Shown here piece after piece: positions 1 through 64,000 of a DNA stretch of 64,000 nucleotides. Source of the DNA: Bacillota bacterium (GTDB lineage Bacteria > Bacillota > Desulfotomaculia > Desulfotomaculales > Desulforudaceae). The position numbers were made by a program, and so were the translations under genes. Each line of letters starts with the position of its first letter. Within the stretch, counting starts at the first letter, position 1. The notes under the pieces are model-generated. The model was given only the letters and a program-made list of their open reading frames with translations, had not been told where the DNA came from and searched no databases. The DNA lies in assembly GCA_040757205.1 (NCBI GenBank), contig JBFLXL010000001.1, forward strand, positions 186,001 to 250,000, read 5' to 3'.

Positions 1-41
1 CATCCTCCAAGGGACTTCTGTACATAGGGGGGTGCTGGCTG

Positions 42-629
42 ATGCAGCTCAAGGGAGTTAAGATCGGCTTCGCGCTTACCGCGTCGTTTTGCACCCTGGA
101 ACCGGTGGTGCGGCAAATCGAACAATTCGTCAAGGAAGGGGCCGAGATCTACCCGATCATGTCCCGGGAAACCGCCACCACTGATACGCGGTACGGGGCC
201 GCTAAACAGTGGATGGGCAGGCTGAGCCTGGTCACTGGGAAGAAGGTGTTCACCAACATCGTCGAGGTTGAACCGATCGGTCCCCAGAAGCTGTTTGACG
301 TGGTCGTGCTTGCTCCGTGCACGGGCAACTCGGTGGCGAAACTCGCCAACGGGATTACGGACGGGCCGGTGTTGATGGCGGCCAAAGCCCAGCTGCGGAA
401 CATGCGTCCGGTGGTCGTCGCCATTTCCACCAATGACGGGCTGGGCTTGAACGCGCGGAACATCGGGACGCTGTTGAACACGCGGAATGTATATATGGTG
501 CCCTTCGGGCAGGACAGCCCGCAGCACAAGCCGAACTCGCTGATCGCGAAGATGGACCTGCTTGGGGCGACCATCATTGAGGCGCTTCAAGGGCGTCAGT
601 TGCAGCCGATCATCGTCACCTTCGGCTAG
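42..629 (+). CDS. dpaB: dipicolinate synthase subunit B (flavoprotein)
   Basis: 195 aa, close to the usual length of DpaB/SpoVFB. The protein belongs to the flavoprotein decarboxylase-like fold; the segments VVLAPCTGNSVAKLANGITD and STNDGLGLNARNIG match this family as I know it. Together with subunit A it converts dihydrodipicolinate to dipicolinic acid in the mother cell during sporulation. The ATG at 42 is preceded by an AGGGGGGTG ribosome binding site. Only 41 bp lie upstream; they may hold the last codons of dpaA (an in-frame TAG at 25-27), which cannot be verified. Downstream lie asd and dapA, the same lysine/DPA order as in Bacillus but without dapG. The last 28 bp before the stop are duplicated downstream (see repeat at 598-707). 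Confidence 0.93.
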   Translation: MQLKGVKIGFALTASFCTLEPVVRQIEQFVKEGAEIYPIMSRETATTDTRYGAAKQWMGRLSLVTGKKVFTNIVEVEPIGPQKLFDVVVLAPCTGNSVAKLANGITDGPVLMAAKAQLRNMRPVVVAISTNDGLGLNARNIGTLLNTRNVYMVPFGQDSPQHKPNSLIAKMDLLGATIIEALQGRQLQPIIVTFG

Positions 630-707
630 AAAAGATTGACAGGCCGCGTTCCAGGTACTCTAAGGCCAAAGTTGCAGCCGATCATCGTCACCTTCGGATG
701 GAAAAGA
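598..707. repeat. repeat-insert-repeat unit A (dpaB/asd junction)
   Basis: Copies at 598-635 and 670-707 (38 bp, 2 mismatches, offset 72) flank an unrelated 34-bp insert. Copy 1 carries the dpaB stop codon. In copy 2 the substitutions turn CTAG into ATGG, which removes the stop and creates an ATG at 698. Confidence 0.9.
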
Positions 708-724
708 ACAGGGGGTTTGTTTGT

Positions 725-1735
725 TTGGCGGGGTATAACGTTTGTGTGGTTGGAGCCACCGGTGCGGTGGGACAGGAAATCCTGAAAGTGCTGGCGTTGC
801 GGCGGTTTGGGTTGCATAAGCTGCGGCTTTGCGCCACGTCGCGCTCCGCGGGGAAAAAGGTCGCTTTCGGCGGTGAGGAACTCACGGTCGAGGAGACCCG
901 GGAATCGTCCTTTGAAGGGATGGACATCGCGCTTTTTGCCGGAGGGGCGGCCGGCGCCGAATACGCCGGGGCGGCCCGCAAGGCGGGCGCGGTGGTCATC
1001 GACAATTCGAGCGCCTTCAGGCTGGACCCCGCGGTGCCCCTGGTGGTCCCGGAGGTCAACCCCGAGGATGTCCGCTGGCACAACGGGATTATCGCCAATC
1101 CGAACTGCTCGACCATCATCATGGTCGTGCCTTTGAAGCCGCTGCACGACGCCGCCGGGATCCGGCGGGTGGTGGTCTCCACCTACCAGGCGGTATCCGG
1201 CGCCGGATCAGCCGCCGTTGACGAACTGGCCGCCCAGACCCGGGCGGTGCTGGATGGTCAAACCTACCCGCCCCGGGTTTTCGCGCACCGGATCGCGTTC
1301 AACCTGATCCCGCACATCGACGTCTTTCAGGACCTGGACTACACCAAAGAAGAGTGGAAGCTGGTCCGGGAGACCAGGAAAATCCTACACGCCCCGGACA
1401 TGCGGATCACCGCGACCACCGTCCGGGTGCCGGTGTTCCGTAGCCACTCGGAGTCGATCAACGTCGAGACCGAGCGTTTCGTGAGCGCCCGGGAGGTCAG
1501 GGAACTCTTGTCCCGCGCCCCCGGGGTGGTGGTGGTGGACGAGCCGGAGCAGAAACTGTACCCGATGCCTCTTGACGTGACCGAAAAGGACGAGGTGTTT
1601 GTCGGCCGCATTCGGCAGGACCCCACCGTGGACAACGGCATCAACATGTTTGTCGCCGCCGACCAGTTGCGCAAGGGCGCGGCCACGAACGCGGTCCAGA
1701 TCGCCGAACTGCTGGTCGAATACGGCCTGCTGTAA
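725..1735 (+). CDS. asd: aspartate-semialdehyde dehydrogenase
   Basis: Reduces aspartyl phosphate to aspartate semialdehyde, the branch point to lysine/dipicolinate, threonine and methionine. The NADP-binding GATGAVGQ motif stands at the N-terminus, the catalytic cysteine lies in NPNCSTI (about residue 128 from this start) and a conserved AHRIAFNLIPHID segment follows. I prefer the TTG at 725 (336 aa) because GGGGG at 711-715 gives a 9-nt spacing; the upstream in-frame ATG at 698 has no ribosome binding site and lies in a duplicated copy of the dpaB 3' end. Followed after 23 bp by dapA, so the three genes probably form one operon. Confidence 0.93.
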   Translation: MAGYNVCVVGATGAVGQEILKVLALRRFGLHKLRLCATSRSAGKKVAFGGEELTVEETRESSFEGMDIALFAGGAAGAEYAGAARKAGAVVIDNSSAFRLDPAVPLVVPEVNPEDVRWHNGIIANPNCSTIIMVVPLKPLHDAAGIRRVVVSTYQAVSGAGSAAVDELAAQTRAVLDGQTYPPRVFAHRIAFNLIPHIDVFQDLDYTKEEWKLVRETRKILHAPDMRITATTVRVPVFRSHSESINVETERFVSAREVRELLSRAPGVVVVDEPEQKLYPMPLDVTEKDEVFVGRIRQDPTVDNGINMFVAADQLRKGAATNAVQIAELLVEYGLL

Positions 1736-1758
1736 AACTAATTTAGGAAGGTGAAAAC

Positions 1759-2640
1759 GTGACGGACTTCGGGCGGGTGCTCACGGCGATGGTTACGCCG
1801 TTTGACAAGAACCGGGAGCTGAACCTGCCGATGGCCAAAAAACTTGCCCGGCACCTGGTGGACACGGGTTCGGACGGGCTGGTGGTGTCCGGCACCACCG
1901 GGGAAGCGCCGACCCTCTCCAAAGCGGAAAAGCTGGAACTCTTCCGGACGGTGGTCGACGAGGTGGGGGGCCGTGCCGCCGTGGTGGCCGGCACCGGGAG
2001 CTATTCCACGACCGACAGCATCGCGCTGACCCAGGCGGCCGAGAAACTGGGCGTGGACGGGGTGATGCTGGTTTGCCCCTACTACAACAAACCGTCGCAG
2101 GAGGGGCTTTATCAGCACTTCAAAGCGGTGGCCGAAAGCACCAACCTGCCGGTCATGGTCTACAACATCCCCGGCCGGACGGCGGTCAACCTGCTGCCCC
2201 AGACCTGCGCCCGGCTGGCGGAGGTCAAGAACGTGGTGGCGGTCAAGGAGGCCGGCGGCAACATGGACCAGGCCACCGAACTGCGCCGGGTGCTGCCGGA
2301 CTATTTCCACCTCTACAGCGGGGACGATTCCATGACGTTGCCGCTGCTGGCCGTCGGGGGCAAGGGCGTGGTGAGCGTGGCGGCGCACCTGGTGGGGAAG
2401 AAGATTCAGGAGATGATCAACGCCTTTACGTCCGGGAACATCACGCTGGCCGCCAAACTGCACGGCAGCCTGTTTCCGTTGATCAAGGGGCTTTTCATGA
2501 CCACCAACCCGGTGCCGGTAAAGGCGGCGCTGGCGATGGTGGGACTGAACGTCGGCCCGCCGCGGCTGCCCCTGGTCGAAGCGACGGAGCAGGAAAAAGA
2601 GAAGCTGTGCGACCTGCTCAGGGAGGCGCAACTACTGTAG
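1759..2640 (+). CDS. dapA: 4-hydroxy-tetrahydrodipicolinate synthase
   Basis: 293 aa TIM-barrel aldolase that condenses pyruvate with aspartate semialdehyde. GTTGE (about 45-49), Tyr135 in VYNIPGR and the Schiff-base Lys163 in VVAVKEAGG are all present. GTG start with AGGAAGGTG upstream. It feeds both lysine (cell wall) and dipicolinate (spore core), in keeping with dpaB two genes upstream. Confidence 0.95.
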
Positions 2641-2689
2641 GTTGAACGTGAACTCACACCAGTGGTCTCAGTAACAGGGAGGTGTACGT

Positions 2690-4354
2690 TTGCCGCAAGA
2701 GACCAAGCTGCAAATCATACCTCTCGGAGGCCTGGGGGAAATCGGCAAGAACATCATGGCCGTCCGCTACGGCGAAGACATCCTGGTCATCGACTGCGGC
2801 CTGATGTTTCCGGAGGAGGAGATGTTGGGAATCGACATCGTCATTCCCGACATCCAGTATCTTTTGGACAACAGGGAACAGGTACGGGGGATTCTGCTCA
2901 CCCACGGGCACGAGGACCATATCGGCGCGCTGCCGTACGTACTGAAGCAGATCAATGTCCCTGTGTTTGGCACCAAGCTCACCCTGGGTCTCCTGGAGGC
3001 AAAGTTTAAGGAACACGTTTTCAATGAAGAGATAAAAATGGTGGTGATCAATCCGCGGGAGACCGTGCACATCGGCTGTTTTTCCGCGGAGTTCATCCGG
3101 GTTTCGCACAGCGTGCCGGACGCGGTGGGCATCGCTTTGCACACCCCGATCGGAACCGTGCTCCACACGGGCGACTTCAAGATCGACTACACCCCGGTGG
3201 ACGGGGAAGTCATCGACCTGCGCCGGTTCGCGCGTCTGGGCGAACAAGGCGTCCTGGTCATGCTCTCGGACAGCACCAACGTGGAACGCCCCGGCTACAC
3301 CCTGTCGGAACGGGTGGTCGGGGCGACCTTTGACGAAGTCTTCGGGGTTTCCAAGGAGCGGATCATCGTCGCCACGTTCGCCTCCAATGTGCACCGGCTG
3401 CAACAGGCCGTCTACGCGGCGCACAAGCACCGGCGCAAGGTGGCCGTGGCCGGCAGAAGCATGGTGAACGTGGTCAACATCGCCTATGAATTGGGCCACC
3501 TGGACATTCCCGCGGGGACGCTCGTCAACCTGGAGGAGGCCAACCGCCTGCCCCGTAGCCAGGTGGTGCTCCTGACCACCGGGAGCCAGGGTGAGCCGAT
3601 GTCGGCGCTGACCCGGATGGCCCTGGGCGATCACCGCCAGGTGGAAATCCTGCCGGGGGACACCATCATCATCTCGGCCACCCCGATCCCGGGGAACGAG
3701 AAACTGGTGTCCCGGATCATCAACCACCTGTATAAGCGCGGGGCGACCGTGATTCACGAACGAGTTTCCGGAACTCACGTTTCCGGGCACGCCAGCGCCG
3801 AGGAACTGAAGCTGATGCTGAAACTGGTGCAGCCCAAGTTCTTCGTGCCGGTGCACGGGGAGTACCGGATGCTGGTGAAACACGCCGAACTGGCCCGGGA
3901 AATGGGCGTGCGGCCGGAGAACGTCTTCGTGGCGGAAAACGGCAACATCCTCGAGTTCACCCGCAAAAAAGGCCGGATCGCCGGGAAGGTGTCCTCGGGC
4001 CGGATACTGGTGGACGGCCTGGGCATCGGCGACGTCGGGAACATTGTGCTGCGCGACCGCAAGCAGCTCGGCCAGGACGGGATCCTGATCGTGGTGGTGA
4101 CCATCGACCAGGAAACGAAACAGGTGGTCGCGGGGCCGGACATCGTGTCGCGCGGCTTCGTGTATGTGCGCGAGTCCGAGGAACTGATGGAAGACGCCCG
4201 GGAGCGGGTGCGCAGCACGCTTGACGGCTGCACGGGGCGCGGCGTCGGGGAGTGGTCGGCCATCAAGTCGGAGGTGCGCGACGCCCTGGGCAAGTTCCTG
4301 TACGAACGCACCGGGCGGCGCCCGATGATCCTGCCGATTATTATGGAAACTTAA
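2690..4354 (+). CDS. rnj: ribonuclease J
   Basis: 554 aa, typical RNase J length. Metallo-beta-lactamase motif THGHEDH at 71-77 binds the two catalytic metals; the beta-CASP region includes TTGSQGEPMSAL, SATPIPGNEK and SGHAS, and a C-terminal domain follows. The enzyme is a 5'-to-3' exoribonuclease and endonuclease for mRNA turnover and rRNA maturation. TTG start with GGGAGGTG at about 2678-2684. An RNase J gene after dapA is the Bacillus order. The sequence does not tell RnjA from RnjB. Confidence 0.94.
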   Translation: MPQETKLQIIPLGGLGEIGKNIMAVRYGEDILVIDCGLMFPEEEMLGIDIVIPDIQYLLDNREQVRGILLTHGHEDHIGALPYVLKQINVPVFGTKLTLGLLEAKFKEHVFNEEIKMVVINPRETVHIGCFSAEFIRVSHSVPDAVGIALHTPIGTVLHTGDFKIDYTPVDGEVIDLRRFARLGEQGVLVMLSDSTNVERPGYTLSERVVGATFDEVFGVSKERIIVATFASNVHRLQQAVYAAHKHRRKVAVAGRSMVNVVNIAYELGHLDIPAGTLVNLEEANRLPRSQVVLLTTGSQGEPMSALTRMALGDHRQVEILPGDTIIISATPIPGNEKLVSRIINHLYKRGATVIHERVSGTHVSGHASAEELKLMLKLVQPKFFVPVHGEYRMLVKHAELAREMGVRPENVFVAENGNILEFTRKKGRIAGKVSSGRILVDGLGIGDVGNIVLRDRKQLGQDGILIVVVTIDQETKQVVAGPDIVSRGFVYVRESEELMEDARERVRSTLDGCTGRGVGEWSAIKSEVRDALGKFLYERTGRRPMILPIIMET

Positions 4355-4383
4355 GGGACGAGCCGGGACTTGCGGAACAATAA

Positions 4384-4409
4384 ACCCGCCGGCGTTAGAA
4401 CCGACGGGT
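4384..4409 (-). terminator. hairpin, probable terminator of the tRNA-Sec gene
   Basis: ACCCGCCGG (4384-4392) pairs with CCGACGGGT (4401-4409) around an 8-nt loop. On the minus strand the stem is followed by TTTATTGTT, which suits termination of the tRNA gene; on the plus strand, towards the end of RNase J, the following tract is less T-rich. Confidence 0.6.
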
Positions 4410-4422
4410 CTTGATGCTTCTT

Positions 4423-4516
4423 TGGCGGGAGTGCGTGGGAATCGAACCCACCCGGGGTTTCTCACCCCGCGACTGGTTTTGAAGACCAGGAGGCCCACCA
4501 GGACCCATCCACTCCC
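4423..4516 (-). tRNA. selC: selenocysteine tRNA, anticodon UCA
   Basis: Read on the minus strand this is a 94-nt tRNA with encoded CCA. The anticodon loop CUUCAAA carries anticodon UCA. Features diagnostic of tRNA-Sec are visible: an extended acceptor (GGGAGUG paired with CACUCCC), a long D stem (GGUCC/GGGCC type), a long variable arm (CGGGG/CCCCG) and a T loop UUCGAUU. Its presence implies a selenocysteine pathway (SelA, SelB, SelD), none of which lies in this window. Confidence 0.95.
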
Positions 4517-4579
4517 GCAGTACGGTGCAAAGACCGTAAACATGCAACATTATAGCATGGGTCGGGGTGGCGGGCAAAC

Positions 4580-4635
4580 CCCTGAAAATACCCCTCACCC
4601 TGACCCTCTCCCAGAGGGAGAGGGGATTTTCAGGG
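4580..4635. repeat. palindromic dispersed repeat R1
   Basis: CCCTGAAAAT (4580-4589) and ATTTTCAGGG (4626-4635) form the ends; inside, CCCTCTCCC and GGGAGAGGG form a second stem. Further copies lie at 46673-46725 and, inverted, at about 38603-38653. When translated it yields the peptide PLSLWERVRVRG, often seen in spurious protein annotations of many genomes. Confidence 0.9.
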
Positions 4636-4662
4636 CAGGGTCAACCTTAATTTACAAGGGGG

Positions 4663-5130
4663 ATGGCGGTGCGCACATTCTGGGCCGTGGCGGCGGTGGT
4701 GTTCGCGCTGGATCAGGGCGCCAAGGCGCTGGTGCAAAGGACGATCGAGCCGGGGCGGGACGTGGAGTTGGTCGGTGCCTGGCTGCGGCTGACTCACGTC
4801 TACAACCCCGGGGGCGCGTTCGGGATCTTCGGCGGCCAACCGCTGTTGGTGCTCGCGGTCACCCTTTTGGCGGTGACGGCCGTCCTGGCTTGCCTGCCGC
4901 AAATCATCCGGGCCGGGTACGCTTTGCCGGTCGCCCTGCTGTTCGGCGGGGCCCTGGGCAACCTGGCCGACCGCCTGCGGTACGGCCGGGTGCTGGACTT
5001 CATCGACTTCGGCTTTTGGCCGGTGTTCAACCCGGCCGACATAGCGATCACGGCCGGGGCGGTGTTGTTGGGGGTGCAGGTGCTGCGGGGGGAACGGAAC
5101 GCCCGGGGGGAGCGAAATGGCCACCCTTAA
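4663..5130 (+). CDS. lspA: lipoprotein signal peptidase (signal peptidase II)
   Basis: 155 aa membrane aspartic protease that removes signal peptides of lipidated prolipoproteins. Four hydrophobic segments are visible. The catalytic pair is Asp103 in GNLADR and Asp126 in FNPADIAI, with the conserved YNPGGAFG segment before them. ATG start after GGGGG. The 3' end overlaps the next gene by 14 bp, so both are probably co-translated. Confidence 0.93.
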
Positions 5131-6055
5131 CCGCTACACGGTGGAGACGGAGGACGAGCAGGCCCGCCTGGACGTGTTTCTGGCCGGACAGAACCCGGAA
5201 CTCAGCCGCGCCCGCATTCAAAAGCTCATCGCGGCCCGGATGGTCACCGTGAACGGCCGCCCGGTGCGGGCCGGTCACCGGGTTCGGGCGGGCGACCGCG
5301 TGGAACTTGAGGTGCCGGACCCGGAAGTGCCCGCCATCGCGCCGGAAGACATTCCCCTGGACGTGTGCTTTGAGGATTCGGACGTGCTGGTGGTGAACAA
5401 GCGGCGGGGTCTGGTGGTCCACCCCGCTGTGGGTCATTACTCCGGGACGCTGGTGAACGCGCTCTTGCACCACTGCCGGGACCTCTCCGGCATCAACGGC
5501 CTGCTCCGCCCGGGAATCGTGCACCGCCTGGACCGGGACACGTCCGGGCTGCTGATGGTGGCCAAGAACGACCACGCCCACCTGGCCCTGGCCGACCAGT
5601 TGAAGCACCGCACGGTGCTCCGCCGGTACACCGCCCTGGTCCACGGCCGGCCCAGGCTTGATGCGGGCACGGTGGACGCCCCGATCGGGCGCCACCCCCA
5701 AGACCGCCAACGGATGGCGGTCAACCCCCGCCACGGCCGGGCCGCCCGCACCCACTACCGGGTGCTCAAGCACTTCAAAAAGTTCGCCCTCCTCGAACTG
5801 ACCCTGGACACCGGGCGCACCCACCAGATCCGCGTACACATGGCGCACTTGGGGCACCCGCTGGTCGGGGACTTAAAATATGGGCGCGCCCGCCCGGAAC
5901 TCGGCCTGGCGGGGCAGTTCCTGCACGCCGGCACCCTCGGGTTCCGCCACCCGCGCACCGGGGAGGCCCTGGTGTTCGAGGCGCCCCTGCCCGCCGAACT
6001 GGCCACGGTGCTGGAGCGTCTCCCCCCGTCGGGGCAACCCGAGTCGTTTTTGTGA
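5117..6055 (+). CDS. rluD: RluA/RluD-family 23S rRNA pseudouridine synthase
   Basis: 312 aa. An S4 RNA-binding domain occupies about residues 15-70 ([12 protein letters not shown]..., MVTVNGRPV), followed by the catalytic domain with [15 protein letters not shown], in which Asp139 is the nucleophile. The segment [21 protein letters not shown] is a family hallmark. Family members isomerise uridines in 23S rRNA. Exact target sites cannot be read from sequence; lspA-rluD adjacency is widespread in Firmicutes (ylyB). Confidence 0.92.
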
Positions 6056-6298
6056 ACCGGCACGACGGGAAGCCGGAAAATCTTGAAGGTGGAGGCATTA
6101 GTCGGGACACATCTTAACCGATTGTGATGCGCTTGGTATGGTAGGCGCCGGGAACGCCTTGCCATATGCCGTAATGCGTGGTAATATAATGAAGATTTAT
6201 CATGAATGCTGTAGAAAAAAAGACAGCCCAGAAACCCTCTGGTTGAACCCGGCCGAGCGACCCATGAAAACCTGCCGAGCGGGAGTGTATGAAGGACA
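6056..6298. other. intergenic region before pilus cluster 1
   Basis: No convincing gene. A small hairpin CCGGC..GCCGG lies just after the rluD stop, and the stretch around 6140-6210 is more AT-rich than its surroundings and could contain the promoter of the pilus cluster. I looked for a c-di-GMP riboswitch consensus and did not find one. Confidence 0.5.
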
Positions 6299-7447
6299 AT
6301 GGACAGTCAGGAGGAAAAGGAATACCTTGTTGATTTTGACACCCTCCTGAAAATCACCGTTGAGCGGCAGGGTTCGGATTTACACCTGACGGTCGGTTCA
6401 CCGCCGGTGGTCCGGATTCACGGCGAGCTGGTCCCCCTGGATTATCCCCCGCTGAAGCCGTCCGACATAGAGCAAGTGGTCCTGTCCCGGCTGGATTCGT
6501 TCTACCGCGCCATACTCGAGGAGAAATGGGAGTTGGACTTTTCCTATTCCGTGGCCGGGGTGAGCCGGTTCCGCGGGAACATCATGCGCCAGCGGGGGAG
6601 CTATTCCGCGGTGCTGCGGGTGGTGCCCTACAAGGCGCCTACCCTTGAGCAATTGAACCTGCCTCCGGCCGTAAAAAACCTCTGCTATCTGCCCCGGGGC
6701 CTGGTCCTGGTCACCGGGCCGACCGGGAGCGGCAAATCCACCACGCTGGCTGCCATGATCGACCTGATCAACAAGGAGCGGCAGGTGAACATCGTCACCG
6801 TTGAGGACCCGATCGAGTTCCTGCACCGGCACAACCGGTCGATTATCCGGCAGCGGGAGGTGGGCGCCGACACCCTTTCCTTCGCCAACGCCTTGCGGCA
6901 CGTGCTCCGGGCCGACCCGGACGTCATCCTCATCGGGGAGATGCGTGACCTGGAGAGCATCGCCATTGCGCTGACGGCGGCCGAAACGGGCCACCTGGTT
7001 TTCTCCACCCTGCACACCCAGACGGCGATCCTGGCGGTGCACCGCATCGTGGACGTGTTCCAGGAACACCAGCGCGAGCAGATACGCCAACAGTTGGCCG
7101 ACTCCCTGCAGGGGGTGATCGCCCAGCAGTTGGTACCCACGGCGGACGGCGGCGGCCGGGTAGCCGCCGCCGAAGTGATGCTGGCGTCCTCGGCGGTGCG
7201 CGCGCTGATCCGGGAAGGCAAGGAACACCAGTTGTACACCGTGATCCAGACCGGCCGGCAGGTCGGCATGCAGACCATGGACCAAGCGCTGGCCGAACTG
7301 TATGCCGCCGGGAAAATCACCCGCGAGCTGGCCTTGGAGCGCTGCGTCGACCGGGCCGAGGTGGAGCGGCTGATTCAGAAAAGCAGTTTTGGTTCCTTCG
7401 GCGCTCCCCCGGGAGCGAAGCAGCCGCCCCGGGGGCGGTGGGAGTAG
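6299..7447 (+). CDS. pilT: type IV pilus retraction ATPase PilT (copy 1)
   Basis: 382 aa. SDLHL at the N-terminal domain, Walker A GPTGSGKST at 140-148, Walker B VILIGEMRD at about 209-217 and the His box GHLVFSTLHT at 231-240 define a PilT ATPase. The C-terminal AVRALIREGK resembles the PilT-specific AIRNLIRE motif. It is expected to be a cytoplasmic hexamer that powers pilus disassembly and twitching. It opens cluster 1; a second PilT closes the cluster at 19330. ATG start after a CAGGAGG-like context is not evident, so translation may be weak. Confidence 0.93.
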   Translation: MDSQEEKEYLVDFDTLLKITVERQGSDLHLTVGSPPVVRIHGELVPLDYPPLKPSDIEQVVLSRLDSFYRAILEEKWELDFSYSVAGVSRFRGNIMRQRGSYSAVLRVVPYKAPTLEQLNLPPAVKNLCYLPRGLVLVTGPTGSGKSTTLAAMIDLINKERQVNIVTVEDPIEFLHRHNRSIIRQREVGADTLSFANALRHVLRADPDVILIGEMRDLESIAIALTAAETGHLVFSTLHTQTAILAVHRIVDVFQEHQREQIRQQLADSLQGVIAQQLVPTADGGGRVAAAEVMLASSAVRALIREGKEHQLYTVIQTGRQVGMQTMDQALAELYAAGKITRELALERCVDRAEVERLIQKSSFGSFGAPPGAKQPPRGRWE

Positions 7448-7506
7448 CTCTTTTCTTTAATTGATTAACCGGCGGATAAGATGATAACGGGATGTGACGG
7501 TCGGAA

Positions 7507-8721
7507 GTGGGACAGTACGCATACCAGGCAATCGACGGCTCGGGAGGCATGACCAGCGGGCAGGTGGAGGCCGAACACGAGGCGCTGGCCGCCGAACAAT
7601 TGCGCCGACTGGGCTACGTGGTGGTGGAGATCAAGGAGAAGCGCCCGTCGCTCGTCCAAAGTCTCGTCAAACCACGCTCCGCGAAGGTCGGCCTGGGGGA
7701 AGTAACGCTTTTGAGCAGACAACTGGCGGCCATGCTGGACGCCGGCATTCCTCTGACCCGGAGCCTGTTTTCGGTGGGCCGGCAGACTAGAAACACCGCC
7801 TTGCAGGCGGCGGTGAACGATGTGGCCAGGAACGTGGAAGGGGGCGTAAGCTTCTCTGAAGCCTTAAGCGCCTACCCCAAGATCTTCGGCGATCTCTATG
7901 TGAGCATGATCCGGGCGGGTGAGATCGGCGGCTCTCTGAACGAGGTGCTTACACGTCTTTCGGACCAGTTGGAGCGGGACAAAAACCTGCGTGACAACTT
8001 ACGCTCCGCCACCTTTTATCCGATCACCGTCATGAGCTTTGCCGTCCTGGTTATGCTGGCGATGTTGTTTTTCATCGTCCCCGTGTTCGTCGGTTTCTTT
8101 CCGGCGGGTGTTACCCTGCCGGCGCCCACCAGGGTGATCGTGGCCCTGTCGGATTCCCTGCGTCACCAATGGTACGTGTGGCTTTTCGTGGCGGGGGGGT
8201 TGGGCTTGGGCTTGCGCTTTTTCGTGCGCAGCCCGGCGGGCGGCCGCGCCTGGGAACGGGTGCGGTTCCGGATCCCGGTATTCGGTCCGCTTTTCCACCG
8301 GGCGGTGGTGGCCCGGTTCGCCCGCACTTTTTCTACCCTGCTGGCGGGAGGCATCCCGGTGCTCCAGGCGTTGGAGACCGCCGGCCCGGCCGCCGGGAGC
8401 ACTCAGGTGGCCGAGGCCGTGGCCGCCGCCGGTTTGAAGATCGAGGAGGGCAAGAGCCTGGCGGGCCCACTGGAGGAGAGCGGGATTTTTCCGCCCATGG
8501 TCATCGACATGGTGGTCGTGGGTGAAGAAACAGGCGCCCTGCCCGCCTTGCTGAGCCGTGTCGCGGAGTTTTTCGAGGCGGAGGTGGCGACCATGACGAA
8601 AGGATTGACCGCCATGCTGGAGCCGCTGATGCTCATCTTCGTCGGCATCATCGTGGCCGTCATGGTGATCTCCCTGTACCTGCCCATTTTTATCGCCGTT
8701 CTTGGCGCGGGGGGGAATTAA
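7507..8721 (+). CDS. pilC: type IV pilus inner-membrane platform protein PilC (copy 1)
   Basis: 404 aa. Two GspF domains (about 65-190 and 270-395) each contain the pattern LSRQLAAMLDAGIPL / FARTFSTLLAGGIPVLQAL, and three transmembrane segments are visible (about 170-195, 215-235, 370-400). GspF/PilC proteins form the membrane platform that couples the PilB and PilT ATPases to pilin addition and removal. GTG start. Placed between pilT and pilM, within one transcription unit. Confidence 0.92.
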   Translation: MGQYAYQAIDGSGGMTSGQVEAEHEALAAEQLRRLGYVVVEIKEKRPSLVQSLVKPRSAKVGLGEVTLLSRQLAAMLDAGIPLTRSLFSVGRQTRNTALQAAVNDVARNVEGGVSFSEALSAYPKIFGDLYVSMIRAGEIGGSLNEVLTRLSDQLERDKNLRDNLRSATFYPITVMSFAVLVMLAMLFFIVPVFVGFFPAGVTLPAPTRVIVALSDSLRHQWYVWLFVAGGLGLGLRFFVRSPAGGRAWERVRFRIPVFGPLFHRAVVARFARTFSTLLAGGIPVLQALETAGPAAGSTQVAEAVAAAGLKIEEGKSLAGPLEESGIFPPMVIDMVVVGEETGALPALLSRVAEFFEAEVATMTKGLTAMLEPLMLIFVGIIVAVMVISLYLPIFIAVLGAGGN

Positions 8722-8777
8722 GCGCGCGGGAAATCCCGCTCGCGCGGGCGGGAGCCGGGCCTAAGGAAGGGTTGTGA

Positions 8778-9782
8778 TTGACCGGCATGGGCCTTCTTGG
8801 AGTATCGGACCGGGCGGTGGGTTTGGAATTGGACGCGGGCGAGGCCCGGGCGGTTGAACTGCGGGGCCGGGCTAACGCCCCCACCCTGGCGGCCTGGGGC
8901 CGGGTCGCCCTGCCTGCGGGCGCGGTGGTCGACGGCGCCGTTGCCCAGCCGGAAACGGTCGGCCGGGCGCTGGCCGACTTGTGGGTGAGCGCCGGTATAG
9001 GCGCCCGGGAGGTGGTCCTGGGCGTGGTCAATCAGGATGTCCTGGTGCGGTTCGCCACCCTTCCCAAGGTGCCGCGGGATAAACTGCCGAATGTGATCCG
9101 TTACCAGGCGCCCGAGTATCTGCCGGTCGCCCTGGACACCGTGGTGTGGGACTTCGCCGTAATCGGCGAGAAACCGGGGACGGGGCCGTCGTTCCTGGAG
9201 GTATTGCTGGTGGCCGCACGGCGGGAAATGGTGGACGGTTATCTCGCCGCGCTGGCCGCGGCCCGCCTGACGCCTCGGGACATCGACGTGGCTTCCCTGG
9301 CCCTCTTGCGGCTGCTCCCGTCGCGCGGGGAAAAGGCATCAGCGGTAATGCTGTTGCATCTGGCCGACTATTTAAGCACCGTGCTGATTGTGGCCGGGGG
9401 TGTGCCCAGGCTGGCCCGTATCGTTTCGGTCGGCCTCAGCGAGCTGTGCGGAACCACCGGCCACGGGGTACCCATGTTCACCGATCACCGGCCGGCGGAG
9501 GTGCTCCGGAGTTGGGTCGGGAGCCTGGAAGCCGAAATCCGCTCCCTGGTAGGTTACTACCAGGCGCAACCCGGGGCGAAAGCGGTGGAGACGGTCATTC
9601 TCAGCGGGCGGGGCGCCCGGGTGCCGGGTTTGCTCCGGATGTTGGAGGAAAACCTTGGTGTTGGGGTGATGATCCTGGATCCGCTCAAGGGCCTCAAGCC
9701 CCGCGGGCCGGGTGTAAAGATCGAGCCGGCGGTGGATTTCGCGGTCGGCATCGGCCTAGCGCGGCGTGGATTGGAGGGATAA
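8778..9782 (+). CDS. pilM: pilus assembly protein PilM (copy 1)
   Basis: 334 aa actin-like ATPase. GVSDRAVGLELDAG at the N-terminus and an ILSGRGARVPGL segment near the C-terminus match PilM/FtsA-type phosphate-binding loops; a conserved KLPNVIRYQAPEYLP segment lies in the middle. PilM sits on the cytoplasmic face and binds the N-terminus of PilN. TTG start with AAGGAAGGG upstream. pilN begins 6 bp after its stop. Confidence 0.88.
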   Translation: MTGMGLLGVSDRAVGLELDAGEARAVELRGRANAPTLAAWGRVALPAGAVVDGAVAQPETVGRALADLWVSAGIGAREVVLGVVNQDVLVRFATLPKVPRDKLPNVIRYQAPEYLPVALDTVVWDFAVIGEKPGTGPSFLEVLLVAARREMVDGYLAALAAARLTPRDIDVASLALLRLLPSRGEKASAVMLLHLADYLSTVLIVAGGVPRLARIVSVGLSELCGTTGHGVPMFTDHRPAEVLRSWVGSLEAEIRSLVGYYQAQPGAKAVETVILSGRGARVPGLLRMLEENLGVGVMILDPLKGLKPRGPGVKIEPAVDFAVGIGLARRGLEG

Positions 9783-9788
9783 AAGCGC

Positions 9789-10505
9789 TTGAAAAACATC
9801 AGCCTGCTCCCTCCCGAGATCAGGGCCCGGCAGGAAGCGCGCCGGAAGTCGAGGGCGCTATTTCTGGGCGGTACCGTCGTGTCGGCGTTATTCCTGGTGG
9901 TTTACCTGGTGTTGTTCGCCGTCACTTGGCAGGCGCAAGTCCAACTCCGCCTCCTCTTGTCCGAGCGGGAGGCGCTGGAGCACTCCCTGCCCGCCTACCA
10001 ACAATATATCAGCCTCCAGCAACAGGTCGAGCAGACCGATAAGCTATTAAAAAAGGCTATGGGCACCCCTCCGGACTGGGCCGCCATCCTGAGCGGTTTC
10101 GGCTTGCACCTCCCCGAGGGGGTTTGGCTTACCGACCTAACCTTGGTATACGAACCAGGGGATGAAATGGCGCAAGCCTCGCCCGGCAGCCCCTTGCCCG
10201 TTGAGCTCCCTCCCGCGCCCCCCGCGCCCCCCGCGCCCGGGCCGGAGACCGAAGAGTCGGGGGTGAATTTGGGTGCGGGCTCCGAGCTGACCATGCGGGG
10301 TGCGGCCAAAAGCCACGCCCTGGTGGCCGAGTGGTTGGACGGCGTCCGGCAGGTGCCCGGTTTGGCCGGCGTATTCTGCCAGTTCGTCGGTGCGGAGGGG
10401 GAGGCGGAAGATAAGATCATTTATTTTGAAATTAAGGCGATGTTGCAGCCCGGTGCGCCCTACCGGCCGCCGGAGGGAGTGATCGGTCGTGCCGGTGCCG
10501 TCTAG
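9789..10505 (+). CDS. pilN: pilus assembly protein PilN (copy 1)
   Basis: 238 aa bitopic membrane protein. The N-terminal KNISLLPPEIRARQEAR resembles the PilN motif (normally INLLP) that docks on PilM; one transmembrane helix follows at about 27-48 and then a coiled-coil and ferredoxin-like region. A proline-rich linker (PPAPPAPPAPGPE) lies near residue 140. TTG start. The 3' end overlaps pilO by 17 bp. Confidence 0.85.
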   Translation: MKNISLLPPEIRARQEARRKSRALFLGGTVVSALFLVVYLVLFAVTWQAQVQLRLLLSEREALEHSLPAYQQYISLQQQVEQTDKLLKKAMGTPPDWAAILSGFGLHLPEGVWLTDLTLVYEPGDEMAQASPGSPLPVELPPAPPAPPAPGPETEESGVNLGAGSELTMRGAAKSHALVAEWLDGVRQVPGLAGVFCQFVGAEGEAEDKIIYFEIKAMLQPGAPYRPPEGVIGRAGAV

Positions 10506-11016
10506 CCGCACGGCGCTCGCCATCGTTTTGGGTGCGGTAGCGTGTGCGGTCATGGTTTCACTGGTCTACCTCCAAGTGAGTGCCATCCGCGAGGCACGGG
10601 CGGCGCTTGCCGCCGAACAGGCGGCCATCGCCCGCCTCCGGGCCGAACTCCGTACTAAGCAGGAACTCCTGGCCGAACTCCCGCTCTGGGAAGCGCGCTT
10701 GGCGGCCGGCCAGCGGGCCGTTCCGGTGCCTCCGGGCGAGGGCGCGCTTTTGGGCCATCTTCAAAACGCGGCGTACCGCTCCGGGGCGCACGGCCTACAG
10801 GTTCGTTTCGGGTCCCGGAAGCCGGGTGAGGAATACACCGAGATGCCGCTGACGATTACGTTCGAGGGGAGCTACCATGGGCTTTTATCCTTCTTGGATG
10901 AACTCGGGTCCGGCGAGCGCGCGGTCCGGGTGGACGGAATCAGCGTCCGGACAGGGGAAGCGGCTGCGGCCCGGATCAGGGTCGAAATTCAGGCCAGTGC
11001 CTTTCATCGCCGTTAG
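10489..11016 (+). CDS. pilO: pilus assembly protein PilO (copy 1)
   Basis: 175 aa with one N-terminal transmembrane helix (about 8-28), a coiled-coil (EAR..AALAAEQAAIARLRAELR) and a compact C-terminal domain, the usual PilO layout. It pairs with PilN in the membrane alignment complex. GTG start inside the end of pilN, a sign of translational coupling. Assignment rests on topology and context more than on sequence motifs, as is normal for PilO. Confidence 0.78.
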   Translation: MPVPSSRTALAIVLGAVACAVMVSLVYLQVSAIREARAALAAEQAAIARLRAELRTKQELLAELPLWEARLAAGQRAVPVPPGEGALLGHLQNAAYRSGAHGLQVRFGSRKPGEEYTEMPLTITFEGSYHGLLSFLDELGSGERAVRVDGISVRTGEAAAARIRVEIQASAFHRR

Positions 11017-11037
11017 GCGGTCGGCGTCAAGCGCCGC

Positions 11038-11127
11038 CGACCCACGCCTAACGTGGGTGCCCCGGCGGACCCACTAACGTGGGTGCTCCACATAGTCGGT
11101 GGGACCCACTAACGTGGGTACCCCGGC
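11038..11127. repeat. triple hairpin repeat between pilO and pilB
   Basis: Three copies of a short palindromic unit, ACCCACTAACGTGGGT or close variants, lie at about 11039-11058, 11067-11084 and 11102-11119. Each can fold as a 6-bp stem with a TAAC loop. A 25-bp stretch (11102-11126) recurs inverted, with one mismatch, inside the secretin-like gene at 17474-17498. Confidence 0.85.
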
Positions 11128-11156
11128 GATTCACAGGGCAGGGTGGAGGTGTTTAA

Positions 11157-12845
11157 ATGCTTAAGTTGGGTAAGCAGAACCTTGGAAATTACTTGGTGGA
11201 AGCCGGGGTAATCACTCCGGCCCAGCTGGAGGAGGCCTTGCGGCACCAGAATTTGAAGCCGGGCGGCAAGGGGCTCTTGGGAGAGGCGCTGGTGGAGCTT
11301 GGGTATTGCACCGAGGAGGACATCGCCCGCATGGTTGCCAGGCAGGCCGGTGTGCCTTTTCTTCCCCTGGAAGCGCACGTCATCGACGGTGCCGCCATGA
11401 GCCTGATCTCGGCCGAAACCGCCCGCCGTTACGGCGCGCTCCCCCTTGGGTTCGACAAGGGTCGCCTGCTGGTGGCGATGAGGCGGCCCACCGATATTAT
11501 CGCCATCGATGATCTGCGCCTCCTGACCGGGCACGAAATTCAACCGGTCGTCGTGGCCGACAACGAGCTGGAAGCGGCGCTTCAGAACTACGACCGGGCC
11601 GGGGTCGGCGTGGAGGCGGCCGCCGCCGCCCAAGAGGACTCGGTGGAAGAAGTCGCTGTGGCCCCGGACGAAGCGAGTGAAAAGCCGGCGGTGCAATTGG
11701 CCAACCTGATTTTCACGCAGGCGGTGCGGGCCGGCGCCAGCGACGTGCACATCGAAGCCCAGGAGAAGACCCTCCGGATCCGGTTTCGCATCGACGGAGT
11801 GCTGCACGACGTCATGCACCCGCCCCGCCGTCTGCACCCGTCGCTGGTCTCCCGCATCAAGGTCATGGCCAACATGGACATCGCCGAGCGCCGCCTTCCC
11901 CAGGACGGCCGGATCACCCTCAAAACGGAAGGAAAAACGGTTGACGTTCGGGTGGCCTCGTTGCCGGCCGTGCACGGAGAGAAACTGACCCTGCGCCTGC
12001 TCCAGCGGACCGCCGGTCCGATAACGCTTTCGCAACTGGGTTTCCCGCCGCCCGTCCTGGCCGAATACCGGGAGGCGATCGGTCGCCCCTACGGTTTCAT
12101 CCTGGTCACCGGGCCCACGGGAAGCGGCAAGAGCACCACGCTGTACGCGACGCTCGCCGCCCTGAACAGCCCGGAAAAGCATATCGTCACGGTGGAAGAC
12201 CCGGTCGAATACCGGCTGGAGGGCGTCAACCAGATCCAGATCAATCTCCGGGCGGGGCTTACTTTTGCCGCGGGGCTGCGGTCCATTCTGCGCAACGACC
12301 CCGACATCGTCATGGTGGGCGAGATCCGCGACCGGGAAACGGCGCGCATCGCCGTGGAGTCGGCCCTCACCGGCCACCTGGTGTTGTCCACCCTGCACAC
12401 CAATGACGCCGCCGGGACGATCACCCGCCTGGGCGACATGGGCATCGAACCTTTCCTGACCGCCTCCTCCCTGGTGGCCGTGGCGGCCCAGCGCCTGGTG
12501 CGGTTGCTTTGTAAGCATTGCGCGCAAACCTACGAACTGGGGCGTGACGAACTGTTGGCCAGCGTGCCGGATTTCCCCCTGCCGGAAGGAGCAAAGAGCG
12601 CCGTCCTTCACCGGCCGGTGGGTTGCCTGCGCTGCAGCCACACCGGCTACCGCGGCCGCGCCGGCGTGTACGAGCTGTTGCGCATGAGCGACACCATCCG
12701 CCACCTCACCCTCGAACGCCGTTCGGCGCAGGAAATCAAGGAGGCCGCCATAGCGCAAGGCATGGTCACCTTCCGCCGGGACGGCCTCCGCAAGGTGCAA
12801 GACGGCATCACCGCGCTGGAGGAGGTGCTGCGCGTCGTCGTGTAG
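11157..12845 (+). CDS. pilB: type IV pilus extension ATPase PilB (copy 1)
   Basis: 562 aa. Residues about 8-70 form an MshEN (GspE/PilB N-terminal) domain with the repeated pattern LGNYLVEAGVITPAQLEEAL and LLGEALVELGYCTEEDIA, a fold shown in other bacteria to bind c-di-GMP. Walker A GPTGSGKST is at 319-327, Walker B DIVMVGEIRD near 383-392, His box GHLVLSTLHT at 406-415. Zinc-binding cysteines C452, C455, C490 and C493 are present. The protein powers pilin polymerisation. ATG start with GGTGGAGGTG upstream. Confidence 0.94.
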   Translation: MLKLGKQNLGNYLVEAGVITPAQLEEALRHQNLKPGGKGLLGEALVELGYCTEEDIARMVARQAGVPFLPLEAHVIDGAAMSLISAETARRYGALPLGFDKGRLLVAMRRPTDIIAIDDLRLLTGHEIQPVVVADNELEAALQNYDRAGVGVEAAAAAQEDSVEEVAVAPDEASEKPAVQLANLIFTQAVRAGASDVHIEAQEKTLRIRFRIDGVLHDVMHPPRRLHPSLVSRIKVMANMDIAERRLPQDGRITLKTEGKTVDVRVASLPAVHGEKLTLRLLQRTAGPITLSQLGFPPPVLAEYREAIGRPYGFILVTGPTGSGKSTTLYATLAALNSPEKHIVTVEDPVEYRLEGVNQIQINLRAGLTFAAGLRSILRNDPDIVMVGEIRDRETARIAVESALTGHLVLSTLHTNDAAGTITRLGDMGIEPFLTASSLVAVAAQRLVRLLCKHCAQTYELGRDELLASVPDFPLPEGAKSAVLHRPVGCLRCSHTGYRGRAGVYELLRMSDTIRHLTLERRSAQEIKEAAIAQGMVTFRRDGLRKVQDGITALEEVLRVVV

Positions 12846-12872
12846 CCGTGGAAAATATTTCTCCCCGGGGTA

Positions 12873-12900
12873 TTCAAAAAAGGTGAATTACCGATATAAT
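12873..12900 (+). promoter_or_regulatory. probable sigma-A promoter of the major pilin gene
   Basis: TTCAAA (12873-12878) and TATAAT (12895-12900) with 16-bp spacing lie after pilB and before pilA. This would let the major pilin be expressed independently of, and more strongly than, the assembly genes. Confidence 0.55.
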
Positions 12901-12967
12901 TTGTCTTAGGGGGTGGGCCCCGACCCGGGCCGCCCCTCCAACCGGCGGGAAAGGAGGTGAAAGTTTG

Positions 12968-13384
12968 ATGTTCTACAAATTCGCCAAGTCGCTGAAGAAG
13001 GACCAGCGGGGCTTCACGCTGGTGGAGCTGATGGTGGTCGTGGCGATCATCGGCGTTTTGGTGGCGATCGCGGTGCCGGTGTATAACAATGCGACGGACA
13101 GGGCGAATCGGAACGCGGTAGAGGCTAACTTGAGAATCATTGACGGCGCCATTACGGTGCATTTGCTCATGAACCCCCGCGTTGCGCCAACGCCCACCAG
13201 CCTAGTAGCAGACCGCCATCTTCGGTCGTGGCCCACCGGACCGGCCGGGGTCACGGAGTACAAAGTGATCGGAGCAGGCACGGCTGCTGATCCCTACCGG
13301 GCGGCGGTCAACATTCCTTTAAACACATTTGGAACACACGCTGCATTAACCGACGCCAACGGCTTCTTACCGATTACTTGGTAG
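12968..13384 (+). CDS. pilA: type IV major prepilin
   Basis: 138 aa. A short basic leader ends in RG, followed by FTLVELMVVVAIIGVLVAIAVP with Glu at position 5 of the mature protein: a class III signal peptide cleaved by prepilin peptidase. The rest is a small globular domain without disulfide cysteines. The strong AAAGGAGGTGAAAG ribosome binding site and its own promoter suggest high expression, hence 'major'. The ATG at 12968 is preferred over an adjacent TTG at 12965. Confidence 0.9.
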   Translation: MFYKFAKSLKKDQRGFTLVELMVVVAIIGVLVAIAVPVYNNATDRANRNAVEANLRIIDGAITVHLLMNPRVAPTPTSLVADRHLRSWPTGPAGVTEYKVIGAGTAADPYRAAVNIPLNTFGTHAALTDANGFLPITW

Positions 13385-14096
13385 CGGCGTCACGGCCCTA
13401 AAGAAGGTCATACCCTGTAGAGTCTTGGAGTTCCCGGGGCGTTGCCTGGTGACATCGTGTAGAAGCATGACGTTCAAGTCGAAGGCTTCAGTATTGCGCC
13501 GGTACAGTTGCTCTGGCGCCGGGCCTCAACTTGTTTCTCCGAGAATAGGGACAGAGACCCTCCTCCATGCGCATCGTACATCGGCGCTTAAGCGACGACC
13601 AGCCGTCACGATGGATTTCACGGGGATTAAACGGGGCCGGTACCGAAAAGCAGCAAGGCCGGGCGCGGTTTGGGTGGGGGGCGACATTATGTGCGCCCCC
13701 CGGCTCTACCCTGTAAACCCTCTTGCCGTTTGAACCCTTCCGAGGTCGGCTCTCCTTGTAAAGCCCCGCCGCTTTTTACCCGATTATATTAGGGACATGG
13801 CTATCCGAACGCATGCGGATGAATAAACCGAGCCGCCCGCGGACGCAGGCAGGCCGGATGGCTTGGACAAGTCCGGGCCACAGGATGATTTGAACCCGGC
13901 CACGCAAACCCGGTTCGCGGGCCCGGAAAATAAGTGGACAAGTTAAGTGCCGCTTCGCCGCTTCCCGCCCGGTGCGGATATTGGTTGTGGTTGGTATAAT
14001 GTTAATAGTCCGAAACCGGATTCCCCAAGAAGGGTGTTATCTTGGCCTTATTATAGGTGCGGCGGCCCGGTAAAATGTTTTTGAGGGGGACTGCCA
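13385..14096. other. 712-bp gene-free region after the major pilin gene
   Basis: No open frame here looks like a protein. Visible structure: a strong hairpin GGGGGGCG (13676-13683) / CGCCCCCC (13694-13701), a second stem TCCGGGCC (13872-13879) / GGCCCGGA (13920-13927), and a promoter-like -10 at 13995. The length and structured character would fit a non-coding RNA or a decayed gene; neither is shown. Confidence 0.5.
13992..14000 (+). promoter_or_regulatory. extended -10 promoter before the minor pilus genes
   Basis: TGGTATAAT (13992-14000) is a perfect extended -10 element; no good -35 hexamer is seen, which is common for such promoters. It lies about 95 bp ahead of the minor-pilin operon starting at 14097. 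Confidence 0.5.
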
Positions 14097-15182
14097 GTGC
14101 TCGTGTTGCGCAGTGAAAAAGGAGCGGCTCTCCCGGTGGCGTTGATGGTGCTGCTGGTCCTGTCTCTGCTGGGTACCGCCTTGTGGCAGTACAGCACCGC
14201 CGACGCCGTGCAAGTGGCGCGGGCCGAGAACGAGATGAGGGCTTACTACCTTGCCCGCTCGGGTGCCGACGCGACGGCCGCCTGGATGGTAAATCCGGTT
14301 AATGACGGAGGTCGGCTGATCGGGAGTACTTCGGCCCCCCCCAAGGAATTCGGCGGCGGGACGCTGGTGGTCGATGTCTACCGTAACCCGGACGCCCGCT
14401 CCGAGATTATCATCCGGTCGGTGGCCACCGTAAACGAGGTGCAGGTTACTGCCGGACTGACACTGCAGGAGATAACCGGGGCGCGACCCATCTTCGGCAG
14501 TGCGGTATTTGTCGCCACGAGCATCACTTTGGAAAATGAGGCCAGGGTAGACGGTGATGTGGAGATCAGGCCCGAGGGCACGGTGGTTATTAAAAACCAA
14601 GGTTCTATCACAGGACAAATTTTCAGAATAGACCGCACCCCCGCTTTGCCGCCGTTTCCGGACGACTTGCCAGGAAAAGGCGATGTAGAAGTGAGGAACA
14701 GGACTGTGGTGATCAACGCTCCCGGCCATTACAATGAGATTAAAGTGGAGGGGAACGGAGAGCTGATCTTCGATACCGGAACCGGTGGCGGCGACCTGCG
14801 CGTTCGGGTCGGCGAGCTGGAAATTAAGAATCAAGGTCGGCTCACCGTGCGGGGAAATAGCAGGCTTTTGCTCTACGTCGATGAGTTTGAGGGCCTGAAC
14901 AACTCGGCCATTAACGAAGCAGGCGACCCCAGCCGGTTGATCATGTTTGTGAGCCGGGACGTAGAGTTAAAAAACGCCACTTGCTTCTACGGAGCGATTT
15001 ATGCTCCAGGCGTGGACATGGAAATGAAAAACACCGCTTCAATCAACGGCGCCGTAGTGGCAAAAAGCATTGAGTTAAAGAACAAGGCAAGGCTCACCTA
15101 CGGGGAAATAGACGAAACAGGACTGCCGATAACCGAAGACGGGCCCTTGGTAACCGGCTACCAAAGGGGGTATTGGCAATGA
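14097..15182 (+). CDS. PilX-type minor pilus protein with repetitive surface domain
   Basis: 361 aa. The N-terminus (SEKGAALPVALMVLLVLSLLG) is a PilX-like hydrophobic helix without the canonical Glu5. The remainder is rich in short repeated units: SITLENEARVDGDVEI, VVIKNQGSITGQI, LEIKNQGRLTVRGNSR, VELKNATCFYGAIYAPGVD, MEMKNTASINGAVVA, IELKNKARLTYG. This suggests a right-handed beta-helix or polymer-forming fold. Probably a pilus-tip or initiating subunit. GTG start; the stop overlaps the next start (ATGA). Confidence 0.75.
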   Translation: MLVLRSEKGAALPVALMVLLVLSLLGTALWQYSTADAVQVARAENEMRAYYLARSGADATAAWMVNPVNDGGRLIGSTSAPPKEFGGGTLVVDVYRNPDARSEIIIRSVATVNEVQVTAGLTLQEITGARPIFGSAVFVATSITLENEARVDGDVEIRPEGTVVIKNQGSITGQIFRIDRTPALPPFPDDLPGKGDVEVRNRTVVINAPGHYNEIKVEGNGELIFDTGTGGGDLRVRVGELEIKNQGRLTVRGNSRLLLYVDEFEGLNNSAINEAGDPSRLIMFVSRDVELKNATCFYGAIYAPGVDMEMKNTASINGAVVAKSIELKNKARLTYGEIDETGLPITEDGPLVTGYQRGYWQ

Positions 15183-15556
15183 ACGGCAATGGTAGGCGGC
15201 CACCGTTGTGGCGGACGGGAGGTTTCACCCTTATTGAAGTGTTGGTGGCTCTCTCGATCCTGTCCATAATCATTGCTTCTTTTACGCTGCTGTTCGGTGC
15301 CGGTTTCTCCGGAATCTTCGCCGGCGGGCACCGTTCGAAGGCTCAGTATACGGCCCAAGAGGGAATGGAAACTGTACTTAGTGGCCACGAATACAGCCAG
15401 GAACACGTCGATATCACCACCGAGCCCGCCGATTTCTCCTTGGTTTTTCCCGGAGAAATCACGAATACCATAACCGTTCCCGGAACAGGCATTACGGTAC
15501 GGTACGATGACGGGGAACGAACGGTTTCGCTGGTCACCTTTGTGTCGACGGAATAG
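15179..15556 (+). CDS. minor prepilin
   Basis: 125 aa. The leader ends in TGG, then FTLIEVLVALSILSIIIASF, a canonical N-methylation site and hydrophobic helix. Mature length and position resemble PilV/GspI-type minor pseudopilins. The ATG at 15179 overlaps the preceding stop (ATGA). Expected to prime or cap the pilus with the neighbouring minor pilins. Confidence 0.85.
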   Translation: MNGNGRRPPLWRTGGFTLIEVLVALSILSIIIASFTLLFGAGFSGIFAGGHRSKAQYTAQEGMETVLSGHEYSQEHVDITTEPADFSLVFPGEITNTITVPGTGITVRYDDGERTVSLVTFVSTE

Positions 15557-15569
15557 GCGGAGCACGCGG

Positions 15570-16109
15570 GTGAAAGGGGTGGCGGTCATTAATCTGTTGC
15601 GCGACCGACGCGGGCTGACCCTGGTGGAACTCGTGGTTGCGCTTGCGCTCTTAGGCACGGTGCTGGGAGTGGGGTATTTATTCTTTGACTACGGCTACAG
15701 ATCTTTTGTCGTCGGGGAGTTGCGGTCCAACCTGCAGCGGGACGTGCGGACGGCCGCCGGCGTAATTACGAGAGAATTGCGCCCCGCACATGCGGTTATC
15801 ATCAGTAACGATACCGTTCCCAGGAGCGATCTCCTTGCGGCGGGATATAACTATTTGATTTTGGAGCCGGTTGCTTCAGGCCGGTACCGGATCAAGCGCA
15901 TCGACAGCACGGGAGAGACTGTTTTTAAGACCGAGGGCGTAATTACAGCGCTGGAGTTCGAAGGGAGGGACCGCCTGCTGCTTTTTAGAATTGCGGGGAC
16001 CGATGGAGAGCAGTCCTATGAAATTAAATCCCAGGTGTTGCTTCTAAATACCAGCGTGGCCGCCGCGCCCGGCTGCACGCTGGCCTACGCCAAAACGCCC
16101 CGCCTGTAA
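15570..16109 (+). CDS. minor prepilin, PilW/GspJ-like
   Basis: 179 aa from the GTG at 15570. Leader ends DRRG, then LTLVELVVALALLGTVLGVGY. Length and the RREL-type region (VRTAAGVITRELR) resemble PilW/GspJ minor pilins. An upstream extension in the same frame would overlap the previous gene and is less likely. Its last codons and stop are duplicated 74 bp downstream (unit E). Confidence 0.82.
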   Translation: MKGVAVINLLRDRRGLTLVELVVALALLGTVLGVGYLFFDYGYRSFVVGELRSNLQRDVRTAAGVITRELRPAHAVIISNDTVPRSDLLAAGYNYLILEPVASGRYRIKRIDSTGETVFKTEGVITALEFEGRDRLLLFRIAGTDGEQSYEIKSQVLLLNTSVAAAPGCTLAYAKTPRL

Positions 16110-16185
16110 CAACTCCGAGCCCAAGCCCGTGTTCATCGTCCGGGCCACGCACGCCAACCTACGCCAAAACGCCCCGCCTGTAACA
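16075..16185. repeat. repeat-insert-repeat unit E (after minor prepilin)
   Basis: Copies 16075-16111 and 16149-16185 (37 bp, 3 mismatches, all transitions, offset 74) flank a 37-bp insert. Copy 1 holds the prepilin stop codon; copy 2 lies outside the gene in the convergent intergenic region. Confidence 0.9.
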
Positions 16186-16360
16186 CGATCCGGCCCCGAT
16201 GTCCGCTACGATATTCCTGAGGGTCGAGTTCTCTTCGAGTCCCCGGGAGACTGTCCCCCTTCCAATGCGAACCGATACCGGGCGGGCCGGGAAAACGGAT
16301 ACGATCTTCTTTACCACTGTCGGATCATCAAGTACCGGGAGGTGGTCTTGATCGCCGGAT

Positions 16361-17647
16361 CTAGAACTTGCCGACCAACTCCTCGATCTGCCGGATTTTC
16401 TCCGGCGATTCCTCCACCCACAGCACATAGTGGGGGTTAGCCGGGTCTCCCGAAAGGTTGCGGGAGATGTGAAAACTCCCGATCGGCACGCCGGTGAGCT
16501 CGCTGAGCAGGTGTCGCCTGGCGTTCGCCGCCTCGTGGGCGTGGACGCCTGTAGTCGAAGCCACCGGTACCCGCACCTTAAGGCGCGTGCCGTCCATGCC
16601 GGCCAGCGCGCTGCGCACTTGGTTCTGCAAGTGGGGGGGGCAGATCACCAGGATTTCCTGGCTGATCTCCGGGTAGTTGAAGGTTTGGGTGGCCACGCCT
16701 TCAAAGCCGAACGCCGCCAAGCGAGAAACCGCGTCCGCAGCCGAGATGTTCTTGAGCTGGTACACGAACACTGTCCGTTCCCGGGCGTCCAGAGTGTCGA
16801 GCGCTCCGGCCAGAGCTTCCACCTGGCCCCAACGGTTGTGCAGGGCGCGGTCAAAGACCAATAGCCGGTTGCCCAGCGCCACGGACTGGGGAATGTCCAC
16901 CCCGGCCTCACTCAGGAGTTCCTGCAGCCTGGTGGGCGACACCTGCGTGGCCGTGAGGGTCCGGTATTGCAGAGAGGATACATTTTCCAGCCGGTCGACC
17001 GCCTGCAACAGTTCCCGCAGCTTGTGCAGGGCCTGCGGGGTACCCTGAGCCCAGAGCACCTGCGGGTTGGTGCCTACGGAGATGCTGGAGAGGGGAATGC
17101 CCAGCTCCTGGATCAGGGGCTTCACGTGATCCGTGGTGATAAAAAGCAAATTGAACCGGGTCAGGATCATCTGATTAAAGAAGTCCTTCTGTAAAGCGTC
17201 CGGCTTGGCAATGACGATGATGTTCCCCTCGCGCAGGTACGACAGTCCCCGGGTCTGAAGAATAAGCTCGAAGGCCTGGCTTGGGGTTGTGTCTTTAGCC
17301 GAGAAAGTGACCGGCTCCGCGGCCTCCTCCACCAGGACCATACTGACGCCCATCTTGATGGCCAGTGCGGATAAGACGTCCCGGAGGTCCGCCCGCCGCA
17401 CGTCCAGGGTGATGGTGGGTGCGCCGCCCGGGTTGGCGACGGAGCCGGTGTCGGTGATGGCCATCGTTTTATCCCGGGGTACCCGCGTTAGTGGGTCCGC
17501 CTGGTCCGGGTTCCCGCTTCCCGCCGCCGGGTGCGGCCCGCCGGCCAGCAACAGCACGAGGACCAGGAAGCGGGCCAGCGATTTAATAAAGCGGGCCGGC
17601 GATTTAAAGAAACGGTCTTTCGGGCTTGCAGGTACTGCGCCTCTCAA
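16361..17647 (-). CDS. secretin-like protein lacking the outer-membrane barrel (PilQ N-domain protein)
   Basis: 428 aa. N-terminal signal or membrane segment (FLVLVLLLAGGPHPAAGS, about 29-45), then an STN/N0-type domain (about 75-145: ITLDVRRADLRDVLSALAIK, VTFSAKDTTPSQAFELIL) and two or three NolW-like N domains (ending near 365), each with the pattern of a beta strand plus Leu/Ala-rich helix. The C-terminal secretin beta-barrel region of PilQ/GspD is absent, which fits a bacterium without an outer membrane. It follows a PilP-like gene by 17 bp, so both probably act as a PilP/PilQ-derived envelope complex of the pilus. Convergent with the minor prepilin genes. Confidence 0.75.
   Translation of the reverse strand: MRGAVPASPKDRFFKSPARFIKSLARFLVLVLLLAGGPHPAAGSGNPDQADPLTRVPRDKTMAITDTGSVANPGGAPTITLDVRRADLRDVLSALAIKMGVSMVLVEEAAEPVTFSAKDTTPSQAFELILQTRGLSYLREGNIIVIAKPDALQKDFFNQMILTRFNLLFITTDHVKPLIQELGIPLSSISVGTNPQVLWAQGTPQALHKLRELLQAVDRLENVSSLQYRTLTATQVSPTRLQELLSEAGVDIPQSVALGNRLLVFDRALHNRWGQVEALAGALDTLDARERTVFVYQLKNISAADAVSRLAAFGFEGVATQTFNYPEISQEILVICPPHLQNQVRSALAGMDGTRLKVRVPVASTTGVHAHEAANARRHLLSELTGVPIGSFHISRNLSGDPANPHYVLWVEESPEKIRQIEELVGKF
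17474..17498 (-). repeat. intragenic copy of the pilO-pilB hairpin repeat
   Basis: 25 bp identical, except one base, to the inverse of 11102-11126. It encodes part of the linker DPLTRVPRDK between the signal segment and the first N domain of the secretin-like protein. Confidence 0.85.
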
Positions 17648-17664
17648 GCGGCCCCTCGCCTCCT

Positions 17665-18243
17665 TTAGCGCCTTCCGGCCAACGAAAGCATCAACTCCTG
17701 CTCGCCGCTGGTGAGCAGGACGGTGCCGGGGCCGATCTCGGCAACGGTCCAGACGCTTTGCACCAGATCGCCTTCGGACACCACGTAGGCGGCTCCGCCG
17801 GCCTCGATGATGGCCAGGTCGCCCCCGCGGCCGCCCAGGATGACGCCGACCAGTTCCAGGGGGGCCGCAAACGGATCTTTGATCGGTTTGCGCTCGGAAG
17901 TCTCTTCCGGTGGCGGGTCCAGCGGCCTCTTGGTCTCTGGCAATACTTCGTATGCCTGCCCGGCTTTGTCCGTGCCGGTTGCGGGTGGGGCCTGGGGGTT
18001 GGGGACGTTGGCGGCATCGGGCTTCCGGATGGCGTACGCTACCGTGCCCGCGGCGATGACCACCAGCACGACACCCGCCGCCGCGACGATCCGCAGGCGG
18101 CGATTAAAGAACCCGGTCCTGTCGGCGGTCCGTTTCACAAAAGCGCTGCCCGCCGCCGCAACCGCCCGCAGGCGGCGTCTGAAAAACCCGGTCTTGCTGC
18201 TGCCGGTCTGTTCCACGTTGACTTCAAGTTTGTTCTCGGCCAC
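17665..18243 (-). CDS. PilP/GspC-like pilus envelope protein
   Basis: 192 aa. A basic cytoplasmic N-terminus is followed by one transmembrane helix (about 51-70: IVAAAGVVLVVIAAGTVAY), a proline-rich linker and a C-terminal homology-region domain: KDPFAAPLELVGVILGGRGG...AYVVSEGD, the typical pattern of PilP and GspC. The N-terminus contains an internal duplication with a 25-aa period (TGFFRRRLRAVAAAG / TGFFNRRLRIVAAAG; unit K). Upstream gene of the secretin-like protein. PilP normally links PilNO to the secretin. Confidence 0.75.
   Translation of the reverse strand: MAENKLEVNVEQTGSSKTGFFRRRLRAVAAAGSAFVKRTADRTGFFNRRLRIVAAAGVVLVVIAAGTVAYAIRKPDAANVPNPQAPPATGTDKAGQAYEVLPETKRPLDPPPEETSERKPIKDPFAAPLELVGVILGGRGGDLAIIEAGGAAYVVSEGDLVQSVWTVAEIGPGTVLLTSGEQELMLSLAGRR
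18074..18196. repeat. repeat-insert-repeat unit K (inside the PilP-like gene)
   Basis: Copies 18074-18121 and 18149-18196 (48 bp, 9 mismatches, 7 of them transitions, offset 75, in frame) flank a 27-bp insert. Looks older than the other units. Confidence 0.75.
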
Positions 18244-18507
18244 GCCAAACCCTTTCTTCTCCCTACCTGTATCGGCCGTGGAACGCCGAAACTAAAGAGA
18301 GTATAAACCTTGGTACGCCGCCCCACTCGTTTGAATATAAAGGGCATTCGACACAATATTTGAATTTCCCTCCCGGATTTTGGGGTGCAACTAAATGTCT
18401 TGCCGTATGGTCGACAATATTGCACATGATTTCTGGAATATCTATACTGAACATGTTGCTTTTGTGTTTCGGCGCTCTTGGGTTTAAACCGAAAAGTGGG
18501 GGTGCGG

Positions 18508-19260
18508 GTGATTCTGGAGAGCCTTCTGATCTTCGTCCTGGGAACCATTGTGGGCAGCTTTTTGAACGTCTGCATCCACCGCCTCCCGGCCGGGGAATCG
18601 GTGGTGTTTCCGCCGTCGCGGTGTGTCTCCTGCGGGGCGAAACTGGGCTTCATCGATCTGGTGCCGGTGTTCAGCTTCCTGTACTTGCGGGGGCGTTGCC
18701 GCCGGTGCGGGGCGCCTTTTTCGTGGCAGTACCCGTTGGTGGAGTTCGCCGCCGGTTTGTTGTTTGTCCTGGCCTGGCTGCGGTTCGGCGCCGGTTGGGC
18801 GACGCCGGCCGCCTGGGCGCTCATCTCGGTGCTGATCGTGGCCGCGGTGATCGACCTCCGCCACCGGATCATTCCGAACCGGCTGATTCTGGCCGGTCTG
18901 GTTTTGGGGTTGCCGCTGGTGGCGCTCCAGTCCTGGACCTCTCTGCTGTGGGGCGTGGCCGCTCTTTTCGGAGCGGGCCTTTTGATGTTGGCCATCGCGG
19001 TGGTGTCCCGGGGGGGCATGGGCGGCGGCGACGTCAAACTCGCGGCGCTGATGGGGCTCTACCTGGGTCCCGCCAGCGTGGCCGCGGCGCTGTTTCTGGC
19101 CTTTTTGGCCGGGGGCGCGGCGGCGGTGTTGCTCCTGGCCACCGGCCGGAAGGGCCGGAAGGACCCGGTACCGTTCGGGCCGTACCTGGCGTTGGGAGGC
19201 ATCCTGGCCGTGCTGTGGGGAAGGGAGATAATCAACTGGTATTTTGGTTTGTGGCGTTAG
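18508..19260 (+). CDS. pilD: prepilin peptidase / N-methyltransferase
   Basis: About 250 aa integral membrane protein. N-terminal GSFLNVCIHRLP and the four-cysteine zinc motif (CVSC and CRRC) define the bifunctional class. The catalytic aspartates lie in VIDLRHRIIPNR and GGGDVKL (GxGD protease). It cleaves and N-methylates all prepilins of both clusters, since cluster 2 has no peptidase of its own. Start GTG 18508 has GGGGGTG upstream; an in-frame TTG at 18478 would add 10 residues. Confidence 0.92.
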   Translation: MILESLLIFVLGTIVGSFLNVCIHRLPAGESVVFPPSRCVSCGAKLGFIDLVPVFSFLYLRGRCRRCGAPFSWQYPLVEFAAGLLFVLAWLRFGAGWATPAAWALISVLIVAAVIDLRHRIIPNRLILAGLVLGLPLVALQSWTSLLWGVAALFGAGLLMLAIAVVSRGGMGGGDVKLAALMGLYLGPASVAAALFLAFLAGGAAAVLLLATGRKGRKDPVPFGPYLALGGILAVLWGREIINWYFGLWR

Positions 19261-19329
19261 GGCCGCCGGAAAGGAAACGGCGGAAAAAGTAAATGCCGCC
19301 TTATTAATGAAATGAAAGCAGGGCGCTGA

Positions 19330-20427
19330 ATGCGGATCGACGAAATCCTGAGGCAGGCCTGCAAGCTCGGGGCCTCGGACGTGCACCTGACGGTGGACAG
19401 CCCGCCGGCCTTCCGCCTGCACGGCGCGCTCCTGCCGCTTGATGCTCCGGAATGGCAGGGGCGGCCGGAGATCGACCCTTCGTACGTGCGGGCCCTGACT
19501 CCGGCCGATACCGACCGGCTGGCCCGGCAACTCATCGCTCCGGAGCGGTACGATGATTTTCTCCGAGCCGGGGATTTGGACTTTGCGTACACCATCGAGG
19601 GCATGGGGCGCTTCCGGGTGAACGCCTACAAGCAAAAGGGCAGCGTGGCGTTGGCCATCCGCCTGATCAACTCCCGGATCCTTTCGTTCACCGAACTCGG
19701 CCTGCCGGAGATTCTGGCCGATCTGTCCCGCCGGCCCCGGGGGCTGGTCCTGGTGACCGGTCCGGCCGGGAGCGGCAAGTCAACGACCCTGGCTTCGATG
19801 ATCGACCTGGTCAATGGTGAGCGGCACGAGCACATCATCACCCTGGAAGACCCGATCGAGTTCATCCACGGGCACAAGCAATGCCGGGTGAACCAGAGGG
19901 AGATCGGGCTGGATACCGGCTCCTTCGCCGACGCTCTGCACGCCGCCTTGCGCGAGGACCCCGACGTCATCCTGGTGGGCGAGATGCGCGACCCGGAGAC
20001 GGTTGGGATCGCCCTGACGGCGGCCGAGACCGGCCATCTGGTTTTGGCCACCCTGCACACCGCCGGCGCCGCCCAGACCGTAGACCGGATCATCGACGTC
20101 TTCCCCCCGCATCAGCAGCGGCAGATCCGGGTGCAACTGGCCGGTGCGATCCAGGGCGTAGTGGCGCAGCAGCTCATCCCCCGCAGCGATAAACCGGGAC
20201 GGGTGGCGGCGGTGGAAATAATGGTGGGCACGCCCGCGATACGCAACCTGATCCGCGAGGGCAAGACCCACCAGATTAGCAACCAGATTCAGACCGGAGC
20301 GAAGTACGGCATGCAAACGCTGGATATGAGCCTGCGCACACTCTATCAGAACAACTTGATCAGCCGGCAGGAGGCGCTCAACCGGGCGGCCGACCCGGAA
20401 AGCCTCCGGAAGATGATGGAAGAGTAA
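19330..20427 (+). CDS. pilT: type IV pilus retraction ATPase PilT (copy 2)
   Basis: 365 aa, with SDVHL near residue 17, Walker A GPAGSGKST, Walker B VILVGEMRD, His box GHLVLATLHT and the PilT hallmark AIRNLIREGK. A central region (LTPADTDRLARQL) matches PilT N-domains. Roughly similar to the first PilT in architecture but clearly diverged; having two retraction ATPases in one cluster suggests different speeds or one acting as a PilU-type helper. Confidence 0.93.
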   Translation: MRIDEILRQACKLGASDVHLTVDSPPAFRLHGALLPLDAPEWQGRPEIDPSYVRALTPADTDRLARQLIAPERYDDFLRAGDLDFAYTIEGMGRFRVNAYKQKGSVALAIRLINSRILSFTELGLPEILADLSRRPRGLVLVTGPAGSGKSTTLASMIDLVNGERHEHIITLEDPIEFIHGHKQCRVNQREIGLDTGSFADALHAALREDPDVILVGEMRDPETVGIALTAAETGHLVLATLHTAGAAQTVDRIIDVFPPHQQRQIRVQLAGAIQGVVAQQLIPRSDKPGRVAAVEIMVGTPAIRNLIREGKTHQISNQIQTGAKYGMQTLDMSLRTLYQNNLISRQEALNRAADPESLRKMMEE

Positions 20428-20466
20428 CCGGTTGCGGCGCCCGCGGCGTCTCTGGAAACAAGGCGA

Positions 20467-20491
20467 AAACGGCGAAGAATCAAGAACAAAC
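20467..20491. repeat. 25-bp dispersed repeat, copy 1
   Basis: The same 25 bp (one mismatch) occur at 28527-28551. Both copies stand 27-46 bp ahead of a gene start and both are preceded by ACCGGTTG. No function apparent. Confidence 0.8.
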
Positions 20492-20536
20492 ACCGGGTTC
20501 TGGCGGCAGGCAACAAATGGAGAGGCTGGGGCGTTA

Positions 20537-21640
20537 ATGGACAGGCGAGTTCAAATCCCGGAACAACACTGGCGGGTAATCCTGGAAACGAGCCTTTTGC
20601 TTAATTCCCAACTGGAACTGGACAGGCTGCTGGACCTGGTGCTGGAGAAAGCCATTGAAGTGGTGGAGGCGGAGGCCGGCACCCTCTGGCTGGTGGAGGA
20701 TGATGGTTTTCTGGTGCCGGTGGTGGCGCGGGGGCCCAAGGCCGACGCCCTCAAGGGGCTCCGCCTGGAGCCCGGGGAGGGAATGGCCGGGCAGGTGGTG
20801 GCCGATAACAAGCCGCGGCTGGTGGAGGACGTGCGCCGGGATCCGGCCTGGGCCAAGAGGTTCGACCAGGCCACCGGATTTGCCACCGTGTCCCTGCTGT
20901 GCATCCCCCTGCGCGCGCGCCGGGAAGTGATCGGTTGTCTGCAACTGGTCAACAAGCGGGGCCAACGGCAGTTTAGTCCGTACGACCAGGAGATTGCCAT
21001 GGCCTTTGCCGGGCAGGCCGCCATTGCTCTCGAGAACAGCCGCCTGTACACTTGGCAGAACCAGTTGCTGAACAGTCTGATCAGAGTTCTGGCGTCCGCT
21101 TTGGACGCCCGCGATCAGTATACCCGCGGCCATTCGGAGCGGGTCAGCCGGTACTCAGTGCTGGCCGCCCGGGAGATGGGACTGAATGCGGCGGATCTGG
21201 AGATGCTGGAGCGGGTGGCGCTCCTGCACGACGTCGGGAAGATCGGTATCCGGGACGCCGTACTTCTGCAGGAGGGGCCCCTGGACCAGGAGAAGTGGCA
21301 GATTATGAAGAGCCACACCGAAATCGGGGCCCGCATCCTGGCCGGCGTAAAGCCCGCGCACCTGGCCGGGAAGATGTACGAGGGGGCGCTGTGCCACCAG
21401 GAGCGGCATGACGGAGGCGGTTACCCCCGGGGACTGAAGGGCGGGGAAATCCCTTTGTTCGCCCGGCTCATCGCCGCCGCGGACGCTTTCGACGCCATTA
21501 CCACCGACCGCCCCTACCGCAAGGGCGCGAGCTTTTCAAAGGCCCTGGAGGAGATCGACCGCTGTGCCGGCGCCCAGTTTGACCCGGAGGTGGCGCAAGC
21601 GTTTGTCCGGGCGATCAAGAAGGAGTATGGGCTGGAATAG
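20537..21640 (+). CDS. GAF domain HD-GYP phosphodiesterase
   Basis: 367 aa. GAF domain about 20-165 (AGTLWLVEDDG, GEGMAGQVV, LLCIPLRARREVIGCLQLVNK) and HD-GYP domain about 180-365: HSERVSRYS, HDVGKIGI (H231, D232), HDGGGYPRGL with the GYP triplet. The usual HHE before this motif reads HQE (287-289). HD-GYP enzymes hydrolyse c-di-GMP (some other cyclic dinucleotides). Its position directly after pilT, and the MshEN domains of both PilB proteins, suggest a role in pilus control. ATG at 20537 is chosen for protein length; upstream is a dispersed repeat. Confidence 0.88.
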   Translation: MDRRVQIPEQHWRVILETSLLLNSQLELDRLLDLVLEKAIEVVEAEAGTLWLVEDDGFLVPVVARGPKADALKGLRLEPGEGMAGQVVADNKPRLVEDVRRDPAWAKRFDQATGFATVSLLCIPLRARREVIGCLQLVNKRGQRQFSPYDQEIAMAFAGQAAIALENSRLYTWQNQLLNSLIRVLASALDARDQYTRGHSERVSRYSVLAAREMGLNAADLEMLERVALLHDVGKIGIRDAVLLQEGPLDQEKWQIMKSHTEIGARILAGVKPAHLAGKMYEGALCHQERHDGGGYPRGLKGGEIPLFARLIAAADAFDAITTDRPYRKGASFSKALEEIDRCAGAQFDPEVAQAFVRAIKKEYGLE

Positions 21641-21704
21641 TGCGGCCCGGCGACCGCCGCTGCGGACAACAGGCCGGGTTGATGCCGAAAACCAAACCGG
21701 ACTG

Positions 21705-22043
21705 CTAAAGCAAGGTCGCCACGGCCAGGATGACGATATGCCAGGACTGATCGATCATGGTTTTCAGCCACTGGCTGTCCGGTGTTCCGGTAATGCTTTT
21801 TGCCCATAGATCCGTCAGGTTGCGTCGATCCAGCAGGATGTGGCTGAAAAACACCAGGCCGACGGCGACCGGAGAGAGCCCGCCCGCGGGGAGCGCCAAC
21901 AGTGCGACCACGGCCGTGTAGACGAAACAGTGGGCCAGCAGCGGGGGCCACTCCCGGGCTTTTTTCTCGGCCATCCAGCGGGTTTGCAGGAGAAAGTCTC
22001 CCACCAGGTGCCCGACCAGTAGCCATCCAAACAAGTTCATCAC
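21705..22043 (-). CDS. DUF3307 membrane protein
   Basis: 111-112 aa. HLVGDFLLQTRWMAEKK near the N-terminus is the hallmark of DUF3307, and three hydrophobic segments follow (LLAHCFVYTAVVALLAL, VAVGLVFFSHILLD, IVILAVATLL). Function unknown; some relatives are encoded near regulators or mobile elements. It is convergent with the HD-GYP gene. Start MM at 22043/22040 after a GGGAGAAC sequence. Confidence 0.75.
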   Translation of the reverse strand: MMNLFGWLLVGHLVGDFLLQTRWMAEKKAREWPPLLAHCFVYTAVVALLALPAGGLSPVAVGLVFFSHILLDRRNLTDLWAKSITGTPDSQWLKTMIDQSWHIVILAVATLL

Positions 22044-22354
22044 TATGTTCTCCCTATTTTACTCTTGAACAACCATACCGCGTGCGGTACCACATACGAT
22101 GAAAATTGCCCGACAACGAGACTTTGTATTTTTCGGGGAAGCGTCTAAGCGTCTATATATTTTTCCATAGAAAAACAAGCATGTCCTGCTGTGTGGGGCG
22201 CCGGAAAACCTTTCCCAAAAAAAACTTGAAGAACTTGCAGGAATCTTTAGCATTAGGACTAAATCAACCACTTAGCATAATATCCTAACCAACCAATTTT
22301 GTTTATATATAATCTAAGCTAATAAGGTCCGGACTTTCGGGAGGAGTGATCGTC
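22044..22354. other. AT-rich intergenic region before the SLH protein
   Basis: Clearly lower GC than its surroundings. It contains the palindrome TACCGCGTGCGGTA (22076-22089), a possible operator, and TATAAT at 22308-22313 without a clear -35. The region separates two divergent genes and probably holds both promoters. Confidence 0.45.
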
Positions 22355-24028
22355 GTGCATTCCTTGAAAAGATTGTTGGGATTTTTGTTTGTTCTACTAA
22401 TGGCGCTGCTGTTTTCATTTGCTACGGCTTACGCTGCGGTACCGGCCCAACAAGTCTCACCCTTTGCCGACGTGGATCCCGCCGAGCCCAACCTGCCATT
22501 CGTTAACTACCTGGTAAGCAAGCAGATCGTCGCCGGCTTCCCGGACGGCGCTTTCCGGCCGGCGGAACCCCTGACCCGCGCCCAGGCCACTGCGCTGATG
22601 GTCCGGGCGGCCGGGCTGGAAGCCGGGGATATCGCCACCACTACCTTCCGTGACGTTGCGCCGGGCCACTGGGCCTTTCAGGTCATCGGCGCCGCCGAAC
22701 GGGCCGGCTACCTGAGGGGCTTTCCCGACGGCACTTTCCGGCCCAACGAAGCCCTGACCCGGGCCCAAGCCGCCGCCCTGGTGATGCGGCTGGCCGGTGT
22801 CGGCGTGCCGGAAACGCCCCTGCCCGTGCCGGCCGACCTTCCGCCCGGCCATTGGGGGGCCAATGCCATCGCTGCCGGGCTTGACGCCGGCCTGGTCACC
22901 CGGCTTGACACCGACCGCTTTGCGCCCAACGAACCCGTTACCCGCCTGGAGATGGCCCGCGCCCTGGCCCTGGGCGTCACCCTGAGCCCGGACACCCGCG
23001 AGGTGCCCCTTACCGGGCGGCTGGTGCCCAAGAAAGGCACCGTCGAACTGAAGAGGGCCGGAGAGACTGATTACCGGGTGATTGACAGGGAAGAGGCGGT
23101 CGGCAAGGGTGACTGGATTCGGACCGGAACCGGCAGCCGAGCGGAAATCCTGTTCGACGACGGCAGCGGCTTGCTTTTGCAGGATGGCGTCCGCCTCGGG
23201 ATTAGCGGGGCGCGGGGTCTAACCTACGTACAGCGCAGCGGCTTGCCGGGCGTGGCCGTGGACCGGCTGGAAGTGGACCTCGAGAGCGGGAAGATCTTCA
23301 GCTACCTGTCCGAAAGCTACGGCTACCGGGTTGCTCCGCCGGCTAACCCGGTCACCATCCAGACCGGCGACCAGAGACCCGTCCAGCCGGTCCTGCTCTC
23401 CCAAACGCCCACCCGGCCTGCAGGCGTACCCTGGTGGAAAGAGCCGACGCAGAAACGCGTGCGGGTTCAGGTGAACATGCCGTTCGGCGTGGCCGGTGTC
23501 CGCGGGAGCACGGTGGCCTTCGCCGTCCTGCCCGACGGCCGCGGGGAGATCACCAACCTGACCGGCGACGTGGTGGCGATGTCCGGCGCCCTCGTCGTCG
23601 ACATCCCGCCGAACTTCGCTACGGCGATCGCCTCCCTCGGCGTGGTGGAAATGCCCGAAGAAATGACCATGCAACAGTTGGCGGCTTTTATTGAACTAGA
23701 AGTCCGGGAGTTTCTGGAGCGCCAGGCCACGGTGGCCGAAGAGAACCGGGCCGCCGCGCCTGGCGTGCCGCCGTCTCCGGAAGAAAAGATCTTGCTGGAT
23801 GAAATCGATGAAATCGAAGAAAAGACCTTGCTGGATGAAATCGATGAAATCGAAGAAAAGACCTTGCTGGATGAAATCCGCGACGTGCTCAAGACGGCGG
23901 CGACGACGGTGGAAGCCGGCAGACCCTCTCCGCCGCCTGATGCCGGAGGGGATGCCAGAGGGGACGCCGGAGGGGATGCCGGATGGGGCGCGACACCGCC
24001 AGGCAACGGCTACCACGAGCATTTTTGA
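22355..24028 (+). CDS. S-layer homology (SLH) protein with FecR domain
   Basis: 557 aa. Signal peptide (LLGFLFVLLMALLFSFATAYA), then three SLH domains (about 35-215; FPDGAFRPAEPLTRAQA, FPDGTFRPNEALTRAQA, a diverged third) for cell-wall anchoring. A FecR-like domain follows (about 225-400: AVGKGDWIRTGTGSRAEILF; VNMPFGVAGVRGSTVAF). The tail has an acidic 13-aa repeat LLDEIDEIEEKT and a Gly/Asp-rich end. GTG at 22355 is 10 nt after GGGAGG. Paired with a CHASE2 cyclase downstream, as FecR-type and CHASE2 proteins often are. Probably an exported sensor or scaffold. Confidence 0.85.
   Translation: MHSLKRLLGFLFVLLMALLFSFATAYAAVPAQQVSPFADVDPAEPNLPFVNYLVSKQIVAGFPDGAFRPAEPLTRAQATALMVRAAGLEAGDIATTTFRDVAPGHWAFQVIGAAERAGYLRGFPDGTFRPNEALTRAQAAALVMRLAGVGVPETPLPVPADLPPGHWGANAIAAGLDAGLVTRLDTDRFAPNEPVTRLEMARALALGVTLSPDTREVPLTGRLVPKKGTVELKRAGETDYRVIDREEAVGKGDWIRTGTGSRAEILFDDGSGLLLQDGVRLGISGARGLTYVQRSGLPGVAVDRLEVDLESGKIFSYLSESYGYRVAPPANPVTIQTGDQRPVQPVLLSQTPTRPAGVPWWKEPTQKRVRVQVNMPFGVAGVRGSTVAFAVLPDGRGEITNLTGDVVAMSGALVVDIPPNFATAIASLGVVEMPEEMTMQQLAAFIELEVREFLERQATVAEENRAAAPGVPPSPEEKILLDEIDEIEEKTLLDEIDEIEEKTLLDEIRDVLKTAATTVEAGRPSPPPDAGGDARGDAGGDAGWGATPPGNGYHEHF
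23788..23879 (+). repeat. 39-bp tandem repeat inside the SLH gene
   Basis: About 2.4 copies of a 39-bp unit encoding LLDEIDEIEEKT. Likely a copy-number-variable, coiled-coil-like acidic spacer. Confidence 0.9.
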
Positions 24029-24128
24029 TCCCCTTAGCAAGATTTCGTCTTCATCCCGGACCGGCTGAGGAACGGCGCCGGGCACCCAGATCGTGATTCA
24101 TTACCTGTTAACGCGGCTGGTGTAAGGG

Positions 24129-24158
24129 ACTCCTCCGGGATGCCGGGGGAGTTCTTTT
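24129..24158 (+). terminator. rho-independent terminator after the SLH gene
   Basis: ACTCCTCCGG (24129-24138) pairs with CCGGGGGAGT (24143-24152) through a GATG loop and is followed by TCTTTT. Confidence 0.75.
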
Positions 24159-24272
24159 GTGCCTCTTCAGGATTCATGGCAAAAAGGGTGCAGGCCGGGC
24201 AGGAGAATAGGGCTGTGTTGGTTAACTCAACTTCAACATCGAGTTGCCGGGTGCGGGTGGGAGCGTGATGCG

Positions 24273-26105
24273 GTGGCGTCCAGGTTGAAGTTCCTCGCCG
24301 TTCCCCTGGTGATTTTGCTGCTTGCCGTGACGCTCACGCTGGCGGGGGCCTGGGAGCGGTTTGAGCACATGATTTACGACGGCTGGTTCAACCTGCGGGG
24401 GGTGCAGGAGCCCAGCGGTCAGGTGGTGATCGTCGGCATCGACGACGAATCCATCTATGAGTTGGGCTACCCGATTCCTCGGGATCTGCACGCCGGTCTT
24501 CTGGCCAATCTGCGCCACGCCGCGGTCGTGTCCTTCGACTTTCTGTCCGACTACCCCACCGGCGCGGAGGTCGACGCCGCCTTCGGCGGGGCCATCGCCG
24601 AACACGGGCGGGTGGTGCTGGTCTGCGCCAGCTTGGGGGTGCGCCGGGATGAGGACGGCGAGTACTACCAGGACCTGCGCTTTCCGATCCCCGAACTGAT
24701 CGAGGGCGCGGCGGGGATCGGATTCATCAATATGCCCACCGATTTTGACAACGTGGTGCGCCGGGTGTTGGTGGTCAACCCGCTGGGTGACGGTATGTAC
24801 CTGCCCGGGTTTCACCTGGCCACGCTGATGGCCGCCCGGGGACTCAACCCCGCCGATGTGCGCCTGGACAACGTCAACCGGCGGGTGCTGGTGGGAGAGG
24901 ACATCGCCGTCCCCATCGACCGCCACGTGAACGTATTGACCAACTTCTGGGGCCCCGGGGGCACTTTCGAGACAATCAGTTACGTCGGGGTGCTGGACGG
25001 CCGGGTGCCGGCCGCGTTCTTCGACGGCAAAATCGTGTTGGTCGGACCCACCACCCCGCTGGCCCAGGACATCTACAACACGCCGTTTACCAGGAGCAAC
25101 ATCGTGCAACGGGGCGCGCTGCCCGCACCAGGGGTGGAATTGCACGCCGGAGCAATTGAGACGTACCTGACGGAGTCGTACTTTCACCGGGCCGGGCCGG
25201 CGGTGAACCTCTCCGTGCTGGTCATCCTGGGGCTGGCCGTCGCGTTCACCACCCGCCGCCTGAACGCGGTGGCCGGGACGGCCTGTCTTTTGCTGCTGGT
25301 CGCCGGAAGCACCGCCACGGTCTACCATATCTGGCTTCAGGCGCATTACTGGCTGAACCTGGCCGGCCCCGCGATCCTGATGGTGCTGATGTTCACCGGG
25401 GTGACCACCGAGAACTTCCTGCGGGCCGAGTTGGAGAAACGCCGCACCCGGGCCGTTTTCGGGCGCTACGTTTCCCCGGCGGTCATGGAGGAGATCTTGC
25501 AAAACCAGGAGTTGATGGAACTGGGCGGCAAGCGGCGCGCGGTGAGTATTCTTTTTTCCGACATCCGGGGTTTCACCACTTACAGCGACACGCACCCGGC
25601 GGAGGAGGTCGTCGCGAAGCTCAATGAGTACCTGACCCGGATGACGGCGGCCATCTTCCGGCAGGGCGGCACCCTGGACAAATACCTCGGGGACGGGATC
25701 ATGGCCGTGTTTGGCGCGCCTGTGCCCTACGAGGACCACGCCGACCGGGCGGTGAAAGCGGCGCACGAAATGATGGAGGAACTCGAGAAGCTGAACGCTG
25801 TCTGGGAGGCCCGCGGGGAGGAGCGGTTCAAGATCGGGATCGGCATCAGCGCGGGCGAAGTGATCGTCGGCAACGTGGGCAGCCCGGAACGGATGGACTA
25901 CACGGTGATCGGCGGAGACGTCAACCTTGCGGCGCGATTGGAGAACTTGACCAAGGAACTTGGCACGCCGATGATTGTCAGCGTGCGGGTCTACGAACAA
26001 CTGCGGGATGAGGGTCTGCGCGGGCAGTTTGCTGAAATCGGGCGGGTGGCGGTGCGCGGCATCGCCGAACCGGTGGCCGTGTACGCCCTGATGAAGCCTG
26101 CTTAG
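24273..26105 (+). CDS. CHASE2-domain class III adenylate cyclase
   Basis: 610 aa from GTG 24273, which has GGGAG 9 nt upstream. One N-terminal transmembrane helix, an extracellular CHASE2 domain (about 30-320: VVIVGIDDESI, FDFLS, FFDGKIVLVGPT), three transmembrane helices (about 325-400), a short linker (RYVSPAVMEEIL) and a catalytic domain (about 415-605). Metal-binding Asp in FSDIRGF and LGDG, the adenine-selecting Lys in LDKYLGDG and Thr in DYTVIGGDVNLAARLE indicate an adenylate cyclase of the IIIb type. It should turn an external signal into cAMP; no cAMP receptor is in the window. Confidence 0.9.
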   Translation: MASRLKFLAVPLVILLLAVTLTLAGAWERFEHMIYDGWFNLRGVQEPSGQVVIVGIDDESIYELGYPIPRDLHAGLLANLRHAAVVSFDFLSDYPTGAEVDAAFGGAIAEHGRVVLVCASLGVRRDEDGEYYQDLRFPIPELIEGAAGIGFINMPTDFDNVVRRVLVVNPLGDGMYLPGFHLATLMAARGLNPADVRLDNVNRRVLVGEDIAVPIDRHVNVLTNFWGPGGTFETISYVGVLDGRVPAAFFDGKIVLVGPTTPLAQDIYNTPFTRSNIVQRGALPAPGVELHAGAIETYLTESYFHRAGPAVNLSVLVILGLAVAFTTRRLNAVAGTACLLLLVAGSTATVYHIWLQAHYWLNLAGPAILMVLMFTGVTTENFLRAELEKRRTRAVFGRYVSPAVMEEILQNQELMELGGKRRAVSILFSDIRGFTTYSDTHPAEEVVAKLNEYLTRMTAAIFRQGGTLDKYLGDGIMAVFGAPVPYEDHADRAVKAAHEMMEELEKLNAVWEARGEERFKIGIGISAGEVIVGNVGSPERMDYTVIGGDVNLAARLENLTKELGTPMIVSVRVYEQLRDEGLRGQFAEIGRVAVRGIAEPVAVYALMKPA

Positions 26106-26280
26106 ATCGGGGCGGACGGTCCGGCGGCAGGGCTTATTCCCCTGTGCGGCACCGCGGGAGCTACAAAGGACTGGCGCACGCCTTCAAAAACGTAAGTATA
26201 TCAATGCTTGCGAGGATCGGAGCCGGAAAACTCATCGTGCAGTTTTTGTCAAGAAATTGCAGAGCACAAGAGTTGGTGAG

Positions 26281-26302
26281 TATTTTTCGTGCGTCAGTCC
26301 TG
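26281..26302. repeat. 22-bp dispersed repeat, inverse copy near 43.3 kb
   Basis: Matches the inverse of 43292-43313 at 20 of 22 positions. It lies just upstream of the protease start. Confidence 0.7.
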
Positions 26303-26319
26303 GAAGGTACAGGGCGGAT

Positions 26320-27399
26320 TTGACACTGAACAGATGGCGAGCGTTGGTCTTGGTGTCGGCGCTGGCGGTCCTGGCGGTACTGTGCCCGGCCGCGCCGGCC
26401 GAGGCGGCGGCCCCGCCGGCGGTGACCGTGATGGTGGGGCAGACGGCACTGCGGCCCGACCCTCCGGCGCGGATGGTAGACGGCCGGGTGCTGGTGCCCT
26501 TGCGCGCGCTGGGCGAGGCGTTGGGGGCGGAGGTGCATTGGGAAAGGTGTTTCAGCGGAAATGAACCGGGTTGGTGCGCCCGGGTGGAGAAGGGCCGGCA
26601 GACGGTGTACCTTTACCCGGAACGGCGCGCCGCTTTTGTTGAGGACCGGCTGTGGGCCGGGGACATTCAGGAGTTTGCGTTTGAATTGGAGGCCCCCGCC
26701 ATAATCAACCAGGGGTGCATGTTCGTGCCCCTGCGGTTTGTAGCGGGCCTTTTCGGTCAGGAGCTGTCCTGGGAGGCGGAGTCCCGAACGGTTACGCTGG
26801 CGGGGATCGGCCGCGGCCGGGAAACCGGCCGGGAGGCGGTTGACCGGTGGCTCGGCGCGGTGGTCACCGTGAAGGCGGGGAACACCGAGGCGACCGGTTT
26901 TGTGGTGTCCGGAGGAGTCCACAGGCAATTCCAGGTCATTACGTGCGCCCACGTGGTGTGGAACGCCCGGGACATCACGGTCACCACCGCGGACGGGCGG
27001 GTGTACGGAGCTGAACTCAGGGTGGACTACACCCGACAACAGGACAAAGTCGACTTGGCCCGACTGCTGGTCAATTCCGGCACGGACGCCATCCACGGCA
27101 TCCCCAGAATACTCATTGACCATTCGGACCCGGTCGAACTCGGCGGACGGGTCTACGCGGCTTTCGGTCCCGCCGCCGGGACCGCGGGTGCAGTGGGTGC
27201 GGGCGTGGTCAGCGGCATACACCAGGCAAAGCTTGACGGCAGTTCCTTCCAAGTGTTTGAGATTACGGTGGCTGCTCAGCCCGGGGCCAGCGGTTCGCCG
27301 GTGTTCAACGAAGCCGGCCGCGTGATCGGTGTCCTTTTTGCCGGTGTACTTGAAGGCGGGGCGGCGCACAGCTTTGCAATTCCCAGCTTCTACCTGTAA
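26320..27399 (+). CDS. secreted trypsin-like protease with copper amine oxidase-like N-terminal domain
   Basis: About 359 aa from TTG 26320. A signal peptide (VLVSALAVLAVLCPAAPAEA) precedes a copper amine oxidase N-like domain (about 35-165: GRVLVPLRALGEALGAEVHW, MFVPLRFVAGLFGQELSW), a cell-surface module common in Firmicutes. Then a trypsin-fold protease with His in VITCAHVVW, Asp in DKVDLARL and Ser in QPGASGSPVF: the full triad. A longer start at 26257 would include a dispersed repeat and is less likely. Likely acts at the cell surface; substrate unknown. Confidence 0.82.
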   Translation: MTLNRWRALVLVSALAVLAVLCPAAPAEAAAPPAVTVMVGQTALRPDPPARMVDGRVLVPLRALGEALGAEVHWERCFSGNEPGWCARVEKGRQTVYLYPERRAAFVEDRLWAGDIQEFAFELEAPAIINQGCMFVPLRFVAGLFGQELSWEAESRTVTLAGIGRGRETGREAVDRWLGAVVTVKAGNTEATGFVVSGGVHRQFQVITCAHVVWNARDITVTTADGRVYGAELRVDYTRQQDKVDLARLLVNSGTDAIHGIPRILIDHSDPVELGGRVYAAFGPAAGTAGAVGAGVVSGIHQAKLDGSSFQVFEITVAAQPGASGSPVFNEAGRVIGVLFAGVLEGGAAHSFAIPSFYL

Positions 27400-27690
27400 T
27401 GTGCTTGGTGCTGACGCCGGCCCAGATTATCCCTGTGTTGAAGGAAGATATTGTCCGCCGGGCCGGTACGAGTTTTGACCAATACCCTTTCGGTTCCTAA
27501 GTGGACGCACTGAGGACAAGCTTTTCGGGCAGTCCGATTACCTGGAATTGGTAAGCGGGGGCACATTGTTGATTAAGGGCACATATGTTCAACCCTGATA
27601 CGCTGACTGTTGAGTTTCGGGGTCTTGCCAGTGGCGGTGGTGTTGCCGCTGAGCTTTGGTGCGGTGCTGCGGAAGGACCACCTCGGTCTT
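27400..27690. other. intergenic region with possible frameshifted coding remnant
   Basis: A short frame at 27408-27500 would read VLTPAQIIPVLKEDIVRRAG and lies in a different frame just after the protease stop, so it could be a frameshifted tail of that gene. No other gene or clear terminator is visible. Confidence 0.3.
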
Positions 27691-28398
27691 TTAGCGCACG
27701 GGATCGGGCGTTAGTTCCTTGACCAGCTTGTTGAGCGCCCGTTTTTCAATGCGGGATACGTAACTCCGGGAAATGCCCAAATCCCGGGCGATTTCCTGCT
27801 GGGTCTGCCGGGTGCCGTCCACGAAGCCGAAGCGCAGGGCCAGCACCTTTTTCTCCCGCCGCGACAGTTTTTGCATCTTGTCCAGCAGGCGGCGCTGTTC
27901 GAAGTGGGTCTCCACTTTATCTTCCACCACCTCTGGATTGGTGCCCAGGATGTCGATCAGGGTGATTTCGTTTCCTTCCTTGTCGACCCCGATGGGGTCC
28001 TGCAGGGAGACTTCGGAACGGGTTTTCTTCGCGGTGCGCAGGTGCATGAGGATTTCGTTTTCGATGCAGCGGGCGGCGTAGGTGGCCAGGCGCGCGCCCT
28101 TGTGCGGGTCAAAGGTGTTGATGGCCTTGATGAGGCCGATGGTGCCGATGGAAATGAGGTCTTCCGTGTCCTCCCCGGTGCGGTCGTATTTTTTCATAAT
28201 ATGGGCCACCAGACGCAGGTTGCGCTCGGTCAGGATGTTCCGGGCGTAGTCGTCACCGGCCAGCATACGCCGGACGTATTCCTTTTCTTCCTCGCGGGAA
28301 AGGGGTTGGGGAAAGGAATTGTTGGTGATGTAGGAGAGCAGCAGCAGGACACCGTTGATCAACGACACTACGCCGACGGTGAGGACGGCGGGCAGCAT
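27691..28398 (-). CDS. sigK: RNA polymerase sporulation sigma factor SigK
   Basis: 235 aa. The N-terminal pro-sequence (MLPAVLTVGVVSLINGVLLL) is hydrophobic as expected for pro-SigK; then NNSFPQPLSREEEKEYVRRM, ARNILTERNLRLVAHIMKKY, region 2 (DLISIGTIGLIKAINTFD) and region 4 (TQQEIARDLGISRSYVSRIE). SigK directs late mother-cell genes, including dpaAB at the start of this window. The gene is not split by a skin-type element. ATG 28398 follows GGAGGTG; the in-frame upstream extension lacks a binding site. Confidence 0.94.
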   Translation of the reverse strand: MLPAVLTVGVVSLINGVLLLLSYITNNSFPQPLSREEEKEYVRRMLAGDDYARNILTERNLRLVAHIMKKYDRTGEDTEDLISIGTIGLIKAINTFDPHKGARLATYAARCIENEILMHLRTAKKTRSEVSLQDPIGVDKEGNEITLIDILGTNPEVVEDKVETHFEQRRLLDKMQKLSRREKKVLALRFGFVDGTRQTQQEIARDLGISRSYVSRIEKRALNKLVKELTPDPVR

Positions 28399-28429
28399 GG
28401 CGACACCTCCAAGAAAAAGATGCATGTAA

Positions 28430-28459
28430 ATGATATGCGGTTGGGCGCCGGTTCGTGAC
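28430..28459 (-). promoter_or_regulatory. possible sigma-E type promoter of sigK
   Basis: On the minus strand GTCACG (28454-28459) and CATATCAT (28430-28437) with 16-bp spacing resemble a sigma-E promoter, about 30 bp ahead of the sigK start. The match is partial. Confidence 0.35.
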
Positions 28460-28526
28460 CGTTTTGTCGGCAAAAACCTACACCGTGGCCACGCCGGGTA
28501 CTGGTTTTTGCAGGAGGACCGGTTGG

Positions 28527-28551
28527 AAACGGCGAAGAATTAAGAACAAAC
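28527..28551. repeat. 25-bp dispersed repeat, copy 2
   Basis: See 20467-20491; one mismatch between copies. It ends 26 bp before the mobAB start. Confidence 0.8.
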
Positions 28552-28577
28552 CTGAGGCTCCGGGGAGGAACGGTGAT

Positions 28578-29702
28578 TTGAACCGCGGCCGATATTCCGC
28601 GGCCGTGCTGGCCGGGGGCAAGAACTCACGGATAAGCGCGCCCAAAGCCTTTCTGGACGTGGGCGGCAAGCCGATCATCCAGCGGGTGCTGGATGAACTG
28701 AAGCCCCATTTCGGCGAGATAATGATCATCGCCAATGAGGACGCCGGCTATGCCGGCCTGGGGGTGCCCGTGTACCCGGACCTCATCCCGGGGCGGGGTC
28801 CGCTGAGCGGCATTCACGCGGCGCTCGTCCATGCGGCCCACCCCTGCACTTTTGTGGTGGCATGTGATATGCCGTTTGTCGACGGCCGTCTGGCCCTGGT
28901 GGTGGCCGAGGCGGCCGAGGGCTGGGATTGTGCGGTGCCCAAGGCCGGAAAGCACCCGGAACCACTGTTTGCGGCCTACACGAAGGGCTGCCTGCCGACG
29001 GTGGGCGAGTGCCTGGCGCAAAACCGCCTGAAGGTGATGGATTTATTGTCCCGGCTGCGGGTAAATTACGTCGAAGAAGACTTGGTGGCCTTGACGGGGC
29101 CGGGGGATATCTTCTTTAATGTGAATAACCCGCAGGACCTGAGTCAGGCGCGCTCACTCGCCCAACCGGGCGGTTCCCGGCCGGAAACCGGAGTCTCGGG
29201 GCGGCCGCCTCTTTTTTGTGTGGTCGGCACCTCAAATTCCGGCAAGACCCTGCTGGTGACCCGGCTGGTGCGGGAGTTCCGGGAGCGGGGTTTCCGGGTG
29301 GGTACGGTGAAGCACTGCCCGCACGGCGCCGACATGGACGTGTCCGGGAAGGATTCGTGGCAGCATTCGCGGGCCGGGGCCGAACTGGCGATGGTGACCA
29401 CGCCCGGCCGCTTGGCCCTGTTCCGGGAATTGCCGGCCGAGTTGTCCCTGGAGGAGGTCGCGGCGCACTTCCGGGGCCTGGACCTGCTCATCGTGGAAGG
29501 TTACAAGCATCTGGACCATCCCAAGGTGCTGGTCCGGTCCGACCGGAATTGGCCGGGCAACCCGCAGGGGTTGTTCGCGCTCGTTGGTCCGGGCCTGCCG
29601 GAATTCGACCTGCCGGTTTACGATCCGGAGGATGTCGGCGGCTTGGCTGGCGCGGTGCTGAACCGCTTGGGTTTAGTCCGGCCGCCGGTTGGAGGTAAGT
29701 GA
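28578..29702 (+). CDS. mobAB: MobA-MobB fusion, molybdenum cofactor guanylyltransferase and adapter
   Basis: 374 aa. Residues about 1-195 are MobA: AVLAGGKNSRISAPKAFL (nucleotide-binding loop), LIPGRGPLSGI, ACDMPFV. After a linker, about residues 212-370 are MobB: VVGTSNSGKTLLVTRLVREF (P-loop), TVKHCPHG, IVEGYKH. MobA transfers GMP to molybdopterin for bis-MGD enzymes such as formate dehydrogenases, which suits a tRNA-Sec organism. TTG 28578 follows GGGGAGGA; its stop overlaps the next start (GTGA). Confidence 0.92.
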   Translation: MNRGRYSAAVLAGGKNSRISAPKAFLDVGGKPIIQRVLDELKPHFGEIMIIANEDAGYAGLGVPVYPDLIPGRGPLSGIHAALVHAAHPCTFVVACDMPFVDGRLALVVAEAAEGWDCAVPKAGKHPEPLFAAYTKGCLPTVGECLAQNRLKVMDLLSRLRVNYVEEDLVALTGPGDIFFNVNNPQDLSQARSLAQPGGSRPETGVSGRPPLFCVVGTSNSGKTLLVTRLVREFRERGFRVGTVKHCPHGADMDVSGKDSWQHSRAGAELAMVTTPGRLALFRELPAELSLEEVAAHFRGLDLLIVEGYKHLDHPKVLVRSDRNWPGNPQGLFALVGPGLPEFDLPVYDPEDVGGLAGAVLNRLGLVRPPVGGK

Positions 29703-30238
29703 GCTTGCTCCGTCTCTTGTTTCCGGACCTTTATGTGCCGACCATTTTTGACGTCGACCCCGAATACCTCCGCCGCCGGGGGATTCGGGGGCTGATTTTC
29801 GACCTGGACAACACCATCCTGGAGCGCGGGGGAAAAGCCCTGCCCCAGGAGGTGCTGGACTGGTTTGAGGTGCTCAAAGCGCAGGGCTTCAAGATTGCGA
29901 TCGTGTCCAACAGCCGCTCCCGCAAGGCCGAGGGGATGGCGGCGTCCCACGGGATTCCGGCCGTCTTTCGGGCGGTGAAGCCGCGGCGCCGGCCGTTTTT
30001 GAAAGCGATCGGTCTGATGGGGCTCACCCGCCGGGAGACGGCGGTGGTGGGCGACCAGATATTCACGGATGTGGTGGGCGGTAACCGCCTGGGGCTTTTC
30101 ACCATTCTGATCAATCCGTTGCCGGGCAAAGAGTTTGTCGGCACCACCCTTTTCAGCCGCCAGTTGGAGAAGCTGTTGCTGCCCCGCATCTGGAACCGCC
30201 ACGGTTTCAGCAAAAGGCCGCGCCATGGTCGACGCTAG
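29699..30238 (+). CDS. yqeG: YqeG-family HAD-type phosphatase
   Basis: 179 aa. HAD motif I in FDLDNTI, motif II in IVSNSR, Lys in RRRPFLKA and motif III in GDQIFTDVVGGNR. Members of family IIIA (YqeG/Gep4-like) are phosphatases; physiological substrate in Firmicutes is not firmly known. yqeG-aroE adjacency also occurs in Bacillus. GTG start overlaps the mobAB stop. Its last codons are duplicated downstream (unit B). Confidence 0.88.
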   Translation: MSLLRLLFPDLYVPTIFDVDPEYLRRRGIRGLIFDLDNTILERGGKALPQEVLDWFEVLKAQGFKIAIVSNSRSRKAEGMAASHGIPAVFRAVKPRRRPFLKAIGLMGLTRRETAVVGDQIFTDVVGGNRLGLFTILINPLPGKEFVGTTLFSRQLEKLLLPRIWNRHGFSKRPRHGRR

Positions 30239-30310
30239 CATGGACAATACGATGGAGGTAGAGGCCCGGGCGGTGGAAGTTTCAGCAGGAGGCCGCGCCA
30301 TGGTCGACGC
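30204..30310. repeat. repeat-insert-repeat unit B (yqeG/aroE junction)
   Basis: Copies 30204-30235 and 30279-30310 (32 bp, 2 mismatches, offset 75) flank a 43-bp insert. Copy 1 ends at the yqeG stop; copy 2 carries the aroE start. The two A-to-G differences create an AGGAGG ribosome binding site in copy 2. Confidence 0.9.
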
Positions 30311-31169
30311 CGGCACCCGGATGGTGGTCCTGCTGGGTCATCCGGTGCACCACAGCTATTCGCCCGCGATGCAGAACGCCGCCTTCCGGGCGGCGGGCCT
30401 GAACCTGGTCTATTTGGCCGCCGCGGTGCCGCCCGAGCGGCTGGTGGCGGCGGTGGCGGCGGTGGCGGCCCTGGACATGCCAGGGGCGAACGTGACTGTG
30501 CCGCACAAGGAACGGGTGACCTCCTTTCTGGACGAGGTCGTCCCGGAGGCCCGCCTGCTCGGGGCCGTGAACACCATCGTGCACCGCGACGGCCGCCTGG
30601 TCGGCCACAACACCGACGGGACCGGTTTTCTGCGTGCGCTCCGGGAGGCCGGGTACGACGCCCGGGGAGAGGCGGCCGTGGTCCTGGGCGCGGGAGGGGC
30701 GGCGCGCGCCGTGGCGCTCAGCCTGGCCATGGAGGGCGCCAAAGAGGTCGTTGTTTTCAACCGGAGTGCGGACCGTGCGCAACAACTTGCCGCGCTGGTG
30801 CGGGAGCGGGGTGGCGAGCGGGCGGAGGCCTTGAGCTGGGAGGCGCTGGAGAAGCAAAGCCGCGAAGCGCGGTCGGCCTTTGCGCGGGCGGGGCTGGTCG
30901 TGCAGACCACCTCCCTGGGGATGTCCCCGCGCCCGGAGGACGGTCCGCCCGTCCCGCCGGAATGGATGTCCGCCAATCATCTGGCGTACGACCTGGTGTA
31001 CAACCCGTCCGAGACCGCCTTTTTGAGGATGGCGCGTCAAGCCGGGGCCCGGACCGCCGGCGGGGCCGGAATGCTCCTTCACCAGGGTGCCGCGGCCTTC
31101 GAGCTCTGGACCGGCCGGGAAGCGCCGATCGGGGTAATGAAACAGGCCCTGGAGGCCTGTCTTGGGTAA
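30300..31169 (+). CDS. aroE: shikimate dehydrogenase
   Basis: 289 aa. Shikimate site [11 protein letters not shown], catalytic Lys70 in NVTVPHKE and Asp106 in NTDGTGF; NADP loop [12 protein letters not shown]-terminal [17 protein letters not shown]. Reduces 3-dehydroshikimate to shikimate. ATG 30300 with AGGAGG 8 nt upstream is the clear start; a longer frame upstream contains the duplicated peptide GRAMVDA twice. First gene of the aroE-C-K-B-pilB run. Confidence 0.94.
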
Positions 31170-31194
31170 TTATAGAAAGCGGGGTGTTTCTCCC

Positions 31195-32367
31195 TTGCTG
31201 CGTTATCTTACGGCCGGGGAGTCGCACGGGCCGGCTCTGACCGCTATTGTGGAGGGACTGCCGGCCGGACTCGCCGTGGAGGCCGGCTATTTGGACCGGC
31301 AACTGGTCCGCCGCCAAGGAGGTTACGGCCGGGGTAAGCGGATGACGATCGAACAGGACCGGGTGCGGATTCTGTCCGGCGTCCGGGGCGGGCTCACTCT
31401 GGGGAGTCCGGTCTGCCTGCAGATCGAAAACCGCGACTGGGCGAACTGGGCCGAGACCATGGCGCCCGGCCCGGAGGCGGACACCGGCGACCGGGTGGTG
31501 ACCCGCCCCCGGCCGGGGCACGCCGACCTGGCGGGGGCGCTTAAATACGGGCACCAAGACGTGCGCAACGTGCTGGAGCGGGCCAGCGCGCGCGAAACGG
31601 CGGCGCGGGTGGCCGCCGGCGGCCTCGCCCGGCGCCTGCTGGAGGAGTTGGGGGTCGAAATCCTGGGCCTGGTGGTGCGGATCGGCCGGGTGCAGGCCCA
31701 TATTCCGGACGTGCCGCTGGACGCCCTGCGGGCCCGGATCGCCGAGTCCAGGGTGATGTGCCCGGACCCCTACGCGGGCTTAAGTATGGTGGAGGAGATC
31801 GACCGGGCGCGGGACGACGGGGACTCACTGGGCGGCGTGTTCGAACTGCACGCTCTTGGGGTGCCGCCGGGTCTCGGGTCGTACGTCCAGTGGGACCGGC
31901 GCCTGGACGGGCGGCTGGCCGGGGCGCTGATGAGCATCCAGGCCGTGAAGGGCGTGGAGATCGGCGCCGGGTTTGAAGGCGCGGCCCGGCGGGGTTCAGA
32001 GGTGCAGGACGAGATCTTCCACGACGGCGGGAAGGGGTTTTACCGCGCCACCAACCGGGCCGGCGGCATTGAGGGCGGGGTCACCAACGGGGAGCCGGTG
32101 GTGGTGCGGGTGGCGATGAAGCCGATCCCCACCCTGCGCCGGCCGCTGAAGAGCGTGGACCTGGTTTCTCTGGCGCCTTCCGAGGCAGCCTTTGAACGTT
32201 CCGACATCTGTGCGGTGCCCGCCGCCTGTGTCATCGGGGAGGCGGTGCTGGCCTTCGAACTGGCGCGCGCCTGCCTGGAGAAGTTCGGGGGAGACAGTAT
32301 GACCGAACTCCTGGACAACCACCGCCGCTACCTGGAAAGTATCCGCCCAACCCCGGCGGGGGGATGA
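31195..32367 (+). CDS. aroC: chorismate synthase
   Basis: About 390 aa. [14 protein letters not shown] is the N-terminal signature, GRGKRM binds substrate and phosphate, and [31 protein letters not shown] is conserved. It converts EPSP to chorismate using reduced FMN. No aroA (EPSP synthase) is in the window. TTG 31195 gives the canonical N-terminus; a TTG at 31162 overlapping aroE would add 11 residues. Confidence 0.94.
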
Positions 32368-32420
32368 CGGTCCCCGAAAAAACCCGCTTATAAATTCATT
32401 TATCGGGGGAGGTTGGCCGC

Positions 32421-32990
32421 TTGCGCAACGTGGTCCTGATCGGTTTCATGGGCACCGGCAAGAGCGCGGTGGGCCGGCGCCTGGCCCGGATTCTGCACCG
32501 GCCCTTTCTGGATACCGACGCCGAAATCGAACGGCTGATCGGCAAGCCCGTACGCCGGATCTTCATCGAAGACGGGGAAACCAGGTTTCGTTCGGAAGAG
32601 GCGCTCCTTTGCCGGAAGCTGGCCGTGCCCCGGGGGCTGGTCGTGGCCACCGGAGGCGGCATCGTGCTGAACCCGGAGAACGTGGCCGATTTACGGAAAG
32701 GCGGCGTACTCATCGGCCTTTCGGCCGACCCCGAAGTGATTTACCAGCGGGTCAGGCGCAAACAAAGCCGTCCGCTGCTGCGGGGCGACGTCCAGGCCCG
32801 CGTCCGGGAACTCCTGGAGGCACGGGCGCACGCTTACGGTGCGGCGGAATTCACGGTGGACACAGGCAAGCACAGCCTGCCGAAAACGGTGGGCCTGATT
32901 ATGGGCTTTTTGAAGGAGCGGGGGTACCTTGAGGCGGGAAGTGACGGTCAATCTGGGGGAGTCCCGGAGTTACCCGATATTCCTCGGTGA
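32421..32990 (+). CDS. aroK: shikimate kinase
   Basis: 189 aa. Walker A GFMGTGKSAVGRRLA, DTDAEIE for Mg and shikimate, and GGGIVL. The C-terminal tail (about 15 aa longer than usual) overlaps aroB by 62 bp. TTG start with GGGGAGG upstream. Phosphorylates shikimate. Confidence 0.93.
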   Translation: MRNVVLIGFMGTGKSAVGRRLARILHRPFLDTDAEIERLIGKPVRRIFIEDGETRFRSEEALLCRKLAVPRGLVVATGGGIVLNPENVADLRKGGVLIGLSADPEVIYQRVRRKQSRPLLRGDVQARVRELLEARAHAYGAAEFTVDTGKHSLPKTVGLIMGFLKERGYLEAGSDGQSGGVPELPDIPR

Positions 32991-34029
32991 AGGGCTTTTA
33001 CCCGGCCTGGGCGGCGAAATCCGAAAGCGGATCACCGGCGGGCGGGTGCTGGTGGTGACCAATCCCACGGTCTGGAACCTGTGGGGGCGCGAGGTCCGCT
33101 TTAGCCTCGCCGAGGCGGGACTGGCGGTGCACCTGGCGGAGATTCCGGACGGGGAGGAGCACAAGACGCTCGAGACCGCGGCCCGTTTGTACGACCGGGC
33201 GTTTGAGGCCGGGCTCGACCGGAGCTCCGCCGTGGTCGCCCTGGGGGGCGGCGTGGTCGGAGATATCGGCGGTTTCGTGGCGGCGACTTACATGCGCGGG
33301 GTGGCTTTCGTCCAGGTGCCGACCACGCTGCTGGCCCAGGTGGACAGCAGCGTGGGCGGCAAGGTGGCCGTGAATCACCCCCGCGGAAAGAACATTATCG
33401 GGGCTTTCTACCAGCCGGTGCTGGTGCTGGCCGACGTGGGCACCCTGCGCACTCTCCCCTCGCGGGAGTTGCGGGCCGGGATCGCGGAAGTGATCAAGTA
33501 CGGGGTGATCAGTGACGCCGGTTTTTTCGGCTGGCTCGAGGACAACCTGGAACGGCTCCTGGAAGGGGAGACCCAAGCACTGACGTATGCGGTGGAGATG
33601 TCCTGCCGGATCAAGGCCCGGGTGGTCGAGGCCGACGAGACCGAGCAGGGCCGGCGCCGGGCCTTGAACTACGGCCATACTTTCGGGCACGCCCTGGAGG
33701 CCTTAAGCGGTTACCGGGCCTACGTGCACGGAGAGGCGGTAGCCGTGGGCATGGTGGCCGCCGCAAAGCTCTCGGTGTTCCTTGGACTGTTGGACCAGGC
33801 GTCGTACGGGCGCATCGAACGGCTCGTCCGCCGGGCCGGGCTGCCGGCGGACATTCCGGAGAGCCTGTCTTTCGAAGCAGTATGGGACTCCATGCAGCGT
33901 GACAAGAAGACGCGGGACGGGCGGGTAGTGTTCGTGCTGCCCGAGTCGATCGGCCGCGTGGGGTTTTATGCGGACCTGCCGCACACCCTGCTGCGGCGCG
34001 TGTTGTCCCGTGAGGGGGATAGCCCGTGA
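32929..34029 (+). CDS. aroB: 3-dehydroquinate synthase
   Basis: 366 aa. GGGVVGDIGGFVAATYMRG (NAD binding), PTTLLAQVDSSVGGKVAVN and the zinc ligands in RALNYGHTFGHALE. Cyclises DAHP to 3-dehydroquinate. TTG start inside aroK. Its stop overlaps the GTG of pilB2 (GTGA), which ties the pilus cluster to the shikimate operon. Confidence 0.94.
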   Translation: MRREVTVNLGESRSYPIFLGEGLLPGLGGEIRKRITGGRVLVVTNPTVWNLWGREVRFSLAEAGLAVHLAEIPDGEEHKTLETAARLYDRAFEAGLDRSSAVVALGGGVVGDIGGFVAATYMRGVAFVQVPTTLLAQVDSSVGGKVAVNHPRGKNIIGAFYQPVLVLADVGTLRTLPSRELRAGIAEVIKYGVISDAGFFGWLEDNLERLLEGETQALTYAVEMSCRIKARVVEADETEQGRRRALNYGHTFGHALEALSGYRAYVHGEAVAVGMVAAAKLSVFLGLLDQASYGRIERLVRRAGLPADIPESLSFEAVWDSMQRDKKTRDGRVVFVLPESIGRVGFYADLPHTLLRRVLSREGDSP

Positions 34030-35717
34030 GGACGGAGGCCGGCCGGAGACTCCTCGGGGAAATCTTGCTTGAGAAGCGGGTGATCACTGCCCAAGCCCTG
34101 GAGGAAGCCCTGGATATTCAAAGGACCACCGGGGAGCGCCTGGGCCGGGTGCTGGTGCACCTGGGCTACGTTAGTGAGCATGCCCTGGTCGAGGCGCTCG
34201 CCGGTCAGTTGGCCATACCGCACGTTTATCTTGACGGCCTGCCGATTGACCCGGAGCTCGTCCGGAGTGTGCCGGAAAAGCTCATCCGCCGTCACAAAGC
34301 GGTGGCGCTGCACCGGGACGGCAATCGGCTGCGGGTGGCGATGTCGGACCCCGTGAACGTGACCGCCGTTGACGACCTGCGCTTGGTTTCGGGGTGTGAG
34401 ATTGATCCGGTGCTGGCGCCGGAATCCGAGTTGGATTTGGTCATTAGAAAGTATGTGGGGTTCCCCGAACTGGAGGAATCCGTCGGGGCGCAGGTCGACG
34501 TCGAGGTGGTGCGCTCCGAAGTGGTGAGCCTCAATCCGGGGGAACCGATGGATGACGAAGCGCCGGTCGTCCGGGTGGTCAATTCGGTCATTATGCAGGC
34601 GATACGTGATGCGGCCAGCGACCTGCACGTGGAGCACCTTGAAGAACAGGTCCGCGTACGGTACCGGGTCGACGGCCTGCTGCGCGACCTTACCGTTTTG
34701 CCGCCGAAGTTCCGTCACCCGTTGGTTTCACGGCTGAAGATAATGGCGCGGCTCGACATCGCCGAGAAACGCGTGCCGCAGGACGGCCGCTTTCAAGTCC
34801 GGTACCGCGGCCGGGAAATAGACTTCCGGGTGTCCACAATGCCGACCGTGTTCGGCGAAAAGGTGGTCATCCGGGTTTTGGACAAGGCCGGGATGATCAC
34901 GTCGGTGGATGAGCTGGGCTTTTCCGCCGTTAATCGCCTGCGCCTGGACCGGATACTCCGCCACCCGTACGGGATGGTGCTGATCACCGGCCCCACCGGG
35001 AGCGGGAAGACCACCACGTTGTACGCCATCCTGAATGAAATGAACTCCCCATCGCTGAACGTAATCACGATCGAGGACCCGGTGGAGTACATTCTGCCGG
35101 GGGTCAACCAGATCCCCATCAACCCCCGGGCCGGGCTGACTTTTGCGCGCGGGCTGCGGTCCATTCTGCGCCAGGATCCCGACATCGTTATGGTGGGCGA
35201 AATCAGAGACGCGGAAACGGCACAAATCGCGGTACGCGCGGCCACCACCGGACATCTCGTGCTTTCCACCCTGCATACCAAGACGGCCGTCGGCTCTTTG
35301 TCCCGGCTGGTGGACATCGGCATTGAGCCCTTTCTGGTCGCCTCCAGCGTGATGGGCGTGGTGGCGCAACGCCTGGCAAGGGTAATCTGCCCCCGCTGCC
35401 GCGAGAGCTACCGCGCGGCCCCGGACGTACTGGAGAGCTTTAAGGGACACACTGCCGAAGAATTTGTAACCCTGCAACGGGGGAGCGGCTGCACCCATTG
35501 CAGCCGGACGGGGTACCGCGGCCGAACCGCCATCGGCGAGGTGTTGCCCATGTCGGCCGTCCTCCGGCAGATGGTGTGTGAGCGTGCCGGCGAGGAGGAC
35601 CTCGAAAGCCAGGCCGTCCGGGAGGGGTTAATTCTAATGAAGGATGACGGCCTGGAAAAAGTGCGCCGCGGAATCACCACCGTAAGCGAAATTGTGCGGG
35701 TAGCCTACGCCGATTAG
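34026..35717 (+). CDS. pilB: type IV pilus extension ATPase PilB (copy 2)
   Basis: 563 aa. An MshEN-type N-terminal domain (about 8-70: LLGEILLEKRVITAQALEEAL, RLGRVLVHLGYVSEHALVEAL) is followed by the ATPase core: Walker A GPTGSGKTT, Walker B DIVMVGEIRD, His box GHLVLSTLHT, and zinc cysteines CPRC and CTHC. GTG start overlaps aroB. This ATPase should drive the cluster 2 pilins. The gene's 3' end is duplicated 70 bp downstream (unit D). Confidence 0.93.
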   Translation: MRTEAGRRLLGEILLEKRVITAQALEEALDIQRTTGERLGRVLVHLGYVSEHALVEALAGQLAIPHVYLDGLPIDPELVRSVPEKLIRRHKAVALHRDGNRLRVAMSDPVNVTAVDDLRLVSGCEIDPVLAPESELDLVIRKYVGFPELEESVGAQVDVEVVRSEVVSLNPGEPMDDEAPVVRVVNSVIMQAIRDAASDLHVEHLEEQVRVRYRVDGLLRDLTVLPPKFRHPLVSRLKIMARLDIAEKRVPQDGRFQVRYRGREIDFRVSTMPTVFGEKVVIRVLDKAGMITSVDELGFSAVNRLRLDRILRHPYGMVLITGPTGSGKTTTLYAILNEMNSPSLNVITIEDPVEYILPGVNQIPINPRAGLTFARGLRSILRQDPDIVMVGEIRDAETAQIAVRAATTGHLVLSTLHTKTAVGSLSRLVDIGIEPFLVASSVMGVVAQRLARVICPRCRESYRAAPDVLESFKGHTAEEFVTLQRGSGCTHCSRTGYRGRTAIGEVLPMSAVLRQMVCERAGEEDLESQAVREGLILMKDDGLEKVRRGITTVSEIVRVAYAD

Positions 35718-35793
35718 GCGCGGGGGAGCACCAGCACAGCATCGACACCCAGGCCCTGAGATTCTGCGGGTAGCTTACGCCGATTAGGCGCGG
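35688..35793. repeat. repeat-insert-repeat unit D (after pilB2)
   Basis: Copies 35688-35723 and 35758-35793 (36 bp, 3 mismatches, offset 70) flank a 34-bp insert. Copy 1 includes the pilB2 stop codon. Confidence 0.9.
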
Positions 35794-35941
35794 CCTTTCG
35801 CGCACACCGCCATACCACCGCTAGAGATCCCACGCCACATAAACCTCGGATCCAACCTTTTTTTGCCCAATGCCCAACATTTGCCGATTGTTCGGCAGGA
35901 AACCAGGTCCTGGGATAGAATATTGTGCCAAATAAGGCAAA

Positions 35942-37192
35942 GTGGTTTCCGACTTCCTCAAAAAGGGGGTTATTCTCCTGGTATTCGCCTACCGGGCGCG
36001 TGACCGCCAGGGACGCCGCCTGACCGGTTACGTGGAAGCGGAGGACACAGCCGCCGCGGCGGCCTCCCTATGGGCCAGGGAGTTCATTGTGGTCGACTTG
36101 AAAGTCGCTTCCGGAAAAAAAAGGGATGCGGTCCGGGCGTTTCGGTTCACGCGGGCGAAGGTGCCGGCCCGGGAACTGGCCCTGTTTTCCCGGCAGTCAG
36201 CCGCGTTGCTCGACGCCGGTGTGCCGGTATTAAGGGCGCTCCGGTTTTTGGGCTCCGCCTCCCGCAACCGTGTTTTGCGCGAGGCGCTCGAAGAGGTGGC
36301 CGCGGCCGTCGAACGCGGTTCTTCCCTGACGGGAGCGTTCCGGCGTCACCCCGGTGTTTTCCCGCCCGTTTTCACCAGTCTGGTGGAGGCCGGGGAATTG
36401 GGAGGCCATCTTCACGCCGTGCTGGAGCGGCTGTCCATACACTACGAGAGGGAACATCTGTTCCGTGAAAAGATGCGCTCGGTTCTGACCTATCCGCTGA
36501 TTGTATTGAGCATCGCCGCTTTAGCGGTGGGGGTGCTCACGACTTTTGTGATTCCGACAATGGCGGGCTTTTTGATGCAGACCGGAATGCCGCTGCCGCC
36601 CGTAACCGAGAGTGTGCTGACGGTCAGCCGGGCGGCCAACCAATACTGGTACCTGGTTTTCGGGAGCCTGGCGGTCCTGGCGGCCGGCCTGAGGCGCGTG
36701 GTGGATACACCCCGGGGCCGGGAGTTCCGGGACCGCCTTCTCCTGCGGATGCCCATCTTTGGCCGTCTGATCAGAAACATCATTGCCGCGCGGTTTTGCC
36801 GGACGTTCGCCGGCCTCACCCGCAGCGGGGTGCCGATTCTACAGGCCATGGACGTGGTGGCCAAAACGGTGGGCAACGCCGGGGTGGCCCGGGCGGTTGA
36901 GGAGGCGGCGGCCGGTATCGGCCGTGGGGACGGGATCGCGGGCCGGCTCGAGCAAAGCCGGCAGTTCCCGGTTATGGTCACGCAGATGATGGCCGTGGGG
37001 GAGGAAACCGGCGCCTGGGACACCCTGTTGGAAAAGGTGGCGGTCTACTACGAGCACGAAGTCGACCAGACTGTTTCCAGGCTCTCCTCCACGCTGGAAC
37101 CGGTCCTGATCCTGGTGGTGGGGGGAGTAGTCGGTCTCGTCATCATGGCGGTCCTGCTGCCGCTTCTAGATGTGATTTCCAGCATCCAGTAA
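35942..37192 (+). CDS. pilC: type IV pilus inner-membrane platform protein PilC (copy 2)
   Basis: 416 aa. Two GspF domains (LALFSRQSAALLDAGVPV; FCRTFAGLTRSGVPILQAMD) and three transmembrane helices. N-terminal YRARDRQGRRLTGYVEAED is typical of GspF/PilC. Start uncertain: the GTG at 35942 has only a weak binding site. A gap of 224 bp from pilB2 and an AT-rich stretch at 35910-35940 leave room for a separate promoter. Confidence 0.9.
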   Translation: MVSDFLKKGVILLVFAYRARDRQGRRLTGYVEAEDTAAAAASLWAREFIVVDLKVASGKKRDAVRAFRFTRAKVPARELALFSRQSAALLDAGVPVLRALRFLGSASRNRVLREALEEVAAAVERGSSLTGAFRRHPGVFPPVFTSLVEAGELGGHLHAVLERLSIHYEREHLFREKMRSVLTYPLIVLSIAALAVGVLTTFVIPTMAGFLMQTGMPLPPVTESVLTVSRAANQYWYLVFGSLAVLAAGLRRVVDTPRGREFRDRLLLRMPIFGRLIRNIIAARFCRTFAGLTRSGVPILQAMDVVAKTVGNAGVARAVEEAAAGIGRGDGIAGRLEQSRQFPVMVTQMMAVGEETGAWDTLLEKVAVYYEHEVDQTVSRLSSTLEPVLILVVGGVVGLVIMAVLLPLLDVISSIQ

Positions 37193-37215
37193 AAAAACAG
37201 CAAAGAGGATTGGTC

Positions 37216-37701
37216 ATGGCGATAACAAGCCTGCTCCGGAGCGCCGCGTCCGGACGGCGCGGTTTCACCCTCGTGGAAGTCCTGCTGGTGATAATCATTC
37301 TCGGCATCATCACCGTCATCGCTCTGCCCCGGTTTGTCGGACACACCGACCGGGCGCGGACGAGCGTGGTATTGGCCGAATTGCAGTCTATGAAGACGGT
37401 GGTGGAACTCCATTTCGCGGAGGCGGGCCGCCTGCCGGCGGCGAGTGTCAGCGACCAGCCCGGCACCGTGCGGAGGGTGATGAATGACGGCGGCCTCAAC
37501 TGGGGCGGTCCGGCGGGGCTCGGGAATGCGTGGGGCAACCCTTACCACTACGCCACCTCCGGGACGCGCTATATCGTCTACACCCAAGACAATTCCGGTG
37601 CTCCCGGCGTATTTTTCTTCGTGACGGACGCCCACCCGCCGGGTACGGGGCCTAAGCCCGCGAGCTACGATTTGGCCGGTCCCGTGCCGAGCCGGTCTTA
37701 G
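37216..37701 (+). CDS. prepilin, GspG-like
   Basis: 161 aa. Leader ends GRRG, followed by FTLVEVLLVIIILGIITVIALP. The C-terminal region (WGNPYHYATSGTRYIVYTQD) resembles GspG/PilA-type pilins with an NPY turn. Likely the main pilin of cluster 2. ATG 37216 follows AAAGAGGA; a TTG at 37210 is an alternative. Confidence 0.86.
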   Translation: MAITSLLRSAASGRRGFTLVEVLLVIIILGIITVIALPRFVGHTDRARTSVVLAELQSMKTVVELHFAEAGRLPAASVSDQPGTVRRVMNDGGLNWGGPAGLGNAWGNPYHYATSGTRYIVYTQDNSGAPGVFFFVTDAHPPGTGPKPASYDLAGPVPSRS

Positions 37702-37707
37702 GAACCG

Positions 37708-38202
37708 GTGGCGGTGAGGCGGGTGGCGGTGAGGCCGCGGGTAAGACCTCGAGCGGGTTTCACCCTGGTGGAACTGGTGGTGGTGATGGTTATCGCCGTC
37801 GTGCTGCTGGGGCTGACGGTGCCGGGTTTCGTCAAGGTCATCGCCCGGTACCAGTCCGAGAGCGCGGCGCGGCGCATGGTCGCCGATCTGCGGGAGACCC
37901 GGGAGCTGGCCCGGATGGAAAACACCAGCTACGAGATCCAGTTCTTCACTGCCGCGGACCGGTACCACGTCAAACGGTTCGACAGCCTGACTGCAAGGCA
38001 AAGGGTACCGCTGCCCGGGCCGGTGGACCTGGAACACGCCGGTTTCGGAGCGTCGGGTAGCGTCCTGCGGTTTAACGCCCACGGGGAGCCCAATTGGAAC
38101 GGGACGGTAACGCTCAAAAACCGGGTGACCGGGGAGAGACGGTACGTGATTGTGAGCAAAAGCGGCCGGGTGCGGGTCAGTGATGTATCGGCGGCGGAGT
38201 GA
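37708..38202 (+). CDS. prepilin, GspH/FimT-like
   Basis: 164 aa. Basic leader ending PRAG, then FTLVELVVVMVIAVVLLGLTVP; the body (RRMVADLRETRELARMENTSYEIQF...) matches GspH/FimT minor pseudopilins. GTG start 6 bp after the previous stop; the DNA at the start carries a 12-bp tandem repeat (GTGGCGGTGAGG). Overlaps the next start by 20 bp. Confidence 0.83.
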   Translation: MAVRRVAVRPRVRPRAGFTLVELVVVMVIAVVLLGLTVPGFVKVIARYQSESAARRMVADLRETRELARMENTSYEIQFFTAADRYHVKRFDSLTARQRVPLPGPVDLEHAGFGASGSVLRFNAHGEPNWNGTVTLKNRVTGERRYVIVSKSGRVRVSDVSAAE

Positions 38203-38554
38203 ACGGGGGCTCCACCGCCGTCAGGCCGGCTTGACCCTGCTGGAGGTCCTGCTGGCGGCGTTTATCCTGGGTCTGGCGGGCGTTGCGGTTTCAAGCCTGC
38301 TGATGGTCAGCGCCCAACTCCAGTCTGAGGCCCGCCATCATGTGGAGGCCCTGCGGGCGGCGGAATCGCTGTTGGAGGCGTACAAAGCCCGGCCTTATGA
38401 AGATATTGTTCCGCCTGGAGAAAGGGTTGACGACCGGGTGGTGGTGGAAGTGGGCGAACGCGGCGGCCTCAAGGTGGTTACGGTGACGGTTTTCTATCCG
38501 GCGGGGGAAAGCGTGAAGTCCGTCTCGCTGACCCTGGAGCGCGGACCCCGGTGA
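38183..38554 (+). CDS. minor prepilin, PilV/GspI-like
   Basis: 123 aa. Leader ends RQAG, then LTLLEVLLAAFILGLAGVAVSSL, and an AESLLEAYKARPYEDI segment typical of PilV/GspI. Start ATG 38183 (or adjacent GTG 38180) lies inside the end of the previous gene. Confidence 0.83.
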   Translation: MYRRRSERGLHRRQAGLTLLEVLLAAFILGLAGVAVSSLLMVSAQLQSEARHHVEALRAAESLLEAYKARPYEDIVPPGERVDDRVVVEVGERGGLKVVTVTVFYPAGESVKSVSLTLERGPR

Positions 38555-38602
38555 GCTGCCACTTGAGAGGGTGTCGTTGCCGGCCTGCGCGCGCCTGCTA
38601 CT

Positions 38603-38689
38603 CTGAAAATCCCCTCTCCCTCTGGGAGAGGGTTAGGGTGAGGGGTATTTTCATTCTGCCGATGGTGCCGCTAGAGCGGCAAGGGTGTC
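38603..38689. repeat. palindromic dispersed repeat R2 (inverted)
   Basis: Inverse copy of R1/R3: the CCCTCTCCC/GGGAGAGGG module (38603-38653) joined to the GCCGCTAGAGCGGC module (38667-38680). It fills the gap between two prepilin genes. Confidence 0.88.
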
Positions 38690-38709
38690 TACTCGAAAAC
38701 AATCGCAGG

Positions 38710-39300
38710 GTGCGCTTCCGGGCGGGGCGGCCGACGGTCCGAAGGCGGTTTCCGGCCTGTGACCGCGGCGTGACGCTCGTGGAAGCGCTGGTTGCGGCCC
38801 TGCTGCTGGCGCTGGTGATGGTTGCGGTTCTGGGGCTGTACGGCCGGGCGGTCGTTTATCTCCAGCGCGCCCAAACAGCCGCCGACCTGGAGGACCACGT
38901 GCGGGTTTCCCTGAACACCCTGGGGTCCGACCTCCGGAACGCCCGCACTTTGAACTGGCTGACCGGGCCCCCGGCCCGGATCCAGCCCAATACGGCGGCT
39001 GACCTCTTCGAATTGGCCGTGCCCCGGAGAGCAATACCCTGGGAAACAGAGAGCATTCGTTACTCTTGGGCGCCAACGGGTACCGGCGATACCAGAAACG
39101 TGCTGCGGCGCCAGGTTGGTTCGGCTGTTCCCCAGCCCATTGCCCACCACATCGTGGGCGTCGAGATTGATCTGGAAACCGGAAACGGGCTGGGGGACCG
39201 GGGATTGGTGCTGGTAACCCTGCGGGCGGAAAGGGATTACGGAGGGAGGCCGGTAGAGGCGGAGGCGACCGGCAGGTTCCAAATGCGGGTGGTGGACTGA
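38710..39300 (+). CDS. minor prepilin, PilW/GspJ-like
   Basis: About 196 aa. Basic leader ending CDRG, then VTLVEALVAALLLALVMVAVLGL. The frame stays open upstream through dispersed repeat R2 and would add the peptide PLSLWERVRVRG, clearly not native. Start is therefore uncertain: GTG 38710 gives a normal leader but lacks a good binding site; ATG 38662 lies in the repeat. The repeat may have displaced the original start region. Confidence 0.75.
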   Translation: MRFRAGRPTVRRRFPACDRGVTLVEALVAALLLALVMVAVLGLYGRAVVYLQRAQTAADLEDHVRVSLNTLGSDLRNARTLNWLTGPPARIQPNTAADLFELAVPRRAIPWETESIRYSWAPTGTGDTRNVLRRQVGSAVPQPIAHHIVGVEIDLETGNGLGDRGLVLVTLRAERDYGGRPVEAEATGRFQMRVVD

Positions 39301-39329
39301 GCTTTGCCGCAGGGCGGAGCGCGACGGGG

Positions 39330-40511
39330 GTGGGCGTCTTTTTGCGGAGGGACGGCGGACAAGCCTTACTGTTTGTGGTGCTTATCCTGGCGGTTCTGCT
39401 GGTTGCCGGCACGGCGGGCGTCGCCTTGGCTTCGGGCCTGAAGCGGATATCCATGATGCAGGAGTGGCGCACCAGGGCCTATTTCGCGGCGGAAGCCGGA
39501 GCGGAACGGGCGTTGCTGAGGCTGGCGCGGGAGCCGGAATGGCGCGATCCCGCGGGTCTCGAACTGGCCGCGCCTTACCTGTCGAGTGGCGGAGAGCCGG
39601 CGGGGACGATTGTGCGGGTCCGGGTTGCGGACGCCCCCACCCAACCGGGTTTCGGCCGCCGGGTGCAGATCACGGCCACCGGCGCCTGGCGGGAGGCCGA
39701 ACAGCAGGTTGCGCTCACGGTCGTCCTTGCCTCCAACACCGACCTGTTCAGCGGCTTCTCCATTTTGCCGGACGCTGAAATCCGGCGGGTGGCGGTTTCC
39801 GGAGAGCTCTACATCGAGAGCCCTGCGGGAAAAGGGCACCTGCTCATCGACGGCGACCTGGCCGTGGAGGTTGGCGGCTACGTTGCGGCCGACGCTTGCG
39901 TTTCGGGGCGGGTGGAACCCGGCGGCAAGGCCCGGATTCAGGGGCGGGTGGAGGAACGCTTTTCCGGTATTCCCCGGTTCCCCACCGTGGATGAGGAGTG
40001 GCTGGGCAGGCACGCCACCGAGGTATTTGCAGGCGACCTCACCATCGGCGATTCCGGGGAGGACGATCGGCACATTTCGACCCTGGCCGGGCACGGCATC
40101 TACTTCGTGGAAGGGACGATCACCATCGCCGGGGTGTATCACCACCGGGCCACCCTGGTGGCAGGCGGCGACATTCGAATCACCGGCGACCTGGTGCGTG
40201 CCGGCGGCGATGTCGGCCTGCTTACGCTGATTGCGCTCGGCGGCCGGGCTGGCACCGGCGGGGATGCGGCCGTCCTGGCGGAAAACGCCGTGGTGGACGC
40301 ACTGATCCTGGCGCAGGGCAGCTTCAGCCCGGCCGGCAACGTGGCGTTGCGGGGCGGGGTCGTGGCCCGCAGCTTGGCGGCAGCGGGCCGGGACGCGCCG
40401 CCGGCGCCCGCGGTCCGCATCAGTTGCGACACCGCCCCGGTCCCGGCGAACGTTCCGCCAAGGGAGGCGGTGCGCACGCGGCCAAGGCTTGAATCCTGGG
40501 TCGGCGGCTAA
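39330..40511 (+). CDS. PilX-type minor pilus protein with repetitive surface domain
   Basis: 393 aa. N-terminal GGQALLFVVLILAVLLVAGTAGVAL is a PilX-like helix, followed by AYFAAEAGAERALLRL, common to PilX_N proteins. The C-terminal two thirds consist of Gly/Val-rich short strands (HLLIDGDLAVEVGGYVAAD, ATLVAGGDIRITGDLVRAGG), probably a beta-helix. Counterpart of the 14097 gene in cluster 1, but little sequence is shared beyond layout. GTG start. Confidence 0.75.
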   Translation: MGVFLRRDGGQALLFVVLILAVLLVAGTAGVALASGLKRISMMQEWRTRAYFAAEAGAERALLRLAREPEWRDPAGLELAAPYLSSGGEPAGTIVRVRVADAPTQPGFGRRVQITATGAWREAEQQVALTVVLASNTDLFSGFSILPDAEIRRVAVSGELYIESPAGKGHLLIDGDLAVEVGGYVAADACVSGRVEPGGKARIQGRVEERFSGIPRFPTVDEEWLGRHATEVFAGDLTIGDSGEDDRHISTLAGHGIYFVEGTITIAGVYHHRATLVAGGDIRITGDLVRAGGDVGLLTLIALGGRAGTGGDAAVLAENAVVDALILAQGSFSPAGNVALRGGVVARSLAAAGRDAPPAPAVRISCDTAPVPANVPPREAVRTRPRLESWVGG

Positions 40512-40611
40512 AAGCCTTGACCTCCGTTAAACGTCTGGCAATCGGACTCGAAGCGCCAAGGTTGCACGACCTCATCGCCGGCCGCAGAAAAAGTATTCAA
40601 CGGGAGGGCCG

Positions 40612-40656
40612 TTTTCATCCTTCCGATGGTGCCGCTAGAGTGGCATGGTTGTCTTG
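40612..40656. repeat. dispersed repeat R4 (half element)
   Basis: Matches the inverse of 46634-46676 with two mismatches but lacks the CCCTCTCCC module. Confidence 0.8.
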
Positions 40657-40729
40657 AAAGAAGAAAACCCCGCGGGGATCGTCTTTAGAAAGCCGAGCCG
40701 CTAGAGCGGCATGGTTGTCTTGAAAGGAG
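40629..40729. repeat. repeat-insert-repeat unit L (before pilM2)
   Basis: Copies 40629-40663 and 40695-40729 (35 bp, 3 mismatches, offset 66) flank a 31-bp insert. The duplicated segment is the end of repeat R4. Copy 2 carries GAAAGGAG, the likely ribosome binding region of pilM2; copy 1 reads GAAAGAAG. Confidence 0.9.
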
Positions 40730-40744
40730 CAGTAAACACGGGAC

Positions 40745-41827
40745 ATGGCGCGGTTCTGGAAAGCTTTCCGGTTTGGGGCCCGAGCAAACCGAGTATGCAC
40801 CGGCGTGGACCTGGGCACCCACGAGATCAAGGTGGTTCGGATGGCGCACAACGGCAGCCGTCCGGCGGTGCTGGGGTGGGCGGCGGTTCCCAGCCCGGCC
40901 GGCGCCGAACCGGACGGGCCGAACCGGCCGGAGACGGCCGCAGCCCTCGAGGAGGCCCTGCAAGCCGCCGGCGCGGTTGAGGGCGCGGACGGGTTGGTAA
41001 CCGCGATCGGCGGCGGGCGGGTGATCACCCGGAACATTCTGCTGCCCGCAATGCCGGAAAGGGAGCTTGAGACCGCCGTACAGTGGGAAGCGGAGCGGCA
41101 CATCCCCGTGCCCCTGGATCAGTTGGTCATTCGGCACGTAAACCTGGGGGAAGTGGTGACGGAGGGGACGACCCGGCTTCACGTCCTCCTGGTGGGAGCA
41201 CCCCGGAAGTTGGTCCGGGACTACGCCGCCCTCTTCCGGGAGGCGGGGCGGGAGTTGAGCGCCGTGGATTTGCAGTGCCTGGCCCTGTGGCGGTTGTTTT
41301 TCGGCTTCCAACCGGAGAAGATTGGGCCCGAAACGGTGGCGCTGCTGGATATTGGGGCCAACCACACGGAACTGGTGATAGTTCAAGACGGTTCTTATTG
41401 TGGTTCTCGTTCCCTGCCGGGCGGCGCCGGCAACTTGTCCGGGGCTTTGTATTCCCTTTCGGGGACCGGCCCCGCGGCGGACTGCGAACCGGGCGAAAAC
41501 CGGGAGGTCCAGCGCCGCGGCGGGGCCTCATGGCGGGAAACCGGGCCGGAGTACGCCGCGGGGGCTTTTGGCGCCCACCTCCTGCCCAATATCAGGCGCT
41601 CCCTGGAATGGTATCAGAGCCGGAACCGGGGACGCCGCGTGGAACGGCTCATTGTTTCCGGGGGCGGCAGCCGGAAAGACGGCGTGACCGGCTACCTCGC
41701 CGGGCAATTGTCGCTCCCGGTCGATACCGGCCGGGCACCGGTTTCGTTTCCCGGTGCCCAGGAAGCGGCGTTCGACCCGAAGTTCGCGGTGGCGGCGGGG
41801 CTGGCGCTGTGGGAGATGGTGCGCTGA
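40745..41827 (+). CDS. pilM: pilus assembly protein PilM (copy 2)
   Basis: 360 aa actin-like protein. CTGVDLGTHEIKVVRM (phosphate loop 1), NILLPAMPERELETAVQWEAERHIP, ALLDIGANHTELVIV (phosphate loop 2) and LIVSGGGSRKDGV are typical of PilM. It anchors PilN on the cytoplasmic side. Its stop overlaps the pilN2 start (TGATG). Confidence 0.9.
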   Translation: MARFWKAFRFGARANRVCTGVDLGTHEIKVVRMAHNGSRPAVLGWAAVPSPAGAEPDGPNRPETAAALEEALQAAGAVEGADGLVTAIGGGRVITRNILLPAMPERELETAVQWEAERHIPVPLDQLVIRHVNLGEVVTEGTTRLHVLLVGAPRKLVRDYAALFREAGRELSAVDLQCLALWRLFFGFQPEKIGPETVALLDIGANHTELVIVQDGSYCGSRSLPGGAGNLSGALYSLSGTGPAADCEPGENREVQRRGGASWRETGPEYAAGAFGAHLLPNIRRSLEWYQSRNRGRRVERLIVSGGGSRKDGVTGYLAGQLSLPVDTGRAPVSFPGAQEAAFDPKFAVAAGLALWEMVR

Positions 41828-42522
41828 TGCCCAGAGTCAATCTGCTGACCTCCGAAGTCCGGGACTCCGCCAATGTACGCCGGCCGGCCGGGGCTTGGAG
41901 CACGGCTGGGCGGGCAGCCGCCCTGCTCCTCGTGGCTGGTTACGCGCTGTTCCTGCTGGCGGCTTACGCGTCCGGGCTGGAACTGGAGCGGCATCGTGCC
42001 GCCCTCGCGCTCCTCGAACCCGAGGTTCATGCGGTCCTGGAGCTGCGCGCGGAGAGAGAGCGGGCGGAGTCCAGGCTCCAGGCCTGGCGGGAAGCGGCAA
42101 ACCACGGCGGAGAATGGGCGGACTTGCTGGGCCAGGTGACCGGCGTTCTGCCGGCGGATATTTGGCTGACCTCCTTGCACCTTGTCCCCGGGGAAGAGGA
42201 ACCAAACCCCGAACTGGCAGCACCACCCCCGGCGGTGCATCATCCCCTTGTCCCCGGGGAAGAGGAACGAAACCCCGGAGGAAACCCCGATGGTGGTGCC
42301 GGTGGCGGTGCGGGTGAAGAACCCCCGGTGGCGGTGGTGGTGCGGATTGAGGGTGCGGCCGGCACACTGGCCTCGGTGGGGCGGTTTCTCCACGGCCTGC
42401 AGCGGCGGCCCTGCTTTTCGGGGGCCGAACTGCAGAGCGTAAGAGAAGGCAAAGACGGTGTGCTGGTGTTTGCAGTCGATGTGAGATTGGCGGGGAACGG
42501 CCGTGTGGCTGCGTTTGAGTGA
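41827..42522 (+). CDS. pilN: pilus assembly protein PilN (copy 2)
   Basis: 231 aa. PRVNLLTSEVR is the PilM-binding INLLP-type motif; one transmembrane helix (about 30-48), coiled coil, then a C-terminal domain. An in-frame duplication (LVPGEEEPNP / LVPGEEERNP, 22-aa period; unit I) lies in the proline- and glycine-rich linker. Overlaps pilO2 by 20 bp. Confidence 0.85.
   Translation: MPRVNLLTSEVRDSANVRRPAGAWSTAGRAAALLLVAGYALFLLAAYASGLELERHRAALALLEPEVHAVLELRAERERAESRLQAWREAANHGGEWADLLGQVTGVLPADIWLTSLHLVPGEEEPNPELAAPPPAVHHPLVPGEEERNPGGNPDGGAGGGAGEEPPVAVVVRIEGAAGTLASVGRFLHGLQRRPCFSGAELQSVREGKDGVLVFAVDVRLAGNGRVAAFE
42180..42277. repeat. repeat-insert-repeat unit I (inside pilN2)
   Basis: Copies 42180-42211 and 42246-42277 (32 bp, 1 mismatch, offset 66, in frame) flank a 34-bp insert. 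Confidence 0.92.
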
Positions 42523-43267
42523 GTGGGCCCGGAAAAGGGGGATCCGGTGGGGTGCGGCTTTGGCGGCCGTGTTTTTTGTGGTGTACGTGTTCACACCGCA
42601 GTCGACCCGGTTTTTGGAAACCCGGCGCGACATCCGGGGCTTGGAACGCGAGTTGGCGGCGGCCGGGGAGGTCCTGGCCGCGGAGGCGGTCCACCGGGCC
42701 GCGCTTGAGAAGACCGAGGCGGAACTCGGCCGCTTGCGGGGACGGTTTTCGGCCGACGTCACCGACGGAAAGATGATGGCTGAAATCGGGTTCAAGGCGG
42801 CCGCCGCCGGGGTGGACGTTGTGAACTTTCAGCCCCGGGAGGTGCTCCAAAGTGAACACCTGCGGCAATTTCCCGTTGAGATCGGGGTGCGGGGCCGCTT
42901 TTCGGAGGTGGCGACCTTTATGGAACTGCTCCGGAGTCTCTCGAACCCGGCAGAAATCCGCGAGTTCGCCATCCGTGGGGAGCGAGAACCGGAACACGGG
43001 CGGGTGTGGGCTGACTTCCTGCTGGTACTGTATTCAGAGAATAACCCCGCTCGCGCCGCCAAAGGCCCGGACGGTCTCCTCAGCGGTGAGGTACTGTATT
43101 CAGAGAATAACCCCGCTCGCGCCGGTGACTTTGGTGCCGGGGAAAGTGTGCCGCGGCACAATCCGTTTGAACCGTCGGTTTTGGCGGCCGATGCCGACCA
43201 CGGCCCTCAGGAGCCCTTCGCCGTGAACCGGCCGCCTTTTGCGCTTCCTGAAACGGGAGTCAAGTAA
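42503..43267 (+). CDS. pilO: pilus assembly protein PilO (copy 2)
   Basis: 254 aa. Transmembrane helix about 14-32, coiled coil (LERELAAAGEVLAAEAVHRAAL..), PilO domain (GVDVVNFQPREV, FMELLRSLSNPAEIREFAI). Longer than copy 1 because of a C-terminal extension that contains a perfect in-frame duplication (VLYSENNPARA twice; unit J). GTG start. Confidence 0.84.
   Translation: MWLRLSEWARKRGIRWGAALAAVFFVVYVFTPQSTRFLETRRDIRGLERELAAAGEVLAAEAVHRAALEKTEAELGRLRGRFSADVTDGKMMAEIGFKAAAAGVDVVNFQPREVLQSEHLRQFPVEIGVRGRFSEVATFMELLRSLSNPAEIREFAIRGEREPEHGRVWADFLLVLYSENNPARAAKGPDGLLSGEVLYSENNPARAGDFGAGESVPRHNPFEPSVLAADADHGPQEPFAVNRPPFALPETGVK
43024..43124. repeat. repeat-insert-repeat unit J (inside pilO2)
   Basis: Copies 43024-43058 and 43090-43124 are 35 bp and identical; offset 66, in frame, 31-bp insert. 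The lack of differences marks it as the youngest unit. Confidence 0.95.
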
Positions 43268-43290
43268 GAACTAAAACAGGCCGCTCCGGC

Positions 43291-43357
43291 GCAGGACTGA
43301 TGCACGAAGAATAGCCGCAATAGCGGGGGGAAACTATCTCGCGCACCAGTCCCTGGA
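43291..43357. repeat. nested inverted-repeat element between pilO2 and tldD
   Basis: Outer arms 43291-43314 and 43335-43357 are imperfect inverse copies; the loop contains the perfect hairpin CCGCAATAGCGG. The left arm matches 26281-26302 in inverse orientation, and a third partial copy lies at 43389-43402. Confidence 0.65.
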
Positions 43358-43529
43358 AACCTTGATATGGCTCTCGTTATAAAGATCATGCGTCAGTCCT
43401 GGTGTCGCATGGCAGGTGTTGGACGTGTCCGGCCGGATGCTGTAAACTGGAAAGCGATAATATTGGCGCTTGGAACGGCAAAGACTATTGGTGGGCAATC
43501 ATTCTCAATTGTCGGGGGGTTTTTTGTTC

Positions 43530-45026
43530 TTGGTCGACAAGGACTTATTGAAAGAAGCGCTGGCCGTGGCCGTGTCTCGCGGGGGTGATTTCGCGGACAT
43601 CTTCGTGGAGTCCAGGCAAGTCAGCGCCGTTGGCTTGGAAGACGGCAAGGTCGAACGGACGCAGTCGGGCACCGAGGCGGGCGCCGGGGTGCGGGTGTGG
43701 TCGGGGGACGCCACGGTCTACGCGTACACGAACGAACTGGACCGGGAGGGCCTGCTGCGGGCGGCGCGCATTGCGGCGCAAGCCCTCGGGAACGGACAGA
43801 AGGACGTGACGGTGGACTTGACCAGCGTCAGGCCGGAGCTGACCTTTCCGGTGCGGGAGCAGCCCGGGGACGTCGCCGCCGAACGGAAGGCGGAAATGGT
43901 GCGGGCGGCGGACCAGAGCGCCCGGGCGGTCGACACCGAACGCATCAAACAAGTAATGGCCGGGTATGGGGACCTGGTTCAGGAGGTGGTGATCGCCAAC
44001 ACCACCGGCACCCACGTGGAGGGCCGGCGCGTCCGTACCCGGTTCGTGGTTCAGGCGGTGGCCGCCGGCAACGGCGTCATCCAGACGGGTGCCGAGGCCG
44101 GGGCGGGGATTGTGGGTTTTGAGTTTTTCGACAGTCACGACCCCCGGCGGATGGGGGCCACGGCCGCTGAACGAGCAAAAGCGCTTTTGAGCGCCGAACC
44201 GGCCCCGTCCGGCCGCATGCCGGTGGTCCTGTCCGGGACGGCGGGTGGGACCATGGTGCACGAAGCTTGTGGTCATGGGCTGGAGGCCGACCTGGTCCAG
44301 AAGGGGCTTTCGGTTTACGGGGGCCAAGAAGGCCGGGAGGTGGCCGCGCCCGCGGTTACGGTGGTTGATGACGCGACGCTTCCGGACCGGTACGGGTCGT
44401 ATGCGTTCGACGACGAGGGGGTGCCGGCCCGGTCGGTGACCCTGATCCGGGAAGGCGTGCTCGAAGATTATCTCTTTGACCGGCTGTCGGCCAAAAAGAG
44501 CGGGCGGGAGTCCAACGGGCACGGGCGGCGGGAGTCGTACCAGCACCGGCCGATACCCCGGATGGCCAATACCTTTATCGCCGCGGGGAAGGATGCGCCG
44601 GACGAGATCCTGCGGGAGGCGGGCAACGGGTTGCTGGTCCGAAAAATGGGGGGCGGCCAGGTGAACACGACCACCGGTGATTTCGTGTTCGAAGTGGCCG
44701 AGGGATACCTGATTCGTGACGGGGAGGCAGGCCCGATGGTCCGGGGGGCCACCCTGACCGGCAACGGTCCGGAAGTCCTGCGGCGGGTGGCCATGGTCGG
44801 CTCCGACCTGGAGTTCACCATCGGGACTTGCGGCAAGGACGGCCAAGGGGTGCCCGTGAGTGACGCGCAGCCCACGATGCTGGTGGGCAGAAGCCGCACG
44901 GACTCTCCGATCGTCGTGGGCGGCACCCGGCAGATGGGGGACGGTCCTGAAGTCCGCAGGGTTGAAAACAACGCCGATACGGAGTTTTCCGTCCGGAAGT
45001 ACCGGGGGCGGATCAGGCGCCTGTAG
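43530..45026 (+). CDS. tldD: TldD metalloprotease
   Basis: 498 aa. The zinc-binding HEACGH motif is at about 244-249 and the C-terminal GGGQVNTTTGDFVFEV region is typical. TldD with PmbA/TldE forms a heterodimeric protease that cleaves unfolded or small peptides (known substrates elsewhere: microcin B17, CcdA). TTG 43530 follows GGGGGG with 10-nt spacing. The partner gene lies downstream. Confidence 0.92.
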   Translation: MVDKDLLKEALAVAVSRGGDFADIFVESRQVSAVGLEDGKVERTQSGTEAGAGVRVWSGDATVYAYTNELDREGLLRAARIAAQALGNGQKDVTVDLTSVRPELTFPVREQPGDVAAERKAEMVRAADQSARAVDTERIKQVMAGYGDLVQEVVIANTTGTHVEGRRVRTRFVVQAVAAGNGVIQTGAEAGAGIVGFEFFDSHDPRRMGATAAERAKALLSAEPAPSGRMPVVLSGTAGGTMVHEACGHGLEADLVQKGLSVYGGQEGREVAAPAVTVVDDATLPDRYGSYAFDDEGVPARSVTLIREGVLEDYLFDRLSAKKSGRESNGHGRRESYQHRPIPRMANTFIAAGKDAPDEILREAGNGLLVRKMGGGQVNTTTGDFVFEVAEGYLIRDGEAGPMVRGATLTGNGPEVLRRVAMVGSDLEFTIGTCGKDGQGVPVSDAQPTMLVGRSRTDSPIVVGGTRQMGDGPEVRRVENNADTEFSVRKYRGRIRRL

Positions 45027-45110
45027 TCTTACCGCTTCGAGTGCGTCCAGTATGGAGCTTAGAGCATCGGGGGAGCACGATTGATCGGTTTAAACCGGGC
45101 AATCCGGTGC

Positions 45111-45135
45111 CGGGCGGTTTGATCCGCCCGTTTTT
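45111..45135 (+). terminator. rho-independent terminator after tldD
   Basis: CGGGCGG (45111-45117) pairs with CCGCCCG (45124-45130), followed by TTTTT. It separates tldD from pmbA, so the partners may be transcribed separately. Confidence 0.8.
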
Positions 45136-45288
45136 GCCGTAATCGGCCGCGATCATCGGCCGGCGGGGTGAGCAGGGTTTTGAGCCGGCGGCGGCGAACA
45201 CATTTTAGGTTCGGTCTCGGGGAGAAATACTAGTCAGAACCAAGGTGTTGACCCGAAGATTTGCGTGGAAGGGGAGCTATGTCACCCC

Positions 45289-46632
45289 ATGTCGGAATCC
45301 GTTTTTCTGGGCAGGGCCGCCCAAGCCGTGGAAGCGGCGCTCAGCGCGGGCGCTGATGCCGCCGAAGCTTACTTCACGAGCGGAACCAGCATTGAAATCG
45401 AGGTTCGGGACGGCCGGGTCGAAACCACGAAAAGCGCGGCCGAAAAAGGGTTGGGGCTCCGCGTTTTTCGGACCCGCCGACTTGGATATGCCTACACCAC
45501 GGACCTGTCACCCGGCGGCCTGAAAGAGACGGCGCAGCGGGCGGTGGCCTGCGCTGCCCTGACCGCCGAGGACGGGTTTTACCGTCTGCCTGATCCGGTT
45601 CCGGCCTACCCGGAAGTCGACATTTTTGACCCCCGGCTGCCGGAGAAAAAGATTGACGAGAAGATCGAACTGGCCCGGCGGATGGAGGCGGTGGCCCGGG
45701 CCTACGATCCCCGGGTGACCATCGTGGAGAGTTCGACCTACCAGGACGGGCTGGTGGAGGTCGGGATCGTGAACAGTGCCGGTGTCTCCGCCTACTACCG
45801 GGGGGCGGTCTGCGGCCTGTATATCGCCCTGACCGCCCGGGAAGGCGATGATCACCAGACGGGGTTCGCGCTTGCCTTCAAACCCCGCTTTGAGGATTTG
45901 AACCCGGAAGAGGTGGGCCGGGAAGCGGCCCAACGGGCGGTGCGGATGTTGGGGGCGCGCCGGCAGCCGGGCATGGAAGTGCCGGTGGTGCTGGACCCGT
46001 ACGTGATGGTCAGTTTCCTGGGCGTTCTTGCCCCGGCGCTGACGGCCGAGGCGGTCCAGAAGGGCCGTTCGCTGCTTGCGGGCCGGGTGGGCGAAGCGGT
46101 GGCCTCCGAACTGGTAACCATCGTCGACGACGGAACCCTGGCGGGGGGAGTGCGTTCGGCGCCCTTTGACGGGGAAGGAGTTCCTTCATCCCGTTCGGTG
46201 CTGATCGAAAAGGGGTTCCTGCAGGGATACCTCTATAACACCTATACCGCGGCGAAGGACGGAGTGGGTTCGACCGGCAACGGGGTAAGGCCGTCCTACA
46301 AGGGCGCGCCCGACGTGGGCACCACCAACTTTTTCCTGGCCCCGGGGGAGAAGGACCCGGAGGAGCTGATCGGGGAGATTCACTCGGGCTTCTACGTGGG
46401 TGAGGTGATGGGCATGCACACCGCCAACCCGATTTCCGGGGATTTCTCAGTGGGCGCCACGGGACTCTGGATCGAAAACGGCCGGTTGTCCTATCCCGTA
46501 CGGGGACTGGCGATCGCCGGGAACATCGTGGAGTTGCTGAAGGCGGTGGACGCGGTCGCAAGCGACCTGCGTTTCTTCGGGGGCAAGGGGGCGCCCACGG
46601 TACGCATCAGCCGGCTTTCCGTCAGCGGCTGA
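45289..46632 (+). CDS. pmbA: PmbA/TldE protein
   Basis: 447 aa. GLGLRVFRTRRLGYAYTTDL, YRGAVCGLYIALTAREGDD and VGTTNFFLAPGEKDPEEL are family features; as expected, the zinc motif of TldD is missing. It is the non-catalytic partner of TldD. ATG 45289 has GGGGAG 13 nt upstream; a GTG at 45265 is possible. Confidence 0.9.
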   Translation: MSESVFLGRAAQAVEAALSAGADAAEAYFTSGTSIEIEVRDGRVETTKSAAEKGLGLRVFRTRRLGYAYTTDLSPGGLKETAQRAVACAALTAEDGFYRLPDPVPAYPEVDIFDPRLPEKKIDEKIELARRMEAVARAYDPRVTIVESSTYQDGLVEVGIVNSAGVSAYYRGAVCGLYIALTAREGDDHQTGFALAFKPRFEDLNPEEVGREAAQRAVRMLGARRQPGMEVPVVLDPYVMVSFLGVLAPALTAEAVQKGRSLLAGRVGEAVASELVTIVDDGTLAGGVRSAPFDGEGVPSSRSVLIEKGFLQGYLYNTYTAAKDGVGSTGNGVRPSYKGAPDVGTTNFFLAPGEKDPEELIGEIHSGFYVGEVMGMHTANPISGDFSVGATGLWIENGRLSYPVRGLAIAGNIVELLKAVDAVASDLRFFGGKGAPTVRISRLSVSG

Positions 46633-46633
46633 A

Positions 46634-46725
46634 ACAGACAACCATGCCGCTCTAGCGGCACCATTGGAAGGATGAAAATACCCCTCACCCTGACCCTCTC
46701 CCAGAGGGAGAGGGGATTTTCAGGG
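46634..46725. repeat. palindromic dispersed repeat R3 (complete)
   Basis: Most complete copy: the CCGCTCTAGCGG hairpin (46647-46658) followed by the CCCTCTCCC/GGGAGAGGG module with ends matching R1. Confidence 0.9.
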
Positions 46726-46790
46726 TAGGTCATCCGGGAAAGCAGGCCAAAAGGGGTCAGGCCGTTTTCGGAGGGATAAGCCTGTTCTCG

Positions 46791-46904
46791 AGGAAGGAGT
46801 GTCGCTCTCGCGCATACTGGTGCTGCACGCGCCCAGGCCCTGCAGCTCACTGGCGCAGATCTTTTAGAAGGGGGTGTTGCTTTTGCGCATACTGGTGCTG
46901 CACG
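46791..46904. repeat. repeat-insert-repeat unit C (aroQ start)
   Basis: Copies 46791-46829 and 46866-46904 (39 bp, 6 mismatches, all transitions, offset 75) flank a 36-bp insert. Copy 2 holds the functional aroQ start; in copy 1 the start TTG reads TCG. Confidence 0.88.
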
Positions 46905-47335
46905 GCCCGAACTTAAACCTTCTGGGCCGGCGGGAGACCGGGATTTACGGCACCAAAACCCTGGCCGACATTGACGCTCAGTTGCGTCAACTGGCGTCCG
47001 AACTGGGTGTGGGCCTGGAGTGCGTGCAGTCCAACTCGGAGGCGGCCTTGATCGAGCGCCTGCACAGCGCCCCCGCCAGCGCGGACGCGGTGGTCTTAAA
47101 CCCCGCCGCCTTCACCCACTACAGCATCGCCTTGCGCGACGCGGTGGCGGCATGCGGCCTGCCGGTGGTGGAAGTGCACCTGTCCAATATTCACGCCCGG
47201 GAGGAGTTCCGTCGCCTTTCAGTGATTGCGCCGGCCGCGGCGGGCCAAATCTCGGGCTTCGGTGCGGCGGGCTACTTGCTCGCTTTGCGGGCGGCGGTGG
47301 AACTCGCTTCCGGACGGGCAGGCGACCGTGCTTAA
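46883..47335 (+). CDS. aroQ: 3-dehydroquinate dehydratase, type II
   Basis: 150 aa. [20 protein letters not shown] with the catalytic Tyr, [16 protein letters not shown] and [15 protein letters not shown]. Dehydrates 3-dehydroquinate, the step between AroB and AroE. TTG 46883 gives the canonical N-terminus with GGGGG upstream; GTG 46874 and TTG 46877 are alternatives. Confidence 0.93.
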
Positions 47336-48401
47336 GCGGGTGGAACGCGCAAGACAGTTGATCAGCGAGTCCGGATTGGAGGCCCTGATCGTCACCGGAA
47401 TGGACAACATCCGCTACTTGAGCGGTTTCACGGGTTCGGCCGGGGTATTGCTGGTCAGCGGCGGGAGGGCTTTTTTGTGCACCGATTCAAGGTACGTCAC
47501 GCAAGCCGCGGAAGAGGCTTACGCTTTTGAGATCGTCAAGATCGAGAAAACGTGGCCGGAGAAGCTGGCCGAAACAGTGCCGGAACTCCGGGGAATGAGG
47601 GTGGGGTTCGAGAGCGAGCATGTCACCTACCACCAATTTCAGCTCATGGCGGAGGTACTGGCGGCTGCGGAGCTGGAGCCGGTGAAGGGCCTGGTTGAAG
47701 GTTTGCGGGCGGTGAAGGAAGAACCCGAGATCGACAAGATTCGGCGGGCGGTCCGGCTGGTGGATGAGGCTTTCGCCGAGGTCTTGGACTACATCGAAGC
47801 GGGGCGGTCGGAGCGCGAGATCGCGCTCGAGCTGGAGTTCCACCTGCGGAGCCGCGGGGCCGAGCGGATGGCCTTTGACACGATCGTGGCTTCCGGCGCC
47901 CGCGCGGCGCTGCCGCACGGGGCGGCTTCGGGGAAACGGCTGGAGCACGGCGACCTGGTGGTGCTCGATTTCGGGGCGGTTTGTGACGGCTACTGCTCGG
48001 ATTTCACGCGGACGGTGCTGGTGGGCGGGACTCCGGAACCCTGGCAGGAGGAGATCTTCGAGGTGGTGCTGGAGGCCCAAACCGCGGGTATCAGTGCGGT
48101 GCGGGCCGGTGTTCCGGCGCTCGACGTGGACCGGTCGGTCCGTGAAGTGATCGCCGGCCGCGGTTACGGGGACTATTTCGGACACGGTTCCGGACACGGG
48201 TTGGGCCTTCATGTGCACGAGCCGCCGCGCCTGGACCGGTTCAGCACGGAGACCCTGGAAGCAGGCATGGTGGTCACGGTTGAGCCGGGCATCTATCTGC
48301 CGGGGCGCGGCGGAGTGCGGATCGAGGACGTGGTTGTGGTTCGGGAGAATGGAGCCGAGGTCTTGACTGGCACGGCTAAGGACCGGCTCTTCAGCGTGTA
48401 G
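47328..48401 (+). CDS. pepQ: Xaa-Pro aminopeptidase (M24 family)
   Basis: 357 aa. N-terminal creatinase-like domain ([18 protein letters not shown]) and the pita-bread metalloprotease domain with five metal ligands: Asp214, Asp225, His290, Glu319, Glu333. Cleaves X-Pro bonds. GTG start overlaps the aroQ stop by 8 bp. aroQ-pepQ-efp is the Bacillus order (yqhS-yqhT-efp). Confidence 0.92.
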
Positions 48402-48429
48402 GATACATTTTCGGAGGAGGCGGTAGTCT

Positions 48430-48987
48430 TTGATCTCCACTAACGAATTTCGCACCGGTCTGACCGTGGAGGTGGACGGAGAACCGTGCCAGGTGATCGA
48501 GTTCATGCACGTGAAACCGGGCAAAGGTTCACCGTTTGTCCGGGCCAAGCTCAAGAACCTGCGCACCGGATCCATCGCCGAGCGGACGTTTAACGCCGGG
48601 GAGAAGCTTCCCCGGGCGATCCTGGAACGCAAGGAGATGCAGTACCTCTACAATGACGGCGCAAACTACCACTTGATGGACAACGAAACCTACGACCAGG
48701 TGGGATTGAGCGCCGGTCAACTGGGGGACGGGGTCAAGTACCTGAAGGAGAACATGGTCATCAATGTGGTTTATCACCGCGGCCAGGTCTTGGGCGTTGA
48801 CCTGCCCAATACCGTTGAACTGGCCGTAGTCGAAACCACCCCGGGCATCAAGGGTGATACGGCGTCCGGCGGTTCGAAGCCGGCGACCCTGGAAACCGGC
48901 GTGGTGCTCCAGGTGCCCTTGTTCGTGGAAGAAGGGGACGTGATCCAGGTGGATACTCGTTCCGGCGCCTACATAAAACGAGTGTAA
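48430..48987 (+). CDS. efp: translation elongation factor P
   Basis: 185 aa, three OB-like domains. The tip loop reads [10 protein letters not shown]; the Lys in PGKG is the residue modified in many bacteria. It relieves ribosome stalling at polyproline, relevant here given the proline-rich PilN and PilP proteins. TTG start with GGAGGAGG upstream. Confidence 0.95.
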
Positions 48988-49088
48988 AGTGCAGTGTTTT
49001 AAAAACCCCTCTTTGCACACATACTAGAAGAATCTTGTAAAACCGGAGGCCGGGCACGGTCTCCCGGGAGAAGGGGGTTGGCTTTGTA

Positions 49089-49511
49089 ATGACAAGCCTG
49101 AAGGCCCGTGTGGCCTACCTGCAGGGTCTCGCCGCGGGGCTGGAGCTGCCGGCCGATTCCAAAGAGGCCCGGCTCCTGGAGGGAATCGTTGAGATTCTGA
49201 GTGAATTCGCCGAGGCGGTGGAGGAACTCGAAGTGTCCCAGGAGCGGCTGGAGGATTACCTGGAGAGCATTGACGAAGATCTTTACGGACTGGAGAGAGA
49301 CGTCTATCCTGACGAGGACGAGCACGGGATTGACACCCAGTACCTCGACGTCATGTGCCCGGAGTGCGAGGAGGCGGTCGGTCCGGATGGCCGTCCGGCC
49401 GGCGATGGCGGCATCTCGCTGGTCAATTGCCCTCACTGTGAGGGTGAGATACCCGTGAGACACAGCCCGGGGCGGATGGATACCCGGGAGGACGGAAACG
49501 AAACCCACTAG
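49089..49511 (+). CDS. small zinc-ribbon protein with CD1247-like N-terminal domain
   Basis: 140 aa. N-terminal helical region with heptad character (ARVAYLQGLAAGLEL, VEELEVSQERLEDYLESIDEDL), then an acidic segment and a possible zinc ribbon (CPEC...CPHC). Genes of this type sit between efp and spoIIIAA in many clostridia. Function unknown; co-occurrence with sporulation genes suggests a sporulation link. Confidence 0.75.
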   Translation: MTSLKARVAYLQGLAAGLELPADSKEARLLEGIVEILSEFAEAVEELEVSQERLEDYLESIDEDLYGLERDVYPDEDEHGIDTQYLDVMCPECEEAVGPDGRPAGDGGISLVNCPHCEGEIPVRHSPGRMDTREDGNETH

Positions 49512-49544
49512 ACACCTTGAGCGAGCGACAAAAACATCCAGAAG

Positions 49545-49578
49545 AGAGCGGTGCTGTTTTGCAAGCACCGCTCTTTTT
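49545..49578 (+). terminator. strong rho-independent terminator
   Basis: AGAGCGGTGCT (49545-49555) and AGCACCGCTCT (49564-49574) pair perfectly over 11 bp, followed by TTTT. It isolates the spoIIIA operon from the efp transcript. Confidence 0.93.
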
Positions 49579-49583
49579 GTTTG

Positions 49584-49611
49584 GTCTAGCGCGGGCCGCG
49601 CGGCATACCTA
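49584..49611 (+). promoter_or_regulatory. candidate sigma-E promoter of spoIIIA
   Basis: GTCTAG (49584-49589) and CATACCTA (49604-49611), 14-bp spacing, resemble the mother-cell sigma-E consensus. The position, after a terminator and 22 bp before spoIIIAA, fits. Confidence 0.45.
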
Positions 49612-49632
49612 TTAACGAGGAGGGGACAAACC

Positions 49633-50637
49633 GTGACGCCCGCCAATGAGCCGACCAACGGTCGAACTTACGGGGAAGTCTTAAGCTACTTTCCGGCCCC
49701 GCTCCGGGGCATGCTCGGACGGCTGCCGGCTTACCTCTGGCGTGAACTGGAGGAGATCCGGCTCCGGGTCGGCCAACCCCTGATTCTGGCCGCCGCCCGC
49801 GGCGAAATCATGCTGGACGCCGACGGCCGGACCGTACCCGAACCTCAGCAGGCCTACCGGGTGGGAGAGGACGACGTGGCCCGGACGGTGGAGTTGGTGA
49901 CCGGGTCTTCGCTGTACGCGGTTGAAGACGAGCTGCGCCAGGGGTTTGTCACTGTTCCCGGAGGGCACCGGGTGGGTCTGGCCGGCCGGGTGGTGACCGA
50001 TGGCGGTGTGGTGCGGACAATGAAGCACCTTTCCAGGGTGAACTTCCGGATCAGCCGGGAAGTGCCGGGAGCGGCGGACCGGGTGCTGCCCTGCCTGGTA
50101 GGCGGCGCCCGGGCGGTCTACAACACGCTGATCATTTCCCCACCGGGCTGCGGCAAGACCACCCTGCTGCGGGACCTGGTACGGCAGTTCTCCGCCGGGG
50201 TTCCCCGGCTCGGATTTGCCGGGCTGACGGTCGGGGTCGTTGACGAACGGTCGGAAATCGCCGGCTGTTACCGTGGCGTGCCCCAGCTGGACGTCGGTCC
50301 CCGTACCGATGTCCTGGACGGTTGCCCGAAAGCGGAGGGGATGATGATGCTCTTGCGGGCCTTTTCCCCGGACGTGATTGCCACCGATGAGCTGGGACGC
50401 CGCGAAGATGTGGCGGCGGTGGAAGAGATGTTGAACGCGGGCGTAAAGATTTTGGCCACCGCACACGCTGCTTCGCTGGAGGAACTGCGGGGCCGGCCCG
50501 TGTTGCGCTACATCCTGCGGCGGCGCATCATCGAGCGGTTCGTGATTTTGGAGTACGGGCGGGGCCCGGGAGTACTCAAGGCGGTTGTTGACGGCCACAC
50601 GCACCGGGTTGTGGAGGGGTCCTCTTGTTTGCAGTAA
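49633..50637 (+). CDS. spoIIIAA: stage III sporulation protein AA
   Basis: 334 aa secretion-type ATPase. Walker A SPPGCGKTT at 169-177, Walker B-like VIATDELGR, and a degenerate RNA-binding N-terminal domain. It is thought to energise the SpoIIIA-SpoIIQ channel between mother cell and forespore. GTG start after GAGGAGGGG. Confidence 0.95.
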   Translation: MTPANEPTNGRTYGEVLSYFPAPLRGMLGRLPAYLWRELEEIRLRVGQPLILAAARGEIMLDADGRTVPEPQQAYRVGEDDVARTVELVTGSSLYAVEDELRQGFVTVPGGHRVGLAGRVVTDGGVVRTMKHLSRVNFRISREVPGAADRVLPCLVGGARAVYNTLIISPPGCGKTTLLRDLVRQFSAGVPRLGFAGLTVGVVDERSEIAGCYRGVPQLDVGPRTDVLDGCPKAEGMMMLLRAFSPDVIATDELGRREDVAAVEEMLNAGVKILATAHAASLEELRGRPVLRYILRRRIIERFVILEYGRGPGVLKAVVDGHTHRVVEGSSCLQ

Positions 50638-50708
50638 CCGCATGAAGGTTTTCGCATTTTAGGGCCGGTCGCCACGTTGTGGAGGGATCCTCTTGTTTGA
50701 AGTAGCCG
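50608..50708. repeat. repeat-insert-repeat unit F (spoIIIAA/AB junction)
   Basis: Copies 50608-50640 and 50676-50708 (33 bp, 3 mismatches, offset 68) flank a 35-bp insert. Copy 1 carries the spoIIIAA stop; copy 2 supplies the ribosome binding site and TTG start of spoIIIAB. Confidence 0.9.
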
Positions 50709-51211
50709 GGGCGCTGATCCTGATCGGGTCGGCCGGGGCGCTGGGGTTGCTCGTGGCCAGGGATTACGCGCGCCGCCCGTACGAGCTGCGGGCCGTGCAT
50801 TCCGCCCTGAACCTGCTGGAGACCGAGATTGTCTACGCGGCCGCCCCGCTGGCCGAAGCGCTGGAACAAGTCGGCGCCCGGGCGGAGAAGTGCGTGTCCG
50901 GGCTGTTCCTCAAAGCCCGGGCCGAACTGGGCGCCGGAGCGGGCACCACGGCGCAGGAGGCCTGGGAGTGCGCCCTGACGCAGTACCAGGCAAACTCCCA
51001 TCTCCGGCCCGAAGACGTCGTGGTCCTGGAGGGGGTGGGCAAGGTACTCGGCACCTCAGACCGCCAGGACCAGGCCCGGCACCTGCGGGCGGCGCGGGAA
51101 CGCCTCCATGCGCTGACCCAGAAAGCCGAGGACGAGGCCCGGCGGAACGTCAGGTTGTGGGCGTATCTGGGGTTCTTCGGCGGTTGTGCGGCGGTGTTGA
51201 TTCTAGTCTAA
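50693..51211 (+). CDS. spoIIIAB: stage III sporulation protein AB
   Basis: 172 aa. N-terminal transmembrane helix, a GspF-like helical domain with YELRAVHSALNLLETEI, and a C-terminal membrane segment. Distantly related to the platform proteins of type II secretion and type IV pili. TTG 50693 with GGAGGG 6 nt upstream, both within a duplicated copy of the spoIIIAA end. Confidence 0.93.
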   Translation: MFEVAGALILIGSAGALGLLVARDYARRPYELRAVHSALNLLETEIVYAAAPLAEALEQVGARAEKCVSGLFLKARAELGAGAGTTAQEAWECALTQYQANSHLRPEDVVVLEGVGKVLGTSDRQDQARHLRAARERLHALTQKAEDEARRNVRLWAYLGFFGGCAAVLILV

Positions 51212-51223
51212 AGGAGGGGGAGC

Positions 51224-51427
51224 GTGAACGTAGGCATCGACGTGATCTTCAAGATTGCCGGAGTCGGCATTCTCACCGCGGTGCTCCATTCGCTGCTGAA
51301 GCATGCCGGCAAGGAAGACCAGGCCCACCTGGCCACCCTGGCCGGGGTGGCGATTGTCCTGATGTGGGTGATTGACTTGCTCGGCAACCTCTTTGCCCAG
51401 GTCAAAACGGTATTCCGGTTGTTCTAG
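51224..51427 (+). CDS. spoIIIAC: stage III sporulation protein AC
   Basis: 67 aa, two transmembrane helices (DVIFKIAGVGILTAVLHSLL; LATLAGVAIVLMWVIDLLGNLF), full length for this small family. GTG start after AAAGGAGGGG. Confidence 0.93.
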   Translation: MNVGIDVIFKIAGVGILTAVLHSLLKHAGKEDQAHLATLAGVAIVLMWVIDLLGNLFAQVKTVFRLF

Positions 51428-51440
51428 GCAGGTGTTGGGC

Positions 51441-51827
51441 GTGGAAATCACCCAGATTGTGGGCTTCGGCCTGGTCGCGGCCGTCCTGGTGGTCATCCTG
51501 CGGCAGTACAAGCCTGAAATCGCGCTCCTGGTGAGTTTGGCCGCCGGGATCACGCTCTTCATGCTGGTCCTGGGCAAAATCGGAGCGATCGTGGAAGTGC
51601 TCAAGGACTTATCCAGCCGGGCGAACGTAAACCTCGTGTATTTGGGGGTCATTCTGAAAATCGTCGGGATCGCCTATATCGCCGACTTTGGCGCCCAACT
51701 CTGCCGGGACGCCGGCGAGGGCGCCCTGGCGGCCAAGATCGAGTTCGCGGCGAAGATTCTGATCCTGGTCCTGGCCATTCCCATCGTGATGGCCGTGCTG
51801 GACATTTTAATGAAAATACTGGGCTAG
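51441..51827 (+). CDS. spoIIIAD: stage III sporulation protein AD
   Basis: 128 aa membrane protein with four hydrophobic segments (IVGFGLVAAVLVVIL, IALLVSLAAGITLFMLVL, LGVILKIVGIAYIADF, ILILVLAIPIVMAVLDIL). AC and AD together contribute membrane helices to the channel. GTG 51441 chosen for the family N-terminus VEITQIVGFGL. Confidence 0.92.
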   Translation: MEITQIVGFGLVAAVLVVILRQYKPEIALLVSLAAGITLFMLVLGKIGAIVEVLKDLSSRANVNLVYLGVILKIVGIAYIADFGAQLCRDAGEGALAAKIEFAAKILILVLAIPIVMAVLDILMKILG

Positions 51828-51967
51828 GGCTGCTGAGCAGTCAGCATGCATTCCGGGGCCGGGGAACCGGTGAAGCGGTAAATTGGGAACCGGTGGCAAG
51901 TCTCGGATATCGTTTTGACTCCGGTTCTCTGTTCCCCATTCTGGATTCTGAATTCTGTTCTTCAGGG

Positions 51968-53143
51968 GTGGCGTTAGGCTTGTGGCGGGGATTGTGCGCC
52001 GGTTTGCTGGTGATTTTGCTGTTCGGGGTTCCCGGGCTGTCCTGGGCCGAGTCGCCCGGCGCCGGGGACGACCTCTTTTCTGAACTCGACCTGCGCCAAG
52101 TCGATGAGGCGGCCGGCGTGCTCCGCGCCGAAATCGACGCCGCCCTGCCCGACATGGATTTCAAGACCCTGGCGGTCTCCTTGGCGCGCGGCGATCTCGG
52201 ATACACTCCAGGGGACTTGGCCGCGGCTCTCTGGCGGTATTTCTTCAGGGAGGTGCTCGCCAACGCCGCCCTGCTGGGCAAGCTGGTGGTGCTGGCCGTG
52301 ATCTGCGCGGTGCTCCAGAACATTTCCGGCGCCTTTGAAAAGTCGACCACCAGCCGGATGGCGTATACCGCGGTCTACCTGGCGCTCATCACCATCGCCC
52401 TGGGGTCCTTCGTCATCGCTCTGAACACGGGCCGGGAGGCGATCGAAAACATGGTGGTATTCATGCACGCCATGCTGCCGGTGATGCTGACGTTGCTGTG
52501 CGCGGTGGGCGGGTTTGCTTCGGCGGCGCTGGTCCACCCGCTGATCGTGATTGTGATGAACGCCGCGGCCAACGTGGTCAAAAACGTGGTTTTCCCCCTG
52601 ATTTTCTTTTCCGCCGTCCTGGGAATGATCAGTCACCTGGCCACCGGGTTCTCCCTCTCCCGGTTGGCCGATTTCCTGCGGTATGTGGGCCTGGGGGTAA
52701 TGGGCGTATTGACCACGGTCTTCCTCGGGGTATTGACCATTCAGGGCGTCGCCGGCGCGGTGACCGAGGGCATCGCCTTCCGGACGGCCAAGTACGCCTC
52801 TCAGGCCTTCCTGCCGATCGTGGGCAAGATGTTTTCGGACGCGATGGAGATGATCGTGGGCTCGTCCCTGCTGGTGAAAAACGCCGTGGGCCTGGCCGGA
52901 TTGCTGCTGATCTTTTTGATGGCCCTTTTTCCCCTCCTCAAGATCATCGTTCTGATTGTCATCTACAAACTGGCGGCCGCGCTGGTCCAACCGCTGGGGG
53001 AGTCCAGGCTGTCGGACTGCCTGAACACCCTGGGCAACGGCATTGTCGCCGTTTTCGGCGTGGTGGCCACCTGTGCGCTGTTGTTCTTTTTTGCGCTGGC
53101 CTTGATGACCGGACTCGGGAACCTGACCGTCATGCTGCGGTAG
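51968..53143 (+). CDS. spoIIIAE: stage III sporulation protein AE
   Basis: About 391 aa. Signal peptide (LLVILLFGVPGLSWA), an extracytoplasmic segment, then about six transmembrane helices with the conserved GGFASAALVHPLIVIVMNAAAN. Polytopic channel component. Start uncertain (GTG 51968 or TTG 51980). The open frame continues upstream through 15 bp that recur at 60283-60297. Confidence 0.92.
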   Translation: MALGLWRGLCAGLLVILLFGVPGLSWAESPGAGDDLFSELDLRQVDEAAGVLRAEIDAALPDMDFKTLAVSLARGDLGYTPGDLAAALWRYFFREVLANAALLGKLVVLAVICAVLQNISGAFEKSTTSRMAYTAVYLALITIALGSFVIALNTGREAIENMVVFMHAMLPVMLTLLCAVGGFASAALVHPLIVIVMNAAANVVKNVVFPLIFFSAVLGMISHLATGFSLSRLADFLRYVGLGVMGVLTTVFLGVLTIQGVAGAVTEGIAFRTAKYASQAFLPIVGKMFSDAMEMIVGSSLLVKNAVGLAGLLLIFLMALFPLLKIIVLIVIYKLAAALVQPLGESRLSDCLNTLGNGIVAVFGVVATCALLFFFALALMTGLGNLTVMLR

Positions 53144-53217
53144 GAGAGGATGTAAACAGCATGTACCCCTATGTGATGCGAAAGAACCTGACCGTCACGC
53201 TGCAGCAGGAGGAGGTG
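53119..53217. repeat. repeat-insert-repeat unit G (spoIIIAE/AF junction)
   Basis: Copies 53119-53152 and 53184-53217 (34 bp, 6 mismatches, all transitions, offset 65) flank a 31-bp insert. Copy 1 carries the spoIIIAE stop; copy 2 brings AGGAGG ahead of spoIIIAF. Confidence 0.85.
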
Positions 53218-53227
53218 GTGGCGCGCC

Positions 53228-53806
53228 TTGGATGCGCTGGAGAGTCTGGTTCGTGAACTCGTGGTTCTCGTCATCCTGGCCGTGGTCCTGGAACTGCTGC
53301 TGCCGGAAGGGGACCTGCGCCGGTACGTCCGGATGGTCCTGGGGCTTTTGATCATCGTGGCGGTCTTGCAGACGGCGGTGGGCTTCTGGAACCGGGATCT
53401 GGCCGCCGACCTCTCGTGGGTCACGCTCAGCCGGCCCGACCAGGAAGGGACCCGGGAAATCATCCGGGAAGGGGAACGGCTTTGGCAGTTGGGGCAGACC
53501 CAGGCCATGACCGAATACGAGGAGGGATTGGCCCGGCAAATCCGGGCCCTGGCCGGGCTGAATCAGGAGGTGGCCGTGGCGGACGTTGACGTGCGTTTCG
53601 CACCAGGAAGGACGGCCGGGGAACCCGGACGCCTGGAGGAGGTGATCCTGATCCTGGGCGGAGAGCACGGGGGTGCGGCGGAGGTGCCGGTCGGCGCCCA
53701 GCTTGGAAGCCGGCCCGCGCCCGATCCGGAAGCGGTGGCGAGGCTCCGCGGTTTGGTGGCCGACTTCTACGGCCTAACTCCCGAACAGGTTAAGGTGCGG
53801 CAATGA
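53228..53806 (+). CDS. spoIIIAF: stage III sporulation protein AF
   Basis: 192 aa. Two N-terminal transmembrane helices (LVVLVILAVVLELLLP; MVLGLLIIVAVLQTAV) and an extracytoplasmic ring-building-like domain. TTG start with AGGAGGAGG upstream. Confidence 0.92.
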   Translation: MDALESLVRELVVLVILAVVLELLLPEGDLRRYVRMVLGLLIIVAVLQTAVGFWNRDLAADLSWVTLSRPDQEGTREIIREGERLWQLGQTQAMTEYEEGLARQIRALAGLNQEVAVADVDVRFAPGRTAGEPGRLEEVILILGGEHGGAAEVPVGAQLGSRPAPDPEAVARLRGLVADFYGLTPEQVKVRQ

Positions 53807-53831
53807 TTTATTCCATGGAGGGATGATAACG

Positions 53832-54440
53832 GTGAAACTGAGTGATTTGATGGCCGGCGCGACCGGTGGCGGCTCCAAAAAACACCAGAAAGTCGTTCTG
53901 TTGTTGTTGGCCGCCCTGGGAGTGTTTCTGCTGCTTTTGGGCCACCTTGACCTCGGCGCGTCGCGGCCCGCGGTGCCCGTGGACGCGCTCGCGCCGACGG
54001 AGCCGGAGGGCTCGCCGCCCAAGGCCCGCTTGCAGATCCAATCCGAAGAGGAGTACCTGGCGCGCACGCTGGAGGTGATGCTCCGCCAGATTTCCGGCGC
54101 GGGCCTGGTGGACGTGGTCGTCCGGCTGGAGGAATCGACCACCTCCGAATACGCGCTCAACCAGACCATCGGCCGCAGAGTGACCGACGAGAAAGACCCG
54201 GCCGGGTCAGTCCGGGTGACCACGGAGGAGAACGATACCGGCAATTTGGTGGTGGTCCGGGGGGATGGGGGATCCGAAACGCCGGTGGTGGAGCGGGAAA
54301 CAGCGCCCCGCGTGGCCGGCGTCCTGGTGGTGGCCGAGGGGGCCCGGAACCCGCAGATCAAGGCGGAACTCTTCCGGGCCACCCGGGTGGCCTTGGGAGT
54401 GGAACCGCACCGGATTCTGGTGCTGCCCAAAAAGTTGTAA
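53832..54440 (+). CDS. spoIIIAG: stage III sporulation protein AG
   Basis: 202 aa. Transmembrane helix about 21-40, proline-rich linker, and a ring-building motif domain (EYLARTLEVMLRQISGAGLV, VAGVLVVAEGARNPQIKAEL) that forms a large ring between the two spore membranes. GTG 53832 has GGAGGG with 9-nt spacing; an ATG 9 bp upstream abuts that site. Confidence 0.93.
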   Translation: MKLSDLMAGATGGGSKKHQKVVLLLLAALGVFLLLLGHLDLGASRPAVPVDALAPTEPEGSPPKARLQIQSEEEYLARTLEVMLRQISGAGLVDVVVRLEESTTSEYALNQTIGRRVTDEKDPAGSVRVTTEENDTGNLVVVRGDGGSETPVVERETAPRVAGVLVVAEGARNPQIKAELFRATRVALGVEPHRILVLPKKL

Positions 54441-54452
54441 GGGGGAGCGGTG

Positions 54453-55049
54453 GTGAAATTCTGGATTTTGGAGCGCAGATTCCTAGGGCTAGGGGTTGTG
54501 AGCCTGTTGGTCCTGACCTCAATCCTGGTTGCGGCCTGGGTGTTGCGGCCGGCTGGTGTTTTGCGGGAGCCGGTTTCCGAACCCGGGCCGCCGCCGCGGC
54601 CGGAGGCCGTGACCCCGGCGGCCGGTGAACCGGCGGCGGAAACGGAAGCACCCAACGGCTCCGAAGCGGATGATTTTCGCCGGGCCCGGACCGACTTCTT
54701 CGTTGAGTACCGCCTGGAGCGGGAAATGTCCCGGGGGCGGCAGGTGGAATTGCTGAAAACGGTGGCGCAGGATCCCGGCGCCGACGAGACTCAGCGGGCG
54801 GCGGCCCAGGAGCGGCTGCTCCAGATCACCCGCGACCTGGAACGGGAAACCAGCCTGGAGAATATCCTGCGAGCGAAAGGGTTCCGTGACGCGGTGGTTT
54901 TCTTTCAGGAGAAAAGGGCCACCGTGGTCGTGCCCGATCTGACCTCCGAGGAGCAGGCGCGCGGGATCATCAACCTGGCGGTGCGCGGGGCGGGAATTAT
55001 GCCCGAGGACGTGATGGTGATCGGCCATCCAGGCGAATTTGGGCCATAA
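54453..55049 (+). CDS. spoIIIAH: stage III sporulation protein AH
   Basis: 198 aa. One transmembrane helix (LGVVSLLVLTSILVAAWVL), linker, EscJ/YscJ-like domain (FFVEYRLEREMSRGRQVELL, TVVVPDLTSEEQARGIINLA). It interacts with forespore SpoIIQ across the intermembrane space. GTG after GGGGGAG. Last gene of the operon. Confidence 0.93.
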   Translation: MKFWILERRFLGLGVVSLLVLTSILVAAWVLRPAGVLREPVSEPGPPPRPEAVTPAAGEPAAETEAPNGSEADDFRRARTDFFVEYRLEREMSRGRQVELLKTVAQDPGADETQRAAAQERLLQITRDLERETSLENILRAKGFRDAVVFFQEKRATVVVPDLTSEEQARGIINLAVRGAGIMPEDVMVIGHPGEFGP

Positions 55050-55113
55050 TTACCCCATTCGGTGGTACAAAGGCAAAAAACCTCTTGTTTTTTGTATACT
55101 TATGTTCCGCCTA

Positions 55114-55143
55114 TTTCCAAAACCCGCCGGGCTCCGTTATAAT
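55114..55143 (+). promoter_or_regulatory. probable sigma-A promoter of oadA-accB
   Basis: TTTCCA (55114-55119) and TATAAT (55138-55143), 18-bp spacing. Uncouples the carboxylase genes from the sporulation operon. Confidence 0.55.
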
Positions 55144-55172
55144 CAAGTCACGCCGGATACGGCGCGCAAGCG

Positions 55173-55268
55173 GGTTTTGCCAGGGGCGGGAGGGATAATC
55201 AGCGGACCAACTCGGAAGTGTCCACGCCCTCCTGTTCAGGTTTTGCCAATGGCGGGAGGGATAATCAG
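55173..55268. repeat. repeat-insert-repeat unit H (oadA leader)
   Basis: Copies 55173-55202 and 55239-55268 (30 bp, 2 mismatches, offset 66) flank a 36-bp insert. Copy 2 ends exactly at the oadA TTG start and supplies its GGGAGGG ribosome binding site. Confidence 0.92.
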
Positions 55269-57134
55269 TTGTCTGTTTTGCGGATTACGGACACCACTTT
55301 GCGGGACGGCCACCAGAGCTTGTGGGCGACGCGGATGCGCACCGCGGACATGCTGCCGATCATCGAGAAAATTGACGCGGTGGGTTATCATTCGCTGGAG
55401 GTTTGGGGCGGGGCCACCTTTGACGTGTGCCTGCGCTACCTGAACGAGGACCCCTGGGAGCGCCTGCGGCTGATCAAAAAACGCGCGCGGAACACGCCTT
55501 TGCAGATGCTCTTGCGCGGTCAATCCCTGGTCGGGTACGCCCACTACCCGGACGATGTCGTCGAGGCCTTTGTGCACCGGATGGTGGTCAATGGGATCGA
55601 CATCATTCGGGTATTCGACGCATTAAACGATGTCCGCAATATGACCACCGCGGTGCGGGCGGGCAAGCAGGCGGGGGCACATGTGCAGGCGGCGGTGGTC
55701 TATACGGTCAGCCCGGTGCACACCACCGAGCATTTTCTCCGGACCGCCCTGGACTTCGCCGAACTCGGGGCCGATTCCATCTGCATCAAGGACATGGCCG
55801 GGCTGTTGGCCCCCTACAAGGCCTTTGAACTGGTGAGCCTTTTTAAGAAAGAGCTTCGGTTGCCGGTGCAATTGCACTGCCACTATATCGGCGGCATGGC
55901 CGTCGGCGCCTATCTGAAGGCGGCCGAGGCCGGAGTCGACGTCATCGACACGGCTTCCGTGCCGTTGGCCTTCGGCGCCTCGCAACCCCCGGTCGAGACC
56001 GTGGTGCGGGCCCTGCGGGAAACCCCCTACGACACGAAATTGCGGATCCGGGTCTTGTTCGAGATCGCCGAGTATTTTGAGGAGCTGAGGCGCCGGGAAG
56101 GTTATGACCGCGGAGTAACCCGGATTCACGACATGCGGGTGTTTGACCACCAGGTTCCCGGGGGCATGATTTCGAACCTGGTTTCCCAGCTTGAAGAACA
56201 GAAATCGCTGCACCGGCTGGAGGAAGTGCTGGCCGAGATACCGCGGGTGCGGGCGGAACTGGGCTACCCCCCGCTCGTGACTCCCACCAGCCAGATCGTC
56301 GGCACTCAGGCCGTCTTGAACGTGCTGACCGGGCAACGCTACAAGTTGGTGCCGGGCGAGGTCAAGAGCTACGTCCAGGGCCTCTACGGAAAACCGCCCG
56401 GGGAGCTCAATCCGGAAGTCATGCGCGACATCCTGGGGGACAGCGAGCCGATTACTTGCCGCCCGGCCGACTTGTTGGCGCCCAGGCTGGAAAAAATGAG
56501 AAAGGAAATCGGCGCGCTCGCCGAAAGCGAGGAAGACGTTTTATCGTACGCCCTGTTCCCGCAAGTGGCCAAGAAGTTCCTTGAGGCCCGCCTGAAGGGA
56601 GAACTGCACCCGGCGGCGCCGGAAAAGAAGGAGAATCGGCCCGGCCCGGCTAATAGGCCAGATGCAGTGAAGGGCAAGGAGGCAAGAAGCATGAACTTGG
56701 AAGAGATCAGGGAACTGGTCAGGCTGCTGGACCGGACCGACATCAAGGAATTCTGCCTGGAAAGCCAGGGAATCAAGATTGTGATCAAAAAGGGCGGCAC
56801 CGGAGCAGAAAACCGTCCTCAAGACCAGGCCGCCCCGCCGGAGGGGGAATCCGGGCCTTCGATCCAGGCGCCGCCGTCCTTACCGCCGGCGAACACGGTC
56901 ATGGTTAAGGCGCCGATGGTGGGCACGTTTTACAGTTCACCGGCTCCGGACGCGCCGCCCTACGTCGAGGTGGGTTCCAAGGTGCGGGAAGGCCAGGTGC
57001 TGTGCATCATTGAGGCAATGAAATTGATGAACGAGATTGAGGCGGAAACCGCCGGCGAGATCGCCGATATCCTGGTTGGGAACGGGCAGCCGGTGGAATA
57101 CGGGCAGCCGCTGTTTGTGATCGCCCCCAAATAA
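55269..57134 (+). CDS. oadA: fusion of OadA/PycB carboxyltransferase with a full AccB-type biotin carrier
   Basis: 621 aa. Residues 1-460 are the pyruvate/oxaloacetate carboxyltransferase: [12 protein letters not shown] with metal ligand Asp, [10 protein letters not shown] with the carboxylated Lys174, and LHCHYIGG with metal ligands His203 and His205. Residues 475-621 are a complete Acc[15 protein letters not shown] start, Pro/Glu linker, and a biotinyl domain with Lys585 in [14 protein letters not shown] at 56677-56682, 8 nt before the internal ATG at 56691, would allow separate AccB synthesis. With AccC it can form pyruvate carboxylase. It sits where accB lies in Bacillus. TTG 55269 is preferred over GTG 55218. 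Confidence 0.92.
56677..56693 (+). promoter_or_regulatory. internal ribosome binding site and start of the AccB part
   Basis: AGGAGG, 8-nt spacer, ATG, in frame with the fusion gene. The encoded N-terminus is exactly that of a free AccB. Confidence 0.7.
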
Positions 57135-57155
57135 AAAAGCCTCGAGGAGAATTAG

Positions 57156-58496
57156 ATGGAGAAAGTACTGATTGCGAATCGGGGAGAGATCGCGCTCCGA
57201 ATTATTCGCGCCTGCCGCGAACTGGGCCTGGAAACGGTGGCTGTCTATTCGGAAGCCGACCGCGACAGCCTGCCGGTGCGGCTGGCGGACCAGGCGTACT
57301 GCATTGGCCCGGCGGACGTTACCCGCAGCTACCTGAACATCGCCGCCATCATCAGCGCCGCCGAACTGTCCGGGGCCGACGCCATCCATCCCGGATACGG
57401 TTTTTTGGCCGAAAACGCCCACTTCGCCGAAGTTTGTGAAAGCTGCGGCCTCACTTTTATCGGGCCGCCGGTCGAGGCCATCGCGAAAATGGGGGCCAAG
57501 GCGGAGGCCCTGGAAGTGGTCCGGAAAATGGGTGTGCCCATTGTACCCGGATCGGGCGGGCCGGTGGACGGGGTCAACCACGCCCTGGCGGTGGCCGAGG
57601 AAATCGGTTATCCCGTCCTGATCAAGGCTTCCGCCGGTGGCGGCGGGCGCGGAATGCGGGTGGCCCACAATAAGTCCGACCTGTCCCGGGCCCTGCAGGC
57701 CGCCCAGGGCGAAGCCCAGAAGGCGTTCGGCAGCGGCGTCGTGTACCTGGAGAAGTATGTCGAGGAGCCGCGTCACATCGAGATCCAGGTTTTCGGGGAC
57801 CGGCACGGCAGTATCCTGTCCCTCGGGGAGCGGGACTGCTCCATCCAGCGGCGGAACCAGAAACTGCTTGAAGAAGCCCCGTCCACCGCCCTGACCCCGG
57901 AGCTGCGCCGGCAGATCGGGGAGGCGGCCGTGCGGGCCGCGCAGGCCGTGGGTTACTACAACTCCGGCACGGTGGAGTTCCTGCTGGACCGTGAAAACCG
58001 GTTCTACTTCATCGAAATGAACACGCGCATACAGGTTGAACACCCGGTTACGGAAATGGTGACCGGTCTGGACCTGGTCAAGGAACAGATCCGGGTGGCC
58101 GCCGGGGAAAATCTGTCGTTCGGTGAGCAGGACGTCAAGATCAACGGCTGGGCGATCGAGTGCCGGATCAACGCCGAGGACCCTTGGGCGAACTTCGGGC
58201 CGCGGGCGGGCCGGATCACGGCTTACCTCCCGCCGGGCGGACCGGGGATCAGGGTGGACAGCGCGGCCTATCCCGGCGTTGAAGTGTCTCCGTATTACGA
58301 TTCACTGATCGCCAAGCTGGTGGCCTGGGGAAGGGACCGGGACGAGGCCATCGAGCGGGCCGAGCGGGCACTGGCCGAATTCGTGGTTGAGGGAGTACCG
58401 ACCACGATACCGTTTCACCAACGGGTGTTGTCCAACGCCTTTTTCCGGAGGGGGGAGGTCTACACCAATTTTGTCCAGCGGCGCATTTTCCCTTGA
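57156..58496 (+). CDS. accC: biotin carboxylase (AccC/PycA)
   Basis: 446 aa. [37 protein letters not shown], the ATP-grasp loop [31 protein letters not shown] and [16 protein letters not shown]. Carboxylates biotin on the neighbouring carrier. As accA and accD are not here, it may serve both pyruvate carboxylation and, elsewhere-encoded, acetyl-CoA carboxylase. ATG with GAGGAG upstream. Confidence 0.95.
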
Positions 58497-58530
58497 GGAC
58501 AAACCCTGGAATTCATAGGCAGGAAACCGG

Positions 58531-58560
58531 TTGTATTAGATTCTGGTTCTGGTATATAAT
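58531..58560 (+). promoter_or_regulatory. sigma-A promoter of the asp23 operon
   Basis: TTGTAT (58531-58536) and TATAAT (58555-58560), 18-bp spacing, with a TGG extension near the -10; 36 bp before the asp23 start. Confidence 0.7.
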
Positions 58561-58596
58561 AACAAGAAACCAGAACATTTCAGGAGGTGCTAGTGA

Positions 58597-58995
58597 ATGG
58601 CTGATCATGTTACCGAAGTCAAGGGAGAAATGGGGGCCGTACGGATTGCCAACGAAGTGGTGGCCATTGTGGCCAGCTTGGCCGCGATTGAGGTTCCGGG
58701 CCTGTCCGGAATGAGCGGCGGGGTGGTCGGCGGCATTGCCGAACGGTTGGGCCGCAAGAATTTGTCCAAAGGGGTCAAGGTTGAAGTCGGGGAAAGGGAA
58801 GCGGCCATTGACCTGTACGTGATCGTCGACTTTGGGGTCCGCATTCCGGATGTCGCCACCCAGGTTCAAACCAGCGTCAAGCGGGCCGTGGAAACCATGA
58901 CCGGTTTGAAGGTGGTGGAGGTCAATGTGCATGTTCAGGGTGTCGCCTTCGCCAAGGAGGAAGAGCCGGAGGAAGTAGAAACACGGGTCCGGTAG
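58597..58995 (+). CDS. Asp23/Gls24 family envelope stress protein
   Basis: 132 aa. GAVRIANEVVAIVASLAAIEVPGL and DLYVIVDFGVRIPDVATQVQ are family features. These proteins gather at the membrane via AmaP and respond to envelope stress. Corresponds to yqhY in the Bacillus order. ATG with AGGAGGTG. Confidence 0.93.
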   Translation: MADHVTEVKGEMGAVRIANEVVAIVASLAAIEVPGLSGMSGGVVGGIAERLGRKNLSKGVKVEVGEREAAIDLYVIVDFGVRIPDVATQVQTSVKRAVETMTGLKVVEVNVHVQGVAFAKEEEPEEVETRVR

Positions 58996-59013
58996 CACCA
59001 AGGAGGTTGAAAC

Positions 59014-59541
59014 ATGGGGCCGTTTGACCGCAGCCTGTTGGCGATCTACGCCCTGGCTGTGTCGGCAGGCATCGTCGTCGGGATTTTCGTTCTCACCGGG
59101 GTTCTGGCCCCAACACAACTGGAGACGTTCCTTCGCCCGGAACACAACGCGCTGGCGACGGGTGTTCTGGGCGTCTTTCTTTTGGCGGGACTGCGGCTCC
59201 TGGGGGTCAGCCTGCGCCGGAAAAAGGAAAGCCAGGCCATTGTGGACGAAAGCGCTCTCGGACAGGTGCGGGTGTCGCTGACCGCTCTTGAGAACCTGAT
59301 TGACAAGATTGTGTCGCCGGTGCCCGGGATTCGGGAGGTGCGGCCCAAGGTCGGTCCCGAGAACGGAGGCATCGGGATCCGCCTGAAGGTGGTCGCCAGT
59401 CCCGACATAAACGTGCCCGAGACATCACGAGCGATCCAGCAGTTGGTGCAGGATCAGATCCGTGAGGTCACCGGCCTCACGGTCAATCGGATAAAAATTG
59501 AAGTAGAGAACTTTGCCGTTTCGAAGGGCCGGGTGGAGTAA
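59014..59541 (+). CDS. amaP: alkaline shock response membrane anchor protein AmaP
   Basis: 175 aa. Two N-terminal transmembrane helices (about 8-30, 50-70) and a cytoplasmic domain with similarity to Asp23-type folds (VSLTALENLIDKIV, IRLKVVASPDINVPETS). Tethers Asp23 proteins to the membrane. ATG with AAGGAGGTTG. Confidence 0.9.
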   Translation: MGPFDRSLLAIYALAVSAGIVVGIFVLTGVLAPTQLETFLRPEHNALATGVLGVFLLAGLRLLGVSLRRKKESQAIVDESALGQVRVSLTALENLIDKIVSPVPGIREVRPKVGPENGGIGIRLKVVASPDINVPETSRAIQQLVQDQIREVTGLTVNRIKIEVENFAVSKGRVE

Positions 59542-59556
59542 CGAGGTGGATGCGCT

Positions 59557-59772
59557 TTGTTGACAAGACTGATCGAGGTTCTGGACGGACACTGGGGCAA
59601 GGTCGGCGGCGTCGTCCTGGGACTCCTTTTCGGATGGTTCGCGATCAGCTACGGGCTCTGGCGGGCCTTGTTCGTGGCGTCAATGGCGGTTTTGGGCTAT
59701 TTCATCGGCAAGCAGGTGGACGAACGCACTGACTGGGATAAGCTTTTGCACCGCTTCCGGGGCGGCCGCTAG
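59557..59772 (+). CDS. DUF2273 small membrane protein
   Basis: 71 aa with two transmembrane helices and the ending GYFIGKQVDERTDWDKLLHR typical of DUF2273. Regularly found with asp23 and amaP. TTG start. Its stop is directly followed by the nusB start. Confidence 0.9.
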   Translation: MLTRLIEVLDGHWGKVGGVVLGLLFGWFAISYGLWRALFVASMAVLGYFIGKQVDERTDWDKLLHRFRGGR

Positions 59773-60198
59773 GTGGCCGGTTTGAAGAGACGGCGTCAAA
59801 GAGAGACTGCCTTGCAGGTCCTTTTCCAGGCGGAAGTCGCCCGCACTTCCGGAGAGCGAGCCTTTGAGCGGACGCTGGAGTTGTTCGGCCTGAATGACGG
59901 GGATTTCGCCTACGCCCGCGAACTGGTGGACGGCGTTTTGGCGCAAGTGGATCAGCTCGACCGGGTGATCTCCCGGGTGAGCCACGAATGGCGGTTGGAG
60001 CGGATGGCCAACGTGGACCGGAATATCATCCGCCTGGCGCTCTACGAAGTATTCTTCCGTGACGACATACCGGCTAACGTCGCCGTTAATGAGGCGCTCG
60101 AGTTGGCCAAGACATTCGGGACGGATGATTCGCGGCGTTTTGTGAACGGTATTCTGGGCAAAGTGGTGGAAGAGCCGGAACAATACCGGCCGGAATAG
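59773..60198 (+). CDS. nusB: transcription antitermination factor NusB
   Basis: 141 aa helical protein. RRQRETALQVLFQAE at the N-terminus and NVAVNEALELAKTFGTDDSRRFVNGILGKV at the C-terminus are conserved. Binds boxA of rRNA leaders with NusE. GTG start. Confidence 0.94.
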   Translation: MAGLKRRRQRETALQVLFQAEVARTSGERAFERTLELFGLNDGDFAYARELVDGVLAQVDQLDRVISRVSHEWRLERMANVDRNIIRLALYEVFFRDDIPANVAVNEALELAKTFGTDDSRRFVNGILGKVVEEPEQYRPE

Positions 60199-60324
60199 CC
60201 CCGTACCTGAGGCGCGGACGTGGTAGACATCGGCTCCGGAGCAAACGGGTTTTAGACGGCGAAACCGGTTGCCACAGAGAAAGGATTCTGAATTCTGATC
60301 CCAGCAGGGTTCGGTGGCGCGCCA

Positions 60325-61584
60325 ATGCGAATTGTCACTGTGCGGGAATTGACCGGGCACATCAAAGAGCGCCTGGAATCCGATCCTTTCCTGGCCCACG
60401 TTTGGGTGCGAGGCGAAGTCTCGGCTTATAGCCGCCATCCGTCGGGCCATCTCTATTTCTTTCTCAAAGATGAAGCCGCCCGCATCCGGGTGGTGATGTT
60501 TCGCTCGCAGGCCTCCCGCCTGGGGGTTCCCCTCGAGAACGGGACGATGGTGGTGGTGCGCGGGTACCTGGGGGTCTACGAGCGCAACGGGGAGTACCAG
60601 CTCTACGCCCAAGGCGCGGAGGCCGAAGGTGCCGGAAAGCTGCACACCGCCCTGGAACGCCTGAAGGAGAAGTTGCAGAGCGAGGGGCTTTTTGACCCGG
60701 CCCGCAAGCGGCCGCTGCCGGCCCTGCCGGACACGGTGGGGGTGGTCACCTCTCCGGTGGGTGCGGCCTTTAAGGATATCCTCACGGTAATGAGCCGGAG
60801 GTGGCCGCTGGCGCGGGTGCTTTTGGCCCCGGTATCCGTGCAGGGGGAGACGGCTCCCTACGAAATCGCGCAGGCCATCCGCGCCTTGAACGGAATCGGC
60901 GGGGTGGATGTGCTTATTGTCGGCCGCGGAGGCGGCGCGCCGGATGAACTGGCGGCCTTCAACACCGAAGTGGTGGCGCGGGCCATGTTTGAGTCCGGGA
61001 TACCGGTGGTGTCGGCCGTAGGTCACGAAAAGGACGTTTCGGTGGCCGACCTGGTGGCCGACTGGCGTTCCCCCACCCCTTCGGCGGCGGCGGAGGCGGT
61101 GGTCCCCGATCAACGGGCGGTATATGAGCGTCTGGCGGCATTGGAGATCCGCTTGGGCCGTGCGGTCCGTCACCGCTTGGTCGTTAACCGGGTCCGGCTG
61201 GACGCCTTGCGGCGGAGGCCGTTGATGGCGAACCCCGGTCTGTTGTGCGAGCGCCGGCGGCAGGCGGTGCTGGGCCTCGAAGAGCGCTTGGCCGGGGCGA
61301 TCAGCCGGCGGATCCGGGAAGGACGGTCCCGGCTGGCGGTGCTTTCCGGCCGGCTGGAGGCCTTGAGCCCCCTGCAGATCCTGGCGCGGGGGTACAGTAT
61401 CTGCCGGCGGACCGACGGGCGGATCATCCGGGACGCGGACGGCGTTTCTCCGGGAGAGCGGGTGGTTGTTTTGCTCCACGCGGGAGGACTTTCCTGCCTG
61501 GTGGAAGAAACATTCCGCGAGCCGGAATCCGCACCCGGAGCCGGCCGGAAACCTAAGGGCGGGGCTCCGCGGCCGGACGGATGA
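60325..61584 (+). CDS. xseA: exodeoxyribonuclease VII large subunit
   Basis: 419 aa. N-terminal OB fold (HVWVRGEVSAYSRHPSGHLYF), catalytic core (VGVVTSPVGAAFKDIL, GRGGGAPDELAAFN, SAVGHEKDVSVADLVADWRSPTPSAAAE), C-terminal helical region. Degrades single-stranded DNA with XseB, encoded three genes downstream. Order xseA-folD is swapped relative to Bacillus (folD-xseA). A 15-bp repeat shared with the spoIIIAE leader lies at 60283-60297. Confidence 0.94.
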   Translation: MRIVTVRELTGHIKERLESDPFLAHVWVRGEVSAYSRHPSGHLYFFLKDEAARIRVVMFRSQASRLGVPLENGTMVVVRGYLGVYERNGEYQLYAQGAEAEGAGKLHTALERLKEKLQSEGLFDPARKRPLPALPDTVGVVTSPVGAAFKDILTVMSRRWPLARVLLAPVSVQGETAPYEIAQAIRALNGIGGVDVLIVGRGGGAPDELAAFNTEVVARAMFESGIPVVSAVGHEKDVSVADLVADWRSPTPSAAAEAVVPDQRAVYERLAALEIRLGRAVRHRLVVNRVRLDALRRRPLMANPGLLCERRRQAVLGLEERLAGAISRRIREGRSRLAVLSGRLEALSPLQILARGYSICRRTDGRIIRDADGVSPGERVVVLLHAGGLSCLVEETFREPESAPGAGRKPKGGAPRPDG

Positions 61585-61643
61585 GCCCGGCTTTTGAAGG
61601 CCGGCCGAGCGAGCCTTGTGGGAAGTGATGAGCCGGGCTTTTT
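61585..61643. other. long-loop hairpin between xseA and folD
   Basis: AGCCCGGCT (61584-61592) and AGCCGGGCT (61631-61639... followed by TTTT) are inverse copies. Could be a weak terminator or leader structure of folD. Confidence 0.4.
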
Positions 61644-61668
61644 GCAGGAGGAGGAAACCTGGCGTTCA

Positions 61669-62529
61669 ATGACTACACTTCTGGACGGAAAAGCGGTAGC
61701 GGCGGTGATCCGTCAGGAAATAATCACGATTGTGGGCGAATACTCCCGGATGGGCCTCCGGCCGCGACTGGATGCCGTGCTGGTGGGCGACGATCCGGGA
61801 TCGGTGCACTACGCCCGGGCCAAGCAGCGGGTGGCGGAAAGCCTAGGTGTCGAGTTCAGGCTGCACCAATACCCCGGCACAACCAATGACGGTGAGCTTC
61901 TGGAAGGGCTGCACGCTTTGAATACCGACGCCGCGGTGCACGGGATTATTCTTGAGTTGCCGCTGCCGCGCCACCTGAACCGGATACGGGTCCTGGAGGG
62001 AGTTGCGCCGGTCAAGGATGTGGACGGGGTGCATCCCTTGAACAGAGGCCGCCTGGTGTCGGGGATCGAGGGCCTCTACCCGGCCACCCCCTTGAGTTGT
62101 CTCGAGATTCTGCGGGCCTATGGAATAGAGATTGCGGGCCGGCACGCGGTGGTTGTCGGGCGGGGTGAAACTGTCGGCAAGCCCTTGGTTTTTCTGTTGC
62201 TGCGCGAAAACGCGACGGTAACGGTCTGTCACACGCAAACGGCGGACTTGGCCGGACACACCCGGCAGGCCGACTTGCTGGTGACCGCGGCCGGGAGCCC
62301 CGGACTGATCGGGGCGGACATGGTCAAACCGGGAGCGGTGGTGCTGGATGCCGGGATCTGCGCGGTGGACGGGGGCATCCGGGGGGACGTGCAGTTCGAA
62401 GCGGTCCGCAAGATGGTCTCGGCGATCACGCCGGTTCCCGGCGGGATAGGCAGTGTCACGACCGTGCTGGTGTTGAAAAACTTGCTGCAGGCGATGAAGA
62501 TGCAAGGTGCTGACGGCGGGGGAGAATGA
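61669..62529 (+). CDS. folD: methylenetetrahydrofolate dehydrogenase / cyclohydrolase
   Basis: 286 aa. Catalytic Tyr48 and Lys52 in HYARAKQR, ILELPLPRHLN, DVDGVHPLN, VVGRGETVGKPL (NADP loop; usual S replaced by E) and TPVPGGIGSVTT. Interconverts methylene- and formyl-THF, relevant to the Wood-Ljungdahl methyl branch if present. ATG 61669; AGGAGG is 14 nt away, so spacing is long. Confidence 0.94.
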   Translation: MTTLLDGKAVAAVIRQEIITIVGEYSRMGLRPRLDAVLVGDDPGSVHYARAKQRVAESLGVEFRLHQYPGTTNDGELLEGLHALNTDAAVHGIILELPLPRHLNRIRVLEGVAPVKDVDGVHPLNRGRLVSGIEGLYPATPLSCLEILRAYGIEIAGRHAVVVGRGETVGKPLVFLLLRENATVTVCHTQTADLAGHTRQADLLVTAAGSPGLIGADMVKPGAVVLDAGICAVDGGIRGDVQFEAVRKMVSAITPVPGGIGSVTTVLVLKNLLQAMKMQGADGGGE

Positions 62530-63185
62530 TGGATTATCGTGGCTGGTCGTTGGGCGAGTTTCTGGAGCGTGCCGGATCAGGAGACCCGGCACCGGGGGGC
62601 GGCAGCGCGGCCGCGTTGGCGGGGGCGCTGGGGGCGGCGATGGCGTCGATGGTCGCCGAACTGACTTATACGCGGGCGCGTTACCGGGATGTGGAGCCCG
62701 AGATACGGGCCGTCTTAAAGGAAGCGGGGGGGCTCTGCCGGGAACTCCTGGCCCTGGCGGGCGAGGATGCCGCCGCTTTTACGCGGCTGCTCGAAACCTA
62801 TAAAATGGCGCGGAATACCGACCAGGAGCGGGAAGAACGCCGGAAAGCCATTCAGTCCGCCCTCGGCCGGGCGGCGGAAGTCCCGCTGGAGGTGGCGCGG
62901 GCGGGATTGGGGACTCTCAGGCTGGCTGAACGCCTGGCGGCCGTCGGCAGCGAGCAGGCGCTGAGTGACGCCGGGGTGGCGGCCTACCTGGCGGCGGCCT
63001 CCGTAAGAAGCGCAGTGATGAACGTTCTGATCAACACCCGCCAAATGGAGGAGCGCACGGTGGTTGAGCGGTTGCTGCGGGAAACGAAGCGCCTCGGCGA
63101 CCAGGCGGCCGAGATGGAAAAATCCGTCGAGCGGACTGTGATCCGCCGGCTCGGACTTGTGCCGGGGGGAGCGTCGGGGGAGTGA
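62526..63185 (+). CDS. cyclodeaminase/cyclohydrolase family protein
   Basis: 219 aa. SGDPAPGGGSAAALAGALGAAMASMV is the family signature, followed by long helices. Relatives are formimidoyl-THF cyclodeaminase and methenyl-THF cyclohydrolase (FchA); coupling to folD supports a folate function. ATG overlaps the folD stop (ATGA). Confidence 0.88.
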   Translation: MMDYRGWSLGEFLERAGSGDPAPGGGSAAALAGALGAAMASMVAELTYTRARYRDVEPEIRAVLKEAGGLCRELLALAGEDAAAFTRLLETYKMARNTDQEREERRKAIQSALGRAAEVPLEVARAGLGTLRLAERLAAVGSEQALSDAGVAAYLAAASVRSAVMNVLINTRQMEERTVVERLLRETKRLGDQAAEMEKSVERTVIRRLGLVPGGASGE

Positions 63186-63409
63186 GCGGTAAAACTTTTG
63201 AGGAGGCGCTGCGGCGCCTGGAGGAGATCGTACAGCTTCTGGAGAGGGGCGAAATGCCGCTCGAGGAGGCATTGGGCCTTTTTGCAGAGGGGGTGGAGCT
63301 GGCTCACGCCTGTCACGGGATGCTTGATTCGGCCGAACAGCGGCTGGAGGTGTTGGCGCGGGACGGTCGCGGCCGTAGCCGGCCGGCGAATGGAGGCGGA
63401 GAATTTTGA
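63182..63409 (+). CDS. xseB: exodeoxyribonuclease VII small subunit
   Basis: 75 aa. [21 protein letters not shown] and [15 protein letters not shown] are typical. GTG overlaps the preceding stop (GTGA); its stop overlaps the ispA start. Confidence 0.94.
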
Positions 63410-64000
63410 GCCGGTTTCTCGATATGCTGGCGAAAAAGGCGAATCTGATCGATGAGGCGCTGCATTCATACCTGCCTCCGGCGTCCGAGGCTCCCCCGGT
63501 CATTCACGAGGCGATGCGTTACAGCGTATTCGCCGGCGGAAAGCGGCTGCGGCCGGCTCTGACTCTCGCCGCCGCGCAAGCCGTGCACGCTCCGGAAAGA
63601 CTGGTGCTCCCGGCGGCCTGTGCGGTCGAGCTGATCCACACGTACTCACTGATTCATGATGACCTGCCCGCAATGGACAACGACGACTTGAGACGGGGAA
63701 AACCAACCAGTCACCGGGTATTCGGCGAGGCGGTCGCGCTCTTGGCCGGGAGCGCTCTCTTTGCCCTGGCGTTTGAGGTCCTGGCCGGGTGCCGCCGGGA
63801 CGGAAGAAGCGCGCCGGACCGTACCCTGACCGTTCTGGAGGAGCTCTCCGCCGCCTGTGGCACCGCGGGATTGATCGGGGGCCAGGTGCTGGACGTGACC
63901 TCCGTCTTCCGGACCGTCGGCGAAGCAGAGCTCGAAGCCCTGCACCGCGCCAAGACCGGGGCATTGTTCCGAATGGCGGTGCGCTCCGGAGCGATCCTCG
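63406..64000 (+). CDS. ispA: polyprenyl synthetase (geranyl/farnesyl diphosphate synthase), partial
   Basis: 198 codons visible; the gene continues beyond the window. TTG 63406 overlaps the xseB stop. [13 protein letters not shown] binds isopentenyl diphosphate and the first Asp-rich motif reads [10 protein letters not shown] with [14 protein letters not shown] following. The second Asp-rich motif lies outside. Position after xseB is the Bacillus ispA location. Confidence 0.94.

Follow-up and report, generated by a model that had tools for sequence, protein, structure and literature searches.

A 66-bp insertion in a pilO gene and its genome-wide relatives as probable scars of off-target CRISPR spacer integration

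The PilO-family gene described here carries a 66-bp insertion that, judging from sequence comparison, was very probably left by a single spacer which the CRISPR Cas1-Cas2 adaptation complex integrated off target. Two copies of a 35-bp segment, identical at 35/35 positions, start 66 bp apart with 31 bp between them (Table 1; coordinates refer to the window, that is, the whole 64-kb stretch of DNA that was analysed). An exact 35-bp match at such spacing is far beyond chance. The gene product matches PF04350 in Pfam (E 1.3e-8, residues 48-165), and the peptide VLYSENNPARA occurs twice in its translation, both times in frame. Is there direct evidence for a gain of sequence? In G002, a same-genus genome of a sister species (2,349,476 bp), both flanks of the pilO orthologue align and exactly 66 bp are absent, thus the insertion is shown directly. 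The first-pass annotation of this DNA had described a 66-bp gain with sharp boundaries, identical copies around an unrelated insert and a doubled peptide, all of which are confirmed; the unduplicated allele that it proposed to look for in relatives was found as well, in a sister species and not within the species. An ordinary 66-bp tandem duplication whose middle diverged later would be a common event and would preserve the frame, but the copies are identical and yet the insert is unlike any flank. With G002 empty at the site and other inserts coming from distant places, we give this explanation practically no weight. Between pilO and the downstream TldD/PmbA-family gene there is also a 16-nt inverted repeat (43292-43307 and 43386-43401, 88% complementary).

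Table 1. The pilO insertion and the other direct-repeat pairs of the window
Feature	Position	Strand	Evidence or state in G002
PilO-family gene carrying the insertion	42503..43267	+	Pfam PilO match, translation
Duplicated target, copy 1 (35 bp)	43024..43058	+	single copy in G002
Insert, 31 bp (or 36 bp, should the duplication really be 30)	43059..43089	+	no second genome match
Duplicated target, copy 2 (35 bp)	43090..43124	+	
Pair, offset 72 (598-635 / 670-707)	598..707	+	empty site in G002
Pair, offset 74 (16075-16111 / 16149-16185)	16075..16185	+	no G002 match at site
Likely pair, offset 75, only 81% alike (18074-18121 / 18149-18196)	18074..18196	+	partial G002 alignment
Pair, offset 75 (30204-30240 / 30279-30315)	30204..30315	+	empty in G002; insert 30241-30278 sourced
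Pair, offset 70 (35688-35723 / 35758-35793)	35688..35793	+	G002 alignment reaches copy 1
Pair, offset 66, upstream of pilM (40631-40663 / 40697-40729)	40631..40729	+	
Pair, offset 66, in pilN-family gene (42180-42211 / 42246-42277)	42180..42277	+	gapped G002 alignment across site
Pair, offset 75 (46796-46829 / 46871-46904)	46796..46904	+	
Pair, offset 68 (50608-50640 / 50676-50708)	50608..50708	+	empty site in G002
Pair, offset 65 (53119-53146 / 53184-53211)	53119..53211	+	empty site in G002
Pair, offset 66 (55173-55202 / 55239-55268)	55173..55268	+	empty site in G002

Is the pilO pair a single event, as it had been treated before? It is not, for the window alone has 12 such pairs. The window was scanned for direct repeats at offsets of 15-400, and, local tandem repeats aside, nearly all of the strong ones have offsets of 61-75. 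The joined flanks of the pairs at 598, 30204, 50608, 53119 and 55173 give uninterrupted alignments to G002, like those of pilO, and clean empty orthologous sites are found in G002 for at least six window sites, pilO included. BLAST blocks between the window and G002 break at 598 and 30204, where the subject ranges overlap by 36 and 37 bp. The family extends over the genome. In sampled stretches totalling 796 kb (about 40% of the genome, whose assembly has 26 contigs), there are 50 unfiltered pairs at offsets 64-77, with peaks at 66 and 72-75. Removal of low-complexity and tandem cases leaves 43 direct-repeat pairs of about 30-37 bp with spacer-sized inserts, including the 12 of the window. Their offsets range over 65-78 and cluster at 65-66 and 70-76. 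The density of pairs is uneven: against the 12 filtered pairs in the 64-kb window, there are six in one 20-kb stretch (L011) and none in many other 20-kb stretches. No trend with the replication origin or terminus is visible in a query of about half of the sampled loci, and the stretches adjacent to the window are nearly empty. At 23780-23887 of the window there is also a near-perfect 36-bp tandem repeat, which runs for about 2.8 copies and has a 9-bp unit within it.

The inserts at different sites are unrelated in sequence to one another, therefore no mobile element is involved, and an insertion sequence or MITE is ruled out on the same ground. There might still be a small mobile element with short cargo or some integrase not yet described, making target duplications of about 30-37 bp; it would account for the many sites being hit repeatedly. 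However, inserts that share no sequence do not make an element, and the CRISPR-unit sizes would be left without reason, so we regard this as very unlikely. Note that the scattered pairs also differ from a CRISPR array: usually there are two copies per site, each duplicating its own local sequence. The duplicated targets show no overall resemblance to the CRISPR repeats of the arrays.

The offsets are those of CRISPR units. One CRISPR-Cas system was detected in this genome, a type I-A system with csa1, cas4, cas2, cas1, cas7 and cas3 on contig C10, so that Cas1, Cas2, Cas4 and Csa1 are all encoded. The genome's own type I-A array, on contig C7, has a 37-bp repeat and 47 spacers of 35-39 bp, with a period of 72-76. 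G002 has the same array type (period 71-77) and a second system of type I-B, with a 30-bp repeat and a modal period of 66. Each of the two groups of offsets among the scattered pairs corresponds to one of these periods, 70-76 to that of the own type I-A array and 66 to that of the type I-B array of G002; the pilO offset of 66 equals the latter. What about the length of the duplication itself? For offsets 64-68 the likelihood is highest near 30 and flat to 33. For offsets 69-78 its maximum is broad and depends on the assumed match rate, near 36 at 0.90 and about 32 at 0.94, to which small indels in some copies contribute; thus duplications of the type I-A class are not tied closely to 37 bp. 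The pilO pair itself reads as 35 bp duplicated and 31 bp inserted, not 30 and 36, and under the latter division its five extra matching bases would have to be chance.

How could such a structure be formed? In CRISPR arrays it is established that Cas1-Cas2 performs staggered joining and that gap filling duplicates the repeat. Outside an array, Cas1-Cas2 would join the ends of a prespacer of about 36 bp to opposite target strands, at points separated by roughly the length of a repeat. Filling of the gaps would then duplicate the target on both sides of the fragment, giving copy, insert and copy. We infer that Cas1-Cas2 was the agent of this chemistry, a step further than the insertions, the family, the offsets, the empty sites and the chromosomal origin of three inserts with CC upstream, which can be read off the sequences. 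The resident type I-A complex would suffice for most sites. For the 66-offset class, pilO included, a type I-B-like complex as in G002 would have acted, and would since have been lost or left unassembled. That class lacks an integrase here because type I-B cas1, a second cas2 and a second cas6 were not found in the 97.5% complete assembly (each of these genes is single) and the 30-bp repeat of G002 is absent from it. The assumed type I-B-like integrase is the weakest link of the account, also because the duplication in pilO reads as 35 bp and not 30.

Where do the inserts come from? Three of them have a source. The insert at L018:11765-11803 has a second copy (36/39) elsewhere in this genome; that at 30241-30278 of the window matches G002 at 2,271,054-2,271,090 (34/38), well away from the orthologous site; and for the insert at L010:7184 it is the last 36 bases that match G002, at 2,206,520-2,206,555 (30/36, E 0.008), the weakest of the three matches. 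In all three the similarity spans the insert and ends at or within 1-2 bases of the insert ends. What is more, CC stands just upstream of the source in 3/3 cases, for which the probability by chance is estimated as roughly 0.1-0.7%. These three inserts thus look like PAM-selected, self-derived spacers, which is suggestive and not conclusive. Note that CCN is among the type I-A PAM subfamilies (PMC4390879). Within its own genome the pilO insert matches nothing else, so it is not local sequence, in agreement with the first-pass annotation, which had called insert and flanks unrelated. The search for its source, which that annotation had suggested, gave no match in 60 relatives, nothing in phage records, and no exact 20-mer in IMG/VR. 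An exact 20-mer of the insert matched one Saprospiraceae contig (genome_contigs), and this was judged to be chance. It is then doubtful that pilO is the best place to study the mechanism, as had been held, since sources were found for the insert at 30241-30278 and for two outside the window, and none for that of pilO.

Chromosomal sources also fit another explanation, in which nicks about 35 bp apart on opposite strands, or a staggered double-strand break, were filled in at both overhangs, with filler DNA captured before end joining. Captured chromosomal fragments are a usual filler, three inserts here are chromosomal copies, and the copy-insert-copy anatomy would be the same. However, such repair does not predict two CRISPR-unit offset classes, spacer-sized inserts or CC beside the sources; fill-in duplications at staggered breaks are not known to keep to fixed lengths, as if set by a ruler, or to draw on sources with a PAM-like motif. 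We consider this explanation unlikely, though it is the most probable of the alternatives to off-target Cas1-Cas2 integration.

Is there any preference in the choice of site? The first duplicated base is G in 22/33 clean sites (P 3e-5), and the other end of the duplication shows no such preference in these 33 sites. The preference resembles that seen in vitro, where Cas1-Cas2 of Streptococcus thermophilus integrates off-target at G in 54-57% of sites (PMC6895254). In six of the 12 window sites the stop codon of a long ORF lies inside copy 1, and two of the 12 are in frame inside the pilN and pilO genes. The surviving insertions would then be near-neutral ones, in frame or at gene ends, and therefore the true insertion rate is probably above what the record holds.

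When did the insertions take place? No pairs at these offsets were found in about 220 kb of G002, nor in 60 and 80 kb of two other relatives. Several such pairs are present in 211 kb of G001, a same-genus genome that is 94.5% identical over 68 kb. G001 shares five insertions that lie outside the window, at the same places and with the same inserts, and the sites L112:3956 and L003:1501 are empty there. Because five sites are shared and two are empty, insertion took place before the split from G001 and, on the simplest reading, after it too. The shared sites also bear on whether the pairs are an assembly artefact. The genome is in 26 contigs, which would leave room for one, but the same five insertions in a separate genome, together with copies that diverged by point changes, make an artefact hardly credible. 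The first-pass annotation had called the pilO event recent from the complete identity of its copies. At the mean copy identity of 93%, a 35-bp pair would be perfect by chance about 9% of the time. Besides, the copies at L013:5338 are just as perfect, although that pair arose before the split from G001. At L117:12289 (L137:12015 in G001) both copies are alike within each genome with one base different between the genomes, and this concerted change suggests gene conversion between copies. Perfect identity is weak evidence of youth and "recent" is not secure; dating by copy identity was dropped because of gene conversion and the shared perfect pair.

Cas1-Cas2 is known to integrate off target in vitro and when the proteins are over-expressed, and such integration has been proposed as an origin of new CRISPR arrays. 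Nivala, Shipman and Church (2018, Nat Microbiol) reportedly described such integration, named "neo-CRISPR", mostly with over-expressed E. coli type I-E proteins and with a few natural cases. The scars here share with those events a spacer-sized insert between duplicated chromosomal targets of about repeat length outside arrays, but they are natural and partly old, number in the dozens within one lineage, fall into two size classes and include chromosome-derived inserts. PMC11788318 cites Nivala et al. (2018) for Cas1-Cas2 integration outside arrays. In S. thermophilus, ectopic spacer acquisition takes place inside arrays (PMC7999890); it is likewise integration away from the leader-proximal repeat, but within an existing array, whereas the scars here lie in ordinary genes and gaps. 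Compared with the canonical arrays of the lineage (type I-A with 37-bp and type I-B with 30-bp repeats), the unit and spacer lengths are the same, but local sequence is duplicated, there is no leader and no shared repeat, and usually only one insert. In a literature search that was thin on subscription journals, no paper on a natural genome with many such scars was found. Thus off-target integration is already known, and what appears to be new is how common it is in a natural genome, the division into two size classes and the chromosomal origin of inserts.

What would this mean for the genome? We lean, with some reserve, to a scenario in which CRISPR adaptation has been a source of mutation throughout the genome of this lineage. 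Cas1-Cas2 complexes under poor restraint, of two types in the course of time, would have put spacers, some of them demonstrably chromosomal, at about 100 places (43 in 40% of the genome, extrapolated to the whole), so that proteins were lengthened in frame, gene ends were rewritten and small arrays without a leader were seeded. In S. islandicus, Csa3a was proposed to restrain off-target integration (PMC9456107). If the scenario is true, the scars would preserve, as fossils do, how targets were chosen, what ruler set the lengths, which PAMs were used and how self DNA was captured, some of them with traceable sources, and an immune system would be seen to supply ordinary genes steadily with short in-frame insertions. 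The empty sites in a sister genome make each step testable.

Some further observations concern arrays and the CRISPR locus. Three sites have three copies with two different inserts each, at about the CRISPR period (L014:11966-12160, L010:7173-7360 and L011:5003-5180); possibly they are small arrays growing outside the main locus. One pair of this kind sits where csa1 begins, within the adaptation module itself on contig C10 (L003:1501-1607), the site that is empty in G001. A HepT-family toxin gene adjoins cas1 (L003:4206-4640). In the main CRISPR array (L101:8695-12268), two neighbouring spacers recur as a block a few units away.
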